From Bdellovibrio sp. ZAP7 (GTDB lineage Bacteria; Bdellovibrionota; FAC87; UBA2466), in NCBI GenBank assembly GCA_945878405.1, contig CAMCTJ010000011.1, forward strand, positions 1 through 62,364: 62,364 nucleotides of DNA. The letters are read 5' to 3'. This document shows positions 1 through 62,364 of this stretch, piece by piece. The notes under the pieces were generated by a model, which was not told where the DNA came from, did not search any database, and saw only the letters and a program-made list of their open reading frames with translations. Position numbers and translations under genes: made by a program. Within the stretch, counting starts at the first letter, position 1. Each line of letters opens with the position of its first letter.

Positions 1-149
1 AAGGTGTGGAAATGGTCATGCCTGGCGATAACGTCGCTGTGGAAGTTGAACTTATTACTCCTGTGGCCATGGAAAAAGAAGTCCGCTTCGCAATTCGCGA
101 AGGGGGCCGTACCGTGGGCGCCGGAGTTGTTACTGAAATTCTGGAGTAA
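1..149 (+). CDS. tuf: Elongation factor Tu, C-terminal end (partial)
   Basis: The reading frame enters at base 3 and ends at the TAA at 147-149. The 48 visible residues ([20 protein letters not shown]... then [15 protein letters not shown]...) are the beta-barrel domain 3 end of EF-Tu, the GTPase that delivers aminoacyl-tRNA to the ribosome. Most of the gene lies outside the window. It stands just before rpmG, tRNA-Trp, secE and nusG, the conserved bacterial order. Identification is certain from the [12 protein letters not shown] signature. Confidence 0.97.
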
Positions 150-152
150 AAA

Positions 153-305
153 ATGCAGACCATTTTCAATATGGAATGTCAGGAGTGCAAACGTCGTAAC
201 TACACGAGCACCAAAAATAAAAGCAAACATAGTGAACGTGTAGAGTTAGCAAAATACTGCAAACACTGTCGACGACACACCAAACACAAAGAAGTTAAGG
301 CTTAA
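153..305 (+). CDS. rpmG: 50S ribosomal protein L33
   Basis: A 50-residue protein too short for many gene finders. It has the L33 pattern: [19 protein letters not shown] followed by [14 protein letters not shown], with two CxxC pairs (Cys9/Cys12 and Cys36/Cys39) that usually hold zinc. It belongs to the large ribosomal subunit. The start codon lies only three bases after the tuf stop, and its ribosome-binding site (GGAG, 143-146) is inside the last codons of tuf, so translation is probably coupled. A strong hairpin follows the stop codon. Confidence 0.95.
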
Positions 306-310
306 TTACG

Positions 311-338
311 AGGGAACGGCCGAACGGCCGTTCCCTTT
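311..338 (+). terminator. Hairpin terminator after rpmG
   Basis: A perfect 12-base inverted repeat (311-322 with 325-336, GC-rich, AGGGAACGGCCG on the left arm) follows the rpmG stop and leads into a short TTT. It lies between rpmG and tRNA-Trp. The T-tract is short, so termination may be partial and could act as a processing stem for the tRNA. Confidence 0.65.
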
Positions 339-347
339 AATGCTTAT

Positions 348-421
348 AGGGCGCTAGCTCTAATTGGTAGAGCGGCGGATTCCAAATCCGTAGGTTCTCG
401 GTTCGAGCCCGAGGCGCCCTG
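348..421 (+). tRNA. tRNA-Trp (anticodon CCA)
   Basis: A cloverleaf can be drawn by eye: the acceptor arm AGGGCGC (348-354) pairs with GCGCCCT (414-420), the D-loop has AATTGGTAG, the anticodon loop is TTCCAAA with CCA at 382-384, and the T-arm carries GGTTCGAGCC. The discriminator is G421. The 3' CCA is not encoded; a run of seven T follows at 423-429 and may end the transcript. tRNA-Trp between tuf and secE is a widely conserved arrangement. Confidence 0.95.
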
Positions 422-572
422 CTTTTTTTCAGACGATTTCACCTAACCCTTCGGATTAATTGCACCTTTCGTTTTTCAAGACTGTTTCTCCAATTCGCGC
501 TTAAAAAAATAAGGGATCTCTGCTCATTTACTTGAAATTTGTGAATTTTTACGGCACAACTGTGCGTTACTT

Positions 573-944
573 ATGGACAGCCGAAAAACAATTGTAGGAC
601 TTTATTTAACCGCTGGTGCACTCGTTTGGTTTCTCGTTCGAACTTTTGTGCAGTGGTTAACTTTTACTTTTTATCAAGTCAGAAAACTTCCTGGAATGGA
701 AGTTGCGCGCGAAATTCTTCCAGTCGCTGGCGCACTGATCACATTCTTAATTTTACTTCGCAATCAAAAAGTAAATGAGACGATGGATGGCGTGATTGCA
801 GAATTGAAAAAAGTTACGTGGCCTAATGTGCAAGACGTAAAAAAGTCTACAGTCGTTGTGATGGTTTGTATTTTATTGGCCAGTGGCCTTCTCGCAATTT
901 TCGATTTGGTATTCGGAAAAGTTGTGGGCTTTTTACTGAGTTAA
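573..944 (+). CDS. secE: Preprotein translocase subunit SecE
   Basis: A 123-residue membrane protein of the SecYEG translocon. Two hydrophobic segments near residues 8-30 and 48-62 precede the conserved cytoplasmic amphipathic motif AELKKVTWPN (about residues 76-85) and a final membrane helix near 93-118. The three-helix form matches the E. coli-type SecE rather than the short one-helix form. nusG follows after 13 bases. No clear Shine-Dalgarno sequence is seen before the ATG, so the start is chosen from homology and the preceding gap. Confidence 0.95.
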   Translation: MDSRKTIVGLYLTAGALVWFLVRTFVQWLTFTFYQVRKLPGMEVAREILPVAGALITFLILLRNQKVNETMDGVIAELKKVTWPNVQDVKKSTVVVMVCILLASGLLAIFDLVFGKVVGFLLS

Positions 945-957
945 AAGAGAGGTAATC

Positions 958-1587
958 GTGTCAGGTGATGAAAATCAAAAACCTCAGGAAGTGTTAGCTT
1001 CAGAAACAGAATCGACTTCTGGAACTGATGCTGCTGAATCCACAGAGACAGGTTCACAAGAACTTCAGTGGTATGTAGTGCACACTTACAGTGGCTTTGA
1101 ACAAAAAGCGAAGCTAGCTCTTCAGGAAAGAATCCGACAACACAAAATGGAAGATTCTTTTTCTGATATTTTAATTCCGTCCGAAAACGTAATTGAATTG
1201 GTTCGTGGCGAAAAGAAAACCACTAGCCGGAAATTTTTTCCAGGATACATGCTCGTTAAGATGAAACTTAACGACAATACTTGGCACTTGGTTAAGAACA
1301 CATCCAAGATCACAGGATTTGTGGGAAATGCTACAAAGCCACCCGCAGTTCCCGAAGAAGAAGTATTACGCATCACCAATCAAATGGAACAAGGCACACT
1401 CAAACCGAGACCGAAAGTTGAGTTTGAAGAAGGCGAAAGCGTACGCGTTATCGACGGCCCATTTGTTAATTTCAATGGTGTTGTGGAAGAAGTAAAACCT
1501 GATAAAGGCAAACTAAGAGTTTTGGTCAGTATTTTTGGTCGATCTACTCCAGTGGAATTGGACTTTGTCCAAGTGGAGAAGAACTAA
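958..1587 (+). CDS. nusG: Transcription termination/antitermination protein NusG
   Basis: A 209-residue NusG with the NGN domain (from WYVVHTYSGFEQKAK, about residue 38, through FPGYMLVKM) and a C-terminal KOW domain (about 150-209, EGESVRVIDGPFVNFNGVV). It binds RNA polymerase and links it to Rho or the ribosome. The start is GTG with a GAGAGG ribosome-binding site. About 36 residues before the NGN domain are acidic and rich in Ser, Thr, Glu, an extension absent from the short E. coli protein. It sits in the secE-nusG-rplKAJL block. Confidence 0.96.
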   Translation: MSGDENQKPQEVLASETESTSGTDAAESTETGSQELQWYVVHTYSGFEQKAKLALQERIRQHKMEDSFSDILIPSENVIELVRGEKKTTSRKFFPGYMLVKMKLNDNTWHLVKNTSKITGFVGNATKPPAVPEEEVLRITNQMEQGTLKPRPKVEFEEGESVRVIDGPFVNFNGVVEEVKPDKGKLRVLVSIFGRSTPVELDFVQVEKN

Positions 1588-1611
1588 GTTTAAAAAACCG
1601 AAGGGTGTTAG

Positions 1612-2034
1612 ATGAAAAAGCTCACTGCATTAGTTAAATTACAAATTCCCGGGGGAAAAGCGAATCCTTCTCCTCCAGTGGGTCCTGCTCTGGGGCAACA
1701 TGGTGTGAACATCATGGATTTTTGCAAGCAGTTCAATGCAAAGACCCAAAACGCAAACGGAATGATTATTCCGGTTGTGATCAGCATTTACCAGGATCGT
1801 TCGTTTACTTTTATCACGAAGACTCCACCTGTAGCTGTTCTCCTCAAGAAAGCAGCTAACATTGTTCAAGGGTCAGGCGTTCCCAACAAAACAAAAGTTG
1901 GAAAAGTCACCATGAAACAAGTGGAAGAAATCGCAAAAACAAAATTACCTGATTTGAATTGTGTTGATTTGGATTCAGCCGTTCGTCAGGTCACAGGAAC
2001 AGCTCGAAGCATGGGCTTAGATGTAGTTGGTTAG
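1612..2034 (+). CDS. rplK: 50S ribosomal protein L11
   Basis: 140 residues, the standard length. It shows the N-terminal proline-rich segment [29 protein letters not shown], target of thiostrepton-type antibiotics and binding site of the GTPase-associated 23S rRNA region, and the C-terminal rRNA-binding domain ending [11 protein letters not shown]. It begins 24 bases after nusG and is followed 9 bases later by rplA. No changed residues are evident in the proline-rich segment. Confidence 0.97.
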
Positions 2035-2043
2035 GAGATTAAA

Positions 2044-2754
2044 ATGCCAAAAGAAGGAAAACTTTACAAAGTAAATGCGGCAAAAGTAGATCGCACAAAA
2101 AAATACTCAGTGGCTGACGCTCTAGCTTTGATTGAAACTTTTCAAGCTCGAAAGTTTGATGAGTCAGTTGAGCTAGTCGTAAGACTTGGCGTCGATCCCA
2201 AACAATCCGATCAGCAAGTACGAGGCGCAACTGTGCTTCCCAATGGAATTGGAAAAACCATTAAAGTGGCTTGTTTTGTCAGAGGCGATGCTGAAAAAGA
2301 AGCTCGCGAAGCAGGTGCTGATTTTGTTGGAAATGATGACCTCATTGAAAAGATTGAAAAGGGCTGGCTTGAGTTTGATCGCTTGTTGACCACTCCGGAA
2401 TCCTTAAAAGACCTTACAAAGGTAGCAAAGGTTCTCGGGCCAAAGGGTCTTATGCCAAATAAAAAAACTGGTACAGTGAGCGCTGAAATCGGCAAAGCCG
2501 TAAAAGAGCAAAAACTGGGAAAAGTTGAATATAAGGTAGAAAAAGCCGGGATTCTACACACTGTTATTGGAAAAAAATCTTTTGGAAGCCAAAAGTTGAA
2601 AGAAAATTTTGCCGTTCTTTATGAGAATATTTTGAAGGCAAAACCTGCAACTTCTAAGGGTGTATATATCCGAAAAATCGCCTTGGCCCCTACAATGGGT
2701 CCGAGTGTGATTGTGGATCCAGCTTCTGCGGAATCATTGGCACGAGGATTGTAA
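2044..2754 (+). CDS. rplA: 50S ribosomal protein L1
   Basis: 236 residues, typical of L1. The motifs VELVVRLGVDPKQSDQQVRG near the start, KVLGPKGLMPNKKTGTV in the middle and KGVYIRKIALAPTMGPSV at the end are diagnostic. L1 forms the L1 stalk at the E site and in many bacteria represses the rplK-rplA mRNA; no L1-binding leader is recognisable here by eye. It starts 9 bases after rplK with an AGGAG ribosome-binding site. Confidence 0.97.
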   Translation: MPKEGKLYKVNAAKVDRTKKYSVADALALIETFQARKFDESVELVVRLGVDPKQSDQQVRGATVLPNGIGKTIKVACFVRGDAEKEAREAGADFVGNDDLIEKIEKGWLEFDRLLTTPESLKDLTKVAKVLGPKGLMPNKKTGTVSAEIGKAVKEQKLGKVEYKVEKAGILHTVIGKKSFGSQKLKENFAVLYENILKAKPATSKGVYIRKIALAPTMGPSVIVDPASAESLARGL

Positions 2755-2762
2755 GAAACCCA

Positions 2763-2791
2763 TTGACACCCCAGAAAAACAAGTATTTAAA
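2763..2791 (+). promoter_or_regulatory. Candidate promoter upstream of rplJL-rpoBC
   Basis: A perfect -35 box TTGACA (2763-2768) is followed after 17 bases by TTTAAA (2786-2791). It lies in the 84-base rplA-rplJ gap, where enterobacteria carry the rplJ promoter and L10 leader. The -10 match is imperfect, so this is an inference from sequence and position. Confidence 0.45.
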
Positions 2792-2838
2792 TTACGGCTC
2801 ACAATTGGGCTAATTATAGAAGTGCTGAGGAGTTTTCC

Positions 2839-3366
2839 TTGAACCGTACGGAAAAAGAGCAATTTGTTACAGATTTGACCAAAGGGATCGATGGTGCACA
2901 AGCCATCGCTCTAATGTCCTTTAGTAAGCTCACAGTGGATCAGATGACTCAATTTAGAATGAGTCTCAGAAAACAACACGTTCGAGTAAAGGTGTTGAAA
3001 AACACTTTAGCTCGCAAAGTTTTCTCTACCACTCCTTATGCGAGTGTCTCTGATCATTTAGAAGGCCCTACCCTTCTTGCTTACAGTAATAACGATCCTG
3101 TCGTGGCAGCAAAAGCCATCATGGAATGGGTCGGAAAAGAAAATTTTGATATTAAAGTTAAAACCGGGGCAGCTCTCGGACAAGTAATGTCCAATGAGCA
3201 AATCAAAGCTCTCTCAAAACTACCAGGAAAGAACGAACTCTTCGTGGGATTCCTGTGGGCTTTGAAATCGCCCCCAACCAAGTTTCTGTATGCCCTTCAA
3301 GACACGCCGCGTAAGCTGGGTTACGCGCTAGTGGCTTTGAGGGATAAAAAGCAGAAAGCGTCTTAA
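2839..3366 (+). CDS. rplJ: 50S ribosomal protein L10
   Basis: 175 residues of the L10 family: the N-terminal rRNA-binding domain includes VKVLKNTLARKVF, and the C-terminal helix that binds L7/L12 dimers ends the protein (ALQDTPRKLGYALVALRDKK). It forms the base of the ribosomal stalk. The start is TTG, supported by a strong GAGGAG ribosome-binding site seven bases upstream. It begins after an 84-base gap holding a promoter candidate; rplL follows closely. Confidence 0.96.
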   Translation: MNRTEKEQFVTDLTKGIDGAQAIALMSFSKLTVDQMTQFRMSLRKQHVRVKVLKNTLARKVFSTTPYASVSDHLEGPTLLAYSNNDPVVAAKAIMEWVGKENFDIKVKTGAALGQVMSNEQIKALSKLPGKNELFVGFLWALKSPPTKFLYALQDTPRKLGYALVALRDKKQKAS

Positions 3367-3398
3367 AGAGACTTTTGTATTAAATAGGAGGAGTCACA

Positions 3399-3785
3399 AT
3401 GGCAGTCAGTGAAGAACAAGTTTTTGAATTTTTTGATAACGCGAATTTACTTCAAGTTTCAGAATTCATTAAGAAATTTGAAACACGTTACGGAGTTAGC
3501 GCAGCTGCTCCCGTCGCTGTAGGCGTTCCAGCCGCAGGCGGAGCTGCAGCAGGAGCTGCTCCAGCTGAAGAAAAAACCGCTTTTGATGTTGTTCTAGTTG
3601 ATGGTGGAGCTCAAAAAGTAAACGTGATTAAAGAAATCCGTGGTTTCACTACACTTGGCTTGAAAGAAGCTAAAGATCTAGTAGAAGGCGCGCCTAAAAC
3701 ATTAAAAGAAGGCGTCACCAAAAAAGAAGCTGAAGAGATCAAGAAGAAGTTAGAAGCTGTTGGTGCAAAAATCGAGTTGAAGTAA
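3399..3785 (+). CDS. rplL: 50S ribosomal protein L7/L12
   Basis: 128 residues. An N-terminal dimerisation domain is joined by an alanine-, glycine- and proline-rich hinge (about residues 38-55) to the C-terminal factor-binding domain, with the hallmark [18 protein letters not shown]-like segment and [14 protein letters not shown]. This is the flexible stalk that recruits translation GTPases. The AGGAGG ribosome-binding site is near perfect, fitting the need for several copies per ribosome. A hairpin with a T-run follows before rpoB. Confidence 0.97.
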
Positions 3786-3815
3786 AAGTTCGCTTTTGCT
3801 CAGACTCTTTTTTTT
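3782..3815 (+). terminator. Candidate attenuator between rplL and rpoB
   Basis: A 7-base-pair stem (GTAAAAG at 3782-3788 with CTTTTGC at 3793-3799) closes a TTCG tetraloop and overlaps the rplL stop codon. Eight T lie at 3808-3815, eight bases beyond the stem. E. coli has a partial terminator at the same place that lowers rpoBC expression relative to rplJL. The spacing to the T-run is longer than usual, so strength is uncertain. Confidence 0.4.
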
Positions 3816-3863
3816 CAGTCGGTCAGTCAACTTTCCTAGACCCGTATGCGGGGAGGTCGTGGT

Positions 3864-6800
3864 ATGAGTACAGCTTCAACTTTTTTTGGTAAGAAACGTT
3901 TCCGTAGAGAGTTTGGAAAATTTCCTCAATTAATCGATATTCCCGATTTAATTGAAGTCCAAAAGCGTTCCTACGACCTGTTTTTACAGGCCGAAACGGA
4001 TTCCCATAAACGCGAAGCAACTGGATTGGAAGGCGTTTTTAAATCTGTCTTCCCTATCAGTGACTTTAACAATACCTCAAGCCTGAACTACGACTGCTAC
4101 GTTCTCGAAACTCCTAAGTACGATATCGATGAATGCAGAAGTCGCGGGATGAGTTTTGCAGCACCTTTAAAGGTTACTGTACGACTCGAAGTCTATGAAG
4201 TCGATGAACAGACCGGCACTCGCAACATTAAAGACGTTAAAGAACAGGAAGTTTATTTAGGTGAAATTCCCTTGATGACGAATCGAGGGAGTTTCATCAT
4301 TAACGGTACTGAAAGAGTGGTAGTCAGCCAGCTGCACCGCTCTCCTGGTGTCTTTTTCGATCACGACAAGGGACTTTCTCACTCCAGTGGTAAGCTTCTT
4401 TACTCAGCTCGAATCATTCCTTATCGTGGTTCGTGGCTTGATTTCGAATTCGATCACAAAGACGTTATTTACGTCCGCATCGACCGCAGAAGAAAACTTC
4501 ACGTTTCTGTCCTTTTAAAAGCACTTGGATACAGCGTTGAAGAACTCCTTCACTATTTCTACGATCAAGAAACGGTATACCTTGGAAAAGGGGACCGTTA
4601 TTTCATTTCTTTCGATCCAAAACTTTACGCAGGTCAGAGAGCTGTTCAAGATTGGGTAGATGAAAACGGTAAAGTTGTCGTAGAGAAGAATAAAAAGTTT
4701 ACTTCTTCCGTCCTTAAAAAGATCGAAGAACAAAAAATCAAGAAATTCCCGATCAATCGCGAGAATCTCGTTGGCAAAGTTTGTTCTCAAGACGTCATCG
4801 ATTTGGAAACCGGAGAAGTTTTGCTTGAGTGCAACGAAGAAGTCTCCGAAGAAAAATTAGACCTTCTTTTGGCTAAAAAGATTACTGAGTTCAAGGTTAT
4901 TTACTCTGACCGAGTGAATGTCGGAACCTATTTCCGAGACACTTTAATCCAAGACAAAGTAAACTCACGAGACGAAGCAATTATTGAAATTTATCGAAGG
5001 CTCCGTCCGGGCGATCCTCCAACACTGGAAACCGCTAGAACTCTCTTTGATGGATTGTTCTTTGATGCTACTAAGTACGACCTTTCACGAGTGGGCCGCT
5101 TAAAAATCAACCACAAGTTTGGTTTCAAGACCGCCATTGAGACTACCACGTTGACCAAAGAAGACATCATGGCCACCGTGAAGTACTTAATTGACCTAAA
5201 GAACGGCAAAGGAACCATCGATGATATCGATCATCTTGGAAACCGCCGCGTCCGTGCAGTGGGTGAATTATTGGAAAATCAGTTCCGAGTCGGCTTGGTA
5301 CGCATGGAACGAGCCATTCGTGAACGCATGAGTTTGCAAGATGTTGAGACTTTGATGCCACATGATCTCATCAATGCAAAACCCGTTTCTGCTGTTGTAA
5401 AGGAATTCTTCGGAAGCTCCCAGTTGTCACAATTCATGGATCAAACGAATCCTCTCTCCGAAGTGACCCATAAACGACGTCTATCAGCTCTTGGACCCGG
5501 TGGTTTGACTCGTGAGCGAGCAGGCTTCGAAGTCCGCGACGTTCACGCAACTCACTACGGTCGTATCTGCCCAATCGAGACTCCAGAAGGTCCGAACATT
5601 GGTTTGATTTCGTCACTATCCACTTATGGACGAGTGAACGAATACGGATTCATCGAAACACCGTATCGTCAGCTAAAAGATGGAAAAGTAACTGAAGCAG
5701 TGACTTTCTATTCTGCCTTAGAAGAAGAAAACCATACGATTGCATCCGCTAAAGTACCTTTGAGCAGCAATAAGATCGCCCCTGACTTTGTTTCCGCTAG
5801 AAAACAAGGGGAAGTGGTTTTAGTGCGAAAAGAAGATGTGGACTTAATGGACGTGGCCCCAAATCAACTTGTATCGATTGCGGCCTCCCTAGTTCCTTTT
5901 CTTGAAAACGATGATGCTAACAGAGCTCTGATGGGCGCAAACATGCAGCGCCAAGCTGTTCCGCTCTTAAAAGCCTCTGCTCCTTTAGTTGGCACCGGCA
6001 TGGAACGTTTGGTTGCTCGTGATTCGGGCGTGATGGTCACTGCAAAGCATTCTGGAATTGTTGACTTTGTTGATGCTAGCCGAATTGTTATTCGTATTGA
6101 TGATAAAGAAGCAACAACCGGTTCGGGCGTCGATATTTACAACTTAGTCAAATATCGTCGTTCAAACCAAAACACCTGTATCAATCAAAAACCCATTGTT
6201 AACGTCGGCGAAAGAGTTGAGAAAGGCGATGTTTTAGCTGATGGTCCGTCAACTGACATGGGCGATCTCGCTCTTGGACAGAACATCGTCGTGGCCTTCA
6301 TGCCTTGGGGTGGATACAACTTCGAAGACTCCATTCTTCTAAGTGAAGAGCTGTTAGTGAAAGACACCTTTACTTCGATTCATATCGAAGAGTTTGAGTG
6401 TGTTGCTCGTGATACGAAGCTTGGAAAAGAAGAAGTCACTCGCGATATTCCAAACGTCAGTGAAGAACAATTAATGAACTTGGATAGCTCGGGTATCGTT
6501 CGAATTGGGGCTGAAGTTAAGCCCGGAGATATCCTCGTTGGTAAGATTACACCTAAAGGGGAAACACAGTTAAGCCCCGAAGAAAAACTTCTCAGAGCTA
6601 TTTTCGGTGAAAAAGCGGGAGATGTTAAAGACACCTCTCTGCGAGTTTCTCCAGGTATCGTAGGAACGGTCATTGGTGCTCAAGTCTTCTCCCGTGAAGG
6701 GGCTGACAAAGACGAACGAACAGCTAGCATGATCGAGGACGAGGAAAATCGTCTGCGAAAAGATGAAGCAACGGAAGTTCGTATTATCCAGGAAGCCGCT

Positions 6801-7970
6801 CGTAATAAGATTGCGAAGGTAGTTGTCGGAAAGACCACTACCTCCAAGCTTTTAGACTCTAGCGGTGAAAATCAGCTGCTTCAAAAAGGTGACGTCATCA
6901 CTGAAGAAGTATTGTCGAAAATCAATTACGATCTTCTTAAACACGTTCCTCTTGCAGCTGAAGTCGAAGCACAGGTTGCTCATGTACTGGGTGCTGTTGA
7001 TGCCCAAATTCAGGGAATCAGAGCTGTCTTTGACGAAAAAGTCATTAAGTTGAAAAAAGGCGATGAACTTCCTCCGGGAGTCATCAAGATGGTTAAGGTT
7101 TATGTAGCCATTAAGAGAAAAATCGCTGTGGGTGACAAAATGGCTGGCCGCCACGGAAACAAAGGAGTTGTGTCCAGAGTGTTGCCTGTCGAAGATATGC
7201 CCTACACTGAAGACGGAACTCCGGTTCAAATCGTTTTGAATCCTTTAGGTGTTCCCTCTCGTATGAACGTGGGACAAATTCTGGAGTCACACCTTGGTAG
7301 AGCTGCTTATGGCTTAGGGGTAAGAATCCAAGAACTCCTGGATAAATGGAGCGAGACAGAACTTAAGGCTCTTTTGAAGCGATTCTTCTCTCAGAAAAAT
7401 CTGCAGGGCGAGATCGATGCTATGGATGCAGGTACTCTGCGAACTGTAGCGAGCCGAATGAAAACTGGTGCCTTCACAGCAACTCCTGTGTTTGATAGCG
7501 CAACCGAAGAAGAAATCAGTGGTTGCTTGAAAGCTGTTGGACTTCCAGAAAATGGACAGCAGATTCTGTTCGACGGACGCAGTGGCGAACCGTTCAAACA
7601 CGATGTGACTGTTGGTACCATGTACGTTTTGAAGCTCCATCACTTGGTCGATGAGAAGATTCACGCTCGAAGCATTGGACCCTACAGCTTGGTTACCCAG
7701 CAACCTCTGGGTGGTAAAGCTCAATTCGGGGGACAGAGACTTGGAGAAATGGAAGTTTGGGCATTGGAAGCTTACGGAGCAGCTTACTGCTTACAAGAGC
7801 TTCTGACTGTTAAATCGGACGACGTCGCTGGCCGAACTCGCATGTTCGAAGCCATCGTAAAAGGTGAGAATGTTCTTGAGCCGGGCTTGCCCGAATCATT
7901 TAACGTTCTTGTAAAAGAGCTTCAAAGCTTGGCACTCGATGTCGAATTAGTTGAGGATGTAAACGTATGA
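3864..7970 (+). CDS. rpoB: RNA polymerase beta subunit
   Basis: A 1368-residue beta subunit of the core RNA polymerase. An upstream in-frame ATG at 3846 would add six residues, but GGGGAGG at 3849-3855 is a well-placed ribosome-binding site for the ATG at 3864. The rifampicin region (about residues 517-547, [20 protein letters not shown]) has the usual sensitive residues. Conserved [15 protein letters not shown] and the C-terminal [20 protein letters not shown] are present. No large lineage insertion stands out. It overlaps rpoC by four bases (ATGA), so the two are translationally coupled. Confidence 0.97.
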
Positions 7971-10900
7971 AAGACCTCTTAAATTTCTTTGATAAACCCA
8001 AAGATCCGCTTTCCTTTAAGGCAGTAAAAATCGCCTTGGCTAGCCCTGAAAAGATCAGATCCTGGTCTTACGGGGAAGTAAAAAAGCCCGAAACGATTAA
8101 CTACCGTACCTTTAAGCCTGAGCGAGATGGTCTTTTCTGCGCTAAGATCTTCGGACCAGTAAAAGATTACGAATGTATCTGCGGTAAATATAAAAGAATG
8201 AAATACCGCGGGGTAGTTTGTGAGAAGTGCGGAGTTGAAGTTATTCAGTCGAAAGTTCGACGTGAACGCCTTGGTCACATTGAACTAGCAACTCCAGTAG
8301 CACATATTTGGTTCTTACGAAGTCTTCCCAGCCGAATCGGCGCGGTTTTGGACATCACTCTAAAAAACCTAGAGAGAGTTCTTTATTGCGAAGCCCATGT
8401 GGTGATGGATCCGGGAAAAACTCCCCTTAAAAAATTCGAAGTCCTTAACGAAGACGAGCACAATCAAGCTCGCAAACTTTACAAAAGCGACTTCAAATCG
8501 GGCATTGGTTCCGATGCGGTGAGAGAACTCCTGAGAGAAGTTGATGGCCCCACTTTAGCAAAAGAGCTCAGAGCTCAATTGGCCAAAACCACTAGCGAAA
8601 CAGGTCAAAAAGCTCTCGCGAAAAGATTGAAAGTCATCGAGGCTTTCAACCAATCCAATAACAAATTTGACTGGATGATGCTGGAAGTAATTCCGGTTAT
8701 TCCACCTGATCTGCGTCCTCTGGTTCCTCTCGATGGGGGCCGATTCGCAACATCCGATCTGAACGATTTGTATCGTCGAGTGATTAACCGAAACAATCGC
8801 TTGAAACGATTACAAGAACTCAATGCACCTGAGATCATCATTCGAAACGAAAAAAGAATGCTTCAGGAAGCTGTCGATGCTCTTTTTGATAATGGTCGAC
8901 GAGGAAGAACATTCACAGGCCCCAACAAGCGTCCACTGCGCTCTTTAAGTGACATGTTAAAGGGTAAACAAGGCCGGTTCCGTCAGAACTTGCTCGGAAA
9001 GCGCGTGGATTACTCTGGCCGTTCGGTGATCGTCGTAGGGCCTGAATTGAAGCTCCACCAATGCGGTCTTCCCAAGAAGATGGCTTTGGAACTTTTCAAA
9101 CCATTTATTTTCAACAAGCTCGAACAACGTGGCTTTGTCACGACTATTAAGAGTGCAAAGAAAATGGTTGAGCGTGAAAAAGAAGAAGTCTGGGATATTC
9201 TAGAAGAAGTAGTGAAGGAACATCCTGTTCTTCTTAACCGTGCTCCAACACTTCACCGATTAGGTATCCAAGCTTTTGAACCTGTCCTCATTGAAGGAAA
9301 AGCTATTCAGCTTCATCCCCTAGTTTGCGCAACTTTTAACGCAGACTTTGACGGTGACCAAATGGCGGTTCACGTTCCTTTGTCCGTAGAAGCTCAGCTC
9401 GAAGCTCGGGTTTTGATGATGTCCTCAAACAACATCCTCTCCCCTGCTTATGGGAAACCCATTATTGATCCGACCCAAGATATCGTGTTGGGTATCTATT
9501 ACATGACCCAACTCCGTCTGGGAGGAAAAGGCGAAGGAAAAACTTTCTCTGGTCCCGCAGAAGCTATCTACGCTCACCACGTGGGAGAAGCGGATTTGCA
9601 TTCCAGAATTAATTGCCGAATCAGTGGAAAACGAGTTGAGACCACACCTGGTCGCTTGATTCTGCGTGAAATCGTTCCTACGGAAATTCCTTTTGAGGAT
9701 TACAACCGTGTTATGGACAAGAAAGCACTCTCAGCTCTTGTAGATGCTACTTATCGAGCCGCAGGCAGCAAGCGCACGGTTATCCTTGCAGACAAACTTC
9801 GTTCTTTAGGCTTCGAATACGCAACCAAGGGTGGTGTCAGTATCTGTATGTCTGACATGAAAATCCCTGCTAAAAAAGCAGAGCTCTTGGATGAAGCTTA
9901 CAAAGAAGTTCAAGAAATTCAAAATCAGTATACTGAGGGTCTGATCACGGATGGAGAGCGATACAATAAAGTCGTCGACATTTGGGCTCAGATTACCGAC
10001 CAAATCTCTGAAGAATTGATGTCCGAACTTTCAGTGGATTGGGTCTTTGATGCCAAGTTGAACAAGAAAGTTGCCGTACCTTCCTTGAATCCTATCTACA
10101 TGATGGCTGATTCAGGCGCTCGAGGTAGCGTGGCTCAGATTAAGCAGTTAGCTGGTATGCGCGGTCTTATGGCTCGTCCTTCAGGCGAAATCATTGAGAC
10201 TCCGATTACGGCAAACTTCCGAGAAGGACTGGATCCGCTTCAGTACTTCATTTCGACTCACGGAGCTCGAAAAGGATTGGCTGATACCGCTCTCAAAACA
10301 GCTCATTCGGGTTACTTAACACGCCGACTGGTCGACGTTGCTCAGGACTTAGTGGTCAGTGAAGTTGATTGTAAGACCACTCAAGGTATTGAAATCAGCG
10401 CTCTAGTTGAAGGTGGAGAAATCATCGAAGGAATTGGCGACCGAATCTTGGGTCGTACGGCCCTAGAAGACATTACTGATCCATACTCTGGAAAGGTTTT
10501 GGTAAAGGCAAATCAGCAAATCGATGAAAACTTGGTTGAGCAGATCAGCGAAGCTGGCATCGAGAAGGTTGTCATTCGCTCTGGCCTCACTTGTAAAACT
10601 ATCACAGGTATTTGTTGCTTGTGTTACGGCCGTGACTTGGCTCGAGGACACTTGGTGAACATTGGTGAAGCTGTGGGTATTATCGCCGCTCAGTCGATCG
10701 GCGAACCAGGTACTCAGCTAACCATGAGAACTTTCCACGTGGGTGGTGCTGCAAGTAGACGTGCTGAACAAAGCTCCTTGGAAGTACGGCATGAAGGTAC
10801 GATTAAATTAGTACGCGCCAACATTGTAAAAGATAGAGCTGGAACTTTCACAGTCATGAACCGCAACTCCGAATTGGCAGTTGTCGACGAAACGGGTCGT

Positions 10901-12103
10901 GAGCGTGAGCGTTATCAAATCGTTTACGGTGCGAAATTAAACGTTACCGATGGTGCAAAAGTTAAGAAGGGTCAAAGCGTCGCAACTTGGGATCCTTACA
11001 CTGTTCCCGTTCTTTCTGAAGCAGGCGGTAAAGTTCAGTTCGTAGACATTCAAGAAGGTCTATCGATTTCTGAACAAGTGGATGAAGTGACCGGTCTTTC
11101 TCGAAGAGCCATTATTGACTCTCGCGACACCGATCTCAGACCACGCTTGTTAGTGCTTGGAAGCTCGGATGAAACCAAAGCTACCTACATGCTCCCAGTG
11201 GGCGCTAACTTGGTAGTCTTTGATGGAGACGAGATTTTCCCTGGAGACGTTGTAGCTAAAATTCCACGAGAAACAACGAAAACCAAAGACATCACCGGGG
11301 GTCTTCCCCGTGTGGCGGAACTCTTTGAAGCTCGAAAGCCAAAAGAAATTGCGGCTATCAGTGATGTCGACGGGGTGGTTTCCTTCGGTAAGGATAGCAA
11401 AGGTAAGCGTAAGCTCATCGTTACACCTGAACATGGTGAACCACATGAGTATCTGATCCAAAAAGGTAAGCACATCAGTGTACGAGAAGGCGATCATGTT
11501 CGAGCTGGTGAAGCCCTGATGGATGGCGCTGCAAATCCTCATGACATCTTGAGAATTCTTGGGGAAACAGCACTTTCGAAATACTTAGTGGACGAAATCC
11601 AAGAAGTTTATCGACTCCAAGGGGTACGCATCAACGACAAGCACATCGAATTGATTGTGCGACAAATGTTGAAGCGTGTGAAAGTTTCTGATCCTGGTGA
11701 AACTGACTTCCTCCATGGTGAAAACGTCGAGAAATGGCAGTTTGAGTTGGAAAATGAACGGGTCACCAAACTCGGTAAAAAGACAGCTGTTGCTGAACCG
11801 TTGTTGTTGGGTATCACCAAGGCATCCTTGAGTACCAACAGCTTTATTTCAGCAGCTTCGTTCCAAGAAACAACTAAAGTTCTTACAGAAGCAGCTATCC
11901 AAGGAAAAATGGATACTCTCAGAGGACTCAAAGAAAACGTTATTATGGGACGACTCATTCCAGCTGGAACAGGGTTGGATGAATACCGTAAATCAAGACT
12001 CGTTGTTCACCAAACAGAAGCCCAAATGGCTGAAGCCGCTCCAATGGCAGTGGGACAACAGACTGCTGAAGCAGCCGCTACTTCTTCGGAAGCTAAGCTG
12101 TAG
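7967..12103 (+). CDS. rpoC: RNA polymerase beta' subunit
   Basis: A 1378-residue beta' subunit. The N-terminal zinc site ([20 protein letters not shown], about residues 70-90), the clamp segment [21 protein letters not shown], the catalytic [12 protein letters not shown] that binds the active-site magnesium (about 458-469), the trigger-loop region [16 protein letters not shown] and the second zinc cluster around [17 protein letters not shown] are all present. It ends with an alanine/glutamate-rich tail. Its last 11 bases overlap the convergent pseudouridine-synthase gene. Confidence 0.97.
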
Positions 12104-12986
12104 CAGGACCCAAACAGAATGACTCGGTGGGTACTACGACAGTAGTCCCTTCCCAGCTCAACTCACAAGCCCTCAACTGATGAAACTGAGGCCTTATAGG
12201 CCTTCTCAAGTAATCCGTATCGTAAAGACTATCGCCGACCAAGGGTAGACCTTGAGCCGCCATATGAACTCGCACCTGGTGGGTTACTCCCGTTGAACAG
12301 GTAATCTCCCAAAGGCTCATTCCCTTCTGTTCCCGTTTGAGCTGCGCGGTGGTCACCGCTTCTTGAACCGGCGGACGAACTTTTTCTTGGTTTTGAACAC
12401 TCACCATAAGCCTTGGGTCGCTCGATGAGTGAGCAATAGGCAGGTCGATTTTCAAAGTGTTTGAAGTCACTTCTCCAAAACACCAAGCCAGGTATTTTTT
12501 CTGCACTGCTTTTGCCTGGAAACGCCCCCGCCAATGCAAAAAGGATTCATAAGTCTTACAAACAACCAGAAGACCGCTTGTTCCTGTATCTAGTCGATGC
12601 GGAGTGATAGTAGGCTGAACGGATGGGAAGTCTCTCCACATCTCAGTATTCTGAGCAAAGGCCCATTGTGTGGGGGTGTTTTTATCAAGAAGAGAGAGAG
12701 GATGGCTGGGCATTCCTGAAGGCTTATCAACTATCCACTCCCCTTTTCCCTCCGAAACCACTAAAAGTTTCAAGTCGGGATTCCCCTTCCTAAGCCCAGT
12801 AATGTGTTCTTGAAGCGAATAGCATTGCAGCTGATTACCTTTGACCCGGTCACCTTTGCGGACCTTCTTTCCCTCCACCGTGACCCAACCAGCATCCAAG
12901 GCTTCTTCAATGTGCCGAGAACTCAACTCGGGAAAGAGCTTTTGAAGCTGTTTATCTACCCGCTCAAGGGGAAAACCAGAGTCCAT
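12093..12986 (-). CDS. RluA-family RNA pseudouridine synthase
   Basis: A 297-residue enzyme of the RluA/RluC/RluD group, which converts uridine to pseudouridine in rRNA or tRNA. An S4-like RNA-binding domain occupies about residues 1-60 ([32 protein letters not shown]). The catalytic motif [13 protein letters not shown] supplies the aspartate, and the downstream [24 protein letters not shown] is the usual Rlu motif with Thr-His replacing the common Arg-His. The exact target position cannot be told from sequence. It converges on rpoC with an 11-base overlap. Confidence 0.88.
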
Positions 12987-13045
12987 AACATAAGGCTACC
13001 TTAATTTCCTTCCCTTCGATAGAGAGCCTTGGCAAAGTATCTGAC

Positions 13046-13930
13046 ATGAAAGCAGCGATGCATCCTCCCCGAGAGTGGGCTCATTTCATTCATCAGATCC
13101 GAGCTTTTTTTGATTCTCGAGGATTTTTAGAAGTTTTTACTCCGTCTTTGGTTGAAGCCGGAGCTTTTGAAAATGCTCTGGACCCCTTGAAAGTAACTAC
13201 AGGAACTGAATCAGCGGAACTCCACACTTCTCCTGAGATGGAAATGAAAGCTCTCCTTTCAAGCCATCCAGAACCTATTTTCCAGATCTGTAAATGTTTC
13301 AGAGATGACCCTGATACGTCGATTCATTTTAAAGAGTTTACGATGCTAGAGTTTTATCGACCGCATTGCACTTACGAAGACACTCGCCGCGACATGAAAG
13401 AGCTCCTGGAAACTCTGACTCAAGAATCTTTGGCTTTCGAAGAAAAATCCATTGATCAACTTTTTCGTGAAAAAACCGGGATCTTATTAGAACGAGTAAA
13501 ATCCCCAGCAGAGTTTCTACAAAAGGCTCAAGAAATTGGCGTTTCCAGTTTGTCTGCCTCTGATACTTGGGAAGATATTTTTTTTAGAATCATGATTGAA
13601 AAAATTGAACCCTCACTGCCAGTGGAGAGACCGGTCATTGTTTACGATTACCCTGCGAGCGTTTCCACTTTATCACAACCCAAAGGAGATTTTTGGGGCG
13701 AACGCTTTGAAATATTTTGGAAGGGCATGGAACTCTGTAATGGCGCTACGGAACTTCTCTCGGAAGAACTTCTCAAAAAACGCTACGCGTTTGAATCAGC
13801 GGAGAGAAAAAAACTCGGAAAGGCCCCGCACCCTTTTCCCAATCGGTTGTCTCAGGCCCTTAAGACCCTTCCCCCTTGCTCGGGAGTAGCTGTGGGACTC
13901 GACCGATTATTTTGGGCTCTAAAACCTTGA
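13046..13930 (+). CDS. epmA: EF-P--lysine ligase-like protein (EpmA/GenX family)
   Basis: 294 residues resembling the catalytic core of class II lysyl-tRNA synthetase without an anticodon-binding domain. Motif 2 is QICKCFRDDPDTSIHFKEF with FTMLEFYR, and motif 3 is the C-terminal GVAVGLDRLFWAL. Family members attach (R)-beta-lysine to a lysine of elongation factor P; neither EF-P nor EpmB is in this window, so the substrate is inferred. Its last 71 bases overlap the convergent purK gene. Confidence 0.83.
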   Translation: MKAAMHPPREWAHFIHQIRAFFDSRGFLEVFTPSLVEAGAFENALDPLKVTTGTESAELHTSPEMEMKALLSSHPEPIFQICKCFRDDPDTSIHFKEFTMLEFYRPHCTYEDTRRDMKELLETLTQESLAFEEKSIDQLFREKTGILLERVKSPAEFLQKAQEIGVSSLSASDTWEDIFFRIMIEKIEPSLPVERPVIVYDYPASVSTLSQPKGDFWGERFEIFWKGMELCNGATELLSEELLKKRYAFESAERKKLGKAPHPFPNRLSQALKTLPPCSGVAVGLDRLFWALKP

Positions 13931-14999
13931 GTTTTTCAAAAAGCTCTTCCGGGGATGCGGCTGTAATGTTGAGATGGCCAACCTTTCTGTTTAATCGAGG
14001 TTTTTTTCCATAAAGGTGTACAAAGACCCCGGTCACTCTTGAGTCACTCTCTGTTAATTCGGGGACATCTCCAATGAAATTCAACATAGCCGTGGGGGCC
14101 GTAACTTTTGTGTCCCCCAAAGGCTTTTCTAGCCCCGCTCGTAAATGATTTTCAAATTGACTAGTCTTAGCTCCATTCAAAGTCCAATGCCCTGTATTAT
14201 GAACTCGGCTCGCCATTTCATTAACGAGGAGTTTTTCTCCGCACTGAAACAGTTCCAAGGCCATCACCCCCACATAGTCTAGGAGCTCTCCTGTTTTTCG
14301 CGCATAGGCCTCTGCCGTCTCCTGTAGCGCAGATGCTAAAAGGGGAGCTGGAGCTAGGGTACGCCTCAAAATTCCATTAACGTGTAGATTTTCCACGAGT
14401 GGGTAGAACCTCATTTCACCTTGCCGATTTCGACAGGCTACCAAAGAGAGTTCCCTCTCAAAGTTTACAAATTTTTCATAAATCAGAGGAACAGATCCTA
14501 ATTCATCCCAGGCGTTTTTTATGTCCTCACGATCTCGGATAACCTTCTGTCCCTTGCCATCATATCCTTCACGACAGGTCTTGAGGATCCCCGGGGTTCC
14601 AATTCCGAGAACTGAGCGCTCCAATTCGCTTGGGTCATTTATCCGGGAAAACTCAGCAGTGGGGATACCGTGTTTCTTAAAAAAGCTTTTCTGCGTGTAT
14701 CTATCTGCAACAAGTTCTAAAACCTCTAAGCTCGGAAATAAGCGATTTGAAAATCCCTCTAGTGCGCTTTTCAAATCGGGAATTGAAATATTTTCCCACT
14801 CATAAGTCAGACGATCACAGGAGGAAATAAATTCTCGGAGCGCTTCTGTATCTCTAAAGTTTCTCTTTGTGACGGGACAGAGCCCATCAACGGTGTTATC
14901 CCCGGGAGGAGCAAACACTTTCACTTCACACTCAAGCTTGGGGCTTGCAAGAATTAACATTCTGGCTAGTTGCCCGCCGCCCAAGATTCCGATTTTCAT
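13860..14999 (-). CDS. purK: N5-carboxyaminoimidazole ribonucleotide synthase
   Basis: 379 residues of the PurK ATP-grasp family, which makes N5-CAIR from AIR, ATP and bicarbonate in purine synthesis. The N-terminus MKIGILGGGQLARMLILA, the ATP-binding segment GILKTCREGYDGKGQKV and the late VNEMASRVHNTGHWTLNGAKTSQFENHLRA are diagnostic. It overlaps purE by four bases (ATGA), giving the usual purE-purK pair, but here attached to an ABC exporter operon. The 3' end runs 71 bases into epmA on the other strand. Confidence 0.95.
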   Translation of the reverse strand: MKIGILGGGQLARMLILASPKLECEVKVFAPPGDNTVDGLCPVTKRNFRDTEALREFISSCDRLTYEWENISIPDLKSALEGFSNRLFPSLEVLELVADRYTQKSFFKKHGIPTAEFSRINDPSELERSVLGIGTPGILKTCREGYDGKGQKVIRDREDIKNAWDELGSVPLIYEKFVNFERELSLVACRNRQGEMRFYPLVENLHVNGILRRTLAPAPLLASALQETAEAYARKTGELLDYVGVMALELFQCGEKLLVNEMASRVHNTGHWTLNGAKTSQFENHLRAGLEKPLGDTKVTAPTAMLNFIGDVPELTESDSRVTGVFVHLYGKKPRLNRKVGHLNITAASPEELFEKLKVLEPKIIGRVPQLLPSKGEGS

Positions 15000-15514
15000 C
15001 TCTTCTTTATCTTTCGGGGATAGGCCAGAGCTAATACCCTTTTTGTTTGCCGTTTTCTGAAGTCTATCAGAGCCTTTTTTATTTTTGAGTTCTCAAGACC
15101 AAGAATCGCTGCAGCTAACAAAGCTGCATTAACAGCACCCGGTTCTCCAATGGCTAACGTTCCAACAGGAATTCCTTTGGGCATCTGATTTATCGATAAT
15201 AAGGAATCAAGTCCCTTAAGCGTGCTCGTTTCAACAGGAACGCCCAGAACAGGTACACACGTTTTACAGGCTAACATACCCGGTAAATGCGCAGCCCCCC
15301 CTGCGCCCGCAATGACTACTTTTATACCCTTGGATTCTAGTTCTTCCGCATACTGAAAAAGAAGGTCCGGTGTTCGGTGGGCGGAAACAACGTGAACATC
15401 GTGCGGAACCCCTAACTCATCCAACATTTTGGATGACGCCTTTAAAGTCTTCCAATCGGAATCGGAGCCCATCACAATGGCTACTTGAGATTTCATTGCG
15501 TGATTTTTTAACAC
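14996..15514 (-). CDS. purE: N5-CAIR mutase (class I PurE)
   Basis: 172 residues. GSDSDWKTLKASSKMLDELGVPHDV and VVSAHRTPDLLFQYA, with the catalytic serine and histidine, and AGAGGAAHLPGMLA are the PurE core. It rearranges N5-CAIR to CAIR, the reaction that needs a PurK partner, which is adjacent. A GTG start at 15514 has a GAGGG ribosome-binding site close upstream and overlaps the ABC gene end by seven bases; an internal ATG at 15496 is the alternative but lacks such a site. Confidence 0.95.
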   Translation of the reverse strand: MLKNHAMKSQVAIVMGSDSDWKTLKASSKMLDELGVPHDVHVVSAHRTPDLLFQYAEELESKGIKVVIAGAGGAAHLPGMLACKTCVPVLGVPVETSTLKGLDSLLSINQMPKGIPVGTLAIGEPGAVNAALLAAAILGLENSKIKKALIDFRKRQTKRVLALAYPRKIKKR

Positions 15515-17256
15515 GGGGGTCCCTCTTGATACAATTGGTAAAACTTATCAAAAAGTCCTTGTTGTTTTCTCAACTCAGGGATACTCCCCTGCTCCTTCAA
15601 TATTCCTTTCTCTAGAACAATAACTTGATCACAACTCTCAATCGTGGAAAGCCGATGCGCAATAATCAGCGCGGTCCGGCCCTTGATGAGCTCGCGAATC
15701 GCAACCATCAACCGAGCCTCACTGGCATTGTCGAGACTGGCAGTGGCTTCATCCATCACCAATACTTCAGGATCTAAAACGAGCATTCGAGCAAAAGAGA
15801 GTAGCTGTTTTTCTCCCAAGGATAGGTTATGGCCCCCTTCATCAATGACCAGATCAAGCCCCCCTCTTTTTTCGATAAAATCCCAAACCTGAGCCTTTTT
15901 GCACTGCTCAATCAGATAGAGATCAGAGAGTTCTGCATTTGCGAGCATGAGATTGTCACGAACCGAACCCTCAAATAAATAAACATCTTGCGGGATGAAC
16001 CCCACATGTTTTCTGAGCGTTGAGCGCGGCCATTGCTCAAGGGGAATTTCACCCAAAAAAATTGTTCCATGGGTCGGGTCATAAAACCGCAGCAATAGGC
16101 GCGCTATCGTGGATTTACCACTGCCAGTAGCTCCGACGATCGCCATCGTTTTACCTGGTAACAACTCAAAAGAAATACAGTCTAAGGCCTTCTCCTCTCG
16201 CGTTTGGTAAGTGAAGCTTACGTTCTGAAACTTGAGTCCACAGGGACGACTGATTTGAGGTACCTTTCCCAAGGAATCTTTTTCGATGGGCTCATCAAAA
16301 ACTCGAGCGACTCGTTCGGCCGATACTAGAGCTGATAAAACGACATTATACTTTTCAACTAAATCACGAATCGGCTGAAACAGATTTCGAATATAAGCTA
16401 AGAAAGCGACCATAATTCCAACTTTAACTTTTCCTTGAATAACCCAGACCCCTCCTACTCCCAGCAAAGTCGCCATTGCAATTCCGTTCAGCAGATTCGC
16501 CCATGGCTGAACTTGAGCATAAGCGTGAATAGATTTCATGAGGGCTTCTTGGTGGTGCCCTACTATTCCCTCGAAAGACCTCTTTCTAGCCTCTTGGGCC
16601 CCCAGTCGATGAATAGTGGCCATTGCAGAAACGTTCTCTCCCAAAAAACTGTTTATTTCTGAAAGTCTTGCGCGCGCTTCTCGATACGCCTCAGAAAGTT
16701 TTTCTCCGAAATAAGCAATTGCCCAAACGACACACGGAAACGTCAAAAGTATCAGCCCAGCTAATTTCAAATCTAAAATCAACATGGCAACTATGGTTCC
16801 GATAATTACCATCACATCAAGCGCCAAAACTGACATCGATGCCGTAAAGAGCTCGCTTAAAGATCTGACGTCATTTATTACTCGGGTGATGAGGCGCCCA
16901 CTGGAATGCTCATCAAAATAAGCCATGGGAAAACGAGTGATTCGTTCAAACACTCTCAGCCGTAGCCGCTGCGTAATCAAAAGGCCTGTAGTCTGTATGG
17001 TAACAGCCTGTAACATTTCGCTGATAGCCTTAAATAAGATCACCAGAAAAAATCCCACACAGATTTTTGTTAACAAGTTTACGTTGGCTGGGGTTGCAAC
17101 CACAGCATCAGCTGCTCTCCCGATCAAAATCGGACCGATCAAATCAAAACTTGTGGTCACCACAATCAGCAACACTCCGCCCATTAAACGGAAGCGAAAC
17201 TCTTTAAGATGAGGCCATAATTTCCGGATTACCTCGAAATGAACCTTCGGCTTCAT
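15508..17256 (-). CDS. ABC exporter half-transporter, canonical ATPase subunit (MdlB-like)
   Basis: 582 residues: a six-helix exporter membrane domain (about 1-310) and a nucleotide-binding domain with Walker A GATGSGKST, signature LSLGEKQ, Walker B VLVMDEATASLD and switch histidine in IIAHRLST. It keeps the catalytic glutamate (DE). Together with the upstream gene, whose Walker B carries DD, it has the layout of heterodimeric exporters such as MdlAB or TM287/288, which pump lipids or drugs out of the inner leaflet. Its start overlaps the partner gene by four bases. The substrate is unknown. Confidence 0.88.
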   Translation of the reverse strand: MKPKVHFEVIRKLWPHLKEFRFRLMGGVLLIVVTTSFDLIGPILIGRAADAVVATPANVNLLTKICVGFFLVILFKAISEMLQAVTIQTTGLLITQRLRLRVFERITRFPMAYFDEHSSGRLITRVINDVRSLSELFTASMSVLALDVMVIIGTIVAMLILDLKLAGLILLTFPCVVWAIAYFGEKLSEAYREARARLSEINSFLGENVSAMATIHRLGAQEARKRSFEGIVGHHQEALMKSIHAYAQVQPWANLLNGIAMATLLGVGGVWVIQGKVKVGIMVAFLAYIRNLFQPIRDLVEKYNVVLSALVSAERVARVFDEPIEKDSLGKVPQISRPCGLKFQNVSFTYQTREEKALDCISFELLPGKTMAIVGATGSGKSTIARLLLRFYDPTHGTIFLGEIPLEQWPRSTLRKHVGFIPQDVYLFEGSVRDNLMLANAELSDLYLIEQCKKAQVWDFIEKRGGLDLVIDEGGHNLSLGEKQLLSFARMLVLDPEVLVMDEATASLDNASEARLMVAIRELIKGRTALIIAHRLSTIESCDQVIVLEKGILKEQGSIPELRKQQGLFDKFYQLYQEGPPC

Positions 17257-19082
17257 AATAGGATCTCTCCGGTTTCCAGACGTTCACGCTCCACCTCGCG
17301 CTCACTTTCTCTCCAAAGCGATCGATACAAATGGCAATTACGAATGAGAGTTGAATGTTTCCCTCTAGAAATAATTTTCCCCGACTCCATAACCCAAATC
17401 TCATCCATTCTGGGCATAACTGATAAGCGATGCGAAGAAAAAAGGATTGAAAGCTTGGGGTAAGCTTCAAAAAATCGTTCAATGATTTGTTGCTCACATT
17501 CCACATCAACAGCCGAAAAACAATCATCGAGTAATAATAGCTCTGGCTGTCTTAAGAGAGCTCTTGCCAAAGCCAGGCGCTGTCTCTGCCCGCCGGATAA
17601 AGTTACTCCCTTTTCACCTATAAAGGTTTCCAAACTCCCTTTGAGGGCCTCAACTTCTTCCCAAATCCCAGCAACTTTTAAGGCCTGTTCCATCTGTCCA
17701 GAACTAAGCTCTCTTTTTAATCCCATTCCAAGATTCGTGGCCACTGACTCGCCAAAGAGCGTGACCTGTTGTTCAACGCTGCCGACTCGATTTCTTAGCT
17801 CATTCAAACCAATCGTTCGAATATCCTTATCCCTCAGAAAAACCGTGCCTGGAGGGGGCTCGTACAATCTTAAGAGCAAGTTGAATAAAGTGGTTTTTCC
17901 ACTCCCCACAGGTCCCACTAAACCGATTTTTTTCCCGGTGGGAATCTCTAGTCCGTTGAGAGCAAGTGAAAAACCAGATTCCTTCTCCTGCATAAACCCA
18001 AACTGAAGATCTCTAATTTCCAGCTCTGCTTCTAGTGAACTGCTGGTAATCGCTGGATAAGTATCTTCCACAGAATTTTCTTGGAGTACTTGCTCGATCC
18101 GTCGCTCAGCTGCTTTTGCTTCCCGAGTCATGGTCACAGACCAGCCGATAGCCTCCATGGGCCAAGATAGCTGGACAACGAATCTCTGAAAAGCAATGAA
18201 GGTTCCGACTGAAATAGCTCCGGCTATGACATCTTTTCCCCCGAAAAATAGGATGAAGAACGTTCCCATTTGGGTCAGAAAACTAAGGCTTGGAGAAAAT
18301 ACCGATTCGTATTTTGCAAGCCGTTGTCCCTCATTCACAAATTCTGCGCTCAGCTGTCTAAACTTACGGTCAGAATGGTTTTCAAGCACAAGCGCTTTTA
18401 TCAGGCGAATCCCAGAGAAAGTTTCCTGCGCATAAGCACTCATCTGAGAGAGTCGTGATTGCATTTTCTCAAAAAAGAAATCAACTTTATTACCTATCTT
18501 GGCAGTAAGAAGCGGGACGAGTGGATAAAAAGCAAATGTTAAAAGAGTGAGCTTCCACGACAGCCAGAGCATCGCGGGGACAAGCATCAGGAACATAATG
18601 ACAGCATCTAGAGCCACCAAAATTCCTGGCCCGAGCGCCATTCGAATGGATTCGATATCATTCGTGGCTCGGGACATGAGATCCCCCGTCCGATATCGGT
18701 GGTACCGCATCAAAGGAATCTTTTGGAGATGTTCATAAAGCTCTTTGCGTAAGTCGGAGGCAACGTAATTAGCCGTACCAATCAGATAAACTCGCCACCA
18801 ATAACGCCCAATAGACTGCAGAACCATCACCACTAAATAGGCCACAGCTGCGATGATGACCGCCCGGATTGCGCCAGGCACAAGCGCATCCATTGCCATT
18901 TTTACGAGCAAAGGTTGAACAATATTTAAAAAGTCCACGAAAAGGAGCCAAAAGAATCCCTTTAAGTAGGGGCTCTTATATTTAAAAAGAAACCGACTAA
19001 ACGGATAATCTTTAATCTTCTTTTTCAGGCCTAAGAACCCGAAACTATTATTTTTTTCCGGACTGTTACTTTGACTTTCCAC
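17253..19082 (-). CDS. ABC exporter half-transporter, degenerate-site subunit (MdlA-like)
   Basis: 609 residues with an exporter membrane domain (about 35-330) and an ATPase domain: Walker A GPVGSGKTT, signature LSGGQRQR, Walker B LLLLDDCFSAVD, histidine in FSSHRLSVM. The glutamate after Walker B is replaced by aspartate, the mark of the non-hydrolysing site in heterodimeric exporters. It is the first gene of a minus-strand operon running through the second half-transporter, purE and purK, and is divergent from clpB with a 52-base gap. Confidence 0.88.
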   Translation of the reverse strand: MESQSNSPEKNNSFGFLGLKKKIKDYPFSRFLFKYKSPYLKGFFWLLFVDFLNIVQPLLVKMAMDALVPGAIRAVIIAAVAYLVVMVLQSIGRYWWRVYLIGTANYVASDLRKELYEHLQKIPLMRYHRYRTGDLMSRATNDIESIRMALGPGILVALDAVIMFLMLVPAMLWLSWKLTLLTFAFYPLVPLLTAKIGNKVDFFFEKMQSRLSQMSAYAQETFSGIRLIKALVLENHSDRKFRQLSAEFVNEGQRLAKYESVFSPSLSFLTQMGTFFILFFGGKDVIAGAISVGTFIAFQRFVVQLSWPMEAIGWSVTMTREAKAAERRIEQVLQENSVEDTYPAITSSSLEAELEIRDLQFGFMQEKESGFSLALNGLEIPTGKKIGLVGPVGSGKTTLFNLLLRLYEPPPGTVFLRDKDIRTIGLNELRNRVGSVEQQVTLFGESVATNLGMGLKRELSSGQMEQALKVAGIWEEVEALKGSLETFIGEKGVTLSGGQRQRLALARALLRQPELLLLDDCFSAVDVECEQQIIERFFEAYPKLSILFSSHRLSVMPRMDEIWVMESGKIISRGKHSTLIRNCHLYRSLWRESEREVERERLETGEILL

Positions 19083-19134
19083 ACTAAAGTTCCATACTAT
19101 TTATTAAACCCGCCAATGTGGGAGGAGATTAAGA

Positions 19135-21750
19135 ATGAACCTAAATCAGTTCACTGTGAAAGCGCAAGAAGCAGTTGTGGATGCTCAAAGCCTAGCAGTT
19201 AAAAAAAGCCACCAAACAGTCGACCCCGAAGACCTCCTTTTTTCTTTATTAAATCAGGAAGACAGTTTGGTCTCCGAGGTCCTATCCAAAATTCAGTCCA
19301 AACTCCCTGCGCTATTACTCAAAGAAGCAGAGCAGGAAATTAACAAAAAGCCACAAGTTCATGGAAATGTGCAGACCTACTTGTCCCCTGCTCTGAATAA
19401 GGTTTTGGTTCAGTCAGAAGAAGAATCCAAAAGTCTTCGAGACGATTTCATCAGCACGGAACACCTCTTTTTGGCCCTGTTTTCGTTAAAAGAGGGGCCT
19501 GTAGCAACGTTGTTGAGTAAAAATCGAATCAACAAACAAACTTTCCTGGATGGTCTGAAAAAAGTAAGAGGAAGCCAGAGGGTGACTGATCAAAACCCCG
19601 AGGAAAAGTATAACGCACTTGAAAAATACTGCCGCGACTTAACTCAAGCTGCATCCAATGGACGTTTAGACCCCGTCATCGGCCGAGACAGTGAAATCAG
19701 AAGAGTCATTCAAGTTTTGTCCCGAAGAACTAAGAATAATCCCGTTCTGATTGGTGAGCCGGGGGTTGGAAAAACAGCTATTGTGGAAGGCTTAGCTCAA
19801 AGAATCGTTGCTGGAGATATCCCAGAGAGCCTGAAAGGAAAACGCCTTTTATCACTCGATATTGGCGCACTCATTGCCGGAGCTAAATTCCGTGGCGAAT
19901 TTGAGGACCGTTTAAAAGCGGTTTTAAAGGAAGTTGCTTCAGCTCAAGGAAATATCATTCTCTTTATTGATGAACTTCACACAGTTGTGGGCGCCGGAAA
20001 AGCCGAGGGAAGCATGGATGCATCCAATATGTTAAAACCCCAGCTCGCCCGCGGTGAGTTGCGCTGTGTGGGTGCGACCACCCTGGATGAGTATCGCCAA
20101 TACATCGAAAAGGATTCTGCTTTAGAAAGACGTTTCCAACAAGTCTATGTGGGTGAGCCCTCAGTAGAAAATACGGTTTCTATTCTACGCGGCTTAAAAG
20201 AGAAATATGAAGTCCATCATGGAATTCGGATAACTGATAACGCCATCGTCGCGGCTGCGAAACTTTCGGATCGGTACATCACTAATCGGCAGCTTCCCGA
20301 TAAGGCGATTGATCTGATCGATGAAGCCGCTTCTAAATTAAGAATTGAAATCGATAGTCTTCCTACGGAAATCGACGAGGTTGAAAGAAAAGTAGTTCAA
20401 CTCGGCGTAGAAAGAGAAGCTCTCAAGAAAGAGACCTCAGCGAAGTCTGAGGAGCGCAGGAAAGAGATCGAATCTGACATTCAAGAGTTCAGTGCTTCCA
20501 TCGCAAAAATGAAGAAGCAGTGGAACGCCGAGAAGGAATTAATCTCTCAAGCTTCTCAACTCAAGGAGCAGTTGGAAAACACACGCCTTCAAGCTGAAAA
20601 AGCTGAAAGGGAAGGAAATCTCGGGAAAGCTGCTGAACTCAAATACGGTGTTTTGGGCGATCTTCAAAAACGCCTGGAAAAGACAACTGAAGAGCTAAAT
20701 CAGATGAGCCGAGAAAAAAGAATGCTCAAAGAAGAAGTCGACGAGGAAGACATCGCCGAAGTTGTTGCAAAATGGACAGGCATTCCCATTTCCAAAATGC
20801 TTGAAAGCGAAAAAGAAAAAATTCTTCGCATGGAGCAAGAGCTTAAGAAAAGAGTCGTTGGCCAAGAAGAAGCAGTGAAAGCTGTTTGTAATGCCGTTCG
20901 ACGCAGTTTTGCAGGTCTGCACGATCCTAAAAAACCGATTGGAAGTTTCTTATTTCTGGGGCCCACTGGGGTTGGAAAGACGGAAACAGCAAAGGCTCTG
21001 GCCGAATTCTTGTTTGACGATGAGAACAACATGATTCGAATCGATATGACCGAGTTCATGGAAAAGCATTCCGTCTCTCGTTTAGTCGGTGCCCCCCCCG
21101 GCTATGTCGGTTATGAAGAAGGCGGGGTATTAACCGAAGCGGTTCGAAGACGTCCCTACTCTGTAATTCTCTTTGACGAAGTGGAAAAGGCACATCCCGA
21201 TGTGTTTAATATTCTCTTGCAAGTGCTAGATGATGGAATTTTAACTTCTGGCCAAGGCACCCAAGTTAATTTTAAAAACACGATGATTATTCTGACTTCA
21301 AACTTAGGGAGCCAACATTTGCTCGAAACTTCCAAACCTGAGAAAGCAAAAGAGCTCGTCATGGGAGAAGTCCGAAAGCACTTTAGGCCAGAACTTCTGA
21401 ATCGTTTGGATGATTTGATAGTCTTTCACCACCTAGAAAGAGCTCAGTTAACGCAGATCGTCGACATTCAACTTGATCAGGTAAAAAAGTTGCTTGAGGC
21501 TAAAAATCTAAGTATGGTTGTGGACCGTAAGGCCAAGGAATTATTGGCCGAAAGAGGCTACGATCCCGTGTACGGTGCTCGCCCCCTAAAACGATTGATT
21601 ACGGATTTAATACTAAATCCCTTATCGATGCGTCTATTAGAGGGAGAATTCCATCCGGGAGATATGATTGAAATAGGTGTTGATTCAAAAGGGGAACTCG
21701 AGTTTCTTCGAAAATCCGGATCGGGTGCAAAAAAAGCAGCTTCCAAATAA
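19135..21750 (+). CDS. clpB: ATP-dependent disaggregase ClpB
   Basis: 871 residues in full ClpB order: N-terminal repeat domain (1-150), first AAA+ module with Walker [10 protein letters not shown] (about 205) and [15 protein letters not shown], the long coiled-coil middle domain (about 400-530), and the second AAA+ module with GPTGVGKTE (about 610), then the C-terminal D2-small domain. With DnaK it rescues aggregated proteins. GGGAGGAG precedes the ATG. htrA follows after 12 bases, so the two probably share an mRNA. No clear sigma-32 promoter is visible in the 52-base upstream gap. Confidence 0.97.
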
Positions 21751-21762
21751 GGAGACCACTTC

Positions 21763-23343
21763 ATGTCTGAAGAAAAACCAAAAATGCCATTAAAGGGTTT
21801 AGCTCTTTATGTTGCCCTAGGAATTGTAGCAGCCCTAACCAGCGTCGGTGTTTATGCCGGGGTCCAATATCTTTATCAGGTTGCTGACTCCAAAAAAGAA
21901 GAAGTTCAGGCCCCTCTCGACAATCCGGCGTTGGCAGAGACGCGTTCAGAAACAAGCAATCACGATGCTGGAACTACGGCTCTGAAGAAAACATCAGAGA
22001 GTTTTCGATCGGTGGCAAAAAAGGTTGGGCCTGCCGTGGTGAATATCAAAGCAACCCGTGGGGTAAAAAAACAGAAAATGCCACGCCCCCGAAATCGGCG
22101 CCCAGCGCCAGGACCTGGGCCGGGGCCAGAAGACGAAGAGAGTCCATTTCCAAGAGATCCTTTTTGGGATTTTTTCGAGAGATTTGGAGCGCCTCACATG
22201 ATGCCTGAACCAGGGCCGCAGACCAGCTTGGGCTCTGGAATTATCATTGATAAAAATGGAACTGTTGTGACCAATAATCATGTGATCGATGGTGGAACCG
22301 AAATCATGGTTCGAATCGGTAGTGATAACACGGAAATGAAAGCAAAGATTATTGGCACGGATCCTAAAACTGATTTGGCAGTTTTGAAAATTGAAGGCGC
22401 AAAGGATCTTCCTTATGCCGCTTGGGGGGATTCTGATTCTGCGGAAGTGGGAGATTGGGCAATTGCTATTGGAAGTCCTTTTGCCTTGGATCAATCTGTC
22501 ACCGTGGGAATCATCAGTGCTAAAGGTCGAAATCAGGTTGGACTTGGAAACGACTTCAGGGCTGACATGATTCAAACAGATGCAGCAATCAATCCTGGAA
22601 ATTCAGGAGGCCCACTGTGTGATATTGACGGCAATATCATTGGAGTTAATACGGCTATCTACAGCCGCAGTGGTGGCTACATGGGAATTGGGTTTGCTAT
22701 TCCAGCGAACCTTGCAAAAGACATCGTGAACCGTCTTCTTAAAGAAGGAAAGATTGTTCGAGGATGGCTCGGAGTTTACATCCAACCTCTTGATCCTGAA
22801 TTGGCAAAGGAACTAGGACTCAAACAAGGCGTCGGAATCCACGAAGTCATTGAGGGCAGTCCCGCTGCAACTGCGGGTCTTCAGGCAGGAGATGTCGTAT
22901 TGGAAGTGGATGGAAAAACGGTAAAAGAAGTCACCGAACTTCAGAGACGAATTGGAGATTTCAAACCTGGTCAAACAGTAAAATTAAAAGTGATGGATTA
23001 TGCGGATAAAAAATCTCGTTCCATCACGGTTAAAGTGGGAACTCTTCCGGAAGATCAAGGAGCGGGCCCCGAGGAACGTTCTGAGAGTGAACAAGAACCC
23101 GATAGGATTGGATTGATCTTGGGTACAAAAGGAAAAGACGTCGTAATTAAGGGGATGGAACCCGGTTCGCTTTCAGAATCAATGTTGGGCCTTGAGGTAG
23201 GAGACATCATTGTGCGAGTGAATCGCCAGAACATCACTTCAATCTCGGCCTATAAAAAGGCTTTAAAAAACGCCAAACATGTTTACTTGGAAGTGAAACG
23301 AAAAGGTCGCAATCTGTTTTTCCAGTTTGCTCTACCTGAATAA
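21763..23343 (+). CDS. htrA: HtrA/DegP-type periplasmic serine protease with two PDZ domains
   Basis: 526 residues. A membrane anchor or uncleaved signal lies at about 11-36. A proline/arginine-rich linker (about 107-125, RPRNRRPAPGPGPGP) precedes the trypsin-like domain with His173 (VTNNHVID), Asp204 (KTDLAVLKI) and Ser281 (GNSGGP). Two PDZ domains follow, about residues 335-430 and 445-520. It degrades or refolds damaged envelope proteins. It is 12 bases after clpB, joining cytoplasmic and envelope quality control in one transcription unit. Confidence 0.94.
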   Translation: MSEEKPKMPLKGLALYVALGIVAALTSVGVYAGVQYLYQVADSKKEEVQAPLDNPALAETRSETSNHDAGTTALKKTSESFRSVAKKVGPAVVNIKATRGVKKQKMPRPRNRRPAPGPGPGPEDEESPFPRDPFWDFFERFGAPHMMPEPGPQTSLGSGIIIDKNGTVVTNNHVIDGGTEIMVRIGSDNTEMKAKIIGTDPKTDLAVLKIEGAKDLPYAAWGDSDSAEVGDWAIAIGSPFALDQSVTVGIISAKGRNQVGLGNDFRADMIQTDAAINPGNSGGPLCDIDGNIIGVNTAIYSRSGGYMGIGFAIPANLAKDIVNRLLKEGKIVRGWLGVYIQPLDPELAKELGLKQGVGIHEVIEGSPAATAGLQAGDVVLEVDGKTVKEVTELQRRIGDFKPGQTVKLKVMDYADKKSRSITVKVGTLPEDQGAGPEERSESEQEPDRIGLILGTKGKDVVIKGMEPGSLSESMLGLEVGDIIVRVNRQNITSISAYKKALKNAKHVYLEVKRKGRNLFFQFALPE

Positions 23344-23383
23344 GATCACGTTAGCGTGCTCTAACGAAGAGGGGGTATCGGTC

Positions 23384-24295
23384 GTGAGTTCAATTGTTGC
23401 GGTGGGTTCTCTTGCTTTTGATAGCATCGAAACACCTTTTGGAAGCGTCGGAAAGATTTTGGGAGGCTCGGCCAATCACTTCTCCCTCAGTGCAAGTTAT
23501 TTCAGTCCTGTGAAATGCATTAGTGTAGTGGGAGAAGACTATCCCAAGGAACATTTGGATTATCTCAAATCAAAAAACATTGATTTGAGCGGAGTCAGTG
23601 TTTCGAAAGGAAAGACCTTCCACTGGTCTGGCCGCTACGGTTATGACCTACATGAAGCAACCACTTTAGATACCCAACTGAATGTCTTCGAACATTTTTC
23701 ACCTGAGGTTCCCTCAAGCTATCAGGACAGTCCCTTTTTGTTTCTTGGAAATATTCTGCCCTCTCTACAAGAGAAAGTGCTTAAGAACCTTCCCAAGACA
23801 CGGTTTATCGCTTTGGACACTATGAATTTTTGGATTCAAAGCCAGAAGGAAGCCTTGATTCAGGTTCTAAATAAAGTTCACTGTTTAATTATTAACGAAG
23901 CAGAACTACGCCAATTAACACAGTCTCACAACGTGGTGAAAGCAGCTGAAATAGTCCGCAGCTGGGGCCCTCACCTTGTAGTAGTTAAGCGAGGGGAGTA
24001 CGGAGCGCTTCTTTTTAATCAAACGGAAACTTTTAGTCTTCCTGGATTACCGCTTAGTGAGGTTAAGGATCCCACAGGTGCTGGCGATTCATTTGCGGGT
24101 GGTTTTCTAGGATATTTGGCCTCCTGCGGACAAACCTCGCCGGATAAAAAAACATTAAGACAAGCGGTGGTCTACGGTAGCGTGATGGCCTCGTTTATTG
24201 TGGAAGATTTTGGCTGCAATCAACTTCTGCGGCTTTCAAAAGACCAAATAGACAAACGTTTTCAACACTTTAGAGAACTGACCTCCTTTAATTAA
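23384..24295 (+). CDS. PfkB-family carbohydrate/nucleoside kinase
   Basis: 303 residues from a GTG start chosen because GAGGGGG lies nine bases upstream. The N-terminal IVAVGSLAFDSIETPFG with GGSANHFSLSASYF and the C-terminal DPTGAGDSFAGGFLGYLAS (anion hole and catalytic Asp) are the PfkB ribokinase-fold motifs. It phosphorylates a sugar or nucleoside; the substrate cannot be told. It follows htrA with a 40-base gap and probably belongs to the clpB-htrA transcript. Confidence 0.85.
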   Translation: MSSIVAVGSLAFDSIETPFGSVGKILGGSANHFSLSASYFSPVKCISVVGEDYPKEHLDYLKSKNIDLSGVSVSKGKTFHWSGRYGYDLHEATTLDTQLNVFEHFSPEVPSSYQDSPFLFLGNILPSLQEKVLKNLPKTRFIALDTMNFWIQSQKEALIQVLNKVHCLIINEAELRQLTQSHNVVKAAEIVRSWGPHLVVVKRGEYGALLFNQTETFSLPGLPLSEVKDPTGAGDSFAGGFLGYLASCGQTSPDKKTLRQAVVYGSVMASFIVEDFGCNQLLRLSKDQIDKRFQHFRELTSFN

Positions 24296-24312
24296 CTTCG
24301 GTGGGTCGAAGC

Positions 24313-24340
24313 TTGACGGGGTCTACGATTCCCATTAAAA
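24313..24340 (+). promoter_or_regulatory. Candidate promoter for the zinc-ribbon protein gene
   Basis: TTGACG (24313-24318) is followed after 16 bases by TTAAAA (24335-24340), just beyond a small hairpin (CTTCG at 24296-24300 with CGAAG at 24307-24311) next to the kinase stop. Weak match; position before the next gene supports it. Confidence 0.3.
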
Positions 24341-24416
24341 GGCCTTCTTTAACGTGTCATTAAAAACTGTATTATCGCAATTAGTTAGTAAGAAAAATTT
24401 GGCAAGGATCGGGTCC

Positions 24417-24992
24417 ATGGCAAAATCAAAAGTAAAAAAGCCTGCAAAAAAGAAAAAAGCTGCGCCAGCTAAAAAGCCTGCTGCTCCAAAAATGAAGGCA
24501 AAGGCGCCCATCGTAAAGACGGCCGCAAAAGTAAAAAAGCCAGTTGCTGAACCCAAGAAAAAAACTCAAGAAAAAAAGGAAACAAAGGGTCAGGTCACAG
24601 CCCCTTCCTCCAAAAAACAAGGTTCCTCGATGGCCAAGGAAACAAAAGCTACAGCGGCTCCCAAACGCCCTATTCTAGGACCCATCGAACCTGGTCGTTT
24701 AGGTCAAAAACGCAATTGCCTTGAGTGCGGTACGAAATTCTATGACTTTGAGCGCCTTCCTATTACTTGCCCTAAATGCTACTCGGAGTTTGAACCACAA
24801 GATTTTGAACCCAAAATCAATTTGAAGTCAGATTCAAAGAAAGCTCGTGCAGTTGAAAAGGAAGAAGAACCTGAAAGAGAATTAGTAGTCAGTGAGTCTT
24901 CAGAATTTGAAAGTCTAGAAGATTTAAACGACGACGATTCGGCTGTTGTGGGAATTGGCCCCGATAAAGACAGTGACGAAAGTTTTGATTAG
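24417..24992 (+). CDS. FYDLN-type zinc-ribbon protein with histone-H1-like tail
   Basis: 191 residues from the ATG at 24417 (AGGA upstream); a GTG at 24354 would add 21 residues. The first ~75 residues are lysine, alanine and proline repeats (KKPAKKKKAAPAKKPAAPK) like a histone H1 or bacterial nucleoid-protein tail. The middle has LGQKRNCLECGTKFYDFERLPITCPKC, matching the FYDLN_acid family (TIGR02300), here with two CxxC pairs that could hold zinc. The C-terminus is strongly acidic (DLNDDDSAVV). Function unknown; nucleic-acid binding by the basic tail is an inference. Confidence 0.75.
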   Translation: MAKSKVKKPAKKKKAAPAKKPAAPKMKAKAPIVKTAAKVKKPVAEPKKKTQEKKETKGQVTAPSSKKQGSSMAKETKATAAPKRPILGPIEPGRLGQKRNCLECGTKFYDFERLPITCPKCYSEFEPQDFEPKINLKSDSKKARAVEKEEEPERELVVSESSEFESLEDLNDDDSAVVGIGPDKDSDESFD

Positions 24993-25198
24993 GGCTTTTT
25001 AATAAGATCGGTTTTACGCTTCCCTGCGCTGGACTCTTTTCTAAAATTTCGTTGATTCGCTCGCTCTTGATAATCCATCATGAGCTTAATAAACAAAACA
25101 GTTATTGCTCCAGTGACAATGAAGAACCACTGAACCGGCGTGATACTTTCGAAAAACGATACAAGCCACTTCTGATTGTTTCCCATCTTAGGGTCCAT
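24989..25198 (-). CDS. Small membrane protein, unknown function
   Basis: 69 residues with one hydrophobic helix (VQWFFIVTGAITVLFIKLMM, about 22-41) and a basic C-terminal tail. It is the last gene of the minus-strand pilin-like cluster, overlapping the end of the preceding gene by 11 bases; an ATG at 25186 would remove the overlap. Its 3' end overlaps the convergent zinc-ribbon gene by four bases. No family is recognised; the context suggests a small accessory protein of the pilus-like system. Confidence 0.5.
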   Translation of the reverse strand: MDPKMGNNQKWLVSFFESITPVQWFFIVTGAITVLFIKLMMDYQERANQRNFRKESSAGKRKTDLIKKP

Positions 25199-26333
25199 TT
25201 TTTAATTTTAGCTTAAAAGGAATTTGGGGTTCAGAGTCCCCTCTCACACCCAGAATTGCCCCCGTGACGAGGATGGCTCCCATAAACCACCAAACCATTT
25301 TTTTATTGTACCATTTCTCTTCAGGGCCCGTAGAAAAAGAAGATGGGTTTGGGAAGGCAGAATCCTCACTTCGTAGAGGCCAATCGCTAAGTCCCGTTTG
25401 AGAGTTAAAATGATACTTTCCAATCTCTTTGGAATCCTCTGAAAGAATCAGCAGGTCCTTAGCCTTATCGAATTCCGATGGAATCAGATTCTCAATTCGA
25501 ACTTGATCTCTTATAGGTGCCCATACTTTACCTTTTTCATCTTGGATTACCCCTCCACATTTAATCACTCGCTCAAATACCTTTCCCTCACTTCCTCGTC
25601 TTATTACCAAATAGTTTCCCGGAAATATTTCTTTCCCCTGGGTAGCAATTCGAAATCCATTAATCCAACTGGGATAGGCTAGCTCAAACAACTCATCAAT
25701 CTGACGCAATTCACAGTTGTTTTTCGGATTGATTTGCACTTTTTTTAGACACTCACTCTCAAATACGTCTTTTAATGGCTCATCCATGAGGCGGTGGAAA
25801 TCAATTTCTCGCAAAGGATGTACTTCAGCTGCCTCCCGACAAAGACGTCCAAATTCCTTCATCTTTCGCTTTCTCCAAAACCATCCTGCTTGAACCAGCC
25901 GAGACAGCTGTATTTCGGGTCCAAAAGTGCCTCTCGGAAGTTGCGAACTACGCCGGTTGATTTCTTGAATCAGCGCCTGGGCCTCACTGTCAGCAGTCAT
26001 GGTTAGAGTTCTATCGCTAAAGGACTTTTGGGAAAGTTTCTGGTTGAGTTTGATTAATTCTTTCCTGACTTTTGCTAGCCGAAAGGTCTCCATTGGAATC
26101 ATAGAGGACGGCTGCGTTTTCATTACCCGTCGTCCCAGCTTATTTTCGATCTCATCGGTGAGTTGTCTCTCTATTTTTGCGTGCTGGTAAAGAGAGCCAT
26201 TGTGTTTTGTTTTTATCCATAAAAGCCCCACAGGGCCTGTATTTTTATCGGGTAGAGGAACAGCCAAAACAAGAGACTGCGCCCAACATAAGAGGACCGT
26301 TAGTTTTTTATGAGTGAGTAGAAAGGTTCTCAT
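25188..26333 (-). CDS. Secreted/anchored protein of the Flp-like cluster, unknown function
   Basis: 381 residues. A signal peptide (LTVLLCWAQSLVLA, about 11-24) leads a charged, helical exported domain, and a membrane helix (MVWWFMGAILVTGAILGV, about 348-365) lies near the C-terminus, so the bulk is probably periplasmic. It starts two bases before the end of the CpaB-like gene, implying a shared mRNA. No known fold is recognised. The position beside Flp-type pilin genes makes a role in pilus assembly plausible. Comparison with the Bdellovibrio host-interaction locus, which also sits beside an Flp pilin gene, would be worthwhile. Confidence 0.7.
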   Translation of the reverse strand: MRTFLLTHKKLTVLLCWAQSLVLAVPLPDKNTGPVGLLWIKTKHNGSLYQHAKIERQLTDEIENKLGRRVMKTQPSSMIPMETFRLAKVRKELIKLNQKLSQKSFSDRTLTMTADSEAQALIQEINRRSSQLPRGTFGPEIQLSRLVQAGWFWRKRKMKEFGRLCREAAEVHPLREIDFHRLMDEPLKDVFESECLKKVQINPKNNCELRQIDELFELAYPSWINGFRIATQGKEIFPGNYLVIRRGSEGKVFERVIKCGGVIQDEKGKVWAPIRDQVRIENLIPSEFDKAKDLLILSEDSKEIGKYHFNSQTGLSDWPLRSEDSAFPNPSSFSTGPEEKWYNKKMVWWFMGAILVTGAILGVRGDSEPQIPFKLKLKNGP

Positions 26334-26335
26334 TG

Positions 26336-27040
26336 CTACCCCTCCTCCAAAACTTGAATTGGACGTGGTTGTTTGGGGTTGGTTCTTTGCTTTTTAGATG
26401 GAGTTCGCGATTCGTCTTGAGGGTTTCTGAGAACTACTTCGACCCAACCCTCTTCAGAAAAAGATTCGATCTGATGAATGTCCCCAGGAGTCAGTGCAAC
26501 GAGCACTTCTTGGTGGTTCTCTTTTCTGCTTAAAGCCAGCACTCTCTTATCTTCTAGAAAAACCGTTGATTCTATTCCCCGTTCTGATTTTTTCCTAACT
26601 AGGTCAACCCGATCCCCTATTTCCAGAGGCAAACGGGACTGTGTTTTTATTAAAAATGCACGGAATCCCTTGGGGACCTTACGAGAGAAACTAAGCTCGC
26701 TGCTTTGCTGGAGCTGGGTTTTTAAAATGAGTGCGCCTGAAGGAATTTCAGCTAGTACCCGTTTTCCAATCACTTCATCGAGCTCTTGATCAGTGAAAGT
26801 AAGGTAACTGGATTCACCGCTGGAACTATCTACTCCAACTGTTAGGTCATGAACGGTTAATACAATGCCCGGCTTAAGATCACGTTTTGCTGCAAGCTTC
26901 CTAACCTCATTGCGCGGAGAAGCTCTCAATAGGTGATGCAATTCGACACTCATGACCAAAAGACAGACTCCGAAAAGCCACAATCTCGACAGAAGCGGTC
27001 TTTGCAACCATATTTTTTTTACCCTTTTTAGCGGTTCCAT
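26336..27040 (-). CDS. CpaB/RcpC-like pilus assembly protein (SAF domain)
   Basis: 234 residues: an N-terminal membrane helix (about 18-36) and then an SAF-type region, with AAKRDLKPGIVLTVHDLTV, IGKRVLAEIPSGALILKTQL and PKGFRAFLI, followed by a second domain (GDRVDLVRK...) and a basic tail. This is the order in CpaB/RcpC, a periplasmic component of Tad/Flp pili thought to act near the secretin. Its N-terminus overlaps the upstream prepilin-like gene by 13 bases. Confidence 0.75.
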   Translation of the reverse strand: MEPLKRVKKIWLQRPLLSRLWLFGVCLLVMSVELHHLLRASPRNEVRKLAAKRDLKPGIVLTVHDLTVGVDSSSGESSYLTFTDQELDEVIGKRVLAEIPSGALILKTQLQQSSELSFSRKVPKGFRAFLIKTQSRLPLEIGDRVDLVRKKSERGIESTVFLEDKRVLALSRKENHQEVLVALTPGDIHQIESFSEEGWVEVVLRNPQDESRTPSKKQRTNPKQPRPIQVLEEG

Positions 27041-27225
27041 AATCTTTTACCGTTGTAGACAATCCTTTGCTTTTGAATATTTTGGACTGCCTCTTTGTAA
27101 GGACTTAAATAAGTCTCAAAGCCGGCTTTCATGAGCGCGATAACTAAGAGCAAAATGAGAATTATCTCAATTAAGAGCATTCCCCGTTGATCTGGTTTTA
27201 CTTTGCCCATAACCGGTAATCCCAT
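27028..27225 (-). CDS. Small prepilin-like protein
   Basis: 65 residues. A basic leader ending in RG is followed by MLLIEIILILLLVIALM, so cleavage after the glycine would leave glutamate at position +5, the rule for prepilin-peptidase substrates. It resembles minor pseudopilins or TadE-type proteins but has a very short C-terminal part. It overlaps both neighbours (28 bases upstream, 13 downstream), consistent with a tight operon. Confidence 0.65.
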   Translation of the reverse strand: MGLPVMGKVKPDQRGMLLIEIILILLLVIALMKAGFETYLSPYKEAVQNIQKQRIVYNGKRLWNR

Positions 27226-27782
27226 TTGGTGGGAGCTTCGTTAACGAGTGAAACTGACACGCTTAAACTTCTCCCGCCGGGCTCAAACAAACGGCTTTTC
27301 GCTTCTGACAGGTGGGTTACGGTTAATCCGTTAACCTCACTACATGCCGGACAATGATTTTGCTTCAACGACAGTCCTGGGGCCCGTTTTAAATGAAGGT
27401 TTGGGGTGGTTAGACCCAGTTCCCTTTCCGCTATCGAAGTTCCCCTTGCCCAACTTTTTTTTGCTTTAAACCCGGATATTAGATTTAACCCGCGGATACT
27501 GGCCCTTAATGCCTTTGCCAGCTTCCCACAGCCGATAGCCGTAGGTGGTACCAAACTACAGGCGAGACTTTGATGGTACTTTTGATGAAGATTAGTGATT
27601 TCTTTTCGATCTCTCTCTAGTTCCTGCACTAAATTCAGATCACTCTGTCCTAAGCGAATTGCAGTATTATCCAAGACAATTTGAGTTCTCTGCCAGTCAA
27701 GTTCTCGATAGTATAATTCGGCCACCCAAGCCGCCCCAAAAATCATGGGCGTTGTAATTGCTAAGAAAAAGGAAATAAACAT
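27198..27782 (-). CDS. TadE/TadG-like exported protein, unknown function
   Basis: 194 residues with an N-terminal hydrophobic segment (about 2-20, FISFFLAITTPMIFGAAWV), followed by a mostly helical exported part with paired cysteines (SLACS, IGCGK, HCPAC). No processing glycine with +5 glutamate is seen, so it may be an anchor like TadG rather than a pilin. It overlaps the upstream pseudopilin gene by 22 bases. Assignment rests mainly on context. Confidence 0.6.
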   Translation of the reverse strand: MFISFFLAITTPMIFGAAWVAELYYRELDWQRTQIVLDNTAIRLGQSDLNLVQELERDRKEITNLHQKYHQSLACSLVPPTAIGCGKLAKALRASIRGLNLISGFKAKKSWARGTSIAERELGLTTPNLHLKRAPGLSLKQNHCPACSEVNGLTVTHLSEAKSRLFEPGGRSLSVSVSLVNEAPTKWDYRLWAK

Positions 27783-28201
27783 CTTTTAATAATCTCCTGA
27801 TGGTGTTTTCTTTTGCCCCGAAACTCAAAAGAAATAAATTGTTCATAACGTAGCCGTCGTTCCGTTAGTCCCCCAGGAAGCTTTCCCACGTTCAGCCAAC
27901 GAAGGTCCTTTGGATCCCTAATTCTCCTAAACTCCCTTTGCGATTCCCTGTCGATTTGTCTCCCAAGAACACCTCCAAGGGCTAAATCGAGAAAGCTCTG
28001 AGTCTCCCTATCGATTTCCTTTCCACTCTCACCCAAAGCCTTAGCCCGAGCCTCTGTACAAGTGATGTGAATCAAGAGTACCTGGAAGATCTCACGTCTA
28101 AATGCCTCCAAAAGAAAAAACATCATTAAGACAAATGGCATCAAAAGCATCACCGCTTCTATTAAAAAAAAACCACGAATGTTTCTTTTTATTCGGACCA
28201 T
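27761..28201 (-). CDS. TadE-like pseudopilin
   Basis: 146 residues starting with a basic leader (MVRIKRNIRG) and then FFLIEAVMLLMPFVLMMFFLLEA: glycine at the cleavage site and glutamate at +5 fit prepilin-peptidase processing, and the helix resembles TadE. The remainder is charged, with RESQREFRRIRDP. It overlaps the Flp pilin gene upstream by 13 bases. Likely a minor pilin of the Flp-type system encoded here. Confidence 0.7.
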   Translation of the reverse strand: MVRIKRNIRGFFLIEAVMLLMPFVLMMFFLLEAFRREIFQVLLIHITCTEARAKALGESGKEIDRETQSFLDLALGGVLGRQIDRESQREFRRIRDPKDLRWLNVGKLPGGLTERRLRYEQFISFEFRGKRKHHQEIIKRCLFPFS

Positions 28202-28455
28202 GAACTTCGGGATTTTTTCTTAGTTGTTTGGGCCCCTTCCATAAAGTCATCGAGGGCTCTGCCTTGAATCATAGGCTGTTGGACGTCAGTAAAATCGAAC
28301 TTCTTTTTTCCTTGAAGAGAATGTGCAACGTTAGCGTAAAGCTCTTTGATGTTAGCACCCACCACACTCACGATGGCGATGGAACTAATCGTAATAAGAC
28401 AAACCAAGACAAGGTATTCCACCAATCCCTGTCCCTTCTGATTTATTTTTGGCAT
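28189..28455 (-). CDS. Flp-type pilin
   Basis: 88 residues. The leader MPKINQKG is followed by QGLVEYLVLVCLITISSIA; cleavage after glycine gives QGLVEY with glutamate at +5 and tyrosine at +6, the type IVb Flp pilin hallmark. The mature protein would be about 80 residues, longer than many Flp pilins because of a basic C-terminal tail. It is the first gene of the minus-strand cluster, with AGGAGG before the ATG and a sigma-54-like promoter just upstream. Confidence 0.83.
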   Translation of the reverse strand: MPKINQKGQGLVEYLVLVCLITISSIAIVSVVGANIKELYANVAHSLQGKKKFDFTDVQQPMIQGRALDDFMEGAQTTKKKSRSSWSE

Positions 28456-28479
28456 TGAATCCCTCCTAGAGAAACTTTT

Positions 28480-28495
28480 TGCTAAGAGTGAGCCA
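28480..28495 (-). promoter_or_regulatory. Sigma-54-like promoter of the Flp pilin cluster
   Basis: Reading on the minus strand, TGGCTCACTCTTAGCA has GG and GC separated by exactly ten bases, as the sigma-54 -24/-12 elements require. Each half differs slightly from the TGGCAC / TTGCA consensus. The predicted start lies about 13 bases before the Flp pilin ATG, next to its AGGAGG. Pilin genes are common sigma-54 targets. Confidence 0.45.
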
Positions 28496-28577
28496 ACTAT
28501 TTTCAGCTAAAAAAGAAACAACTAGGAGAATGGGGAGTTCAAAAACAGGACTGACAGTTCACAACTTGGGTTAGAAA

Positions 28578-29084
28578 CTAGAAGAGACGATCAAAAGCAC
28601 GACTGCTCTGCAAAAACTCAGTTAAATAGTAACGGGAAAACTGATCAACTGTGATTGGCTTTTCTAAGAAGTGCCAAGTAACTTCATCAAAACTTGAAAA
28701 TCGTGCTTCTAAAACGCCAGAAAAAACAGTGCTTATTCGCGAAGATGTATCTAAAGAAGGCTTTTCACATTTGATTTGGATAGATCCTGAACGGCTTGAG
28801 CTGATCACCAATCGGACTGAGTTTCGTTCGAGAAAAAAATTATCAGGTCTATCGGCCATCTCACCCCAGGAAATACATAAGGATGGTTCTTTCATTCGGG
28901 AATTGAAAAGTTTTGAGAGACTCAACCACTGAGTTCTCACTTCTCTCATAAATAAGGTGGTGCTGACTGCCAGGACTTCTTCGCGAGTACGAGAAATATC
29001 TAGGTTGGGAAGTTTGCCAGCTAGAATCAATCCTTCTTGCTCGGCCAGATTTTCAATCCATTTGATACTACTATCGCTAATCAT
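28578..29084 (-). CDS. Hypothetical protein downstream of 6S RNA
   Basis: 168 residues, no signal peptide or membrane segment; charged, mixed alpha/beta composition (RTREEVLAVSTTLFMREVRTQW; VRLVISSSRSGSIQIKCEKPS). No family recognised. Its ribosome-binding sequence GGGGGAG, four bases before the ATG, is the 3' strand of the closing helix of the adjacent 6S RNA, so it probably depends on read-through or processing of the 6S transcript. In E. coli 6S is also followed by a co-transcribed gene (ygfA), but this protein is not a YgfA homologue by eye. Confidence 0.6.
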   Translation of the reverse strand: MISDSSIKWIENLAEQEGLILAGKLPNLDISRTREEVLAVSTTLFMREVRTQWLSLSKLFNSRMKEPSLCISWGEMADRPDNFFLERNSVRLVISSSRSGSIQIKCEKPSLDTSSRISTVFSGVLEARFSSFDEVTWHFLEKPITVDQFSRYYLTEFLQSSRAFDRLF

Positions 29085-29087
29085 ACT

Positions 29088-29270
29088 GCTCCCCCACCTT
29101 TAAGCCGTGGTCCTAATGCTCCTAACCCAAAGAGTTAGGTGGTCGCCTTGATTACTGCTTTAGGCTTCCTATTCTGAGATAGGCCTGCACACCGCAATAA
29201 GGGAAGGCTCCCGATGAATCTATTTGTAGGTCAGAGCCATTTCGTGACTCACGCACCCGACAGGGGAGCC
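29088..29270 (-). ncRNA. ssrS: 6S RNA
   Basis: About 183 nucleotides of minus-strand sequence with the 6S layout. The ends close as GCTCCCC (29263-29269) with GGGGAGC (29088-29094). The 3' half carries GGAAGCCTAAAGCAG, matching the conserved AGAAGCCTTAAAACTG of E. coli 6S. It is followed by the hairpin CCACCTAACTC...GGGTTAGGAGC, the same place as CACCTTGAACCAAGGGTTCAAGG in E. coli. A good promoter is positioned to start it at about 29269-29271. 6S binds the sigma-70 holoenzyme in stationary phase by mimicking an open promoter. Exact ends are inferred. Confidence 0.83.
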
Positions 29271-29275
29271 CTTAC

Positions 29276-29304
29276 ATTATCGCAGATTCTCAAAACGCAT
29301 CCAA
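29276..29304 (-). promoter_or_regulatory. Sigma-70 promoter of 6S RNA
   Basis: On the minus strand TTGGAT (29304-29299) and GATAAT (29281-29276) are separated by exactly 17 bases. Transcription would start about six to seven bases downstream, at the first base of the 6S closing stem. The -35 box is also part of the right arm of the preceding gene's terminator hairpin. Confidence 0.65.
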
Positions 29305-29326
29305 CCCCTTCTTTCGAAGGGGTTGG
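29301..29326 (-). terminator. Terminator hairpin of the PhaR-like gene
   Basis: A perfect 11-base-pair stem (29301-29311 with 29316-29326) closes a four-base loop, 24 bases after the stop codon of the PhaR-like gene. On the minus strand it is followed by ATGCGTTTTG, a weak T-tract. It shares bases with the 6S -35 element. Confidence 0.55.
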
Positions 29327-29349
29327 ACAGTGATAAATATCTGATTTTA

Positions 29350-29781
29350 TTAAGCTTCTACTGTTTTATGCATGCTGGTAACAGGAACTTCTTTTGCACT
29401 AGGAGCAACCACAGTTTTTCGCTCTACGCCTTCTAGCTTAGAAGTGAGCTCGCGAACTTGATTTTCAAGCTGTCGAATCACATCCATCTGATTGGCTTCC
29501 GTTCCTTTTGCTAAAAATGCGCTAAAGGATCCGTCGCCAGTTTGGATGATATGTCGAAGTGTAGAAATCGGTACCGGAGTTTCGGAACGTTTCTGTTTTT
29601 CAAAAATAATCTGAGTCAAAGTGGATGCCGTAATATCTTTTTGATTTCGGTTGTCCACAACAGTGACTTCTTCACTTTGCTGAATCATTTCAGCAATTTC
29701 GTCTAACGTTACATAGCAGCTAGCATCCGTATCATAAAGTTTTCTGTTCTGATAACGTTTAATAATTTTGGCCTTCTCCAT
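29350..29781 (-). CDS. PhaR-like DNA-binding regulator
   Basis: 143 residues from the ATG at 29781 (GGGGGT upstream; a TTG at 29796 is less likely). The N-terminal domain IIKRYQNRKLYDTDASCYVTL...VVDNRNQKDITASTL is the PHB/PHA accumulation regulator DNA-binding domain, and the rest is a coiled-coil (RQLENQVRELTSKLEGVE). In polyester-storing bacteria PhaR represses phasin genes and senses polymer; no phasin or synthase is present here. Homologues also occur in bacteria without obvious PHA, so the target is open. Confidence 0.82.
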   Translation of the reverse strand: MEKAKIIKRYQNRKLYDTDASCYVTLDEIAEMIQQSEEVTVVDNRNQKDITASTLTQIIFEKQKRSETPVPISTLRHIIQTGDGSFSAFLAKGTEANQMDVIRQLENQVRELTSKLEGVERKTVVAPSAKEVPVTSMHKTVEA

Positions 29782-30088
29782 TATTTTTACCCCCAACCTG
29801 AAAGGTTATATTTAAAGTTTTTTAACAAGGGCTCCATACGTCATTCAGCGACCTTCCGCATCCAACCCCCAAAGAGATAAACTGTCAAGAAATGACGCGG
29901 TCTGCCCAACCCCTCATCACCATGAGGAATATTAAAAACCAGCTAACTGCTCTTGATGATGTATGAGTATTTTTTTCCGAGGAGTCGAGACTGTCAACAC
30001 TAATTCTGCGGCAGGGCAAAAACTTACAGGAACAAAGATACTGAAGCGGGCAATCAGGAAAAAAAGTCTATTATTATCAGTCCCTTAT
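29782..30088. other. Intergenic region upstream of the PhaR-like gene
   Basis: No open frame that looks like a gene. On the minus strand it holds TTGGAT (29866-29861), the same -35 hexamer and flanking GGGGTTGGATGCG as the 6S promoter, followed after 17 bases by GACGTA, a possible PhaR-like promoter. There are also a TTGACA (29997-29992) without a good -10, and a small hairpin, CCTCAT (29917-29922) with ATGAGG. No terminator for the pil operon is convincing. Confidence 0.35.
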
Positions 30089-30505
30089 TTAGCAAAGCTG
30101 ATCAGCAAGAAGACTTCTCAAATCTAAGTTGGAATCTTGTTTCAAACGCTCTTTTTGAGCCTCGAATTCAATTAAAGTGGGAATCGTTGGCTGGGGTTTC
30201 TCAGAAACCAAGTTTTTCAATTCATTTTCTTCCTGGCTGACAGGAAATTGAGAAAAGGTAGTCAGTTTTTCATCCACTAACTTTTTTGTTTGTTCGTAGA
30301 GCAGCCGAATGGAACGTAGCTGCATAGACAACTGCTGTGCTTGGTTTTCTTTTTCTAATTCCCAGTCTTTCTTCCATTGCTCCAAAAGCTGAGTGTCAGG
30401 TTGGCTAGTTGCTGCAAGAAATTCACTTTTATTTAAATAAATCCAAATAGCGGCGCCAATAACAGCTATATCAAAAACCACCTGAAAAAAAATGAACAAT
30501 CCCAT
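30089..30505 (-). CDS. Membrane-anchored coiled-coil protein after pilQ, unknown function
   Basis: 138 residues: one N-terminal membrane helix (about 3-23, LFIFFQVVFDIAVIGAAIWIYL) and then a charged helical stretch rich in Glu, Gln, Lys (WKKDWELEKENQAQQLSMQLRS), likely coiled-coil. It begins 16 bases after pilQ on the same strand, so it is probably the last gene of the pil operon. No family recognised; an accessory role in pilus function is inferred only from position. Confidence 0.6.
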   Translation of the reverse strand: MGLFIFFQVVFDIAVIGAAIWIYLNKSEFLAATSQPDTQLLEQWKKDWELEKENQAQQLSMQLRSIRLLYEQTKKLVDEKLTTFSQFPVSQEENELKNLVSEKPQPTIPTLIEFEAQKERLKQDSNLDLRSLLADQLC

Positions 30506-30521
30506 GCTATATCCCTCGTAA

Positions 30522-32525
30522 TTAAATCTTTTGTTTAAATGCAGATTCTGGGTTCAGAATTCTGGCAGTGATAAAAATGAGAACTTCATTTTGATCGATA
30601 GAAGTTTGCTGACTCGAAAACAGAGCCCCCAATAACGGAAGGTTTCTTAAAAAAGGCACTCCCGTATTGGAATCTTGCTCTTGGCCCGAGAAAACCCCCC
30701 CAAGAACAGCTGTATCCCCATTCTGAAGAATGATTTGGGTTTGAATAGAACGTGTATCTTTCGTTAGGGTAGTAAGGCTATTTTGAGGAATTTCCTGCAG
30801 CAGACTGGTTTGCAGGGCAATCGAGCCATCGTTAGAAACAATCGGGGTAACATTAAGAGAAAGATTTGCAGTTTGAGTTAATCCGGTAGTCACAGTTCCT
30901 ACGCCAGCAGCTTGCTGTGGCACATCGGTTGTTTTACCTTGAACAATTGACCCCTGTTGTCCCTGTTGGACGGTAATTGTGGGGTTGGCCAAAACCTTCA
31001 CCTTTCTATCAGTTTCACCCAAAATCAAGCGAGCCTGAAGGGCTGCAAATTTGGGAGCTGATAAATTAATGGTTCCTCCCGTAGGAAGAGCTTCAAATCC
31101 CGGTCCAGGAATGCTTGCTTGAGCAGAACCAAAATTAATTCCCGACGTTTGGCCAGCTAAATTTAAAAGCCCCAACCCAAGTGATTGGGTATACCCTTTT
31201 TTTACTTCAACGAACTTAGCAGAAATGGAAACAGCAGGAGGCTGCGTATCTAAGACAGCGAAAAGTTTTTGAAGGCGAGCAACAACGGATTCAACATCCC
31301 GAATAATAATGGTGTTTGTTCTCTCATCCGTATCTAATTTTCCTCTCTTAGAAAGAAAGGGCTGAGCTCGAGGAGCTAGTGCGGAGGATTTTGCGTAGCT
31401 AACCGGAATAAGAACCGTTTTAAGGGGTTCCAGTTCCTCTTGTTGTTCTAACTGAACTTGCTCGGCTTTGAGATTATCTAAACTTGCAACTCGAACGAGA
31501 TTTCCCTTGCGAACGAAGCCCAATTTCTTCATCTGGAGAATAATGTGCAAGGCCTGATCCCAGGGAACGTTTTGAAGGCTTAAGGAACCAATATTGCCTT
31601 TTACATCATCTCCCAAAACGACATTGTAGCCAGAGGACCGGACAACTAATTTAATGGCTTCAGCAACATCGGTATTTTTAAGCTCAAGTTTTTCAATCGG
31701 CTCTCCCCGATATCCTCGGCCAGAATCAAAGGCCTCTTCACCGAAAGAGGTCGCAGGAAGTTCGGACGCTATCAAGCGCTCAGGCTTGGACTTTGTTTGG
31801 TTTTCAAATTCCAAAACAAGTTTATCGCCAGTGTGAATTGCCTTAGGAAGAACGAACTCGCGCATTTGAACGATTAACTGGGTAGAGGGAATCTTCTTTT
31901 TTGCTGTCTGTTTCAAACTGTACTTCACAATAGGTGATTTAAACTCTTTAGTGTCGTACTCGCGTCTGAGCTTTTTAGGAGTACTGGTCTTTTCAAAAAC
32001 GTAGGTTATCTGCTTCGCAGTTCTTTTAGGTGTTATCCGATATTTTAAAGGGCCTGTAGCTTGCAAAACTATCTTATGGGCCTTTTCTTCAGTGAACAAA
32101 TCAACTGTTACCAGCTCGTTGTTTTTGTTGACTGACTTTTTTGCTTTTGGAATCGGAGCTCTGACCAACATTTTAGGGGTTGTCTTCTTCGGAGCAACCT
32201 TCACTGGCTCAACTTTCTCTGGGTTCTTTATGGGAATATCCGCTTTCATCTGCGGCAACGGATCGATAAGCCCTTCTGGTATGCCCAACTGAGTTTTTGC
32301 ATCTCGTTGAGCAGGGTTTTCTAGGAGCCCCTCTAGTTCACTGAGTAAATCGTTGGCGTCATCCTGACTTGCGGGTTTACGCTTATTTCCTCTTCCAGCG
32401 CCCTCAAAATCAAACTGCGGCACCACCAGTTCGGGGGCAGACTCTTTCTTGCGAGCTGAATCGGAAAAACCAAGTGAAGATGAAAGATAAAACATGAGGA
32501 CTAACCAATGCCATTTGTGATTCAT
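30522..32525 (-). CDS. pilQ: Type IV pilus secretin PilQ
   Basis: 667 residues. A signal peptide (about 1-21) is followed by a Lys/Pro-rich linker, one AMIN-like domain (about 145-250), the STN/N0 segment with IKLVVRSSGYNVVLGDDVKGNIGSLSLQNVPWDQALHIIL (split by eye at about 285-335), a secretin N-domain and the C-terminal secretin barrel (about 430-660; VPFLRNLPLLGALFSS is the classic motif). It forms the outer-membrane pore of the type IVa pilus. It is 12 bases after pilP. Confidence 0.93.
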   Translation of the reverse strand: MNHKWHWLVLMFYLSSSLGFSDSARKKESAPELVVPQFDFEGAGRGNKRKPASQDDANDLLSELEGLLENPAQRDAKTQLGIPEGLIDPLPQMKADIPIKNPEKVEPVKVAPKKTTPKMLVRAPIPKAKKSVNKNNELVTVDLFTEEKAHKIVLQATGPLKYRITPKRTAKQITYVFEKTSTPKKLRREYDTKEFKSPIVKYSLKQTAKKKIPSTQLIVQMREFVLPKAIHTGDKLVLEFENQTKSKPERLIASELPATSFGEEAFDSGRGYRGEPIEKLELKNTDVAEAIKLVVRSSGYNVVLGDDVKGNIGSLSLQNVPWDQALHIILQMKKLGFVRKGNLVRVASLDNLKAEQVQLEQQEELEPLKTVLIPVSYAKSSALAPRAQPFLSKRGKLDTDERTNTIIIRDVESVVARLQKLFAVLDTQPPAVSISAKFVEVKKGYTQSLGLGLLNLAGQTSGINFGSAQASIPGPGFEALPTGGTINLSAPKFAALQARLILGETDRKVKVLANPTITVQQGQQGSIVQGKTTDVPQQAAGVGTVTTGLTQTANLSLNVTPIVSNDGSIALQTSLLQEIPQNSLTTLTKDTRSIQTQIILQNGDTAVLGGVFSGQEQDSNTGVPFLRNLPLLGALFSSQQTSIDQNEVLIFITARILNPESAFKQKI

Positions 32526-32537
32526 AAACGCCCCTCT

Positions 32538-32963
32538 TTATTTGTCGCTTAACGTATCGTCCATGGGAATAGACAGTACTTTTTCTGTGAGTCCTTGATG
32601 TCCCAAATAATTCGTAACTTTCTCAGTGAGAATAACTTCCTTGTCCAAAATCCGACTTATCGTAGCGTGAGCACGTCCCAACTCGTCTCCTTCTTTCAAA
32701 ATGTAGGTATTTCCCTTGGGGTCAGAGATTAGGATCTGACTGGATTCGGCATTTTTTAAGACTGCTTTCAGTTCAAATTGCTCGACTTGATAACGAAACA
32801 AATCACTTTCAGCGGATGCCGGATCTCGAAGATTCAATCTCGGAATCTGAAAGGGATCCCTTTTTCCAATGGGTGAGTAAACGGAACTAGCCTCACTAGC
32901 AAAAGAAAGAGTGCTGGATTTCATCATCCATACACCTAAAATTAAAATTCCTTTAATCCTCAT
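32538..32963 (-). CDS. pilP: Type IV pilus protein PilP
   Basis: 141 residues with a signal peptide (about 1-22) and the PilP signature YSPIGKRDPFQIP followed by a small beta domain (LKAVLKNAESSQILISDPKGNTYILKEGDELG). PilP connects the inner-membrane PilMNO complex with the secretin. Unlike the usual form no lipobox cysteine is seen; the protein contains no cysteine at all, so it may be soluble periplasmic or anchored by an uncleaved signal. It overlaps pilO by four bases. Confidence 0.85.
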   Translation of the reverse strand: MRIKGILILGVWMMKSSTLSFASEASSVYSPIGKRDPFQIPRLNLRDPASAESDLFRYQVEQFELKAVLKNAESSQILISDPKGNTYILKEGDELGRAHATISRILDKEVILTEKVTNYLGHQGLTEKVLSIPMDDTLSDK

Positions 32964-33547
32964 GTATCACTTAATCGATAAGCTCGTAACTTAACGCTCG
33001 TATCTGCGCTGGGTGTTTCTTTGCCCTGGCTTGCCGTTCCACGCTGCGCGGTTATTCGTATCTCATCAAATGCTACCACCCGTTTTAACTTGGAAATCTG
33101 ATCTAGAAACACGAGTGTGGGTACAAACCCCCCTCTTAAACTCAAATCAATGGTGGCGCTTTTGAAATACCCCTGATCATGTTCTCCTGATTGGGGTCTA
33201 AATCCAGCAATCTCGATTCCTGAACTCTGAGCCAGCAAGTTAAACTTCTTTAATAGAACGTTGAATTCGAAAGATCTCGGAATAGATTCCAAAACAGACT
33301 CAAGTTGCAAGCTCTGTTCTCGAAAGCTTTGCTTTACGGCAGGAATATTATCAGCGAATTTTTTAATTTTGGTTAATTCGGATTTGAGACTGGAAACTTC
33401 ACGATCCATGTTGGCTATTTCCTCAGACATAGATTGTGCTTGTCCACTGTTAAACTCGGAGAAGGAATACGCTCCATAGATCGCGCCTCCGATGAGAATA
33501 AGAACTGCGCTCATCACTTTATTTCTCAAAATTACTTTCATGATCAT
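32960..33547 (-). CDS. pilO: Type IV pilus alignment protein PilO
   Basis: 195 residues: a membrane helix (about 11-28), a coiled-coil segment (MSEEIANMDREVSSLKSELTKIKKF) and a ferredoxin-like periplasmic domain (LLKKFNLLAQSSGIEIAGFRPQ; VPTLVFLDQISKLKRVVAFDEIRI). It pairs with PilN in the inner-membrane platform. It overlaps pilN by four bases and pilP by four. Confidence 0.87.
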   Translation of the reverse strand: MIMKVILRNKVMSAVLILIGGAIYGAYSFSEFNSGQAQSMSEEIANMDREVSSLKSELTKIKKFADNIPAVKQSFREQSLQLESVLESIPRSFEFNVLLKKFNLLAQSSGIEIAGFRPQSGEHDQGYFKSATIDLSLRGGFVPTLVFLDQISKLKRVVAFDEIRITAQRGTASQGKETPSADTSVKLRAYRLSDT

Positions 33548-34224
33548 CTCTGGGTTTTGGAAGCTGTTTCTCTTTGTTCTTTTTTAAAGCTTTTGAAAGC
33601 TTTGGGAAAAGCCGTGAACGAAAAATTTTTAATATCTTCTTTACCGGCTGATTTCTCTCCCGAAACTTCTTTGAGCTCTACATTTTGAAAATAAATCGAG
33701 TTACCGAGCTTCTCTGCAAAGTCTGTGACATCATCGCTTGAATAGGATGATCCAGAAAATTGAAGAGAGGGTTCGGGCTCAGCAGCCAAAGTAATTTGAT
33801 GTAACCAGGCTCCTGAAGGTAGGCTCTGGCCGATGGCATCTAACGTATTTACGGGTCCGCTTCGGGACGATAAGAGCTCGTTTACTGCTGCAAGTCTCTG
33901 CGCGAGAAGCGAACTTTGCTTCTCAAAGTTGTCCAGCTCTGCTTTGTAAGAATTATATTTAGAAATATCCTGTCTTAGGTTGTTTTGTTCATCAGACAGT
34001 TGGGCTTTGGTGGCTTCATGCTTTTGTAGGGTTCGTTCTTTGAATTGTTCCACAAAAAGATGCGGTAAAAGAGCAAATGCGATGGCCCCTAGAAGTAACA
34101 AGATTCCCCCAATATCCGTCTTTTCAATCTTTAATTGGTTGAGCAATGGCAAGCCTTTGAAAGGCTTCCCTTTTGAGGTAGCTCTTCTCTGCTCAGGATT
34201 TTTTCCCAAATCAATACGTATCAT
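33544..34224 (-). CDS. pilN: Type IV pilus assembly protein PilN
   Basis: 226 residues. The N-terminus MIRIDLGKNP is the PilM-binding motif (usually INLLPWR-like, here simplified). A membrane helix lies at about 39-58, then a coiled-coil (about 60-110) and a periplasmic ferredoxin-like domain (LDAIGQSLPSGAWLHQITL). It lies directly after pilM with no gap and overlaps pilO by four bases. Confidence 0.86.
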   Translation of the reverse strand: MIRIDLGKNPEQRRATSKGKPFKGLPLLNQLKIEKTDIGGILLLLGAIAFALLPHLFVEQFKERTLQKHEATKAQLSDEQNNLRQDISKYNSYKAELDNFEKQSSLLAQRLAAVNELLSSRSGPVNTLDAIGQSLPSGAWLHQITLAAEPEPSLQFSGSSYSSDDVTDFAEKLGNSIYFQNVELKEVSGEKSAGKEDIKNFSFTAFPKAFKSFKKEQRETASKTQR

Positions 34225-35301
34225 TTAGTGATCCCCTGACTTTCTCAAAGACAGCCCAGTCGCTACCGCTCCGAGATAGGCAATTTCTTGTATCGCAATT
34301 TGATTCACTTGGTGTCCTGTACCCACAATGTGTTTTAGGGGATTTAACAAGTAGACGGGAGCTGGCATTTTTTCTTTTAAAACCTCATTTAATCCCAGCA
34401 AATTTACTCCCCCGCCGCAGGTAAAGATCGCATCAACGGAACGGTCATTGGCCTGGCTCAAAAAAAAATCAATTGATTTCGAAATTTCATCTGAAATTAA
34501 ATGACTGTATTCAATCAAAAGGGGCCGAATACTGGGATCCGATGCTTTTTCTATCTTTAGTCTTTCCGCATCTTCTAAATTCACACCAAATTTTTCCATG
34601 ATAATTTCGGTACACTGAGTGCCGCAATGCTGGATATCTCGACTAAAGGTGGTCTGGTGCCCTTCAATCACTGAAATTTTTGTAGATCCTGCACCAAAAT
34701 CAATCAGAACCGCAGTAGTGCACCCTTGTTCTTTAAGCCACGAGTGATAATTAAACTCAAAAGAATTGCCTAAAGCGAAAGCTTGGGTATCTACGATCAC
34801 CGGATTCAACCCAGCTTCTTTCACCAATGATTTGAGAGAATTTACGAAATCTTTTTTAGCCGCCACCAAAAGGACATCCATTTTGGGTTCCTGCGCCAGG
34901 GTTTGCGTGTTAGGCCCCAAAATCGCAAAATCTAGATTTACTTCATCGGTATTAAATGGAATGTATTGCTCAGCTTCCCAGTACAGCTGTTCATCTAGTT
35001 CCTCTTCTGTCATCATCGGAACGCTGATTCTTTTACTGATGATCGAACGCCCAAATGCACTAACAGAGACATTTTTTGAGCTGAAATTGCCAACGGAGAA
35101 AAGTTTTTTGAGTGCTTGAACCAGCGCATTTCGATCTTTTATTTCGCCCTCAATCGAGATGGTATCCCAGTTCAGGGGAATTCTATTGTAAGCCAATAGC
35201 CGAGGTGATTTTTCTGAACTGATTTCAACGGCCTTAATCCCAGAAATACCAATATCTAGGCCGACCAATTGTTTTTTCAAAAGTGAGTCCAGAAAACGCA
35301 T
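34225..35301 (-). CDS. pilM: Type IV pilus actin-like ATPase PilM
   Basis: 358 residues from the ATG at 35301, which has AGAGGA six bases upstream; the upstream TTG start lacks such support. Actin-fold motifs are LVGLDIGISGIKAVEIS at the start, VLIDFGAGSTKISVIEG in the middle and TCGGGVNLLGLNEVLKE near the end. PilM is cytoplasmic and anchors the PilN tail. It opens the pilMNOPQ operon. Confidence 0.93.
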   Translation of the reverse strand: MRFLDSLLKKQLVGLDIGISGIKAVEISSEKSPRLLAYNRIPLNWDTISIEGEIKDRNALVQALKKLFSVGNFSSKNVSVSAFGRSIISKRISVPMMTEEELDEQLYWEAEQYIPFNTDEVNLDFAILGPNTQTLAQEPKMDVLLVAAKKDFVNSLKSLVKEAGLNPVIVDTQAFALGNSFEFNYHSWLKEQGCTTAVLIDFGAGSTKISVIEGHQTTFSRDIQHCGTQCTEIIMEKFGVNLEDAERLKIEKASDPSIRPLLIEYSHLISDEISKSIDFFLSQANDRSVDAIFTCGGGVNLLGLNEVLKEKMPAPVYLLNPLKHIVGTGHQVNQIAIQEIAYLGAVATGLSLRKSGDH

Positions 35302-35383
35302 GTTTCCTCTTTTTGAAACCAAGCTAATTGTATGTAACTTAAGAGCTAGAATCCCTTGATGGGGTACAGATGTGCTTTTCTTA

Positions 35384-35389
35384 ATTATA
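35384..35389 (-). promoter_or_regulatory. Candidate -10 box for the pilMNOPQ operon
   Basis: A perfect TATAAT on the minus strand in the 118-base gap before pilM. No good -35 is found 16-18 bases upstream. It would give an mRNA leader of about 75 bases. Confidence 0.35.
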
Positions 35390-35419
35390 CCCAGAAATTG
35401 CTTGTCGTCCTAGGTGAGT

Positions 35420-35914
35420 TTATAGGGGGATGGAAGGTTCTTCGGGATGGACTTCAAAATGTTCGACAATGAGCGTATTAGCCATAACATCACCGAGTCG
35501 AACTCCCGTTTCTAGAGTAAAAATGAGATAAATTTCTAATAAAACAAAGGGTAGTGCTGCAAGAAGCACAAACGCCCAAACTACCGGAATAGTTGCACAA
35601 AGAATGGTCAATACTAAGGGCAAATTTCGCATACAGGAACTTGGCGCAGAGCAAGCTATTCCCGTTCCTTCATCTAAAGTTCTTAACCCAATGATCCTCT
35701 TGCCGACGCTTTGCCCTTCACTAAACGAATCTTGAACCGCCGCGTAACAAGCCCCCAGCAAGGGACCAAGAGGTCCCCAAATGGTCTTACCAACAAAAAA
35801 AACAACCATAACAAGAACTAAATCAATGCCCTTCGCAATGCAGCGCTGGAATGGAGTAGAACAAATTGGACCTAAAAAGATGGGAGTTCGCCTGGAAATA
35901 ACCGTTCGAGCCAT
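35420..35914 (-). CDS. RDD-family membrane protein
   Basis: 164 residues from the ATG at 35914, which has GAGGA upstream (an ATG at 35926 is the alternative). The pattern [22 protein letters not shown], then [14 protein letters not shown] and a third hydrophobic region [18 protein letters not shown] is that of RDD proteins, here with RCIAKGID replacing R-x-x-A-x-x-x-D. Most RDD proteins have no fixed function. It is divergent from ssb. Confidence 0.75.
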
Positions 35915-35941
35915 AATTTTCCTCAATGCTTCCCCTATTTC

Positions 35942-35970
35942 TTGACTCTAGTGTACTCGGATCTTAAAAA
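35942..35970 (+). promoter_or_regulatory. Candidate ssb promoter
   Basis: TTGACT (35942-35947) followed after 17 bases by TAAAAA (35965-35970), 44 bases before the ssb ATG. Confidence 0.4.
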
Positions 35971-36013
35971 AATAACTCAAATTTCCCATAAAGGGGCAAC
36001 ACGAGGAGTTACA

Positions 36014-36454
36014 ATGGCCAGCGGTTTAAACAAAGTTTTATTAATTGGGCGCTTAGGAAAAGATCCTGAAGTGCGCTACACAACCACCGGCGGTTCGGTC
36101 GCTACTTTCAGTATCGCCACCAACGAGAACTGGACCGATAAAAACGGACAGAAACAAGAAAGAACCGAATGGCATCGAATCGTAGCCTGGGGAAAACTTG
36201 GGGAAATCTGTGGCCAATACTTATCCAAAGGTCGAGAAGCTTTTGTTGAAGGCCGACTACAAACTCGCGAGTGGACCGATAAAGAAGGTCACAAGCGATA
36301 CACCACAGAAATCGTAGCCGCCAATGTTCAGTTCTTGGGAGGAGCCAGTGAAAAATCAGCTCCCACTAATGACTTTGCAGCCCCCAGTTTTGAAACTCCT
36401 TCCATGGAAGCTCAAGCAGGTGGCGGAATGATGGATGATGAGGTTCCTTTTTAA
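36014..36454 (+). CDS. ssb: Single-stranded DNA-binding protein
   Basis: 146 residues. The start is the ATG at 36014 with GAGGAG eight bases upstream; the frame is open further 5' but that part is non-homologous. The OB-fold shows [38 protein letters not shown] and [22 protein letters not shown]. The short flexible tail ends in the acidic tip MDDEVPF that recruits repair and replication proteins. It converges with hemW after nine bases. Confidence 0.95.
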
Positions 36455-36463
36455 GGTCCTTTT

Positions 36464-37645
36464 CTAAATCAGCTCACAAACGAGAGTATCAGCAACAAGC
36501 CGACCCTTATCGGTTAAACGAAGGGTCGGCTTTTGCATTTCCAAAAAACCTGCCTTTTCAAGAAATGGAAGCTTTGAGCTTTTAGTCAGATCAAGGCCAT
36601 ACTTTTTAAAAAACCGATCGATATCAATTCCGGAGTTTCGTCGAAGCTCCAGAAAAAGTGCTTCTAACTGAGTTTGTTCCTGCGAGTTAATATTCCAGGC
36701 AACCGATTCAAACTTCTCCTGTTTTAGGTACTGGGCATAGTCGGCTAATTGCTTGCGGTGTTGAAAAACCCCATCCCAGAAAAATCGGCTTGCCGCCGAA
36801 GGTCCAAGCCCCAAGAAGTCACCGCCGGTCCAATAAAGTAAATTGTGGGAACATTCAAATCCTGGGCGGGCATAATTTGAAATCTCATACTGTTCGTATT
36901 CGCGGGCCTTTAATTCGAGGCGAGCCGTTTCGTAGAGATCGGCAGAATCATCGTCGTTCGGTAATTTCTTAAAGAGAACGTGCCCTGGCTTCAAAGTAAG
37001 ATTGTAGTTGCTGATATGGGTTGGACCCAGTCCAACCGCCCACTCAATATCCTTTTTAATTTGCTCAGGAGTCTGTTCCGGGATCCCGATAATCAGGTCC
37101 AAATTAAAATTTAAAAAGCCAGCTTTCTTTAAAATGCCGGCAGCCTCAGTGATTTTTTCGGCAGATCCCAGTCGCTCGAGTGCTTTCAGATATTCAGGTT
37201 GAAAGCTTTGCGCGCCCATACTGATACGATTAATGGGTGTTTGAGCTTTCCATTCCTCCACTAAACTCTCGGTGATTGTCTCGGGATTTGCCTCGAGCGT
37301 AATTTCAATCGAAGGGGCCCAAGGGAACTCCTGAGCCAACACTTCAAAAAGAGTTTTGAGATACCGGGCAGGAAGAAGCGATGGGGTTCCTCCCCCGATA
37401 AAAATACTCGTGACGGGTTGCTGCAAACGCTTCTGAGTCTTTAGCCACTTCGCCGCGCTTCTAGCTTCACGCACCAAGCTATCAACAAAAGGAGCAAAGT
37501 CACCGGAGCTATATTTAGTAAAGGAATAAAAGTCACAATAGGAACACTTGTGAACACAAAACGGAACATGCAGATAAATACCAAACTGGTTTGTCAACGA
37601 GTCGGGTCTGGGGTTTAATGTAATTTCCTGAAAGGACCTTACCAT
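36464..37645 (-). CDS. hemW: Coproporphyrinogen-III-oxidase-like radical SAM protein HemW
   Basis: About 393 residues. The radical SAM motif is CVHKCSYCDF near the N-terminus, followed by FIGGGTPSLLPARYL, EANPETITESL, NRISMGAQSFQPEYLKALERLGS and the HemW-specific late NLLYWTGGDFLGLGPSAASRF. HemW is a heme chaperone rather than the true oxygen-independent HemN. The ATG at 37645 overlaps the ATG of the divergent M16 gene; no ribosome-binding site is clear, so the start is uncertain. Confidence 0.88.
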   Translation of the reverse strand: MVRSFQEITLNPRPDSLTNQFGIYLHVPFCVHKCSYCDFYSFTKYSSGDFAPFVDSLVREARSAAKWLKTQKRLQQPVTSIFIGGGTPSLLPARYLKTLFEVLAQEFPWAPSIEITLEANPETITESLVEEWKAQTPINRISMGAQSFQPEYLKALERLGSAEKITEAAGILKKAGFLNFNLDLIIGIPEQTPEQIKKDIEWAVGLGPTHISNYNLTLKPGHVLFKKLPNDDDSADLYETARLELKAREYEQYEISNYARPGFECSHNLLYWTGGDFLGLGPSAASRFFWDGVFQHRKQLADYAQYLKQEKFESVAWNINSQEQTQLEALFLELRRNSGIDIDRFFKKYGLDLTKSSKLPFLEKAGFLEMQKPTLRLTDKGRLVADTLVCELI

Positions 37646-40262
37646 GATCGAAAGATACACACTTAAAAATGGAATACCAGTTTTTGTAGTAGAAAACCAT
37701 GCGGCACCGGTGGTGAGTGTTCAGGCCTGGATTGGTCGAGGCAGCGCCTATGAAACTGATAAAGTGGCAGGAATTTCTCACTTTTTGGAACATTCCCTGT
37801 TCAAAGGAACCAAAAAGAGAAAGGTTGGAGAAATCGCCCTCGAAGTCGAAAGCTGCGGAGGCGAGATCAATGCTTTTACCTCATTTGAAGAGACGGTTTA
37901 TTACACAACCCTCGGCAGCCGTTACTTTGAAAAAGGCCTCGATATCATTTGCGACGCCATTCAAAACCCCACTTTCGATCCAGAGGAAATGCTGAGAGAG
38001 CAAGAAGTGATTCTTGAAGAGATCAAACGTTCGCAAGATTCCCCTTACCGAACAGTTTCTCATAATTTATGGAAAACCTTTTTCCCGGGAAGTCCCTATG
38101 GCAGACCTGTTTTGGGTTTTGATTCGACAGTAAAAAAAATCGACCATAAGGTTTTAAAACAGTATTTCGAACAAAACTACCATGCTGGATCTATCAGTCT
38201 TTTCTTAGTTGGGGATATCAACACAAAAGAAGCTCTGGCACTGGCCCAAAAGAAACTTGGGAAAATTAAGAAAAAAAAGAACAGTACGATACCAAAAGTT
38301 CCTAATTATTTTTCAGCAAAAAAACCTCAGGTAGTGGCAGCAGAAAGAGACATCAAAGAATGCGCTATTCAAATTGCTTGGCCCGCCCCTGCCCTTTCTG
38401 ATTCTCAAATTCCCCCTCTAGATGTTTTGTGCACCACACTTGGCCAAGGCGAAAGCGGGCTTCTCTACCAACATTTGGTAAAAGACATGAAGCTTGCTCT
38501 CGACGTCAACATGGGACTTGTCGCCACCGCAAGATGTGGAATGGCGGCCATCGGACTTCAAGTCACTCCTGAAAATTTTGAACCAGCACTGAAAGAATTG
38601 AAGTCCTACCTGCACCATCTTTCCACAAGAGGACTTTCAGAGACGGATATTGAGCGCGTGAAGTCTGCCTTAGAAGCTGAAGTCATTGCAGGAAAAGAAA
38701 CCGTTGAAGGCTACGCAAGAAGGCTTGGGTATTATTTTATTCAGTTTGGAGATCCAAACTCTGAACAAAAATATCTGGATTCGGTCATGGCGGTTCATCC
38801 GTCGGAGTGTGATTCATCACTGAAAAAAATATTATCGGAAAAACCCGTTCTGAGTGTCGTACATCCTGTGGGTTACAAACTCGACACTAAAGCCATTACG
38901 GATATATTAAATTCGAATCCTAAGAAAACGGCACCCGCAAAACAAAAATCACCAGAAATCGGTTTAATCAAAAAGAGCTCCGTTCGGTTTGTTGAGAAAT
39001 GGATGAACCATTTGCCCGTTGTTTCCGTGAAGATAATTTTTCCGGGAGGGTCAAGAGAAGAATCCAAAGAAAAGCTTGGCGTAGGAAATCTCCTTCAAAG
39101 AGTTTGGACAAGTGGAACCCGCCACTATCACTCAAAGCAAATCGCTTACGTTTTAGACTCACTGGGAGCTTCCATCAGTGCCTACGTAGGACGACATACG
39201 ATGGGATTGAGTTTAGAGTTTTTGTCGAAACAATGGCCCTCAGTAAAGCCGCTCTTAACAGACATTCTCTTAAACCCTACTTTTCCTGAAGATGAATTTG
39301 AAATAGAGAAAAACATCCTTTTACAGGATATTCGCTCGGAGCGGGATATGCCCGCCCAGGTCTGCCAACTCAATTTCGCCAAAGCTCTCTATGGGGGCCA
39401 TCCCTATGGACGTTCTGGACTAGGCACTCTTGAAACGGTTGGCTCGTTGACCACTCAAGACTTAAGAAAATTCTACGATAGTTATATCCATCAAGCAGGC
39501 GTAGTTGTCTCAACTGTTGGGTCTTTTGATAAAAGCCGATGGGAAACTGAGATCTCTGAAATCATACACCGCTTACCTTCGGGAGGGGCCAAACTAGTTC
39601 AACCCGATCGGCTAGTTCCTTCGAGAGAGCTATCGGTTGTTTGCGAGACTAAACAACCCCTTCATCAGTCACAGATACTCGTTGGATTTTTAGGACCCGA
39701 TCTTAAAAACGAAGATCGATTTGCATTGAAACTGCTTCACTCTTGCCTTGCAGGACAAGGGGGACGCTTGTTCCTTGAATTGCGAGATCGGCAGAGTTTG
39801 GCCTATTCGGTTGCGCCACTCCAATCTGACAATCTGGAAACCGGCATGTTTGGAGTTTACATTGGCTGCTCTCCAGAAAAGCTGCCGGTGGCAATTCATG
39901 GAATTAGAAAAGAACTCGAACGGACCGTGGAAAATGCGATGTCTCAAAAGGAACTTTCTCGAGCAAAGCAATACTTGCTCGGAAGAATCGCTCTCGACAT
40001 GCAACGCTTTTCTTCTCAAGCCATGATGTTTGGCCTAGATGAAATGTATGGTCTGGGCTTTGATTTCAGCCTCAAACTTGCTGATAAAATAAAATCGGTT
40101 TCGGCAGAAGATATTCGAAGAATCGCTGAAAAATACCTGATTTTAGATAAAGCAGTTCTCTCGATTGTGCATAATCAGGAGATGGAAGAGGCTTTCATTC
40201 GTCACGCTTGGGAGGGTAAAAACTCGATTCTTTCTCAGCCTAAGGTCCGACAGAGTTTTTGA
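37644..40262 (+). CDS. Fused M16 zinc peptidase (active and inactive halves)
   Basis: 872 residues. The N-terminal half has the inverted zinc motif HFLEH (within SHFLEHSLFKGT, about 46-57) and the downstream glutamate in EINAFTSFEETVYY, so it should be catalytic. The C-terminal half (about 440-865) has the same M16 architecture (LDSLGASISAYVGRHTMGL; HPYGRSGLGTLETV) but no HxxEH, the pattern of a structural partner. Many bacteria encode these as two genes. AAAGGA precedes the ATG. No signal peptide is seen, so it is likely cytoplasmic. Confidence 0.9.
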   Translation: MIERYTLKNGIPVFVVENHAAPVVSVQAWIGRGSAYETDKVAGISHFLEHSLFKGTKKRKVGEIALEVESCGGEINAFTSFEETVYYTTLGSRYFEKGLDIICDAIQNPTFDPEEMLREQEVILEEIKRSQDSPYRTVSHNLWKTFFPGSPYGRPVLGFDSTVKKIDHKVLKQYFEQNYHAGSISLFLVGDINTKEALALAQKKLGKIKKKKNSTIPKVPNYFSAKKPQVVAAERDIKECAIQIAWPAPALSDSQIPPLDVLCTTLGQGESGLLYQHLVKDMKLALDVNMGLVATARCGMAAIGLQVTPENFEPALKELKSYLHHLSTRGLSETDIERVKSALEAEVIAGKETVEGYARRLGYYFIQFGDPNSEQKYLDSVMAVHPSECDSSLKKILSEKPVLSVVHPVGYKLDTKAITDILNSNPKKTAPAKQKSPEIGLIKKSSVRFVEKWMNHLPVVSVKIIFPGGSREESKEKLGVGNLLQRVWTSGTRHYHSKQIAYVLDSLGASISAYVGRHTMGLSLEFLSKQWPSVKPLLTDILLNPTFPEDEFEIEKNILLQDIRSERDMPAQVCQLNFAKALYGGHPYGRSGLGTLETVGSLTTQDLRKFYDSYIHQAGVVVSTVGSFDKSRWETEISEIIHRLPSGGAKLVQPDRLVPSRELSVVCETKQPLHQSQILVGFLGPDLKNEDRFALKLLHSCLAGQGGRLFLELRDRQSLAYSVAPLQSDNLETGMFGVYIGCSPEKLPVAIHGIRKELERTVENAMSQKELSRAKQYLLGRIALDMQRFSSQAMMFGLDEMYGLGFDFSLKLADKIKSVSAEDIRRIAEKYLILDKAVLSIVHNQEMEEAFIRHAWEGKNSILSQPKVRQSF

Positions 40263-40335
40263 TAACCCTTTAAACAGGGTGATAAAAAATAGACGAAAAA
40301 CATAATCCTTCTGTTGTAAAATCAAATACTTACAG

Positions 40336-40351
40336 TGGCACCCTGCTTGCA
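40336..40351 (+). promoter_or_regulatory. Sigma-54 promoter (near-perfect -24/-12)
   Basis: TGGCACCCTGCTTGCA matches the RpoN consensus TGGCAC-N5-TTGCA fully, with GG and GC separated by ten bases. The start site would be near 40362, about 20 bases before the ATG of the secreted thioredoxin-like protein. It is the strongest promoter match in the window. Confidence 0.8.
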
Positions 40352-40382
40352 GTATTCTGCGAGTATAGAGGTACTAAAAGCC

Positions 40383-41273
40383 ATGATTCGAAGTCTTTTG
40401 ATAGGTCTCGGCATCGTGTTTCTGATCTCCGCTCCTCAGGGATTTTCAGAGCCCGCCCCCAAAGAACCTACTAATAAATTGCTTCATATGTATGAGCTTT
40501 TCTACCTGCCCTTTACTATCGAGTTTAAACAAGGCCGAACTTACAACGATATTTTTCCACTCGTTGCGGATAAAAAAGGGGAATTTACGCGACTGATCAC
40601 CCCTGAACAGTTAAAAGCACTCGATCACGAATTTACTTCCGAACGAAAAAGCTGGCAAAAATCTTCTTTGTTTCTCAGTACGCCCTTGGAAGCCAATGAG
40701 TCCCAACAAATTACTCAGCGCTTGTTTTCTCATCGCATTTCATTAAAAAGAACGGCCTGGGATCAAGTTTCAGTAGCCGATCAAATCAAAGTGAAAGCCC
40801 TCCTGGATGGAAAACCAGAAATGGTAAAAAAAGCTGTGACTCAATACCAGTTTCTGAGAAGCCTCATGAAAGGCGCAGATGAAGACAAATTTAACTTTTT
40901 TATTATTGGTCCTTCTTGGTGTGAAAGCTCAAAAGAGTATCGCTACCTATTGGAATACTACTCAAAAAAGTTTCCTCAAAACCAATTAGTCCTTCATTCC
41001 GTGGTGGTTGATGACCCCCAAGAACAAATTTTTGGTTCTCAACTACTTAAGGATCTTTTTCCTTTTCCAGAAAACTATTCTCACGATAGCGTTCCGCGTT
41101 TTCTGGCCTTCCAAAAAGACCGGGGACAACTGAAGGTTTGGGAAGAAGGCGACGCTCTCGTCGAGCTTAAAAATCGATTTTTTGCCCAACACCGAGGTTT
41201 TCTAGACTCCTCTCTCCCCATCATGAGAAAAGTTTCCCTACCAAATAAGTTTTTGGCCACCACCGGCCCATAA
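40383..41273 (+). CDS. Secreted thioredoxin-fold-like protein, sigma-54 controlled
   Basis: 296 residues from the ATG at 40383, which begins a clear signal peptide (MIRSLLIGLGIVFLISAPQGFSEP). The N-terminal part is unrecognised; the C-terminal half (about 170-260) looks like a thioredoxin-type fold: NFFIIGPSWCESSKEYRYLL then LVLHSVVVDDP and VPRFLAF. It has a single cysteine in WCESS instead of CxxC, so disulfide exchange of the usual kind is unlikely. The sigma-54 promoter is immediately upstream. Function unknown. Confidence 0.72.
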   Translation: MIRSLLIGLGIVFLISAPQGFSEPAPKEPTNKLLHMYELFYLPFTIEFKQGRTYNDIFPLVADKKGEFTRLITPEQLKALDHEFTSERKSWQKSSLFLSTPLEANESQQITQRLFSHRISLKRTAWDQVSVADQIKVKALLDGKPEMVKKAVTQYQFLRSLMKGADEDKFNFFIIGPSWCESSKEYRYLLEYYSKKFPQNQLVLHSVVVDDPQEQIFGSQLLKDLFPFPENYSHDSVPRFLAFQKDRGQLKVWEEGDALVELKNRFFAQHRGFLDSSLPIMRKVSLPNKFLATTGP

Positions 41274-41323
41274 AGCGTCTTTGCAATTGACCCATCCCTC
41301 CTGCCTCAGCAAAATAGGCTACC

Positions 41324-43648
41324 ATGAAGCGACTTTTCGTTTTTTCTATTTTCATTCTGGGAACCTTTGTTCTTGGCCTTTGGATATTTTTACGGCTTTC
41401 TCTTCCCAGCCTTAAGACTTTTCATGCTCAGGCTAAGATTAAGGAACCCGTTCAAGTAGAGTGGGACGGTGCGAGGGTTCCCGTCATTCAATCAGCTGAC
41501 ATTCAAGATGCTTACTTTGTTCAGGGATATATCACAGCCCGAGATCGTTTCTTCCAAATGGAGTTAGCCCGGCGGAAGATGTCTGGAACATTAGCTGAAC
41601 TTTTTGGCCCCAAAGCGCTTGCATCCGATTTAAACGCTAGAAACTGGAATTATAAAAAGGTAGCTGCTGTTTCATTTCAGAAAATGGATTCACAGAAGCG
41701 AGAATCTCTTATTTCTTATGCAAACGGAGTCAATGCTTTCCTAAAAAATGATAGACGTCCCTGGGAGTTTTGGCTTCTGGGTTTAAGCCCTGCTCCTTGG
41801 ACCCCTGAAGATAGCTTTTTAGTTGTTCTCAGCATGTACGATAGCTTGAGCCGTCATAAGGAGTCCGATGAGAGAGCCTTATCCGCGCTCCAGAAAAAAC
41901 TTTCTAGTTCTCTTGTATCTTTTCTCACTCCTGACCGGGGTTTTCTTGATGCCCCAATCGTAAAAGACCCAGCCTCTTTTCACCCTCTTCCGACCCCTAA
42001 GATGCATGAATTTCGGGTAGAAGAAAAACAAGCCTCTCAAGAAAATCTGAGTCCAGATTTTGAACCAGGAAGCAATGCCTGGGTCGTGAGTGGCAGATTA
42101 ACGAACTCTGGGAAGCCACTCTTAGCGAGTGATCCCCATCTAGATTTACGAGTGCCCAATCTCTGGTATCGATTAGGGCTAAAAACTCCTGCGCATTTTG
42201 TCTATGGAGTGACGATTCCGGGGCTTCCCGGGATCGTCATCGGCCGCAATGGTGCGGTGGCTTGGGCATTTACCAATAGTGCAGTCGATAACGTGGACCA
42301 AGTGGTTCTTTCCAGGAACTCCCCCGATCTTGTTGAGAGAGAAGAGAAAATATTTATCAAGGGAGAAAAGAATCCCCACGTTGCTCATTTCAAAGATAGT
42401 CCCTGGGGTCCCATCCTTGAAGAGGAACCAGAACATTTCATTGCAGTTCAGTGGACTGCGCTCGATCCGGACAACTTAAAAAATCTGGACCTGATGGCAA
42501 TCAATCATGCCCGAGACGCATCAGAGCTCACCGAGGCTTTTGGAAAATGGGCTGGTCCTCCTCAGAATGCCGTGTTTGCTACGAAATCCGGCGATATAGG
42601 TTGGACCATTGCTGGCAGTTTACCGAAGCGTATTGGATTTGATGGAAAGTCGAGAGCAGTCCGTTCGCGATCTGTTTACTGGGATGGATACATTCCCCGA
42701 AAAGAGTTTCCCGTCGTTTTGAATCCCCCACAGGGTTTTATTGTGAGCGCGAACCAGCGAACCGTTCCGGTGCAAGGCCCGCTTGCTAAGTTTGGAAACC
42801 ATTGGCCCAATCCGGCAAGAGCAAAAAGAATCGAAGACCTGTTAACTGAGGATAAAAAATGGCAACCAAATGATTTTCTAAAAGTTCAAACGGACAACCT
42901 TTCCCTCACTCATCTTTGGTATCGTGACGAACTTCTTAAATGTGATTTTGATGATCTCACGAAAGAAAATACTCGTTGGCTTAAAACTGCGCACCAACTG
43001 GTGAAAGACTGGAATGGAAAAGTAGAACCCAATTCGTCTGCTTACCCTCTCCTTAAGTCTTTCAGAAATACACTTTTTAAAAACTTGGTAGGCCCTATTG
43101 CTAAGACCATTTCGAAAGCCGAAGAAGAAGCGATTTTAAAGTACCTAGCACAGGACCCTCTTGTGACTCAGCTTATTAAAACTCAACCAAAGAATTTTCT
43201 CTCTTCGGATTATTCTTCTTTCTGTGATTTGCTTTTAAAGACGCTGGCCGAGTCCGCCCAGTCCTTAGCTTCAGCTCCCGAAAAACTTAACTTAGTTCAC
43301 TGGGGGGAACTCAATCAAAGTGATATTCAACATCCCTTTGCAAGACTTCTTCCCAAAGCTCTTCGGCCCCTCTTAAGTATGCCCATGAAACCCTTGCCGG
43401 GCGACTCTCTGGTGCCGAATGTGCTGATGCCCCAGAACGGAGCTTCTATGCGGCTCATTTTGGATTTTTCCAATGAGTCCCAATCCTTGTTTTCCCACCC
43501 GGGCGGACAGTCGGGCCATCCTCTTTCGAAACATTTTTCTGATCTTTTTGAACCCTGGCTTCAGGGACAAGCAGTTCCGTTTGAGCCCCAGTCTATTAGC
43601 TTTAGAGAAACATTTGCTCCAAAGGCTAGCGATGGACAGTCGAATTGA
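41324..43648 (+). CDS. Penicillin-acylase-family Ntn hydrolase
   Basis: 774 residues with an N-terminal membrane/signal segment (about 4-25). The penicillin acylase family pattern is seen: VEWDGARVPVIQSADIQDAYFVQGYITARDRFFQMELARRK in the alpha region, then GSNAWVVSGRLTNSGKPLLASDPHL, where self-cleavage would expose Ser250 as the nucleophile. Downstream FTNSAVDNVD and SANQRT... agree. Family members hydrolyse amides such as acyl-homoserine lactones or beta-lactam side chains; the substrate is unknown. It starts 50 bases after the secreted gene and overlaps the next by 17 bases. Confidence 0.88.
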   Translation: MKRLFVFSIFILGTFVLGLWIFLRLSLPSLKTFHAQAKIKEPVQVEWDGARVPVIQSADIQDAYFVQGYITARDRFFQMELARRKMSGTLAELFGPKALASDLNARNWNYKKVAAVSFQKMDSQKRESLISYANGVNAFLKNDRRPWEFWLLGLSPAPWTPEDSFLVVLSMYDSLSRHKESDERALSALQKKLSSSLVSFLTPDRGFLDAPIVKDPASFHPLPTPKMHEFRVEEKQASQENLSPDFEPGSNAWVVSGRLTNSGKPLLASDPHLDLRVPNLWYRLGLKTPAHFVYGVTIPGLPGIVIGRNGAVAWAFTNSAVDNVDQVVLSRNSPDLVEREEKIFIKGEKNPHVAHFKDSPWGPILEEEPEHFIAVQWTALDPDNLKNLDLMAINHARDASELTEAFGKWAGPPQNAVFATKSGDIGWTIAGSLPKRIGFDGKSRAVRSRSVYWDGYIPRKEFPVVLNPPQGFIVSANQRTVPVQGPLAKFGNHWPNPARAKRIEDLLTEDKKWQPNDFLKVQTDNLSLTHLWYRDELLKCDFDDLTKENTRWLKTAHQLVKDWNGKVEPNSSAYPLLKSFRNTLFKNLVGPIAKTISKAEEEAILKYLAQDPLVTQLIKTQPKNFLSSDYSSFCDLLLKTLAESAQSLASAPEKLNLVHWGELNQSDIQHPFARLLPKALRPLLSMPMKPLPGDSLVPNVLMPQNGASMRLILDFSNESQSLFSHPGGQSGHPLSKHFSDLFEPWLQGQAVPFEPQSISFRETFAPKASDGQSN

Positions 43649-44540
43649 AAAACTGAAGCAGTTCGGCATCTACTTGGGCACTTCCAGCTGGAAGTACCCC
43701 GGTTGGAAAGGACTGATTTATCATGAGCAATATAAGAGTGAGAAGGCCTTTAAAGAAGATTCTCTGAAAGAATACTCGCATGCCTTTTCGGCAGTAGGTG
43801 TGGACCATACCTACTATGCTTTTCCTTCCCAACAACAACTGACAACCTACCAAAAAGAAACTCCGCCTGATTTCAAATTTATCTTTAAAGCTCCCGAACA
43901 AGCGACCGTTTATCGTTACCCCCGACTGCCTCGTTACGGAAAAGTTGCAGGAACAGCTAATGAGCATTTTTTAGATCCTTATTTTCTCGAAGACTCATTT
44001 CTTAATCCCCTGAAAACTCTTGAGAAGAAGGCAGGAGCTATTGTGTTTGAGTTTTCTAAGTTTAGAACCGGGATGATTGAAAGTGGCTCAGAGTTTGTGA
44101 GACGTCTGGCCACTTTTTTGAGTGCAGTGAGAAAAAAAACGGACATTCCTCTCGCAATTGAAATCCGAAATAAAAATTGGCTTGTGGGGGATTACTTTAA
44201 GGTCTTGAAAGATAATGAAGTGGCTCATGTCTTTAATAGCTGGACGGAAATGCCAGAGGTGGGAGAACAATGGAATCTCACTCTTCCTTTTGATCTCCCC
44301 TTTTCTATTGTCCGGCTACTTTTGAAACCGGGAACCGCCTATCAGACCGCAGTAGATACCTTCTCTCCTTACGATAAGCTTCATTTGGAGTTAACTCAAA
44401 CGAGACAAGCCACTGCGAATCTCATTCGGGCCTCAATGAAGAAAACAAAGCTGGCCTACGTGCTCGTCAATAATCGATTTGAAGGCTGTGCTCCCAAGAC
44501 CATTGAAGGGATTTTAGATCTTCTCGAAATTAAAGAGTAA
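43632..44540 (+). CDS. DUF72 family protein (YecE-like)
   Basis: 302 residues from the ATG at 43632; upstream open frame lies inside the acylase gene. IYLGTSSWKYPGWKGLIY, YYAFPSQQQLTTYQKETPPDFKFIFKAP, AIVFEFSKF and IEIRNKNW are DUF72 hallmarks (TIM-barrel-like fold). The biochemical role of the family is not settled. It overlaps the acylase end by 17 bases and converges with the J-domain gene by 11. Confidence 0.82.
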   Translation: MDSRIEKLKQFGIYLGTSSWKYPGWKGLIYHEQYKSEKAFKEDSLKEYSHAFSAVGVDHTYYAFPSQQQLTTYQKETPPDFKFIFKAPEQATVYRYPRLPRYGKVAGTANEHFLDPYFLEDSFLNPLKTLEKKAGAIVFEFSKFRTGMIESGSEFVRRLATFLSAVRKKTDIPLAIEIRNKNWLVGDYFKVLKDNEVAHVFNSWTEMPEVGEQWNLTLPFDLPFSIVRLLLKPGTAYQTAVDTFSPYDKLHLELTQTRQATANLIRASMKKTKLAYVLVNNRFEGCAPKTIEGILDLLEIKE

Positions 44541-45423
44541 GACCCTCGCGCGGGTTAAACGGATTTTTTTCAATTAAAGCAGCAGCTTTCTTATATTCTT
44601 CTGGCACTTCTTTTGGGACTTTGATGAGGATCTCAACAAACTGGTCTCCTCGGCTACTGGATTTAGCAGAGTGAATTCCCTTGCCCGACATTTTTAATCT
44701 CTGACCACTTGAAATTCCGGCAGGAATTTTTAAGTGAACCATGCCGTCTATGGTGGGAACTTCCACCTCAGAACCTTTAATGGCTTCAGCAAAGGTTACC
44801 GGCAATCTTAGAATGACATTGTTTCCTTCTCGTCTGAAAAAGGGATGCTCCGAAACCCGAAGAGTCAAAATTAAATCTCCCGCGGGCCCCCCTGAGACTC
44901 CAGTATCTCCTTGTCCCGTGAGTTTGATTTTACTGCCCTCATCGACTCCGGCTGGGATTTTGACTGTTAATCGTCTTCCATCAGTGAACTGCACTAAGCG
45001 TTCCCCACCTTTGACAGCTTCCATGAAGGAAATTTGCAAATTGCTTTCTCGGTCGTGTCCTTTAGTAGGGTAGTAAGATTTCTTGAACCCACCGCCTCCG
45101 AAAATCTCCTCAAAGAGATCTCCCAAACCAAATTGATCAAAACCTTCAGGACCCGCATAGCCTGCCCCTGCTCCCGCTCCCGCTCGGGCCCGGGCAAACG
45201 GATTGGCTCCCATCGCACGCATTTGATCATATTGAGCGCGCTTCTTTTCATCCTTTAAAACTTCGTAAGCGAGATTGATCTCTTTAAACTTTTGCTCGGC
45301 AGCTTTATCACCCGGGTTAACGTCCGGATGGTATTTCTTAGCAAGCTTGAGGTAAGCCTTCCTTATTTCCCCTTCTGTGGCTTCTTTCTTAATTCCTAAA
45401 ATTTCGTAGAGGTCTTTATCCAT
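44530..45423 (-). CDS. CbpA-type DnaJ co-chaperone
   Basis: 297 residues: J domain (about 1-70) with the HPD motif in KKYHPDVNPGD, a Gly/Ala/Phe linker (ARARAGAGAGAGYAGP) with FGLGDLFEEIFGGGG, and two C-terminal substrate-binding beta domains (from about 125; LTVKIPAGVDEGSKIKLTGQGD, VHLKIPAGISSGQRLKMSGKG). The zinc-finger of true DnaJ is missing, which marks the CbpA class. It stimulates DnaK ATPase. It is divergent from the S9 peptidase gene. Confidence 0.9.
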   Translation of the reverse strand: MDKDLYEILGIKKEATEGEIRKAYLKLAKKYHPDVNPGDKAAEQKFKEINLAYEVLKDEKKRAQYDQMRAMGANPFARARAGAGAGAGYAGPEGFDQFGLGDLFEEIFGGGGFKKSYYPTKGHDRESNLQISFMEAVKGGERLVQFTDGRRLTVKIPAGVDEGSKIKLTGQGDTGVSGGPAGDLILTLRVSEHPFFRREGNNVILRLPVTFAEAIKGSEVEVPTIDGMVHLKIPAGISSGQRLKMSGKGIHSAKSSSRGDQFVEILIKVPKEVPEEYKKAAALIEKNPFNPREGLTL

Positions 45424-45427
45424 GGGT

Positions 45428-45457
45428 TATGAACTTTCTTCAGCGTTATCGTATAAT
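45428..45457 (+). promoter_or_regulatory. Candidate promoter of the S9 peptidase gene
   Basis: A perfect TATAAT (45452-45457) lies 30 bases before the ATG of the S9 peptidase; 18 bases upstream is TATGAA (45428-45433), a modest -35. Confidence 0.4.
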
Positions 45458-45487
45458 ATTAGGTTCAAATTCACCAAGGGCAACCTC

Positions 45488-47560
45488 ATGTTATTTTTTA
45501 GACATAAATACAAGCAGTTACCAGTCATTTTAACAACCCTTTTCTCGCTCGCGGTAGCTCAAGCGGAAGAAGGACCCCGACACCGCTCAGGAACAAAACC
45601 CAAAGAGAAGAACCCGCTAAAGGAGACACTCCTCGACCAAGCTCATTTACCCAACACGGGTTCAAATACTCCTGTCTCAAACAAGAAAAAATCGAACACA
45701 CCCGGAAAGCTTGGGACAGGACTCCCCTGTGAAGCCCAGCATTCAGTTGAAACGTATGTGCAGATGACTTCAACGTATGAACCTCAAGCAGACTCGATGG
45801 GCGGAGTATATTTTTTATCGGATCTTCGGGAAAGCCCTCAGGTGTTTTACCTCGCTCAGGCAAATCAATGGCCCAATCAAATTACTTTTTTTGCTGAAGG
45901 CGTGGTCAATTACCAATTGAGCCCTCGAGAAAGTCACATTCTCTTTTCCACCCAGAATGGCGGGAACGAACAGTACCAGATTTCTCTTCTTAACTTAAAA
46001 ACACGTCAAATGGAGCATTTAATTGGAAGTGCAACAGAGAGAGTGGAAAGTTATTTTTGGGGTCCCCGCGAGGATTGGGTCGTTTTTACTTCCAATAGAA
46101 GAAACGGTGTCGATTTTGATCTTTATCGAATCGATTTAGCTAGTCGGAAAGAAACCCTGCTCTCTGAACTTCAGGGACTGAATCAAATTACCGATGTTTC
46201 ACCCGATGGTCAGCTCATCGCTATCCATCAGTACCGCTCAATTACTGACAGTGACGTGATGGTCTTTGACCAGGCTAAAGGAAAAGTGACCAACCTAACC
46301 ATGGGACTGGGGAAATCGTCGAATCGAAATGGTCAATTTTCTGCAAACTCTAAATCGATTTATGTTCTGTCTGATTTTAAATCGGATAAAGCACAACTCA
46401 TACTCCTGCCCGTTGCCGATCCCGCTCAAGCTCAGGTTCTCACTCGAGAAAAGGGCGAAGTAGAAGCGATAAGGTTGGACAAAACTCGAAAACACTTAAT
46501 CTATGTGACTAACCTGAATGGGTATGGAGTTTTTACAGGCACTGAAGTTTTATCCACGGGACTTTTTCACAAGCCGTTTTTAGTCCCTCAAGAAAAAAAT
46601 GCAGTCTTAAGTTCACCCAGCTTCTCAAAACCGAACCAGGAACTCGAGTTCTTTTTTGCTCGTACTTCTTCGGTGGATCCTTCAGGTATTTGGCAATGGA
46701 AGTCCGGAAGAAAAGTACCCTGGACTCAATCTAACAAAGGGCTGATTGACTCGAAATGTTTTTCAGATAGCCAATTGATCAAGTATCCCTCCTTTGATGG
46801 CCTTGAGATTCCAGCTTACCTCTTTCTTCCCAAAACCTTCGCAACCGATAAAAGACCCATTCCTTTTGTGATCTACAGTCATGGAGGTCCCGAAGCACAA
46901 TATCGCCCTACCTTCAGTAAGATTTTTCAATATTTTCTTCAACGGGGCTTTGGAATTTTGGCTCCTAATATTCGAGGAAGCTCTGGCTACGGCAAAGTTT
47001 ATGTAGGACTGGATAATTACAAAAAGCGGATGGACAGCATCAAGGATGTTTTAGAGGGTGCTAAGTGGCTTATCAAGAATGGTTATACCCTTCCCGATAA
47101 ATTGGGGATTTTTGGGGGAAGTTATGGGGGCTTTGTTGTGCTTCGAAGTATTCAAGAAGGAAGTGATTTGTTCGCCGCGGCTTCTGAATCGGTTGGCATC
47201 ACAGACTTTGTGACTTTCTTGAAAAACACAAAACCTTATCGACGGGCTCTGAGAGAAGTCGAGTATGGCCCACTTTCTGATGAGGACTTTCTGAAATCTG
47301 TTTCACCAATGACTTACCTTAATAAGATAAAGACGCCGCTTCTTATTTTCCACGGAGCTAACGACCCTCGAGTTCCCGTTAATGAAACTGAACAATTAGT
47401 TCAAACTCTCCAAGATAAAAAGATTCCCGTAGAGTTTAAAATCTTCGCAGATGAAGGCCACGGTAATACTAAGTTAAGAAACATTTTAGAACAGGCCCGA
47501 ATGATGGTTTACTTTTTTGAAAAACATTTTGGCGAGCAAAATAAAAAGGGATCTTCCTAA
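45488..47560 (+). CDS. Secreted S9 prolyl-oligopeptidase-family peptidase
   Basis: 690 residues from the ATG at 45488, which starts a signal peptide (MLFFRHKYKQLPVILTTLFSLAVAQA). A TolB/WD-like propeller occupies about 90-420 (repeats such as WGPREDWVVFTSNRR, DVSPDGQLIAIH). The alpha/beta-hydrolase domain follows with GGSYGG (Ser545), the aspartate in HGANDPRVPVNE and the histidine in DEGHGNTK. It is the DPP-IV/acylaminoacyl-peptidase type and should cut peptides in the periplasm or outside. The terminator begins inside its last codons. Confidence 0.92.
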   Translation: MLFFRHKYKQLPVILTTLFSLAVAQAEEGPRHRSGTKPKEKNPLKETLLDQAHLPNTGSNTPVSNKKKSNTPGKLGTGLPCEAQHSVETYVQMTSTYEPQADSMGGVYFLSDLRESPQVFYLAQANQWPNQITFFAEGVVNYQLSPRESHILFSTQNGGNEQYQISLLNLKTRQMEHLIGSATERVESYFWGPREDWVVFTSNRRNGVDFDLYRIDLASRKETLLSELQGLNQITDVSPDGQLIAIHQYRSITDSDVMVFDQAKGKVTNLTMGLGKSSNRNGQFSANSKSIYVLSDFKSDKAQLILLPVADPAQAQVLTREKGEVEAIRLDKTRKHLIYVTNLNGYGVFTGTEVLSTGLFHKPFLVPQEKNAVLSSPSFSKPNQELEFFFARTSSVDPSGIWQWKSGRKVPWTQSNKGLIDSKCFSDSQLIKYPSFDGLEIPAYLFLPKTFATDKRPIPFVIYSHGGPEAQYRPTFSKIFQYFLQRGFGILAPNIRGSSGYGKVYVGLDNYKKRMDSIKDVLEGAKWLIKNGYTLPDKLGIFGGSYGGFVVLRSIQEGSDLFAAASESVGITDFVTFLKNTKPYRRALREVEYGPLSDEDFLKSVSPMTYLNKIKTPLLIFHGANDPRVPVNETEQLVQTLQDKKIPVEFKIFADEGHGNTKLRNILEQARMMVYFFEKHFGEQNKKGSS

Positions 47561-47575
47561 CGGAAGATCCCTTAC
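47547..47575 (+). terminator. Terminator hairpin overlapping the S9 peptidase stop codon
   Basis: A perfect 11-base-pair stem (AGGGATCTTCC at 47547-47557 with GGAAGATCCCT at 47562-47572) closes the loop TAAC, which contains the TAA stop codon. The following TTACTTAATTCTT is only moderately T-rich. Confidence 0.5.
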
Positions 47576-47907
47576 TTAATTCTTACTGAAGCTTTAGTTA
47601 AAATCGATTTGTTGTTTCGAGTTGTTATCTAGGTTGTGTCTCAAGCTGTTTAATCTAAATTGTGCTTTCAAAGTTGCTTATTCTTAAGTTGTTTTTGTGT
47701 CAGCTTCTGTCTTCTAGTAACTGCACCGGCTGTGCCAAACGAAACTCACTAGAAATGAGGCGGAATTTAAAATCGGCTCAATTCAATTTTGACTAGAATA
47801 CAGACACCCCCTATCCACCCCCAACACAACACAATAAAATCAATTAGTTAGACAGTCAGAAAAAGTGACAATGGGTTTTAGGCGAGTTGTATACAGCTTA
47901 AACGAAA
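47573..47907. other. 335-base intergenic region with degenerate GTTGTT repeats
   Basis: No convincing gene. Between 47605 and 47700 short GTTGTT-like words recur at irregular 10-15-base spacing (47611, 47621, 47632, 47645, 47660, 47673, 47688), each embedded in AT-rich sequence. Beyond this, 47701-47907 holds nothing recognisable except a TTGACT near 47799 without a good -10. The region separates two convergent genes. Confidence 0.4.
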
Positions 47908-48885
47908 TTAACCTTCGATTTCCCAAACGGCTTGAAGTCCAAAAGTGTGAAAGCCCACAGGCGTTGCCATGAAAGCTCCCGAATATCGAGCACGAAGCGA
48001 TAAACTGCTGGTTTCCCCGATAGAAAACTTGTAACCGACCCCCGCTAATCCCCAAATACCAGAAACATCAGAGGCCGAAGCAACACTGTTGGACGAGACC
48101 ACACTGTCTGCATTGTCTATCCCAATTCCCATGGAGTACTGAAAGCCTCCTAAAACATAAAAGGCACTACTGATGGGGATTTCGCCAGTCACTGCCATAT
48201 CTAAAAATCCAAAACTCAGCAGCTTGTCAGTCCCATTCACTCCTGAATGAACGGTGTAATCCACTTCTGTTCTCAGACGAAAGGTAGGATCTAAAACAAA
48301 CGAAAGGGTTGCTCCTCCCATGAATCCATAACCCGATACAGAATCTTCTGGAGTTTCAACGGACATGAAATCTAAATGACCACCTCCAAAAAATCCGTAA
48401 CTAAAAGTGGGTTGTCTTCCCAATAAAATCCCTTCATCGCTGGGAACTGGAATGGTTTTTCGTTTCTTTTTTGCTTTTCTGACTTTGATGATTTTTCGCT
48501 CGGCTTCTTCTTCTGACTCCTCGCCTTCACTGACCTCTTTTTTCGCAAGTGATTTGGATTCGATCCACCCTTGAACCACTCCTTCTTCAAGTTCCACTTC
48601 TACTTGAACGTACTTTCCTTTTTCTTCTCCGGTGAGGGTCACAAGACTCTTGGCAGGAAGAAGACCTAAGCTTTCGGAATCGGCATAAGGATCTTTTCTG
48701 AGTTCGGTCTCTTTCCGAGTAGAGCTCACATCACTGGGTGAGGCTTCAGAAAGTCCTAACGTTGAAAATACTAACGCTACCAGAACTAGCGTCGCACCCA
48801 AGTAGCTATGAGCTCGACGTGTCTTGTGTGCGGGAACATGTCTATGGGTTCTACTGTTTGAAGAATAAAATCCTTTTTTAAACAT
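47908..48885 (-). CDS. Outer-membrane beta-barrel protein with SH3-like domain
   Basis: 325 residues from the ATG at 48885 (AGGA seven bases upstream). A long basic N-terminus precedes a signal segment (YLGATLVLVALVFSTLGLSEA), then a bacterial SH3-like domain (ELRKDPYADSESLGLLPAKSLVTLTGEEKGKYVQVEVE), an acidic/basic linker (EEAERKIIKVRKAKKKRK), and a glycine/aromatic-rich C-terminal region (about 160-325) with alternating hydrophobic strands ending FGLQAVWEIEG, like a small outer-membrane barrel. The first 100 bases overlap the end of the upstream methyltransferase gene. Confidence 0.75.
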   Translation of the reverse strand: MFKKGFYSSNSRTHRHVPAHKTRRAHSYLGATLVLVALVFSTLGLSEASPSDVSSTRKETELRKDPYADSESLGLLPAKSLVTLTGEEKGKYVQVEVELEEGVVQGWIESKSLAKKEVSEGEESEEEAERKIIKVRKAKKKRKTIPVPSDEGILLGRQPTFSYGFFGGGHLDFMSVETPEDSVSGYGFMGGATLSFVLDPTFRLRTEVDYTVHSGVNGTDKLLSFGFLDMAVTGEIPISSAFYVLGGFQYSMGIGIDNADSVVSSNSVASASDVSGIWGLAGVGYKFSIGETSSLSLRARYSGAFMATPVGFHTFGLQAVWEIEG

Positions 48886-49901
48886 TGTACGTCCTGGGTG
48901 AAAGTCACGGGTGAACATGAAATATAGAGTATGGTTTTTAGTTGGTTATGTAAAAACCGAGGCAAGCAATCTAGCATCCCCTGCCTTGGTGGATCTAATA
49001 CGAGTGTATCATAATCTCTAATCTCTTGGGGCAATCTTCTAAGCAGGTTGTGGTCTACTTTATCTGCAAAGAACACCGCTTTTGATTCGTGTTCTTCAGT
49101 CCGTTGAATTCGGGCAGACTCGATAGCACTTTGTGACGCGTCAATTCCCCACGCTTTTTCCACGGACGCCAAATAAGCATACGTTAGATTTCCATCCCCA
49201 CAATAAAGCTCTAGTACTTTTTTAGCTTTCTTTTCCCGCATGATCTGAGCGACTCGAGATCTTAAAACTTCATTTTGTCCCGAATGAATTTGAGCAAAAC
49301 CAGAGAAACTATGGGCCACGTTATCGAAGCGATGAACTTTTCCATCTCTTCCCAGATACAATTCAATCTTAGTGACTTCATTGGAAGTACCTAGGTTTTC
49401 AGAACGAATCTTTTGAATCTCCTCGTTAATCCCAGGAGCTGCTACTTTACATTCTTCAATATCGACCAGTTCATGAGTTTTCTTTTTGAAAAACCCAACT
49501 GTTTTCCCGAGCTGTCTGACTTGAATTCGGTTTCGATAAAAAAGATTTTGCTCTGCTTTCTGAATCGGCAGTAACTCTACTGGGCGTAATTCCCCTCGTT
49601 CCAAAATATGTTTTACGATTTCTTCCTTAGCAGCAAGCTGGGCTTGGTAATCCCACTGAAGCCAATCGCAGCCACCGCATTTTTGAAAGTATTTACAGAC
49701 AGGTTCAATGCGTTTCCCTGTGGGCTCCACCAATTCAACGATTTCAGCGTCTCGGTACTTCTTTCTTTCTTCTTTGGTTTTAACTTTGACTTTATCGCCC
49801 ACCAAAGCCCCAGGAACAAAATAGATATTACCCTCTAAATCGTATCCGACCCCTTGGCCCTCTAGGCCCATTCGAGTAATTTCAATTTGTGTTTCGATCA
49901 T
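48786..49901 (-). CDS. RlmD/RumA-type 23S rRNA (uracil-5)-methyltransferase
   Basis: 371 residues: N-terminal TRAM domain (about 1-60), iron-sulfur cysteines in CKYFQKCGGCDWLQ with a later CKV, and a C-terminal SAM methyltransferase with LELYCGDGNLT, VLDPPRQGM and the catalytic cysteine in YISCSPVTFTQD, ending DMFPHTRHVELIATW. The family methylates U747 or U1939 of 23S rRNA (or tRNA U54 in some species); which one is not decidable here. It overlaps the flavoprotein gene by four bases and the beta-barrel gene by 100. Confidence 0.9.
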   Translation of the reverse strand: MIETQIEITRMGLEGQGVGYDLEGNIYFVPGALVGDKVKVKTKEERKKYRDAEIVELVEPTGKRIEPVCKYFQKCGGCDWLQWDYQAQLAAKEEIVKHILERGELRPVELLPIQKAEQNLFYRNRIQVRQLGKTVGFFKKKTHELVDIEECKVAAPGINEEIQKIRSENLGTSNEVTKIELYLGRDGKVHRFDNVAHSFSGFAQIHSGQNEVLRSRVAQIMREKKAKKVLELYCGDGNLTYAYLASVEKAWGIDASQSAIESARIQRTEEHESKAVFFADKVDHNLLRRLPQEIRDYDTLVLDPPRQGMLDCLPRFLHNQLKTILYISCSPVTFTQDVQCLKKDFILQTVEPIDMFPHTRHVELIATWVRR

Positions 49902-50521
49902 TTTTTCACCTTTAGTTCTTCAATTAACCACTGAACCAATCCTTTTGATTCGGGGACTTTGATTCGATCTTCTTCCGTAGCTGAGGGATAAAGCTTTACT
50001 CCCCAACTCTGCAATTTTTCGAGACTGTCTTTGAGGGCTGGATGATTCCAAAGCTGTTCATTCATGGCAGGGACCATCAGCACCAAACCAGAAGAACCCA
50101 ACTGATTTGCAATCACAAGATCGACCACATTCTGAGAAAGTGCCAAAGCACTTTTAGAAAGAGTATGCAAAGTTGCGGGACAAACTAAAACCGCATCAAA
50201 AACTTCTAAATACTCAACTCGAGGCCCCGCTGTTAAAACGGGCTTCTCAAGAGTGGCCCATTCAATACTTAAAGGAGTGATGAATTTTCGAGCTTCGGGA
50301 CTCAAGAAAGCTCGAACCTCTGCTCCCTGGCGCCTGATTTCTCGTGCAATTTTAACGGCTTCAGTGGCTCCAATCCCGCCTGAAATAGCGAAAGCTATTT
50401 TTCTACCTTTAAGGGCGCTGCTCAAACGCTTTACTGCGAGGTCCTTCGAGAGCGTTTTTTTCAGTTTTATCAGTTTTTTAGCCACGGCGGCATTCTTAAA
50501 GGTTTTTGAAACATTTCTCAA
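49898..50521 (-). CDS. HFCD-type flavoprotein (CoaC-like) lacking catalytic residues
   Basis: 207 residues. After a basic N-terminus of ~40 residues, IAFAISGGIGATEAVKIAREIRRQGAEV, FITPLS, VCPATLHTLSK and PAMNEQLWNHPA match the FMN-binding fold of phosphopantothenoylcysteine decarboxylase. The catalytic histidine (GHIEL in E. coli Dfp) corresponds to Arg in PRVEY, and the ACGD cysteine motif is absent. The CoaB half is missing. It may bind flavin without decarboxylating, or act on another substrate. It starts the minus-strand pair with the methyltransferase. Confidence 0.7.
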   Translation of the reverse strand: MRNVSKTFKNAAVAKKLIKLKKTLSKDLAVKRLSSALKGRKIAFAISGGIGATEAVKIAREIRRQGAEVRAFLSPEARKFITPLSIEWATLEKPVLTAGPRVEYLEVFDAVLVCPATLHTLSKSALALSQNVVDLVIANQLGSSGLVLMVPAMNEQLWNHPALKDSLEKLQSWGVKLYPSATEEDRIKVPESKGLVQWLIEELKVKK

Positions 50522-50644
50522 CTAGCAAAAAATGTCCCTCCTTTTAAGCACAAAAGCCCCCCTTTTTTCGACAAGAGCCTTGTGGCACCCCCTCCCATTG
50601 TGCTAAAACCCCGGTCTCACAATTAACGCCCGAAGGAGTACGCA

Positions 50645-51055
50645 ATGGGAGAAATTGTTCTATACGCGAAGAAAAGCTGCGTTCAATGCAAGAAAGCAAT
50701 CGCCTTTTTGAATAAAAAAGGGGTCAAGTACCAGCTAAAAGATATCGTTCATGAACCACCCCCACGAAGCCTTTTGGAAAAAGTGATTAAGGCTGAAAAT
50801 ATTTACGCTAGCCTCAATCAAAGAAGCACTACTTATAAAGACAACTCCCTTGGAAAGCGAAGAACTACGAAGAATGAAGCTATTCGCTTGATGCTGAAAG
50901 ATCCTAATCTTATTAAACGACCTTTAATCATCAGAGATAATCGCGCTTATCAGGGATTTGACGAAAAATCCTTGATCGACTTCGTGAACAACTCTCCGGC
51001 AAACCTTTCGATTCCAGTCGTATTGCCTGAAGTTGCTCCAGAAGCAGCTCACTAA
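50645..51055 (+). CDS. ArsC/Spx-family thiol protein
   Basis: 136 residues of thioredoxin-like fold: EIVLYAKKSCVQCKKAIAFLNKKGVKY with CxxC (Cys12, Cys15), then TTKNEAIRLMLKDPNLIKRPLIIRDNRAYQGFDEKSL, matching the ArsC/Spx pattern (RP + cis-proline region). Arsenate reduction, Spx-like regulation and glutaredoxin-like roles cannot be separated. AAGGAG precedes the ATG. A terminator follows. Confidence 0.75.
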   Translation: MGEIVLYAKKSCVQCKKAIAFLNKKGVKYQLKDIVHEPPPRSLLEKVIKAENIYASLNQRSTTYKDNSLGKRRTTKNEAIRLMLKDPNLIKRPLIIRDNRAYQGFDEKSLIDFVNNSPANLSIPVVLPEVAPEAAH

Positions 51056-51068
51056 GTTTGTTTGGAAC

Positions 51069-51094
51069 GGGGGCTTTCTTTAAGCCCCCTGTTT
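51069..51094 (+). terminator. Terminator after the ArsC/Spx-like gene
   Basis: GGGGGCTT (51069-51076) pairs with AAGCCCCC (51082-51089) around a five-base loop, followed by TGTTTCC. Confidence 0.65.
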
Positions 51095-51217
51095 CCTGTG
51101 TCCAGCCTGTATACACCTGTCTCTTTTAAGCTAAAAAATCTCACCAGGTACCCCTTGAAATGATTGAGTTTTTCATGGGCATACGCATTGCATTTTCTCC
51201 CAGTACAGGGTTAATCA

Positions 51218-52060
51218 ATGCCGTCAGAGAAAAAGACATCGAAGTATTTCATCAAGACTAGCACCGAAGGGGCTGAGCCAAGCCTTGTTCTCTTTGATGA
51301 ACGAGGAAACCCCTCTTCGGAAAACCGTCTTCTGGGCGAAAACACAGAAATCCTGCTTTCTATTTTTAACGGTCTTCCCAAGGCGGTCCACCGAAGCTCT
51401 GGAGGACTGATTCTCGTCCAACCTTCCCAACTCGTGCTTACAGATTCAAGTGAAGGAATAATGGATGTTCGAATTAAAGTTTTATTTAAAGAACTAGAAA
51501 GAAACTCCCAGCATCAAATCGTTTCGAAAAAAATTATCACTAGTTCAAAAACGGTTCCTCTCTCAGAGATTAAAGAAGGATTTACGTACGACAATATTCG
51601 TTTTCAGAATTTTGTTCTCGATATGGGGCTTGGGATCATCCCTGTTCATGTTTTATCATTTTATCCAGATTCCCAGGGGCACCTCTGGGCGCTTTTCGTT
51701 CGCCATGATGAGCTGGAAAAATCTCTTGTGGGTTTCGAATCTCGAAATATTTCTATTTATGAAGTGCCTCAAAATCTTTTACGTTCGATTGAGTCTTTAT
51801 CCCATGGTGAAAAAGATTTTCAGTGGGCCAAAGGCCATGTTCGAAAACTGGTCGAACGAGGCGAAACCATTATCCCTGAATTACTTTTGATTGGAAGCTC
51901 AGTTGAAGTGCCGACGGGTCTTTCCTTTACGGGTCTAGAACACCATCTTTTAAGCTGTATCGAAAAGAAACTTTTAACTCCAGACGTCTCTTACTTTATT
52001 CCCAGTACGGAAACGCATGAGCAAAGTTCCCTCGTTCTGCTCGATGAGAACCGCGATTAA
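51218..52060 (+). CDS. Hypothetical protein
   Basis: 280 residues without signal peptide or membrane helix; mixed alpha/beta composition with repeated LVLFDERGN / LVLLDENRD-like ends and SGGLILVQPSQLVLTDSSEG. No family recognised. A weak AGGGTT lies upstream of the ATG. It converges directly with the minus-strand secreted gene, the two stop codons being adjacent. Codon use resembles the neighbours. Confidence 0.65.
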   Translation: MPSEKKTSKYFIKTSTEGAEPSLVLFDERGNPSSENRLLGENTEILLSIFNGLPKAVHRSSGGLILVQPSQLVLTDSSEGIMDVRIKVLFKELERNSQHQIVSKKIITSSKTVPLSEIKEGFTYDNIRFQNFVLDMGLGIIPVHVLSFYPDSQGHLWALFVRHDELEKSLVGFESRNISIYEVPQNLLRSIESLSHGEKDFQWAKGHVRKLVERGETIIPELLLIGSSVEVPTGLSFTGLEHHLLSCIEKKLLTPDVSYFIPSTETHEQSSLVLLDENRD

Positions 52061-52783
52061 TTAATCTCTCTCTAGCACACAGAAACGAGGACTCTGAGCC
52101 GAATCTACTCGAACAAAGAGTTTATTCCCTTCAGCATTAGTGCGGACTAAGTAAGAAAGCTGGTTTGCTTGAGGAAACTGCAATCCTCCCTCTCTGACCG
52201 TCTCCACAGTTTCATCAGAAAGTTTCAAATCAAAAGCTGCTTTTCGACCGTTTTCTACTTCACACTGCCCCGACCACACCCCTGCGCGGATATTGTCGAG
52301 TCTGGGCTGAACGCCCGTTCGAAACTGTTTTTCAAAGTCTGATTGGGGCTCTTCCACTAAACGGCTGACGGGAGTCAGGCCTCTTCCTAGGTTTCTATTC
52401 CTGAAATCATCAAAGCTGCTAGGAATGAATCCGCTTCCATTTAAAAGGGGATTAAATCGGGGATCATTTCCGGGTGAAAAGATCGGGTTAAACTGATCTC
52501 TAAAGAGTCCGTTATTAAAGTTTCTAAAATTACGATTAAAGTTATTAAAGCCGCAGCGGCCACCGTGAATATTCGGCCCACAGAAGTTGCGAGGACCAAA
52601 ATTACGAGGCATGCACCCGATGCAAGGAGGTCGTCTAAACATGCGAGGGAAAGGTCTGCGTCTGAAAGGCCCAAAGAGCATTCGACGAATCGGTCCCCTT
52701 CTAAAGAAAAGCCCAGCTTCAGCAGGTTTCTCAAAAACCCCCAGCATCACTAAGGATAAGCCAATAATGAACAAGTGGCGCAT
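52061..52783 (-). CDS. Secreted Arg/Asn/Phe-rich protein, unknown function
   Basis: 240 residues from the ATG at 52783 (GGAG eight bases upstream), starting a signal peptide (MRHLFIIGLSLVMLGVFEKPAEA). The next ~100 residues are low complexity, first Arg/Pro/Phe (RRRPFPRMFRRPPCIGC), then Asn/Phe/Arg (GFNNFNRNFRNFNNG). The C-terminal ~85 residues look folded, with a cysteine pair (SGQCEVENGRK and PRFCVLERD). No family recognised. Confidence 0.65.
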   Translation of the reverse strand: MRHLFIIGLSLVMLGVFEKPAEAGLFFRRGPIRRMLFGPFRRRPFPRMFRRPPCIGCMPRNFGPRNFCGPNIHGGRCGFNNFNRNFRNFNNGLFRDQFNPIFSPGNDPRFNPLLNGSGFIPSSFDDFRNRNLGRGLTPVSRLVEEPQSDFEKQFRTGVQPRLDNIRAGVWSGQCEVENGRKAAFDLKLSDETVETVREGGLQFPQANQLSYLVRTNAEGNKLFVRVDSAQSPRFCVLERD

Positions 52784-52979
52784 AGACACTCCAACACGAA
52801 TTAATTTCATTGTCGGAGAGTCTCATTTGCAAAAGGGATTCCAGGTTAAAAGACTGATCTCTCAGAGTGATCGCTGCGAGAGGAGAGCCTCACAGAACAC
52901 AGTGACAGTATTTGCTTAGACGAATCGGTGCCAGTTCGACAGGGAGTCTACACCCCAGAATACAGGGAGCTTTCTTTCG

Positions 52980-54308
52980 TTACCCGCGAAGAGATTCGAT
53001 TTCTTCCACTTCCTTAGGCACTGCGCTCGTGAGAACCTGATGGCCTTTTTCTGTAATCAGGATATCGTCTTCGATGCGAACGCCGATGCCTTTAAGCTTC
53101 GCAGGCGCTTTGGAATCAGCTCCAAAATAAAGCCCGGGCTCTATGGTAAAGACCATGCCGGCCTTTAGTTTTCTTGAGTTGGAATAAGTTTCCTCATAGT
53201 ACCGTCCCAAATCGTGCACATCCATTCCGAGCCAATGGCCAGTGCCGTGTGGGTAGTAAGGCCTGTAGGCTTCGCTCTTAATGAGGCTGGCTGTGGTCCC
53301 CTTTAAGACTTTCAAGCGCTTTAATTCTTCCGTTAGGACCTCAACTGCGTGGCTATGGATTTCTTTCAACGTTCGGCCAGGTCGTGCCATCGCGACACAT
53401 TCTTTTTGAGCCAAAAGTACTGATTGATAAACTTCTCTTTGCTCCGGACTAAATCGATTGCCTACCGGGAAACACCGAGTGATATCGGCTGTGTAATATT
53501 CAAACTCAGCTCCGGCATCGATGAGGATCAAATCCTTCTCGGTCATTTTGCGATCGTTATTCACGTAGTGAAGCACGCAGGCGTTTTCGCCAGAGGCTAC
53601 AATAGACCCATAGCCCAGTCTTCCCGCACCCGCTGCTCGAAAACTGTGAAAGAGAGCCGCTTCCAGCTCAAATTCATACATACCAGGCTTGCAATACCGC
53701 ATGGCCTCGGTGTGTGCCTGAGCGGTGATATTGGCAGCGACTTGAAGGCAGGTAATTTCCGAAGACGTCTTAATCAGCCGCATTTCTCCGAGCACTTCAC
53801 TGGGATCACAAATTGTCCAAAGTGATCGCCCCGTTCGGCCTAGTTTTTTCGCGGCTCGGGCCATGAGAAAAAACATGCGCTGATCTTGGAGGGGATTGAC
53901 TCCCACTCGGTAGTAGAGCCTGTCAGCTTTCTGAAGCGCTTCAATCACCGCTTCATCAAAGACGTTACTGTCTTTGGAAGAAAGCGCAGTATCGGCTCCC
54001 AGTTTTTCCCGAGCGCCTTCGAGGCCCAGCATTCGGCCTTCCCAGAGTTCTTTTACTTTATCCCGGGGCTCAACAAAGAGAGTGAAAGGCTTTTTACTTT
54101 GCGGATCAAAAATGCAAGCGCTCTCAGGCTCTTCAAGGCCCGTCAGATAAAAAAAGTTACTGTCCTGACGGTAAGCATGGTGAACATCGTTGTTACGAAT
54201 GAGGTGGGGCGCCGAAAACAAAACTGCAACGCCTCCTTTGATATGCGATAAAAAAGTAGTTCTTCTTTGGTGACGTTCTTTTAGGGAGATGGGTTCTTTT
54301 GATTTCAT
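52980..54308 (-). CDS. pepP: Xaa-Pro aminopeptidase (PepP type, M24)
   Basis: 442 residues: N-terminal creatinase-like domain with the RQDSNFFYLTGLEEPESACIF motif of aminopeptidase P, and the pita-bread catalytic domain with metal ligands in LIDAGAEFEYYTADITR (two Asp), PHGTGHWLGMDVHD (His), TIEPG (Glu) and VRIEDDIL (Glu). It removes N-terminal residues preceding proline. It ends a likely operon with ddl (overlap four bases) and the GshB-like gene. Confidence 0.93.
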   Translation of the reverse strand: MKSKEPISLKERHQRRTTFLSHIKGGVAVLFSAPHLIRNNDVHHAYRQDSNFFYLTGLEEPESACIFDPQSKKPFTLFVEPRDKVKELWEGRMLGLEGAREKLGADTALSSKDSNVFDEAVIEALQKADRLYYRVGVNPLQDQRMFFLMARAAKKLGRTGRSLWTICDPSEVLGEMRLIKTSSEITCLQVAANITAQAHTEAMRYCKPGMYEFELEAALFHSFRAAGAGRLGYGSIVASGENACVLHYVNNDRKMTEKDLILIDAGAEFEYYTADITRCFPVGNRFSPEQREVYQSVLLAQKECVAMARPGRTLKEIHSHAVEVLTEELKRLKVLKGTTASLIKSEAYRPYYPHGTGHWLGMDVHDLGRYYEETYSNSRKLKAGMVFTIEPGLYFGADSKAPAKLKGIGVRIEDDILITEKGHQVLTSAVPKEVEEIESLRG

Positions 54309-55378
54309 AGTTTTTTCTTTAGAGCTAAGTTTAAAAGTTCAGTAACACATTTTTCGTAAGCTAATCCCGAAGCCTGCCACATTTTGGGGTACATGCTAAT
54401 TGGTGTAAAGCCCGGTAGGGTGTTTACTTCGTTTAAGTAAATTTCCTCGGTTTGGTTTTCCAAAAAGAAATCCACTCGAGCAAGGCCCTCACAGTCCATG
54501 ACTTGAAAAACCTTTAAAGCAACTTCCTGAAAGCGTTTCATGAGTTCGGGGCTTAAGTCAGCGGGCACTTTCGTTTTTGCCCCTTCGGCTAAGAGGTACT
54601 TTGCTTCATAGGAGTACCAACCAATTTCTGCATTGGGGATAATTTCACCGGGAATCGCCACTTGCGCTTTATCCCTGCTTCCCAAAACCGCACACTCAAT
54701 TTCTCTTCCGGAAATACCTTCTTCAACCAGAACTTTCGTATCGTATTTAAAAGCATTGGTGACGGCAGCGTGAAGAAGGGCTGGCTGAGTCACTTTGGCC
54801 ACTCCCACAGAAGACCCCATCCGAGAGGGTTTTACAAAGAGGGGATATTTTAATTGGGAAATCGCTTTTGAAAGCGTGTTGAGATCCGAAAGAGACTTTA
54901 GTTCTACAAACGGAGCTACTTTCACGCCTGCGCGCTCACATAAGTGCTTGGTGGTGGCTTTATCCATGCAGTTTGCAGAGCTTGCACAGCCTGAGCCCAC
55001 GTAAGGAACGCCCATAAGATCTAGGAGGCCTTGAAGCGTGCCGTCTTCGCCAAAAGGACCGTGGAGAATGGGAAAGACGACATCAAAGCTTAAGGTTTGG
55101 CCTTCGCAGAGGAGCTGGCCTTTTCCATTTGCAGATAGAAACGGAATGAGGGCTACTTCGGGACGGTTTTCGTTTAGCTTGATTTTATCAGCTCGAAATT
55201 CACCCGTAAAAAAACTGTCTTCTTCTTCTAAATACCAAACGCCTTTACGAGAAATCCCCACAATGAGAGGCGTGAAGAATTTTCTGTCAAAAGCATCAAG
55301 AAGGCATTTGGCAGAAATAAGGGAAATTTCGTGTTCTTCGGATTTCCCCCCGCACAAAAGTAAAACGGTCTTTGTCAT
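54305..55378 (-). CDS. ddl: D-alanine--D-alanine ligase
   Basis: 357 residues from the ATG at 55378, which forms an ATGA overlap with the upstream stop. Ddl motifs: CGGKSEEHEISLISAKCLLDAF, FPILHGPFGEDGTLQGLLDLMGVPYVGSG, KPSRMGSSVGVAKV and ARVDFFLENQTEEIYLNEVNTLPGFTPISMYP. It makes the D-Ala-D-Ala dipeptide of peptidoglycan. It sits between a GshB-like ATP-grasp gene and pepP. Confidence 0.95.
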   Translation of the reverse strand: MTKTVLLLCGGKSEEHEISLISAKCLLDAFDRKFFTPLIVGISRKGVWYLEEEDSFFTGEFRADKIKLNENRPEVALIPFLSANGKGQLLCEGQTLSFDVVFPILHGPFGEDGTLQGLLDLMGVPYVGSGCASSANCMDKATTKHLCERAGVKVAPFVELKSLSDLNTLSKAISQLKYPLFVKPSRMGSSVGVAKVTQPALLHAAVTNAFKYDTKVLVEEGISGREIECAVLGSRDKAQVAIPGEIIPNAEIGWYSYEAKYLLAEGAKTKVPADLSPELMKRFQEVALKVFQVMDCEGLARVDFFLENQTEEIYLNEVNTLPGFTPISMYPKMWQASGLAYEKCVTELLNLALKKKL

Positions 55379-56433
55379 TGAACCACCCATTCTGCTGTTT
55401 TCCCATTTATCCTTCGAGTACTCAGGCCCATTTGGCGGAAGCGCACTTGCCGCTCGAGATCTTGAATCACCACTCGGCCGACATTGATGCCGTAGAGCTC
55501 GTTGATGTTATTAATACCGCCGGGACAAAAAACATTCACTTCGAGTAGTTTATTGCCCACAATATCAATGCCAACAAAGTAAAGACCATCGGAATTGAGT
55601 TTAGGACGAATGGCTTCAATGATTTTCAAATCACTCGCAGTCAATTTTGCTTTCTTTCTTCGCCCGCCAATATGCATATTGCTTCGGATTTCGCCTTTCG
55701 GAGAAACACGAAGATAGATGGCTGGCTGATCGCCCACAAAAATCGGGTAGCCATTGAGAAGAAGAATGCGTTTATCCCCTTTTTTCACGGCGGGAAGATA
55801 TTCTTGGGCCATGACGTAGCCGTTCTTACTCACACTGGAAATGATTTGATTGATGTTGATGTCTTTTAAGTTTTTTACAAAAAAGACATCTTGGCCGCCA
55901 AAACCTGAGAGCGGCTTAATGATGGCGGGGCCTTTCAGGGCCTTTAAAAACGATTTAATTTTTACCGTACTTCGAGTGATGAGCGTTTTGGCTCGAATTT
56001 CAGAAGGAAACGAAGAGAGGTACATTTTGCTGGCGGCTTTGGTGAGCCCGCCTGGGTCATTCACAACCATCACACCGTGGAGTTTCAAAAGCCGGCCAAA
56101 TTCAATCGCTGGGTTTTTCCCTTTTTCTTTTTCTGTTTCTGTTTCGTTGGGGTTGTATCTTAAGAAGACGACGTCGAAGTCGCTCAAGCACACTTCTTTT
56201 TTGGGAGCGAGGCCTGTTTGCATCGCTCGTAGAAAATCGAGTCGGTGAAAAAACTCGAGGCCTTCAAAAGAAACTCCGGTTGCGTGCACGCGCATGTCGT
56301 CGGTGCAGGAAAAACTATTGACGGTGGTGTAGACCACTTCGTGCCCACGGCGGTGGGCTTCAAAAGCTAAATGGGTAGTCGTGTACGTTGGTATCTGGGA
56401 AAACAGAGAACGTACGACAAAACAAATCTTCAT
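55375..56433 (-). CDS. GshB-like ATP-grasp ligase
   Basis: 352 residues resembling bacterial glutathione synthetase: MKICFVVRSLFSQIPTYTTT with early FLRYNPNETE, VVNDPGGLTKAASKMYLSSFP, AIIKPLSGFGGQDVFFV, and the late SNMHIGGRRKKAKLTASDLKI and FVGIDIVGNKLLEVNVFCPGGI. The ATP-grasp core is good, but E. coli's NVTSPT is changed to NVFCPGGI. No gshA is nearby, so glutathione synthesis is not certain; another peptide-like ligation is possible. It overlaps ddl by four bases. Confidence 0.75.
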   Translation of the reverse strand: MKICFVVRSLFSQIPTYTTTHLAFEAHRRGHEVVYTTVNSFSCTDDMRVHATGVSFEGLEFFHRLDFLRAMQTGLAPKKEVCLSDFDVVFLRYNPNETETEKEKGKNPAIEFGRLLKLHGVMVVNDPGGLTKAASKMYLSSFPSEIRAKTLITRSTVKIKSFLKALKGPAIIKPLSGFGGQDVFFVKNLKDININQIISSVSKNGYVMAQEYLPAVKKGDKRILLLNGYPIFVGDQPAIYLRVSPKGEIRSNMHIGGRRKKAKLTASDLKIIEAIRPKLNSDGLYFVGIDIVGNKLLEVNVFCPGGINNINELYGINVGRVVIQDLERQVRFRQMGLSTRRINGKTAEWVVQ

Positions 56434-56466
56434 CGAAGAGGGCCTTTTATAAAATTAAAAACTGCC

Positions 56467-57504
56467 TTAACTTGCATGAGCTTTTACGAGAGTGGCAAGC
56501 AGGTTTTTAGCTTTTAAATCGAGCTCGAGAAACTCAAGTCCGACTCCGGAATTTTCTCCTGTCGGGTGGGTGTTGGCAACCCGGGCAAGAGGAATAGAAA
56601 GCACATGGTCGGCATCGGTTTGAAGGGAAAGGCTGACGGAATCCCCGCATTTAAGCTGGGAAACCACCTCTTGACCCAGCGCAACAAAGCAGCCGCCGGC
56701 ACTGAGAACCGTTACCCGGCCCGGAAAGCTTTGGCCCGACTCAGACGACAAAGCCCCCGAAAAATCGACCCGAACGCGCTGGTAGCGGCGCTTTTCACGA
56801 AAAAGATGGGGCTGTTTATTCACCCGGGCATCAAACGGTAATTGAAGAAGAAGCTGGGTGCCTTCTTGAGGCGATTTAAGGCATTGTAAGGTACCCGAGT
56901 GGGCTTCGGCTATGACTGAAGCTACGGTGAGGCCCAAAACGCTTAAGTTGGAAGCTTGCAGGTTTTCAAAAGCGGTCGGCTGGAGGGGAAGACCCTCCCC
57001 TGTCTCTTCTTTCGAAGAGCCCTCAAGACTGAAACTCAACTGCAGGCCTTGATTCACTACTTGGAGATTCACACCCACTTGGCTTCCCACCTCACTTTGA
57101 GAAGAAGCAAAGTCGAGGCAATTTACAACGGCTTGCTCAACAGCTACAGCATCGACGAGCCCGAAGACGGAAGATTCCACTCGCACGTCGAGTGAAATGT
57201 TCTTCTTTTGAAAATCGTTTTCTCGTAAATGAATGCAATCAAAAACAAGCTGAGAAAGATCTGTAAGAGAGCAGTCGGCTCGAACCCCAGAGGAAAAATA
57301 GCGGATGTTTCGACTTAAAAAGACCGCCCGCTCGATTGAGCTTTTGGTTTTCTCAAAAGAGGTTTCAGAATTTTCTAAGTCCCCGAGGGCGGAAGCAAGA
57401 AGCGTGATAAGTTCTTGAGAAGCCAGCGTGGAAAAATGGCGAAGGCTTCTCTCGGATTCAAAGGACTGAGTCAAAATCGTATGTAACGTGGAAAGCTTTT
57501 TCAA
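56467..57504 (-). CDS. Degenerate kinase-ATPase-like domain fused to PilZ
   Basis: 345 residues. Residues ~1-225 follow the plan of a histidine kinase core (helical front, then VEQAVVNCLDFASSQ in place of the N-box, and LTVASVIAEAHSGTLQCLKSPQEGTQLLLQLPF like the G2/end region) but the N-box and the G1 DxGxG glycine motif are eroded. The C-terminal ~110 residues are a PilZ domain: RRYQRVRVDFSGALSS with the RxxxR motif and TVLSAGGCF in place of D/NxSxxG. It may sense cyclic di-GMP. It stands alone, between the GshB-like gene and a divergent TPR gene. Confidence 0.65.
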   Translation of the reverse strand: MKKLSTLHTILTQSFESERSLRHFSTLASQELITLLASALGDLENSETSFEKTKSSIERAVFLSRNIRYFSSGVRADCSLTDLSQLVFDCIHLRENDFQKKNISLDVRVESSVFGLVDAVAVEQAVVNCLDFASSQSEVGSQVGVNLQVVNQGLQLSFSLEGSSKEETGEGLPLQPTAFENLQASNLSVLGLTVASVIAEAHSGTLQCLKSPQEGTQLLLQLPFDARVNKQPHLFREKRRYQRVRVDFSGALSSESGQSFPGRVTVLSAGGCFVALGQEVVSQLKCGDSVSLSLQTDADHVLSIPLARVANTHPTGENSGVGLEFLELDLKAKNLLATLVKAHAS

Positions 57505-57631
57505 TCGGGCACTCCTTCAAACTCTTATCGGGTAAAAAGGGGCCCTGATTGATGGGTTTAATACCCAACCCCGCGCAGCGTGTAACAAACTAGAGAAGCT
57601 GAAATCCTGCGTGAAGTGGTAAGCTAAATAC

Positions 57632-58405
57632 ATGGTTACGGCTGCTTTGATCATTCTCTGTATTTACTTATTGGTTTGGGTTTTGATGGTTTTAACCCTG
57701 CCCTTTCTTCCTTTTTTTACGATTACCGAGTGTGCCAACTCCAGTTTGAGTAAAAACAAAAAAACTTTGTGGATTATCGGGCTCTTGTTGTTTTGGCCCC
57801 TCAGCTCGATTCTCTTTGGATTTTTGATTTCAAAGAAAAACTTCACTAGGCAGTTTTCTTTTGTCTTTGTTTTGATGCTCGTTCCCGGCTTGATTTTGGG
57901 AATAGCAAACTGGAAATATTTGTCGATTTTTATCTCCGGCCTAAAAAACCAGAATGAGCTAGCACAGTCGGGGGGAGGAGATTCTCCTAAGAACACACAG
58001 GACAAACTGGCTCAAAGTTTGGCTTTGCTGGAATGCTCTACAGTGGCCTTAAGTCCTGGAAAGTTAGATGAGGATATTGAAAAGTTAAGTACGGCTATCA
58101 AGGCAGTGCCGGATGATTTTGCAGCAGCCAGATGCTATTTGTTACGTGCGGAGAAATTCGGTGAAACAGGCAATGCATCGGCTGCCAAACAGGACCATGA
58201 TCAGGTGAGAAAATTGGCAGAAGGCCAACTCGCTCAGTCTCCGGGAGATGGAGACGCCATGCTGATCTTAAGTGAATTGTCGGAGGCATTGAATCAGGTT
58301 CCGGAAGCCATCAAATACCTAGAGCAAGCCATCAATAGTGATCCTAAGAAATTCAGTCTTCAGAAGTTTAGACTCGAACAACTAAAAAGTAAGTCTGGCT
58401 CCTGA
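57632..58405 (+). CDS. Membrane protein with TPR-like C-terminal domain
   Basis: 257 residues with about three membrane helices (residues ~4-28, 45-65, 72-98), then a soluble helical region with TPR-like units (KLDEDIEKLSTAIKAVPDDFAAARCYLLRAEKF; SEALNQVPEAIKYLEQAINSDPKKF). TPRs bind partner proteins. No family assigned; no obvious partner in the neighbourhood. Confidence 0.65.
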   Translation: MVTAALIILCIYLLVWVLMVLTLPFLPFFTITECANSSLSKNKKTLWIIGLLLFWPLSSILFGFLISKKNFTRQFSFVFVLMLVPGLILGIANWKYLSIFISGLKNQNELAQSGGGDSPKNTQDKLAQSLALLECSTVALSPGKLDEDIEKLSTAIKAVPDDFAAARCYLLRAEKFGETGNASAAKQDHDQVRKLAEGQLAQSPGDGDAMLILSELSEALNQVPEAIKYLEQAINSDPKKFSLQKFRLEQLKSKSGS

Positions 58406-58549
58406 ATGAGTTCAAAATAGGGTCACGCCACTTGGGCGGGAGAACCTCACCCCTTAAAAGCACCATCATTCTAAGCACTTACCGACAGAATTGAAACTCT
58501 ACCCTTTTCTTTACGGGGGCCGGATTGTTTGTTAGTCCCTTAACCCACT

Positions 58550-59239
58550 GTGCTCACATCGTTTTTTACATTTTTAAAAGCGAGCCTCATCGCAGGCCTC
58601 TACGGAGGGACTGCCCTCACCTGGCGCTTAAAAGAATTGGGAAGAGCCGACTTAAAACCCAAAGGCGATGGGAAAATATACGCTCACTGGCACGGAGACG
58701 AACTCCTGATGTTACGGCTCGGACAGTTTTCGGGAATGGCAGTGATGGCGAGTAGAAGTAAAGACGGCGAGCTGATGAAGTGGGTTTTAAAAATTTTAGG
58801 ATTTAGAGTCGTGAGGGGCTCCAGCAGCAAAGGCGGCGCTGGCGGACTCAAAGGCCTCCTCGATTTTGTCGCAAAAACAGACGCGCATACTTCGCTCGCA
58901 GTGGATGGACCGAGAGGCCCGATTTACGAAGTAAAGCCTGGGATTTTAGCGCTCGCCCAAAAAACCGGAAAACCCATTGTGCCCGTAGTAGGGGCAGCCG
59001 GCTGGCGATTTGTATTTAAAAAAGCTTGGAACCAGTGTTACCTTCCATTACCGTTTTCAAGTTGTGTTGCTATTTACGGAGAGCCGATTTGGATTTCTCC
59101 CACCGCAACCGATGCGGAACTGGAAAAAGCGAAAGAGGATTTAAAAAATTCTTTGATTTCGCTGAAAGGACAAGCCGAAGAAAAATTCCACCGAACTTTT
59201 CTTCCCGCTGTCAGACAATCACATCTTCACGGGGCGTAG
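58550..59239 (+). CDS. DUF374 lysophospholipid acyltransferase-like protein
   Basis: 229 residues. The short acyltransferase core is visible: [12 protein letters not shown] (an HxxxxD-like active site), [54 protein letters not shown]374 proteins are related to Kdo/lipid acyltransferases. The GTG start at 58550 is chosen by homology, without a strong ribosome-binding site. Its 3' end overlaps the tRNA-Pro 5' end by ten bases. Confidence 0.8.
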
Positions 59240-59306
59240 CGCAGCTGGCTAGCGCGCTTGGTTCGGGACCAAGAGGTCGTGGGTTCGAATCCCGCCGCCC
59301 CGACCA
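59230..59306 (+). tRNA. tRNA-Pro (anticodon CGG)
   Basis: Acceptor CGGGGCG (59230-59236) pairs with CGCCCCG (59296-59302), D-loop AGCTGGCTAGC, anticodon loop TTCGGGA with CGG at 59264-59266, T-arm GGGTTCGAATCCC, discriminator A and encoded CCA (59304-59306). Its 3' end is the left copy of the 25-base repeat that flanks the islet, a common integration site of tyrosine-recombinase elements. Confidence 0.96.
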
Positions 59307-59308
59307 TT
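59284..59308 (+). repeat. Left attachment-site repeat (tRNA-Pro 3' end)
   Basis: 25 bases identical to 61429-61453, covering the T-arm, acceptor 3' strand and CCA of tRNA-Pro. The first differing bases are just outside. This fits an attL/attR pair. Confidence 0.85.
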
Positions 59309-59359
59309 CAATTTTAAGTTATTGATATCTTTAGGTTATTTACTCGTTCGGTTTTTCTA

Positions 59360-59725
59360 TCACCACTTATCACCAGTCTCGGTCAGATTTTCTTCTTCCC
59401 GCCACTGTTTTGCTGCCACTTCGGTGAGAGCTGAAGCACTTCTTTGCGCGTAGACCAGAGTCGATCTCAAATCTGAGTTTCCAAGAAGCTGTTGAGCGAC
59501 TGCTAAGTCGCCGCCTTCTTCGTTGTACACTCTTCGACACCCACCGTGTCTCATGATGTGAGTGCCTCGGTAAGAAAATCCAAGCTTCTTAAAAGCTCTG
59601 TCATAGGCCGATTGGATTTCTCGGTACTCCAAGTGCTGTCCTTCCCATTGAAAGATAAGGCCAGAACTTTTTTCCGTTTGAATCTGAAGACGGTACAAAA
59701 TCTTTGTACCGCTTTGATGGCTTTC
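59360..59725 (-). pseudogene. Truncated tyrosine recombinase (integrase remnant)
   Basis: About 120 residues, open from after a TAA at 59728. The C-terminal catalytic part is visible: GTHIMRHGGCRRVYN (box II His-x-x-Arg), QQLLGNSDLRSTLVYAQRS with the presumed catalytic Tyr. The core-binding domain and first Arg are missing, and His in LLGHSS-like motifs is Asn. No intact N-terminal part exists upstream in this frame. It lies just inside the left repeat, as integrase genes do. Confidence 0.75.
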
Positions 59726-59898
59726 TTAAACGAGGTCCTGCAACTATTTGGTCAAGAACCGAAGACTAAGCTCAGCTTTTGGTCAGAGTAGTTCGGAGAC
59801 TAGAGATGTTCTAGCTCTTGAGTTAATTCTCACCAACGAAACACGAATTTTTCACTGTGACCACTTAATGTTGGATGGACCATCAACCTGGATGTCGT
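59699..59898. other. Gap between integrase remnant and LprI-like gene
   Basis: About 200 bases. Apart from the short upstream extension of the integrase frame (to 59725) no gene, hairpin or promoter is convincing. The integrase N-terminal half appears to have been deleted here. Confidence 0.4.
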
Positions 59899-60951
59899 TT
59901 ACTTGACTGAACAGTTCACTTTAGCCCCAACGGTGTTTAACTTAGTATCGTTATTGCCGTCAGAGACCTCTTCTTCGGATTTAACCAGAGCTCCTTTTTC
60001 ATCAAACACCTGTCGTTTAATAAGATATTGGTGGCACTGCGGAAGAACAGGATTCTCTTTGTTGCATTCGTCCACAAGAAGGCAGCCTTGTTTTTCCTGA
60101 TCGAGCTCTAGTTCTGAGTTATAACAGCAGTAGTCAGGAACCCATTCTCGATGTTCGGTATCAGCCTTTATATATTTGCCGTTTACGTAGCGGTAAGACT
60201 CATTTGAACCAATTAAACCTGCGTGTCCCCCATTTGAATGGGTCAAGAGCAGCTTTTTTTCCTTATCGATCTCCGGAAACCCTCCGTCCGGAAAAGTCGG
60301 TTCCTCAAAAAACTGTCGCTTTTGCGGATCAAAAAGGTACACGAAGTAAGAATGATTGGTAGCTCCCGAAGCCTCTGCGTTCCAGATCCTAAGATCTGGG
60401 TACCCGTCGAAGTTGAAGTCTTCGACTAATCTGACGAAATAAAAGGGTCCAGAGCCGTAGGTACAGGTTTTAGGAGAAATCGTTTGCTGAGGCACAATCT
60501 GTTCAGGAAGATAAAAATCGACATAATTAAGACAGTGGAGTTCTTCGCTGCCCACAGAATAGCTTTGTCGTAACACAATCTTGCCAATGGCTCCTAACGT
60601 TACCGATTTATCAACTTCCTGCGGGCGACCAGAATCATTTAGTAAATCTATCCTTCTGCGGTACTCAAATTCTAAACACGCTACTTGAGCGCTTTTTTCG
60701 AGATTTTCTCTTCCGCACTTTGCCCGTCTCGAACGGATCCAAGACACCTGATCCTCTTTGAGTTTAGGCTCTTTTTTTACGCGTGAGAGGAACTTTTTAT
60801 TTAGTTCCTGATCCAGGGCCATCAAGATTGAGCTATTGCAGATAAGTGTCTCAGATCTTGTCTGAGCCTTCTTGCAATTAAAGCTGGGCCGGTCTTGGGG
60901 CAAGGCGCTCCAAGAGAACATAAGAATTAAAGCAAGTATTAAATTTCGCAT
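59899..60951 (-). CDS. Secreted LprI-like plus XAC2610-like protein (putative lysozyme inhibitor)
   Basis: 350 residues with a signal peptide (MRNLILALILMFSWSALPQ). Residues ~23-102 match the LprI/DUF1311 pattern (SFNCKKAQTRSETLICNSS...LDQELNKKF...QVSWIRSRRAKCG), with four cysteines for two disulfides. Residues ~150-235 contain VRLVEDFNFDGYPDLRIWNAEASGATNHSYFVYLFD, like the XAC2610 family, an immunity protein that inhibits a lysozyme-like type IV secretion effector in Xanthomonas. Both domain types are associated with lysozyme inhibition, so periplasmic defence is a reasonable inference. It is 21 bases after the lipoprotein gene. Confidence 0.75.
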   Translation of the reverse strand: MRNLILALILMFSWSALPQDRPSFNCKKAQTRSETLICNSSILMALDQELNKKFLSRVKKEPKLKEDQVSWIRSRRAKCGRENLEKSAQVACLEFEYRRRIDLLNDSGRPQEVDKSVTLGAIGKIVLRQSYSVGSEELHCLNYVDFYLPEQIVPQQTISPKTCTYGSGPFYFVRLVEDFNFDGYPDLRIWNAEASGATNHSYFVYLFDPQKRQFFEEPTFPDGGFPEIDKEKKLLLTHSNGGHAGLIGSNESYRYVNGKYIKADTEHREWVPDYCCYNSELELDQEKQGCLLVDECNKENPVLPQCHQYLIKRQVFDEKGALVKSEEEVSDGNNDTKLNTVGAKVNCSVK

Positions 60952-60972
60952 GTGGTATTTTACCTTATTCCG

Positions 60973-61176
60973 CTACGAGATATCGCACAAAAAACCTACG
61001 CCTGTTCTCTTTGGGTATGTATCTTCGTTCGTTGTAACCACGCGGGAAAACGCCACCGGCTTCTGATTGATTGTCGTTTTCTGAGTTTGAACGATCGAGC
61101 TCAACTCAGCTTTGCAAGCCACCAGGAACAAAACGTTAACAGTGAGTCCTACCGCAGTTCTTTTGAGTCCCACCAT
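60973..61176 (-). CDS. Small lipoprotein, unknown function
   Basis: 67 residues: a signal segment ending in LVAC (residues 18-21), a lipobox, followed by a polar mature part of about 46 residues. Short GGGGGG lies just before the ATG. It is co-directional with and 21 bases upstream of the LprI-like gene, so both probably come from one mRNA within the islet. No family recognised. Confidence 0.55.
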   Translation of the reverse strand: MVGLKRTAVGLTVNVLFLVACKAELSSIVQTQKTTINQKPVAFSRVVTTNEDTYPKRTGVGFLCDIS

Positions 61177-61428
61177 TACCCCCCTGATGTAGCGAATACT
61201 TGATTAGACTAACAAATAATTGTTAAAGAAATATGAACATTTGGTTTATTTTTGTAATCCCTCAGTTTTTGTCCACCCCGAAACATCCGGAGCGTGAGAA
61301 GAGCGTGAGGATGGATACGAACAGATACGAAACTTGCTTAAGAACGCTTAGGGGAAACGAACTAGTTTCCAAATGAAATGAAACCCTTAGGTTGATTTTA
61401 TTGTTGTTTTTAAAAATCGAGGAGCGTT
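61177..61428. other. Islet right-end sequence
   Basis: No convincing gene. The minus-strand promoter of the lipoprotein gene should lie at about 61190-61230, in the AT-rich stretch, but no good -35/-10 pair is visible. Confidence 0.35.
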
Positions 61429-61862
61429 TTCGAATCCCGCCGCCCCGACCATTTTTGACAATAAGCAAACCAAAAACCTCTCCATCCCGGCCAAAGCCGA
61501 CAGACGAATTTACCTGGTAGTAGATTTGTCCTTGAAACAACTGTTACTTCACCCTCACTCAAAGAGGAGCCTTTTACTTTCACAGTATTTCTATGGTGAA
61601 CGTATCCATCCCGTTCTAAAGCGGCGTTCCGCTCCAATTGCTTCTGGTTTTCGTTACCCAATGGAGAGGCCGTTCTTATTTCACCCCAGCGCCTGTCGTC
61701 TTTCGGCCATCGGATTATTGAACTAACACGCTTTTTACCTGGTACTAAATTGTGGATCTCCTGAACTTCGGTAGGCATTCGTGTGCGCTGCCAACCAGGG
61801 AAATTCCTATTTTCAGGGTGAGTGCGACAACCTAGATGTTTGTGATCCTTAAGCACTCCCAA
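61410..61862 (-). CDS. Doubtful ORF crossing the right attachment repeat
   Basis: 150 residues, Trp/Arg-rich, no family recognised. It reads from outside the islet through the right 25-base repeat and ends 19 bases into the islet. If real, its C-terminus was replaced by integration. It may equally be a chance frame; no ribosome-binding site stands out. Confidence 0.2.
   Translation of the reverse strand: MGVLKDHKHLGCRTHPENRNFPGWQRTRMPTEVQEIHNLVPGKKRVSSIIRWPKDDRRWGEIRTASPLGNENQKQLERNAALERDGYVHHRNTVKVKGSSLSEGEVTVVSRTNLLPGKFVCRLWPGWRGFWFAYCQKWSGRRDSKTLLDF
61429..61453. repeat. Right attachment-site repeat (duplicate tRNA-Pro 3' end)
   Basis: Exact 25-base copy of 59284-59308, but without the rest of a tRNA. 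It marks the right border of the islet. Confidence 0.85.
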
Positions 61863-61876
61863 TTAGCTAGCCATCT

Positions 61877-62353
61877 TTACGCAGCTCTTTTTTTCTCCCG
61901 CACCACCCGATACTCAATTTCATAACCCAATGCAGCCAACAACTTAATCATTTGGTCGATTGTTTTAGATTGATTTCCGGGATCCAATAATCGGTATAAC
62001 TGAGTTGGAGAGGTCCGAAGACGTCTAGCTAGTTCGCGACGGGTTATTTCATTTCCCTTTAGTCTATCAAGTGCATCCAAAGTCAATCGATGAAGAAGAA
62101 GCTTATTTAAATATTCCGGATCTCGATTGTAATCTAAAAAAGCATCTAAAGGGACCGCTCCTTCCTTACCCGATTCAAGTTTGTAACTAATCCACTCACT
62201 TCCTAGTTCCTTATCAACAAACACTTCTTTAACTTTATCTTTTGCAGTTGGAACTAATTCGGTTTTAGAAAACGGAAGCGAAAAGCTTCCCCTGGGTGTC
62301 ACAATTTCGAAACTTTTTTTGTGATTATTACAATTCACGCTTTTAATTTTCAT
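61877..62353 (-). CDS. XRE-type antitoxin-like DNA-binding protein
   Basis: 158 residues. The N-terminal ~75 residues form a small beta-rich domain (SFEIVTPRGSFSLPFSKTELV...) of unknown family, and the C-terminus is an XRE helix-turn-helix (about 100-150): ITRRELARRLRTSPTQLYRLLDP, with IDQMIKLLAALGYEIEYRV. This resembles HigA-type antitoxins. AAGGG precedes the ATG. A toxin partner, if any, would lie beyond the window edge on its 5' side or is absent. Confidence 0.6.
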   Translation of the reverse strand: MKIKSVNCNNHKKSFEIVTPRGSFSLPFSKTELVPTAKDKVKEVFVDKELGSEWISYKLESGKEGAVPLDAFLDYNRDPEYLNKLLLHRLTLDALDRLKGNEITRRELARRLRTSPTQLYRLLDPGNQSKTIDQMIKLLAALGYEIEYRVVREKKRAA

Positions 62354-62364
62354 AATAGCCCTTC

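Follow-up and report, generated by a model that had tools for sequence, protein, structure and literature searches.

A Flp-type pilin operon in a Bdellovibrio genome as the likely pilin locus of a second, scattered Tad-type pilus

How could a pilin operon serve a pilus when no assembly motor is encoded beside it? The window, by which we mean the whole 62,364-nt stretch of DNA analysed, is an entire contig of the 24-contig MAG of Bdellovibrio sp. ZAP7, and carries a Flp-type pilin cluster in which profile searches of the window found neither TadA nor TadB/C. The original prediction placed the missing machinery elsewhere in the genome or, alternatively, routed the pilins through the type IVa system. 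We consider it likely (probability roughly 0.75) that the operon in the window supplies the pilins of a second, scattered Tad/Flp-type pilus machine of the Bdellovibrionota, here termed Tad2.

The pilin operon and its neighbours

Seven ORFs on the minus strand (positions 24989–28455) form a single run in which adjacent ORFs overlap or lie 2 nt apart, consistent with the one operon that had been proposed. The first gene (28189–28455) encodes an 88-aa Flp-type major pilin, P0001, whose cleavage motif (G↓QGLVEY) has the G↓xxxxEY form of Tad/Flp (type IVc) pilins. On its own the window pilin matches Flp_Fap at E 0.042, under the Pfam cut-off; among nine family members, five match Flp_Fap and eight carry a class III signal. 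A CpaB/RcpC-like protein with a SAF domain, another mark of a Tad/Flp system, is encoded at 26336–27040 on the same strand (234 aa; TIGR03177 E 2.1e-10, which is below the curated cut-off, and SAF E 2.2e-5), and all 11 members of its family match TIGR03177.

The two prepilin-like proteins with a +5 glutamate were also recovered, the glycine and glutamate being read by eye in each case. These are a TadE-like minor pilin (P0002, 146 aa, minus strand, 27761–28201; G↓FFLIE) and a small TadF-like pseudopilin (P0004, 65 aa, minus strand, 27028–27225; G↓MLLIE) that has counterparts in relatives. Only one of nine members of the TadE-like family matches Pfam TadE, at E 0.036, while the family profile matches its Bdellovibrio counterpart with probability 92. 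The TadG-like protein between them (P0003, 194 aa, minus strand, 27198–27782) is kept within the order and is so named from its operon position and predicted shape; profile searches found no convincing Pfam family, and no clear cleavage motif was seen by eye. Its AlphaFold2 model (pLDDT 88.8) consists of a long N-terminal helix, a second helix and a C-terminal beta part with a CxxC motif. Relatedness to Flp pili by profile thus holds for Flp and CpaB; for the TadE-, TadF- and TadG-like names, profile evidence is weak or missing.

Two unknown exported proteins had been predicted in the operon. This is the case for the 381-aa product (minus strand, 25188–26333), which has a signal peptide and one C-terminal membrane helix, but not for the product of the run's last gene (69 aa, minus strand, 24989–25198), whose homologues occupy the corresponding place in relatives and which looks like a membrane protein with a single segment. 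In the AlphaFold2 model of the 381-aa protein (pLDDT 72.7), TPR-like helices at residues 88–200 are followed by a C-terminal beta part and the membrane helix; weak matches to TPR and to PEGA each occur in 2 of 11 family members, and the family tail has a conserved WYN...W motif. VIA gave Z scores of up to 9.0 for residues 88–200, but its fold assignments (best Z 9.0 and 7.7) were rejected, since such matches fall within the chance range for helical models, and we therefore retain only the description 'TPR-like' for these residues. Foldseek searches with the 381-aa and TadG-like models returned no match at E 0.001 or better. A pilin fold was absent from the fold-search lists of both models, which we do not count against a pilin fold. 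The 381-aa protein is a candidate periplasmic assembly factor.

A convergent gene for an FYDLN/TIGR02300-family protein (plus strand, 24354–24992) adjoins the operon end, and this flank is kept in relatives. Upstream lies a type IVa pilMNOPQ operon (minus strand, 30522–35322), in which PilM (minus strand, 34225–35322) and a PilQ-like secretin (minus strand, 30522–32525; TIGR02515 E 1.3e-76, below cut-off) were identified by profile within one run, and PilN, PilO and PilP by position only. The window was thus correctly described as devoid of TadA and TadB/C genes, but not of a secretin gene. Since 13 relatives have the operon block between the same flanks (three of them, G002, G003 and G013, cut by contig ends), the block is not due to chance. 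The cluster occurs in 14 of 15 genomes of the order, and the one genome without it (G010) also has no flanking DegQ gene, so that the cluster there is probably unassembled. The pilMNOPQ neighbours are kept near the cluster in relatives whose contigs extend that far. No full tad locus is adjacent, either in the window, which ends with its contig, or in the relatives' loci examined.

A second Tad-type set and the Bdellovibrio flp3 locus

The same genome contains two Tad-type secretin/TadA pairs. One belongs to a canonical locus on contig C12 (Tad1) with its own flp, cpaA, tadE, cpaB, cpaC, cpaE-F and tadB, complete save for tadC, which is located on C2. The other is an unpaired set on C8 (128293–130303), comprising a short secretin and a TadA ATPase (TadA2), and a further TadB and TadC (TadB2 and TadC2) are encoded on C5 (10299–11554). 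A secretin, TadA, TadB and TadC beyond those of Tad1 are therefore present, and the expectation that the machinery lies elsewhere is supported. The 339-aa TadA2 has T2SSE and generic ATPase matches only, and TadC2 on its own matches T2SSF only at E 0.013.

The short secretin is found in 14 of 15 genomes of the order (at least 214 bits, versus 110.6 for the best match outside it) and TadB2 in 13 of 15; TadA2 lies directly 3' of the secretin in all 13 genomes with that region. The Walker A motif of TadA2 is kept in 12/12 rows of the order, slightly altered in G014, and in 4/4 Bdellovibrio rows. In two relatives (G001 and G002) the secretin–TadA2 and TadB2–TadC2 genes share a contig, 15–19 kb apart, and the C8 and C5 sets are probably parts of one chromosomal stretch, about 16 kb apart and broken by an assembly gap. 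A single contiguous locus with pilins, secretin, TadA, TadB and TadC was not found.

Tad2 shares with the canonical Tad/Flp (type IVc) system, here Tad1, a Flp pilin, CpaB, a secretin with PF13629, TadA, TadB and TadC. It differs from Tad1 in being split, in the size of its secretin (348 versus 544 aa), in having a TadA without the fused MinD-like part of its Tad1 counterpart, and in that no CpaA/TadV prepilin peptidase or CpaE/TadZ was recognised among the ORFs of its three loci. The Kil system of Myxococcus xanthus is likewise a Tad-type pilus in split form, whose secretin is short and whose tip is made of minor pilins (PMC8460266, PMC12075869); the Kil ATPase, compared by description and not by sequence, has an FHA domain, for which TadA2 gave no match.

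In Bdellovibrio, the pilin cluster and the secretin–TadA2 pair are physically linked: three genomes of that family (HD100, G055 and the exovorus-like G018) have both homologous parts in one locus, separated by about 7 kb. The original prediction invited comparison with the Flp locus beside the hit genes, but the window's Flp family matches the HD100 pilin at 3.216 Mb with E 5.6e-24, against E values of 0.27 and 0.57 for its remaining two pilins. By map position, in place of a label, the 3.216-Mb pilin is flp3 (bd3297). The hit-locus flp1 (0.106 Mb) was accordingly rejected as the counterpart; the HD100 pilin comparison also excluded flp4, whose locus shows no such operon. Gene-type order after flp agrees with that of the window in the 13 Bdellovibrio-type loci examined, and the secretin and TadA homologues, in HD100 bd3306 (annotated pilQ) and bd3307 (annotated cpaF), lie downstream of the flp3 cluster, whereas in the window's genome they are on another contig, the genes being partitioned differently over loci.

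Between the window's order and Bdellovibrio the minor pilins and the 381-aa protein are barely recognisable: the two TadG-like profiles fail to match (probability 0.6), and the match between 381-aa families is confined to the membrane tail. In HD100 the search gave a weak TadC2 match (E 1.7e-4) and no TadB2. A TadA tree, built to ask whether the TadA2 proteins of the order and of Bdellovibrio form one clade, placed both groups outside the Tad1 clade yet did not unite them, with long branches, the Bdellovibrio one very long. In a literature search on a second Tad system or flp3 in Bdellovibrio, with supplements and most subscription journals outside its reach, flp3 appeared in PMC5430801 alone and bd3304–bd3309 in PMC3818213 alone.

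Promoter-like sites and a possible mode of action

A –24/–12 (sigma-54-type) promoter-like site, TGGCTCACTCTTAGCA, is located on the minus strand at 28480–28495, 24 nt upstream of the flp start codon. The sigma-54 consensus is TGGCAC-N5-TTGCW, with GG and GC ten bases apart; the site reads TGGCTC-N5-TAGCA and has exactly this spacing. As predicted from the window, it appears to be a genuine feature: of 11 genomes of the order, 10 have it at the same place. With scoring weights set by hand, its score, the best upstream of flp, was equalled in 4 of 1000 shuffles of that region, and the –24/–12 pattern was found three times in the window versus 0.33 expected. Considering that six sites in the whole window score at least as high, versus a shuffle mean of 4.05, the flp site is backed by conservation and not by its score.

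A sigma-54-like site also precedes the short secretin in 10 of 11 usable upstream regions, including the near-copies L053 and L054, whereas among control genes 46 of 342 reach that score. Twelve regions were scored and L061 was dropped, its upstream DNA being too short and its site out of place; loci without an anchor, two for the secretin and two for TadB2, were left out. No conserved site precedes TadB2 (1/11 upstream regions) or Bdellovibrio flp3 (0/3), differing in the latter case from the window. The activator motif GAFTGA was not found in ten stretches of the window's own genome, and a sigma-70 promoter and terminator scan remained at chance level.

In the best reading, Tad2 is a second Tad-type pilus split across two or three loci. 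Flp would form the shaft and the TadE/TadG/TadF-like proteins the initiating tip, the CpaB-like and 381-aa proteins would line or stabilise the outer-membrane channel, and the C8 secretin and ATPase together with the C5 TadB and TadC would be the partner parts. Sigma-54 would probably switch on the pilin and secretin–ATPase operons together. We infer that these parts cooperate, that they build a pilus and that contact with prey or surfaces is its role.

More tentatively, the Bdellovibrionota may possess two Tad pili, of which one is the predation machine already known, under FliA control in Bdellovibrio. The second, scattered one would have a shaft, tip, channel and motor of its own, would be sigma-54-controlled in the window's order and would have its pilin silent in laboratory HD100. 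It could be a conditional weapon or sensor directed at untried prey or surfaces, and the 'orphan' flp3 would be its shaft. Flp3 has hitherto been a silent pilin without a machine; the bd3306/bd3307-type genes and the order-wide operon would give it partners and a probable switch, and would make its purpose testable. Tad systems could then persist with pilins, channel–motor and platform apart, and such systems are overlooked by locus-based annotation.

Other fates for the pilins

Of the alternatives, the one that survives best, although unlikely, is that these pilins serve the canonical Tad1 pilus (C12, hit-locus type) as additional subunits or as a different tip, with no second machine. Tad1 is nearly complete and has the sole CpaA seen in the loci examined, and in Myxococcus paralogous tip clusters away from the core genes serve a single machine (PMC12075869). 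However, the window's cluster carries its own Flp and CpaB, the Bdellovibrio cluster is accompanied by a second secretin and ATPase, and flp genes are reported not to stand in for each other (PMC5430801).

Export by the adjoining type IVa machinery, as the original prediction allowed, is less probable still. The cluster does stay near pilMNOPQ in relatives with long enough contigs. In Bdellovibrio, however, it lies away from pil genes and beside its own Tad-type secretin and ATPase. Moreover, Flp and CpaB proteins belong to Tad systems and not to type IVa pili, and the cluster consists of these types, with no type IVa pilin or PilB, PilC or PilQ partner inside it; pilB, pilT and pilC are encoded on C20 of the same genome.

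Tad2 as a working pilus machine, supported by its gene sets, their conservation and co-occurrence, the linkage in Bdellovibrio and the conserved promoter-like sites, has finally to be set against the reading that Tad2 is a relic, or a secretion device of Tad origin that has ceased to make a pilus. This is scarcely probable: HD100 flp3 is reported to be silent and dispensable for predation (PMC5430801), TadA2, TadB2 and the minor pilins diverge fast and TadC2 is short, but the relatives examined keep these genes as open frames, Walker A and the promoter-like sites are kept, and bd3307 cpaF is listed among genes whose levels in host-independent strains are below those of attack phase (PMC3818213), and is therefore expressed.

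A pilin operon conserved in the order

ORF reading of the window identified seven ORFs on the minus strand, running from 28455 to 24989 with overlaps or 2-nt gaps between them, that encode, in order, an Flp-type pilin, a TadE-like minor pilin, a TadG-like protein, a small TadF-like pseudopilin, a CpaB-like protein, a 381-aa exported protein and a 69-aa membrane protein. The best-supported member is the CpaB-like protein (TIGR03177, E = 2.1e-10; SAF, E = 2.2e-5; 11 of 11 family members match in profile searches). The Flp identity of the pilin is supported through its family relatives, and the names TadE and TadG are weakly based. The 381-aa protein has a signal peptide, TPR-like helices, a beta part and a membrane tail. 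The operon start lies below PhaR-like and pilMNOPQ genes, and its 3' end faces a convergent gene. Contrary to the original reading that the window lacks a secretin, PilQ is encoded at 30522-32525; the window is the entire contig C11 of a 2.24-Mb MAG that is 95.75% complete.

Searching with the CpaB-like protein gave matches in 11 of 78 genomes, every one from the same order. The loci of ten relatives, two of them (G002 and G013) interrupted by contig ends, have gene content, order and flanks identical to those of the window cluster. Two more genomes, G005 and G006, both with the operon in their loci, came from searches with a profile and with the pilin, and in G003 the end of the 381-aa homologue is visible at a contig end. 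In G010 neither the cluster nor the flanking DegQ was found. The cluster is thus present in 14 of the 15 genomes of the order.

Candidate motor and channel genes elsewhere in the genome

The contigs of the ZAP7 genome were surveyed for the T2SSE, secretin and T2SSF families. Type IVa pilB, pilT and pilC lie on C20, type II secretion genes on C1, a canonical Tad locus (Tad1: two flp, cpaA, further pilins, two cpaB, cpaC, a cpaE-F fusion and tadB) on C12, and tadC with FHA proteins on C2. Outside these systems, the proposed search for a Tad ATPase and a secretin in the same genome yielded an unassigned set: on C8 a secretin of 348 aa with a TadA of 339 aa (TadA2) after it, and on C5 TadB and TadC (TadB2, TadC2).

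The short secretin is present in 14/15 genomes of the order (missing in G005, 73% complete) and TadB2 in 13/15 (missing in G005 and G008). TadA2 directly follows the secretin in 13/13 genomes with that DNA covered, a count that leaves out G005, which lacks the short secretin, and G009, whose sequence stops at it. The two pairs share a single contig in both G001 and G002, separated by prfA, murA and further cell-wall genes (named by eye). Since C8 of ZAP7 stops within this series of genes and C5 starts with murA (also by eye), these contig ends are probably neighbours on the chromosome.

In a TadA tree, Tad1 ATPases form a single clade (98/95) over 16 rows and both TadA2 groups fall outside it, indicating that TadA2 is not a recent copy of the Tad1 ATPase. 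The tree did not unite the TadA2 of the order and that of Bdellovibrio as one clade.

The Tad1 ATPase (L021:9614-11782, C12; coordinates within extracted stretches) is a MinD/CpaE-like part fused to TadA, and the TadA part keeps 61-95% identity across the phylum. An RHS/YD-repeat-like protein (L021:12627-14438, by eye) adjoins Tad1 tadB, recalling Bd0109 beside the HD100 Tad locus (PMC3818213). Tad1 tadC is distant from the Tad1 locus, with genes for three FHA-like proteins coming after it (L025:8160-14102, C2, by eye); likewise, FHA proteins are over-represented around Myxococcus Kil genes (PMC8460266). A further solitary Flp-like pilin (L237:9273-9461, C5), belonging to neither Tad gene set, is possibly like flp4 of Bdellovibrio.

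The flp3 locus of Bdellovibrio

An Flp alignment searched against GTDB genomes gave 34 loci, mainly in Bdellovibrionota, one being B. bacteriovorus kdesi. In B. bacteriovorus HD100 the window pilin family matches at 3.216 Mb (E = 5.6e-24), whereas the pilins at 0.106 and 2.641 Mb reach only E = 0.27 and 0.57. With fliA at 3.233 Mb, map positions fit these three being flp3, flp1 and flp4, respectively (bd3297, bd0119 and bd2719-2720; fliA is bd3318; PMC5430801). Located 3' of the 3.216-Mb pilin are genes for TadE-like, TadG-like, pseudopilin, CpaB-like and membrane-tailed exported proteins, then ∼3 genes, then a secretin and TadA. The latter fit the annotation of bd3306 as pilQ and bd3307 as cpaF in PMC3818213, which also counts bd3307 among genes expressed less in host-independent strains than during the attack phase. 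Two further Bdellovibrio-family genomes, G055 and the exovorus-like G018, have the same layout.

In the suggested gene-order comparison with Bdellovibrio Flp loci, the order of gene types after Flp is kept in the 13 Bdellovibrio-type loci compared, out of 34 found, although the small pseudopilin could be made out in just a part of them. Comparing profiles of the order with those of Bdellovibrio gave probabilities of 92 for the TadE-like protein, 67 for the CpaB-like protein, 50.5 for the 381-aa family (membrane tail only) and 0.6 for the TadG-like protein, against 0.1 for two off-diagonal control pairs. These values indicate, at the level of sequence profiles, that the two operons are of the same kind, with two members drifted past recognition. 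The parts are of known kinds, and flp3, bd3306 and bd3307 are each in print separately; the literature searched for a second Tad or for flp3 of Bdellovibrio yielded neither their description as one split machine nor the conserved promoter in the sister order.

Sigma-54-type sites and a proposed mechanism

In 11/11 genomes examined from the order, the GQG codons are preceded by a -24/-12 site that begins 50-78 nt upstream of them and scores convincingly in ten (weakly in G004), in keeping with the sigma-54-like promoter originally proposed for the cluster. Such a site was found upstream of the secretin operon in 10/11 usable regions, versus 46/342 control genes, and upstream of TadB2 in 1/11. 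Because sites are conserved at both the flp and secretin operons, sigma-54 likely controls shaft and channel-motor genes together. No site was found upstream of flp in HD100, kdesi or G018 (0/3), which would fit the reported silence of flp3.

Taking the roles of ATPase and platform, minor pilins, secretin and CpaB from Tad systems generally, TadA2 with TadB2 and TadC2 would power Flp polymerisation, the TadE/G/F-like proteins would initiate and cap the fibre, and the fibre would exit via the short secretin, assisted by the CpaB-like protein. Prepilins would be cleaved by a shared peptidase. We would guess that the 381-aa protein is a periplasmic assembly factor, perhaps in TadD's place. Going by lineage only, the machine may act in prey contact or surface sensing.

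Elsewhere in the window, a near-perfect sigma-54-type site, TGGCACCCTGCTTGCA, lies on the plus strand at 40336-40351, ∼33 nt before the start codon (ATG, 40384) of an ORF for an exported-looking protein of ∼295 aa without a Pfam match.
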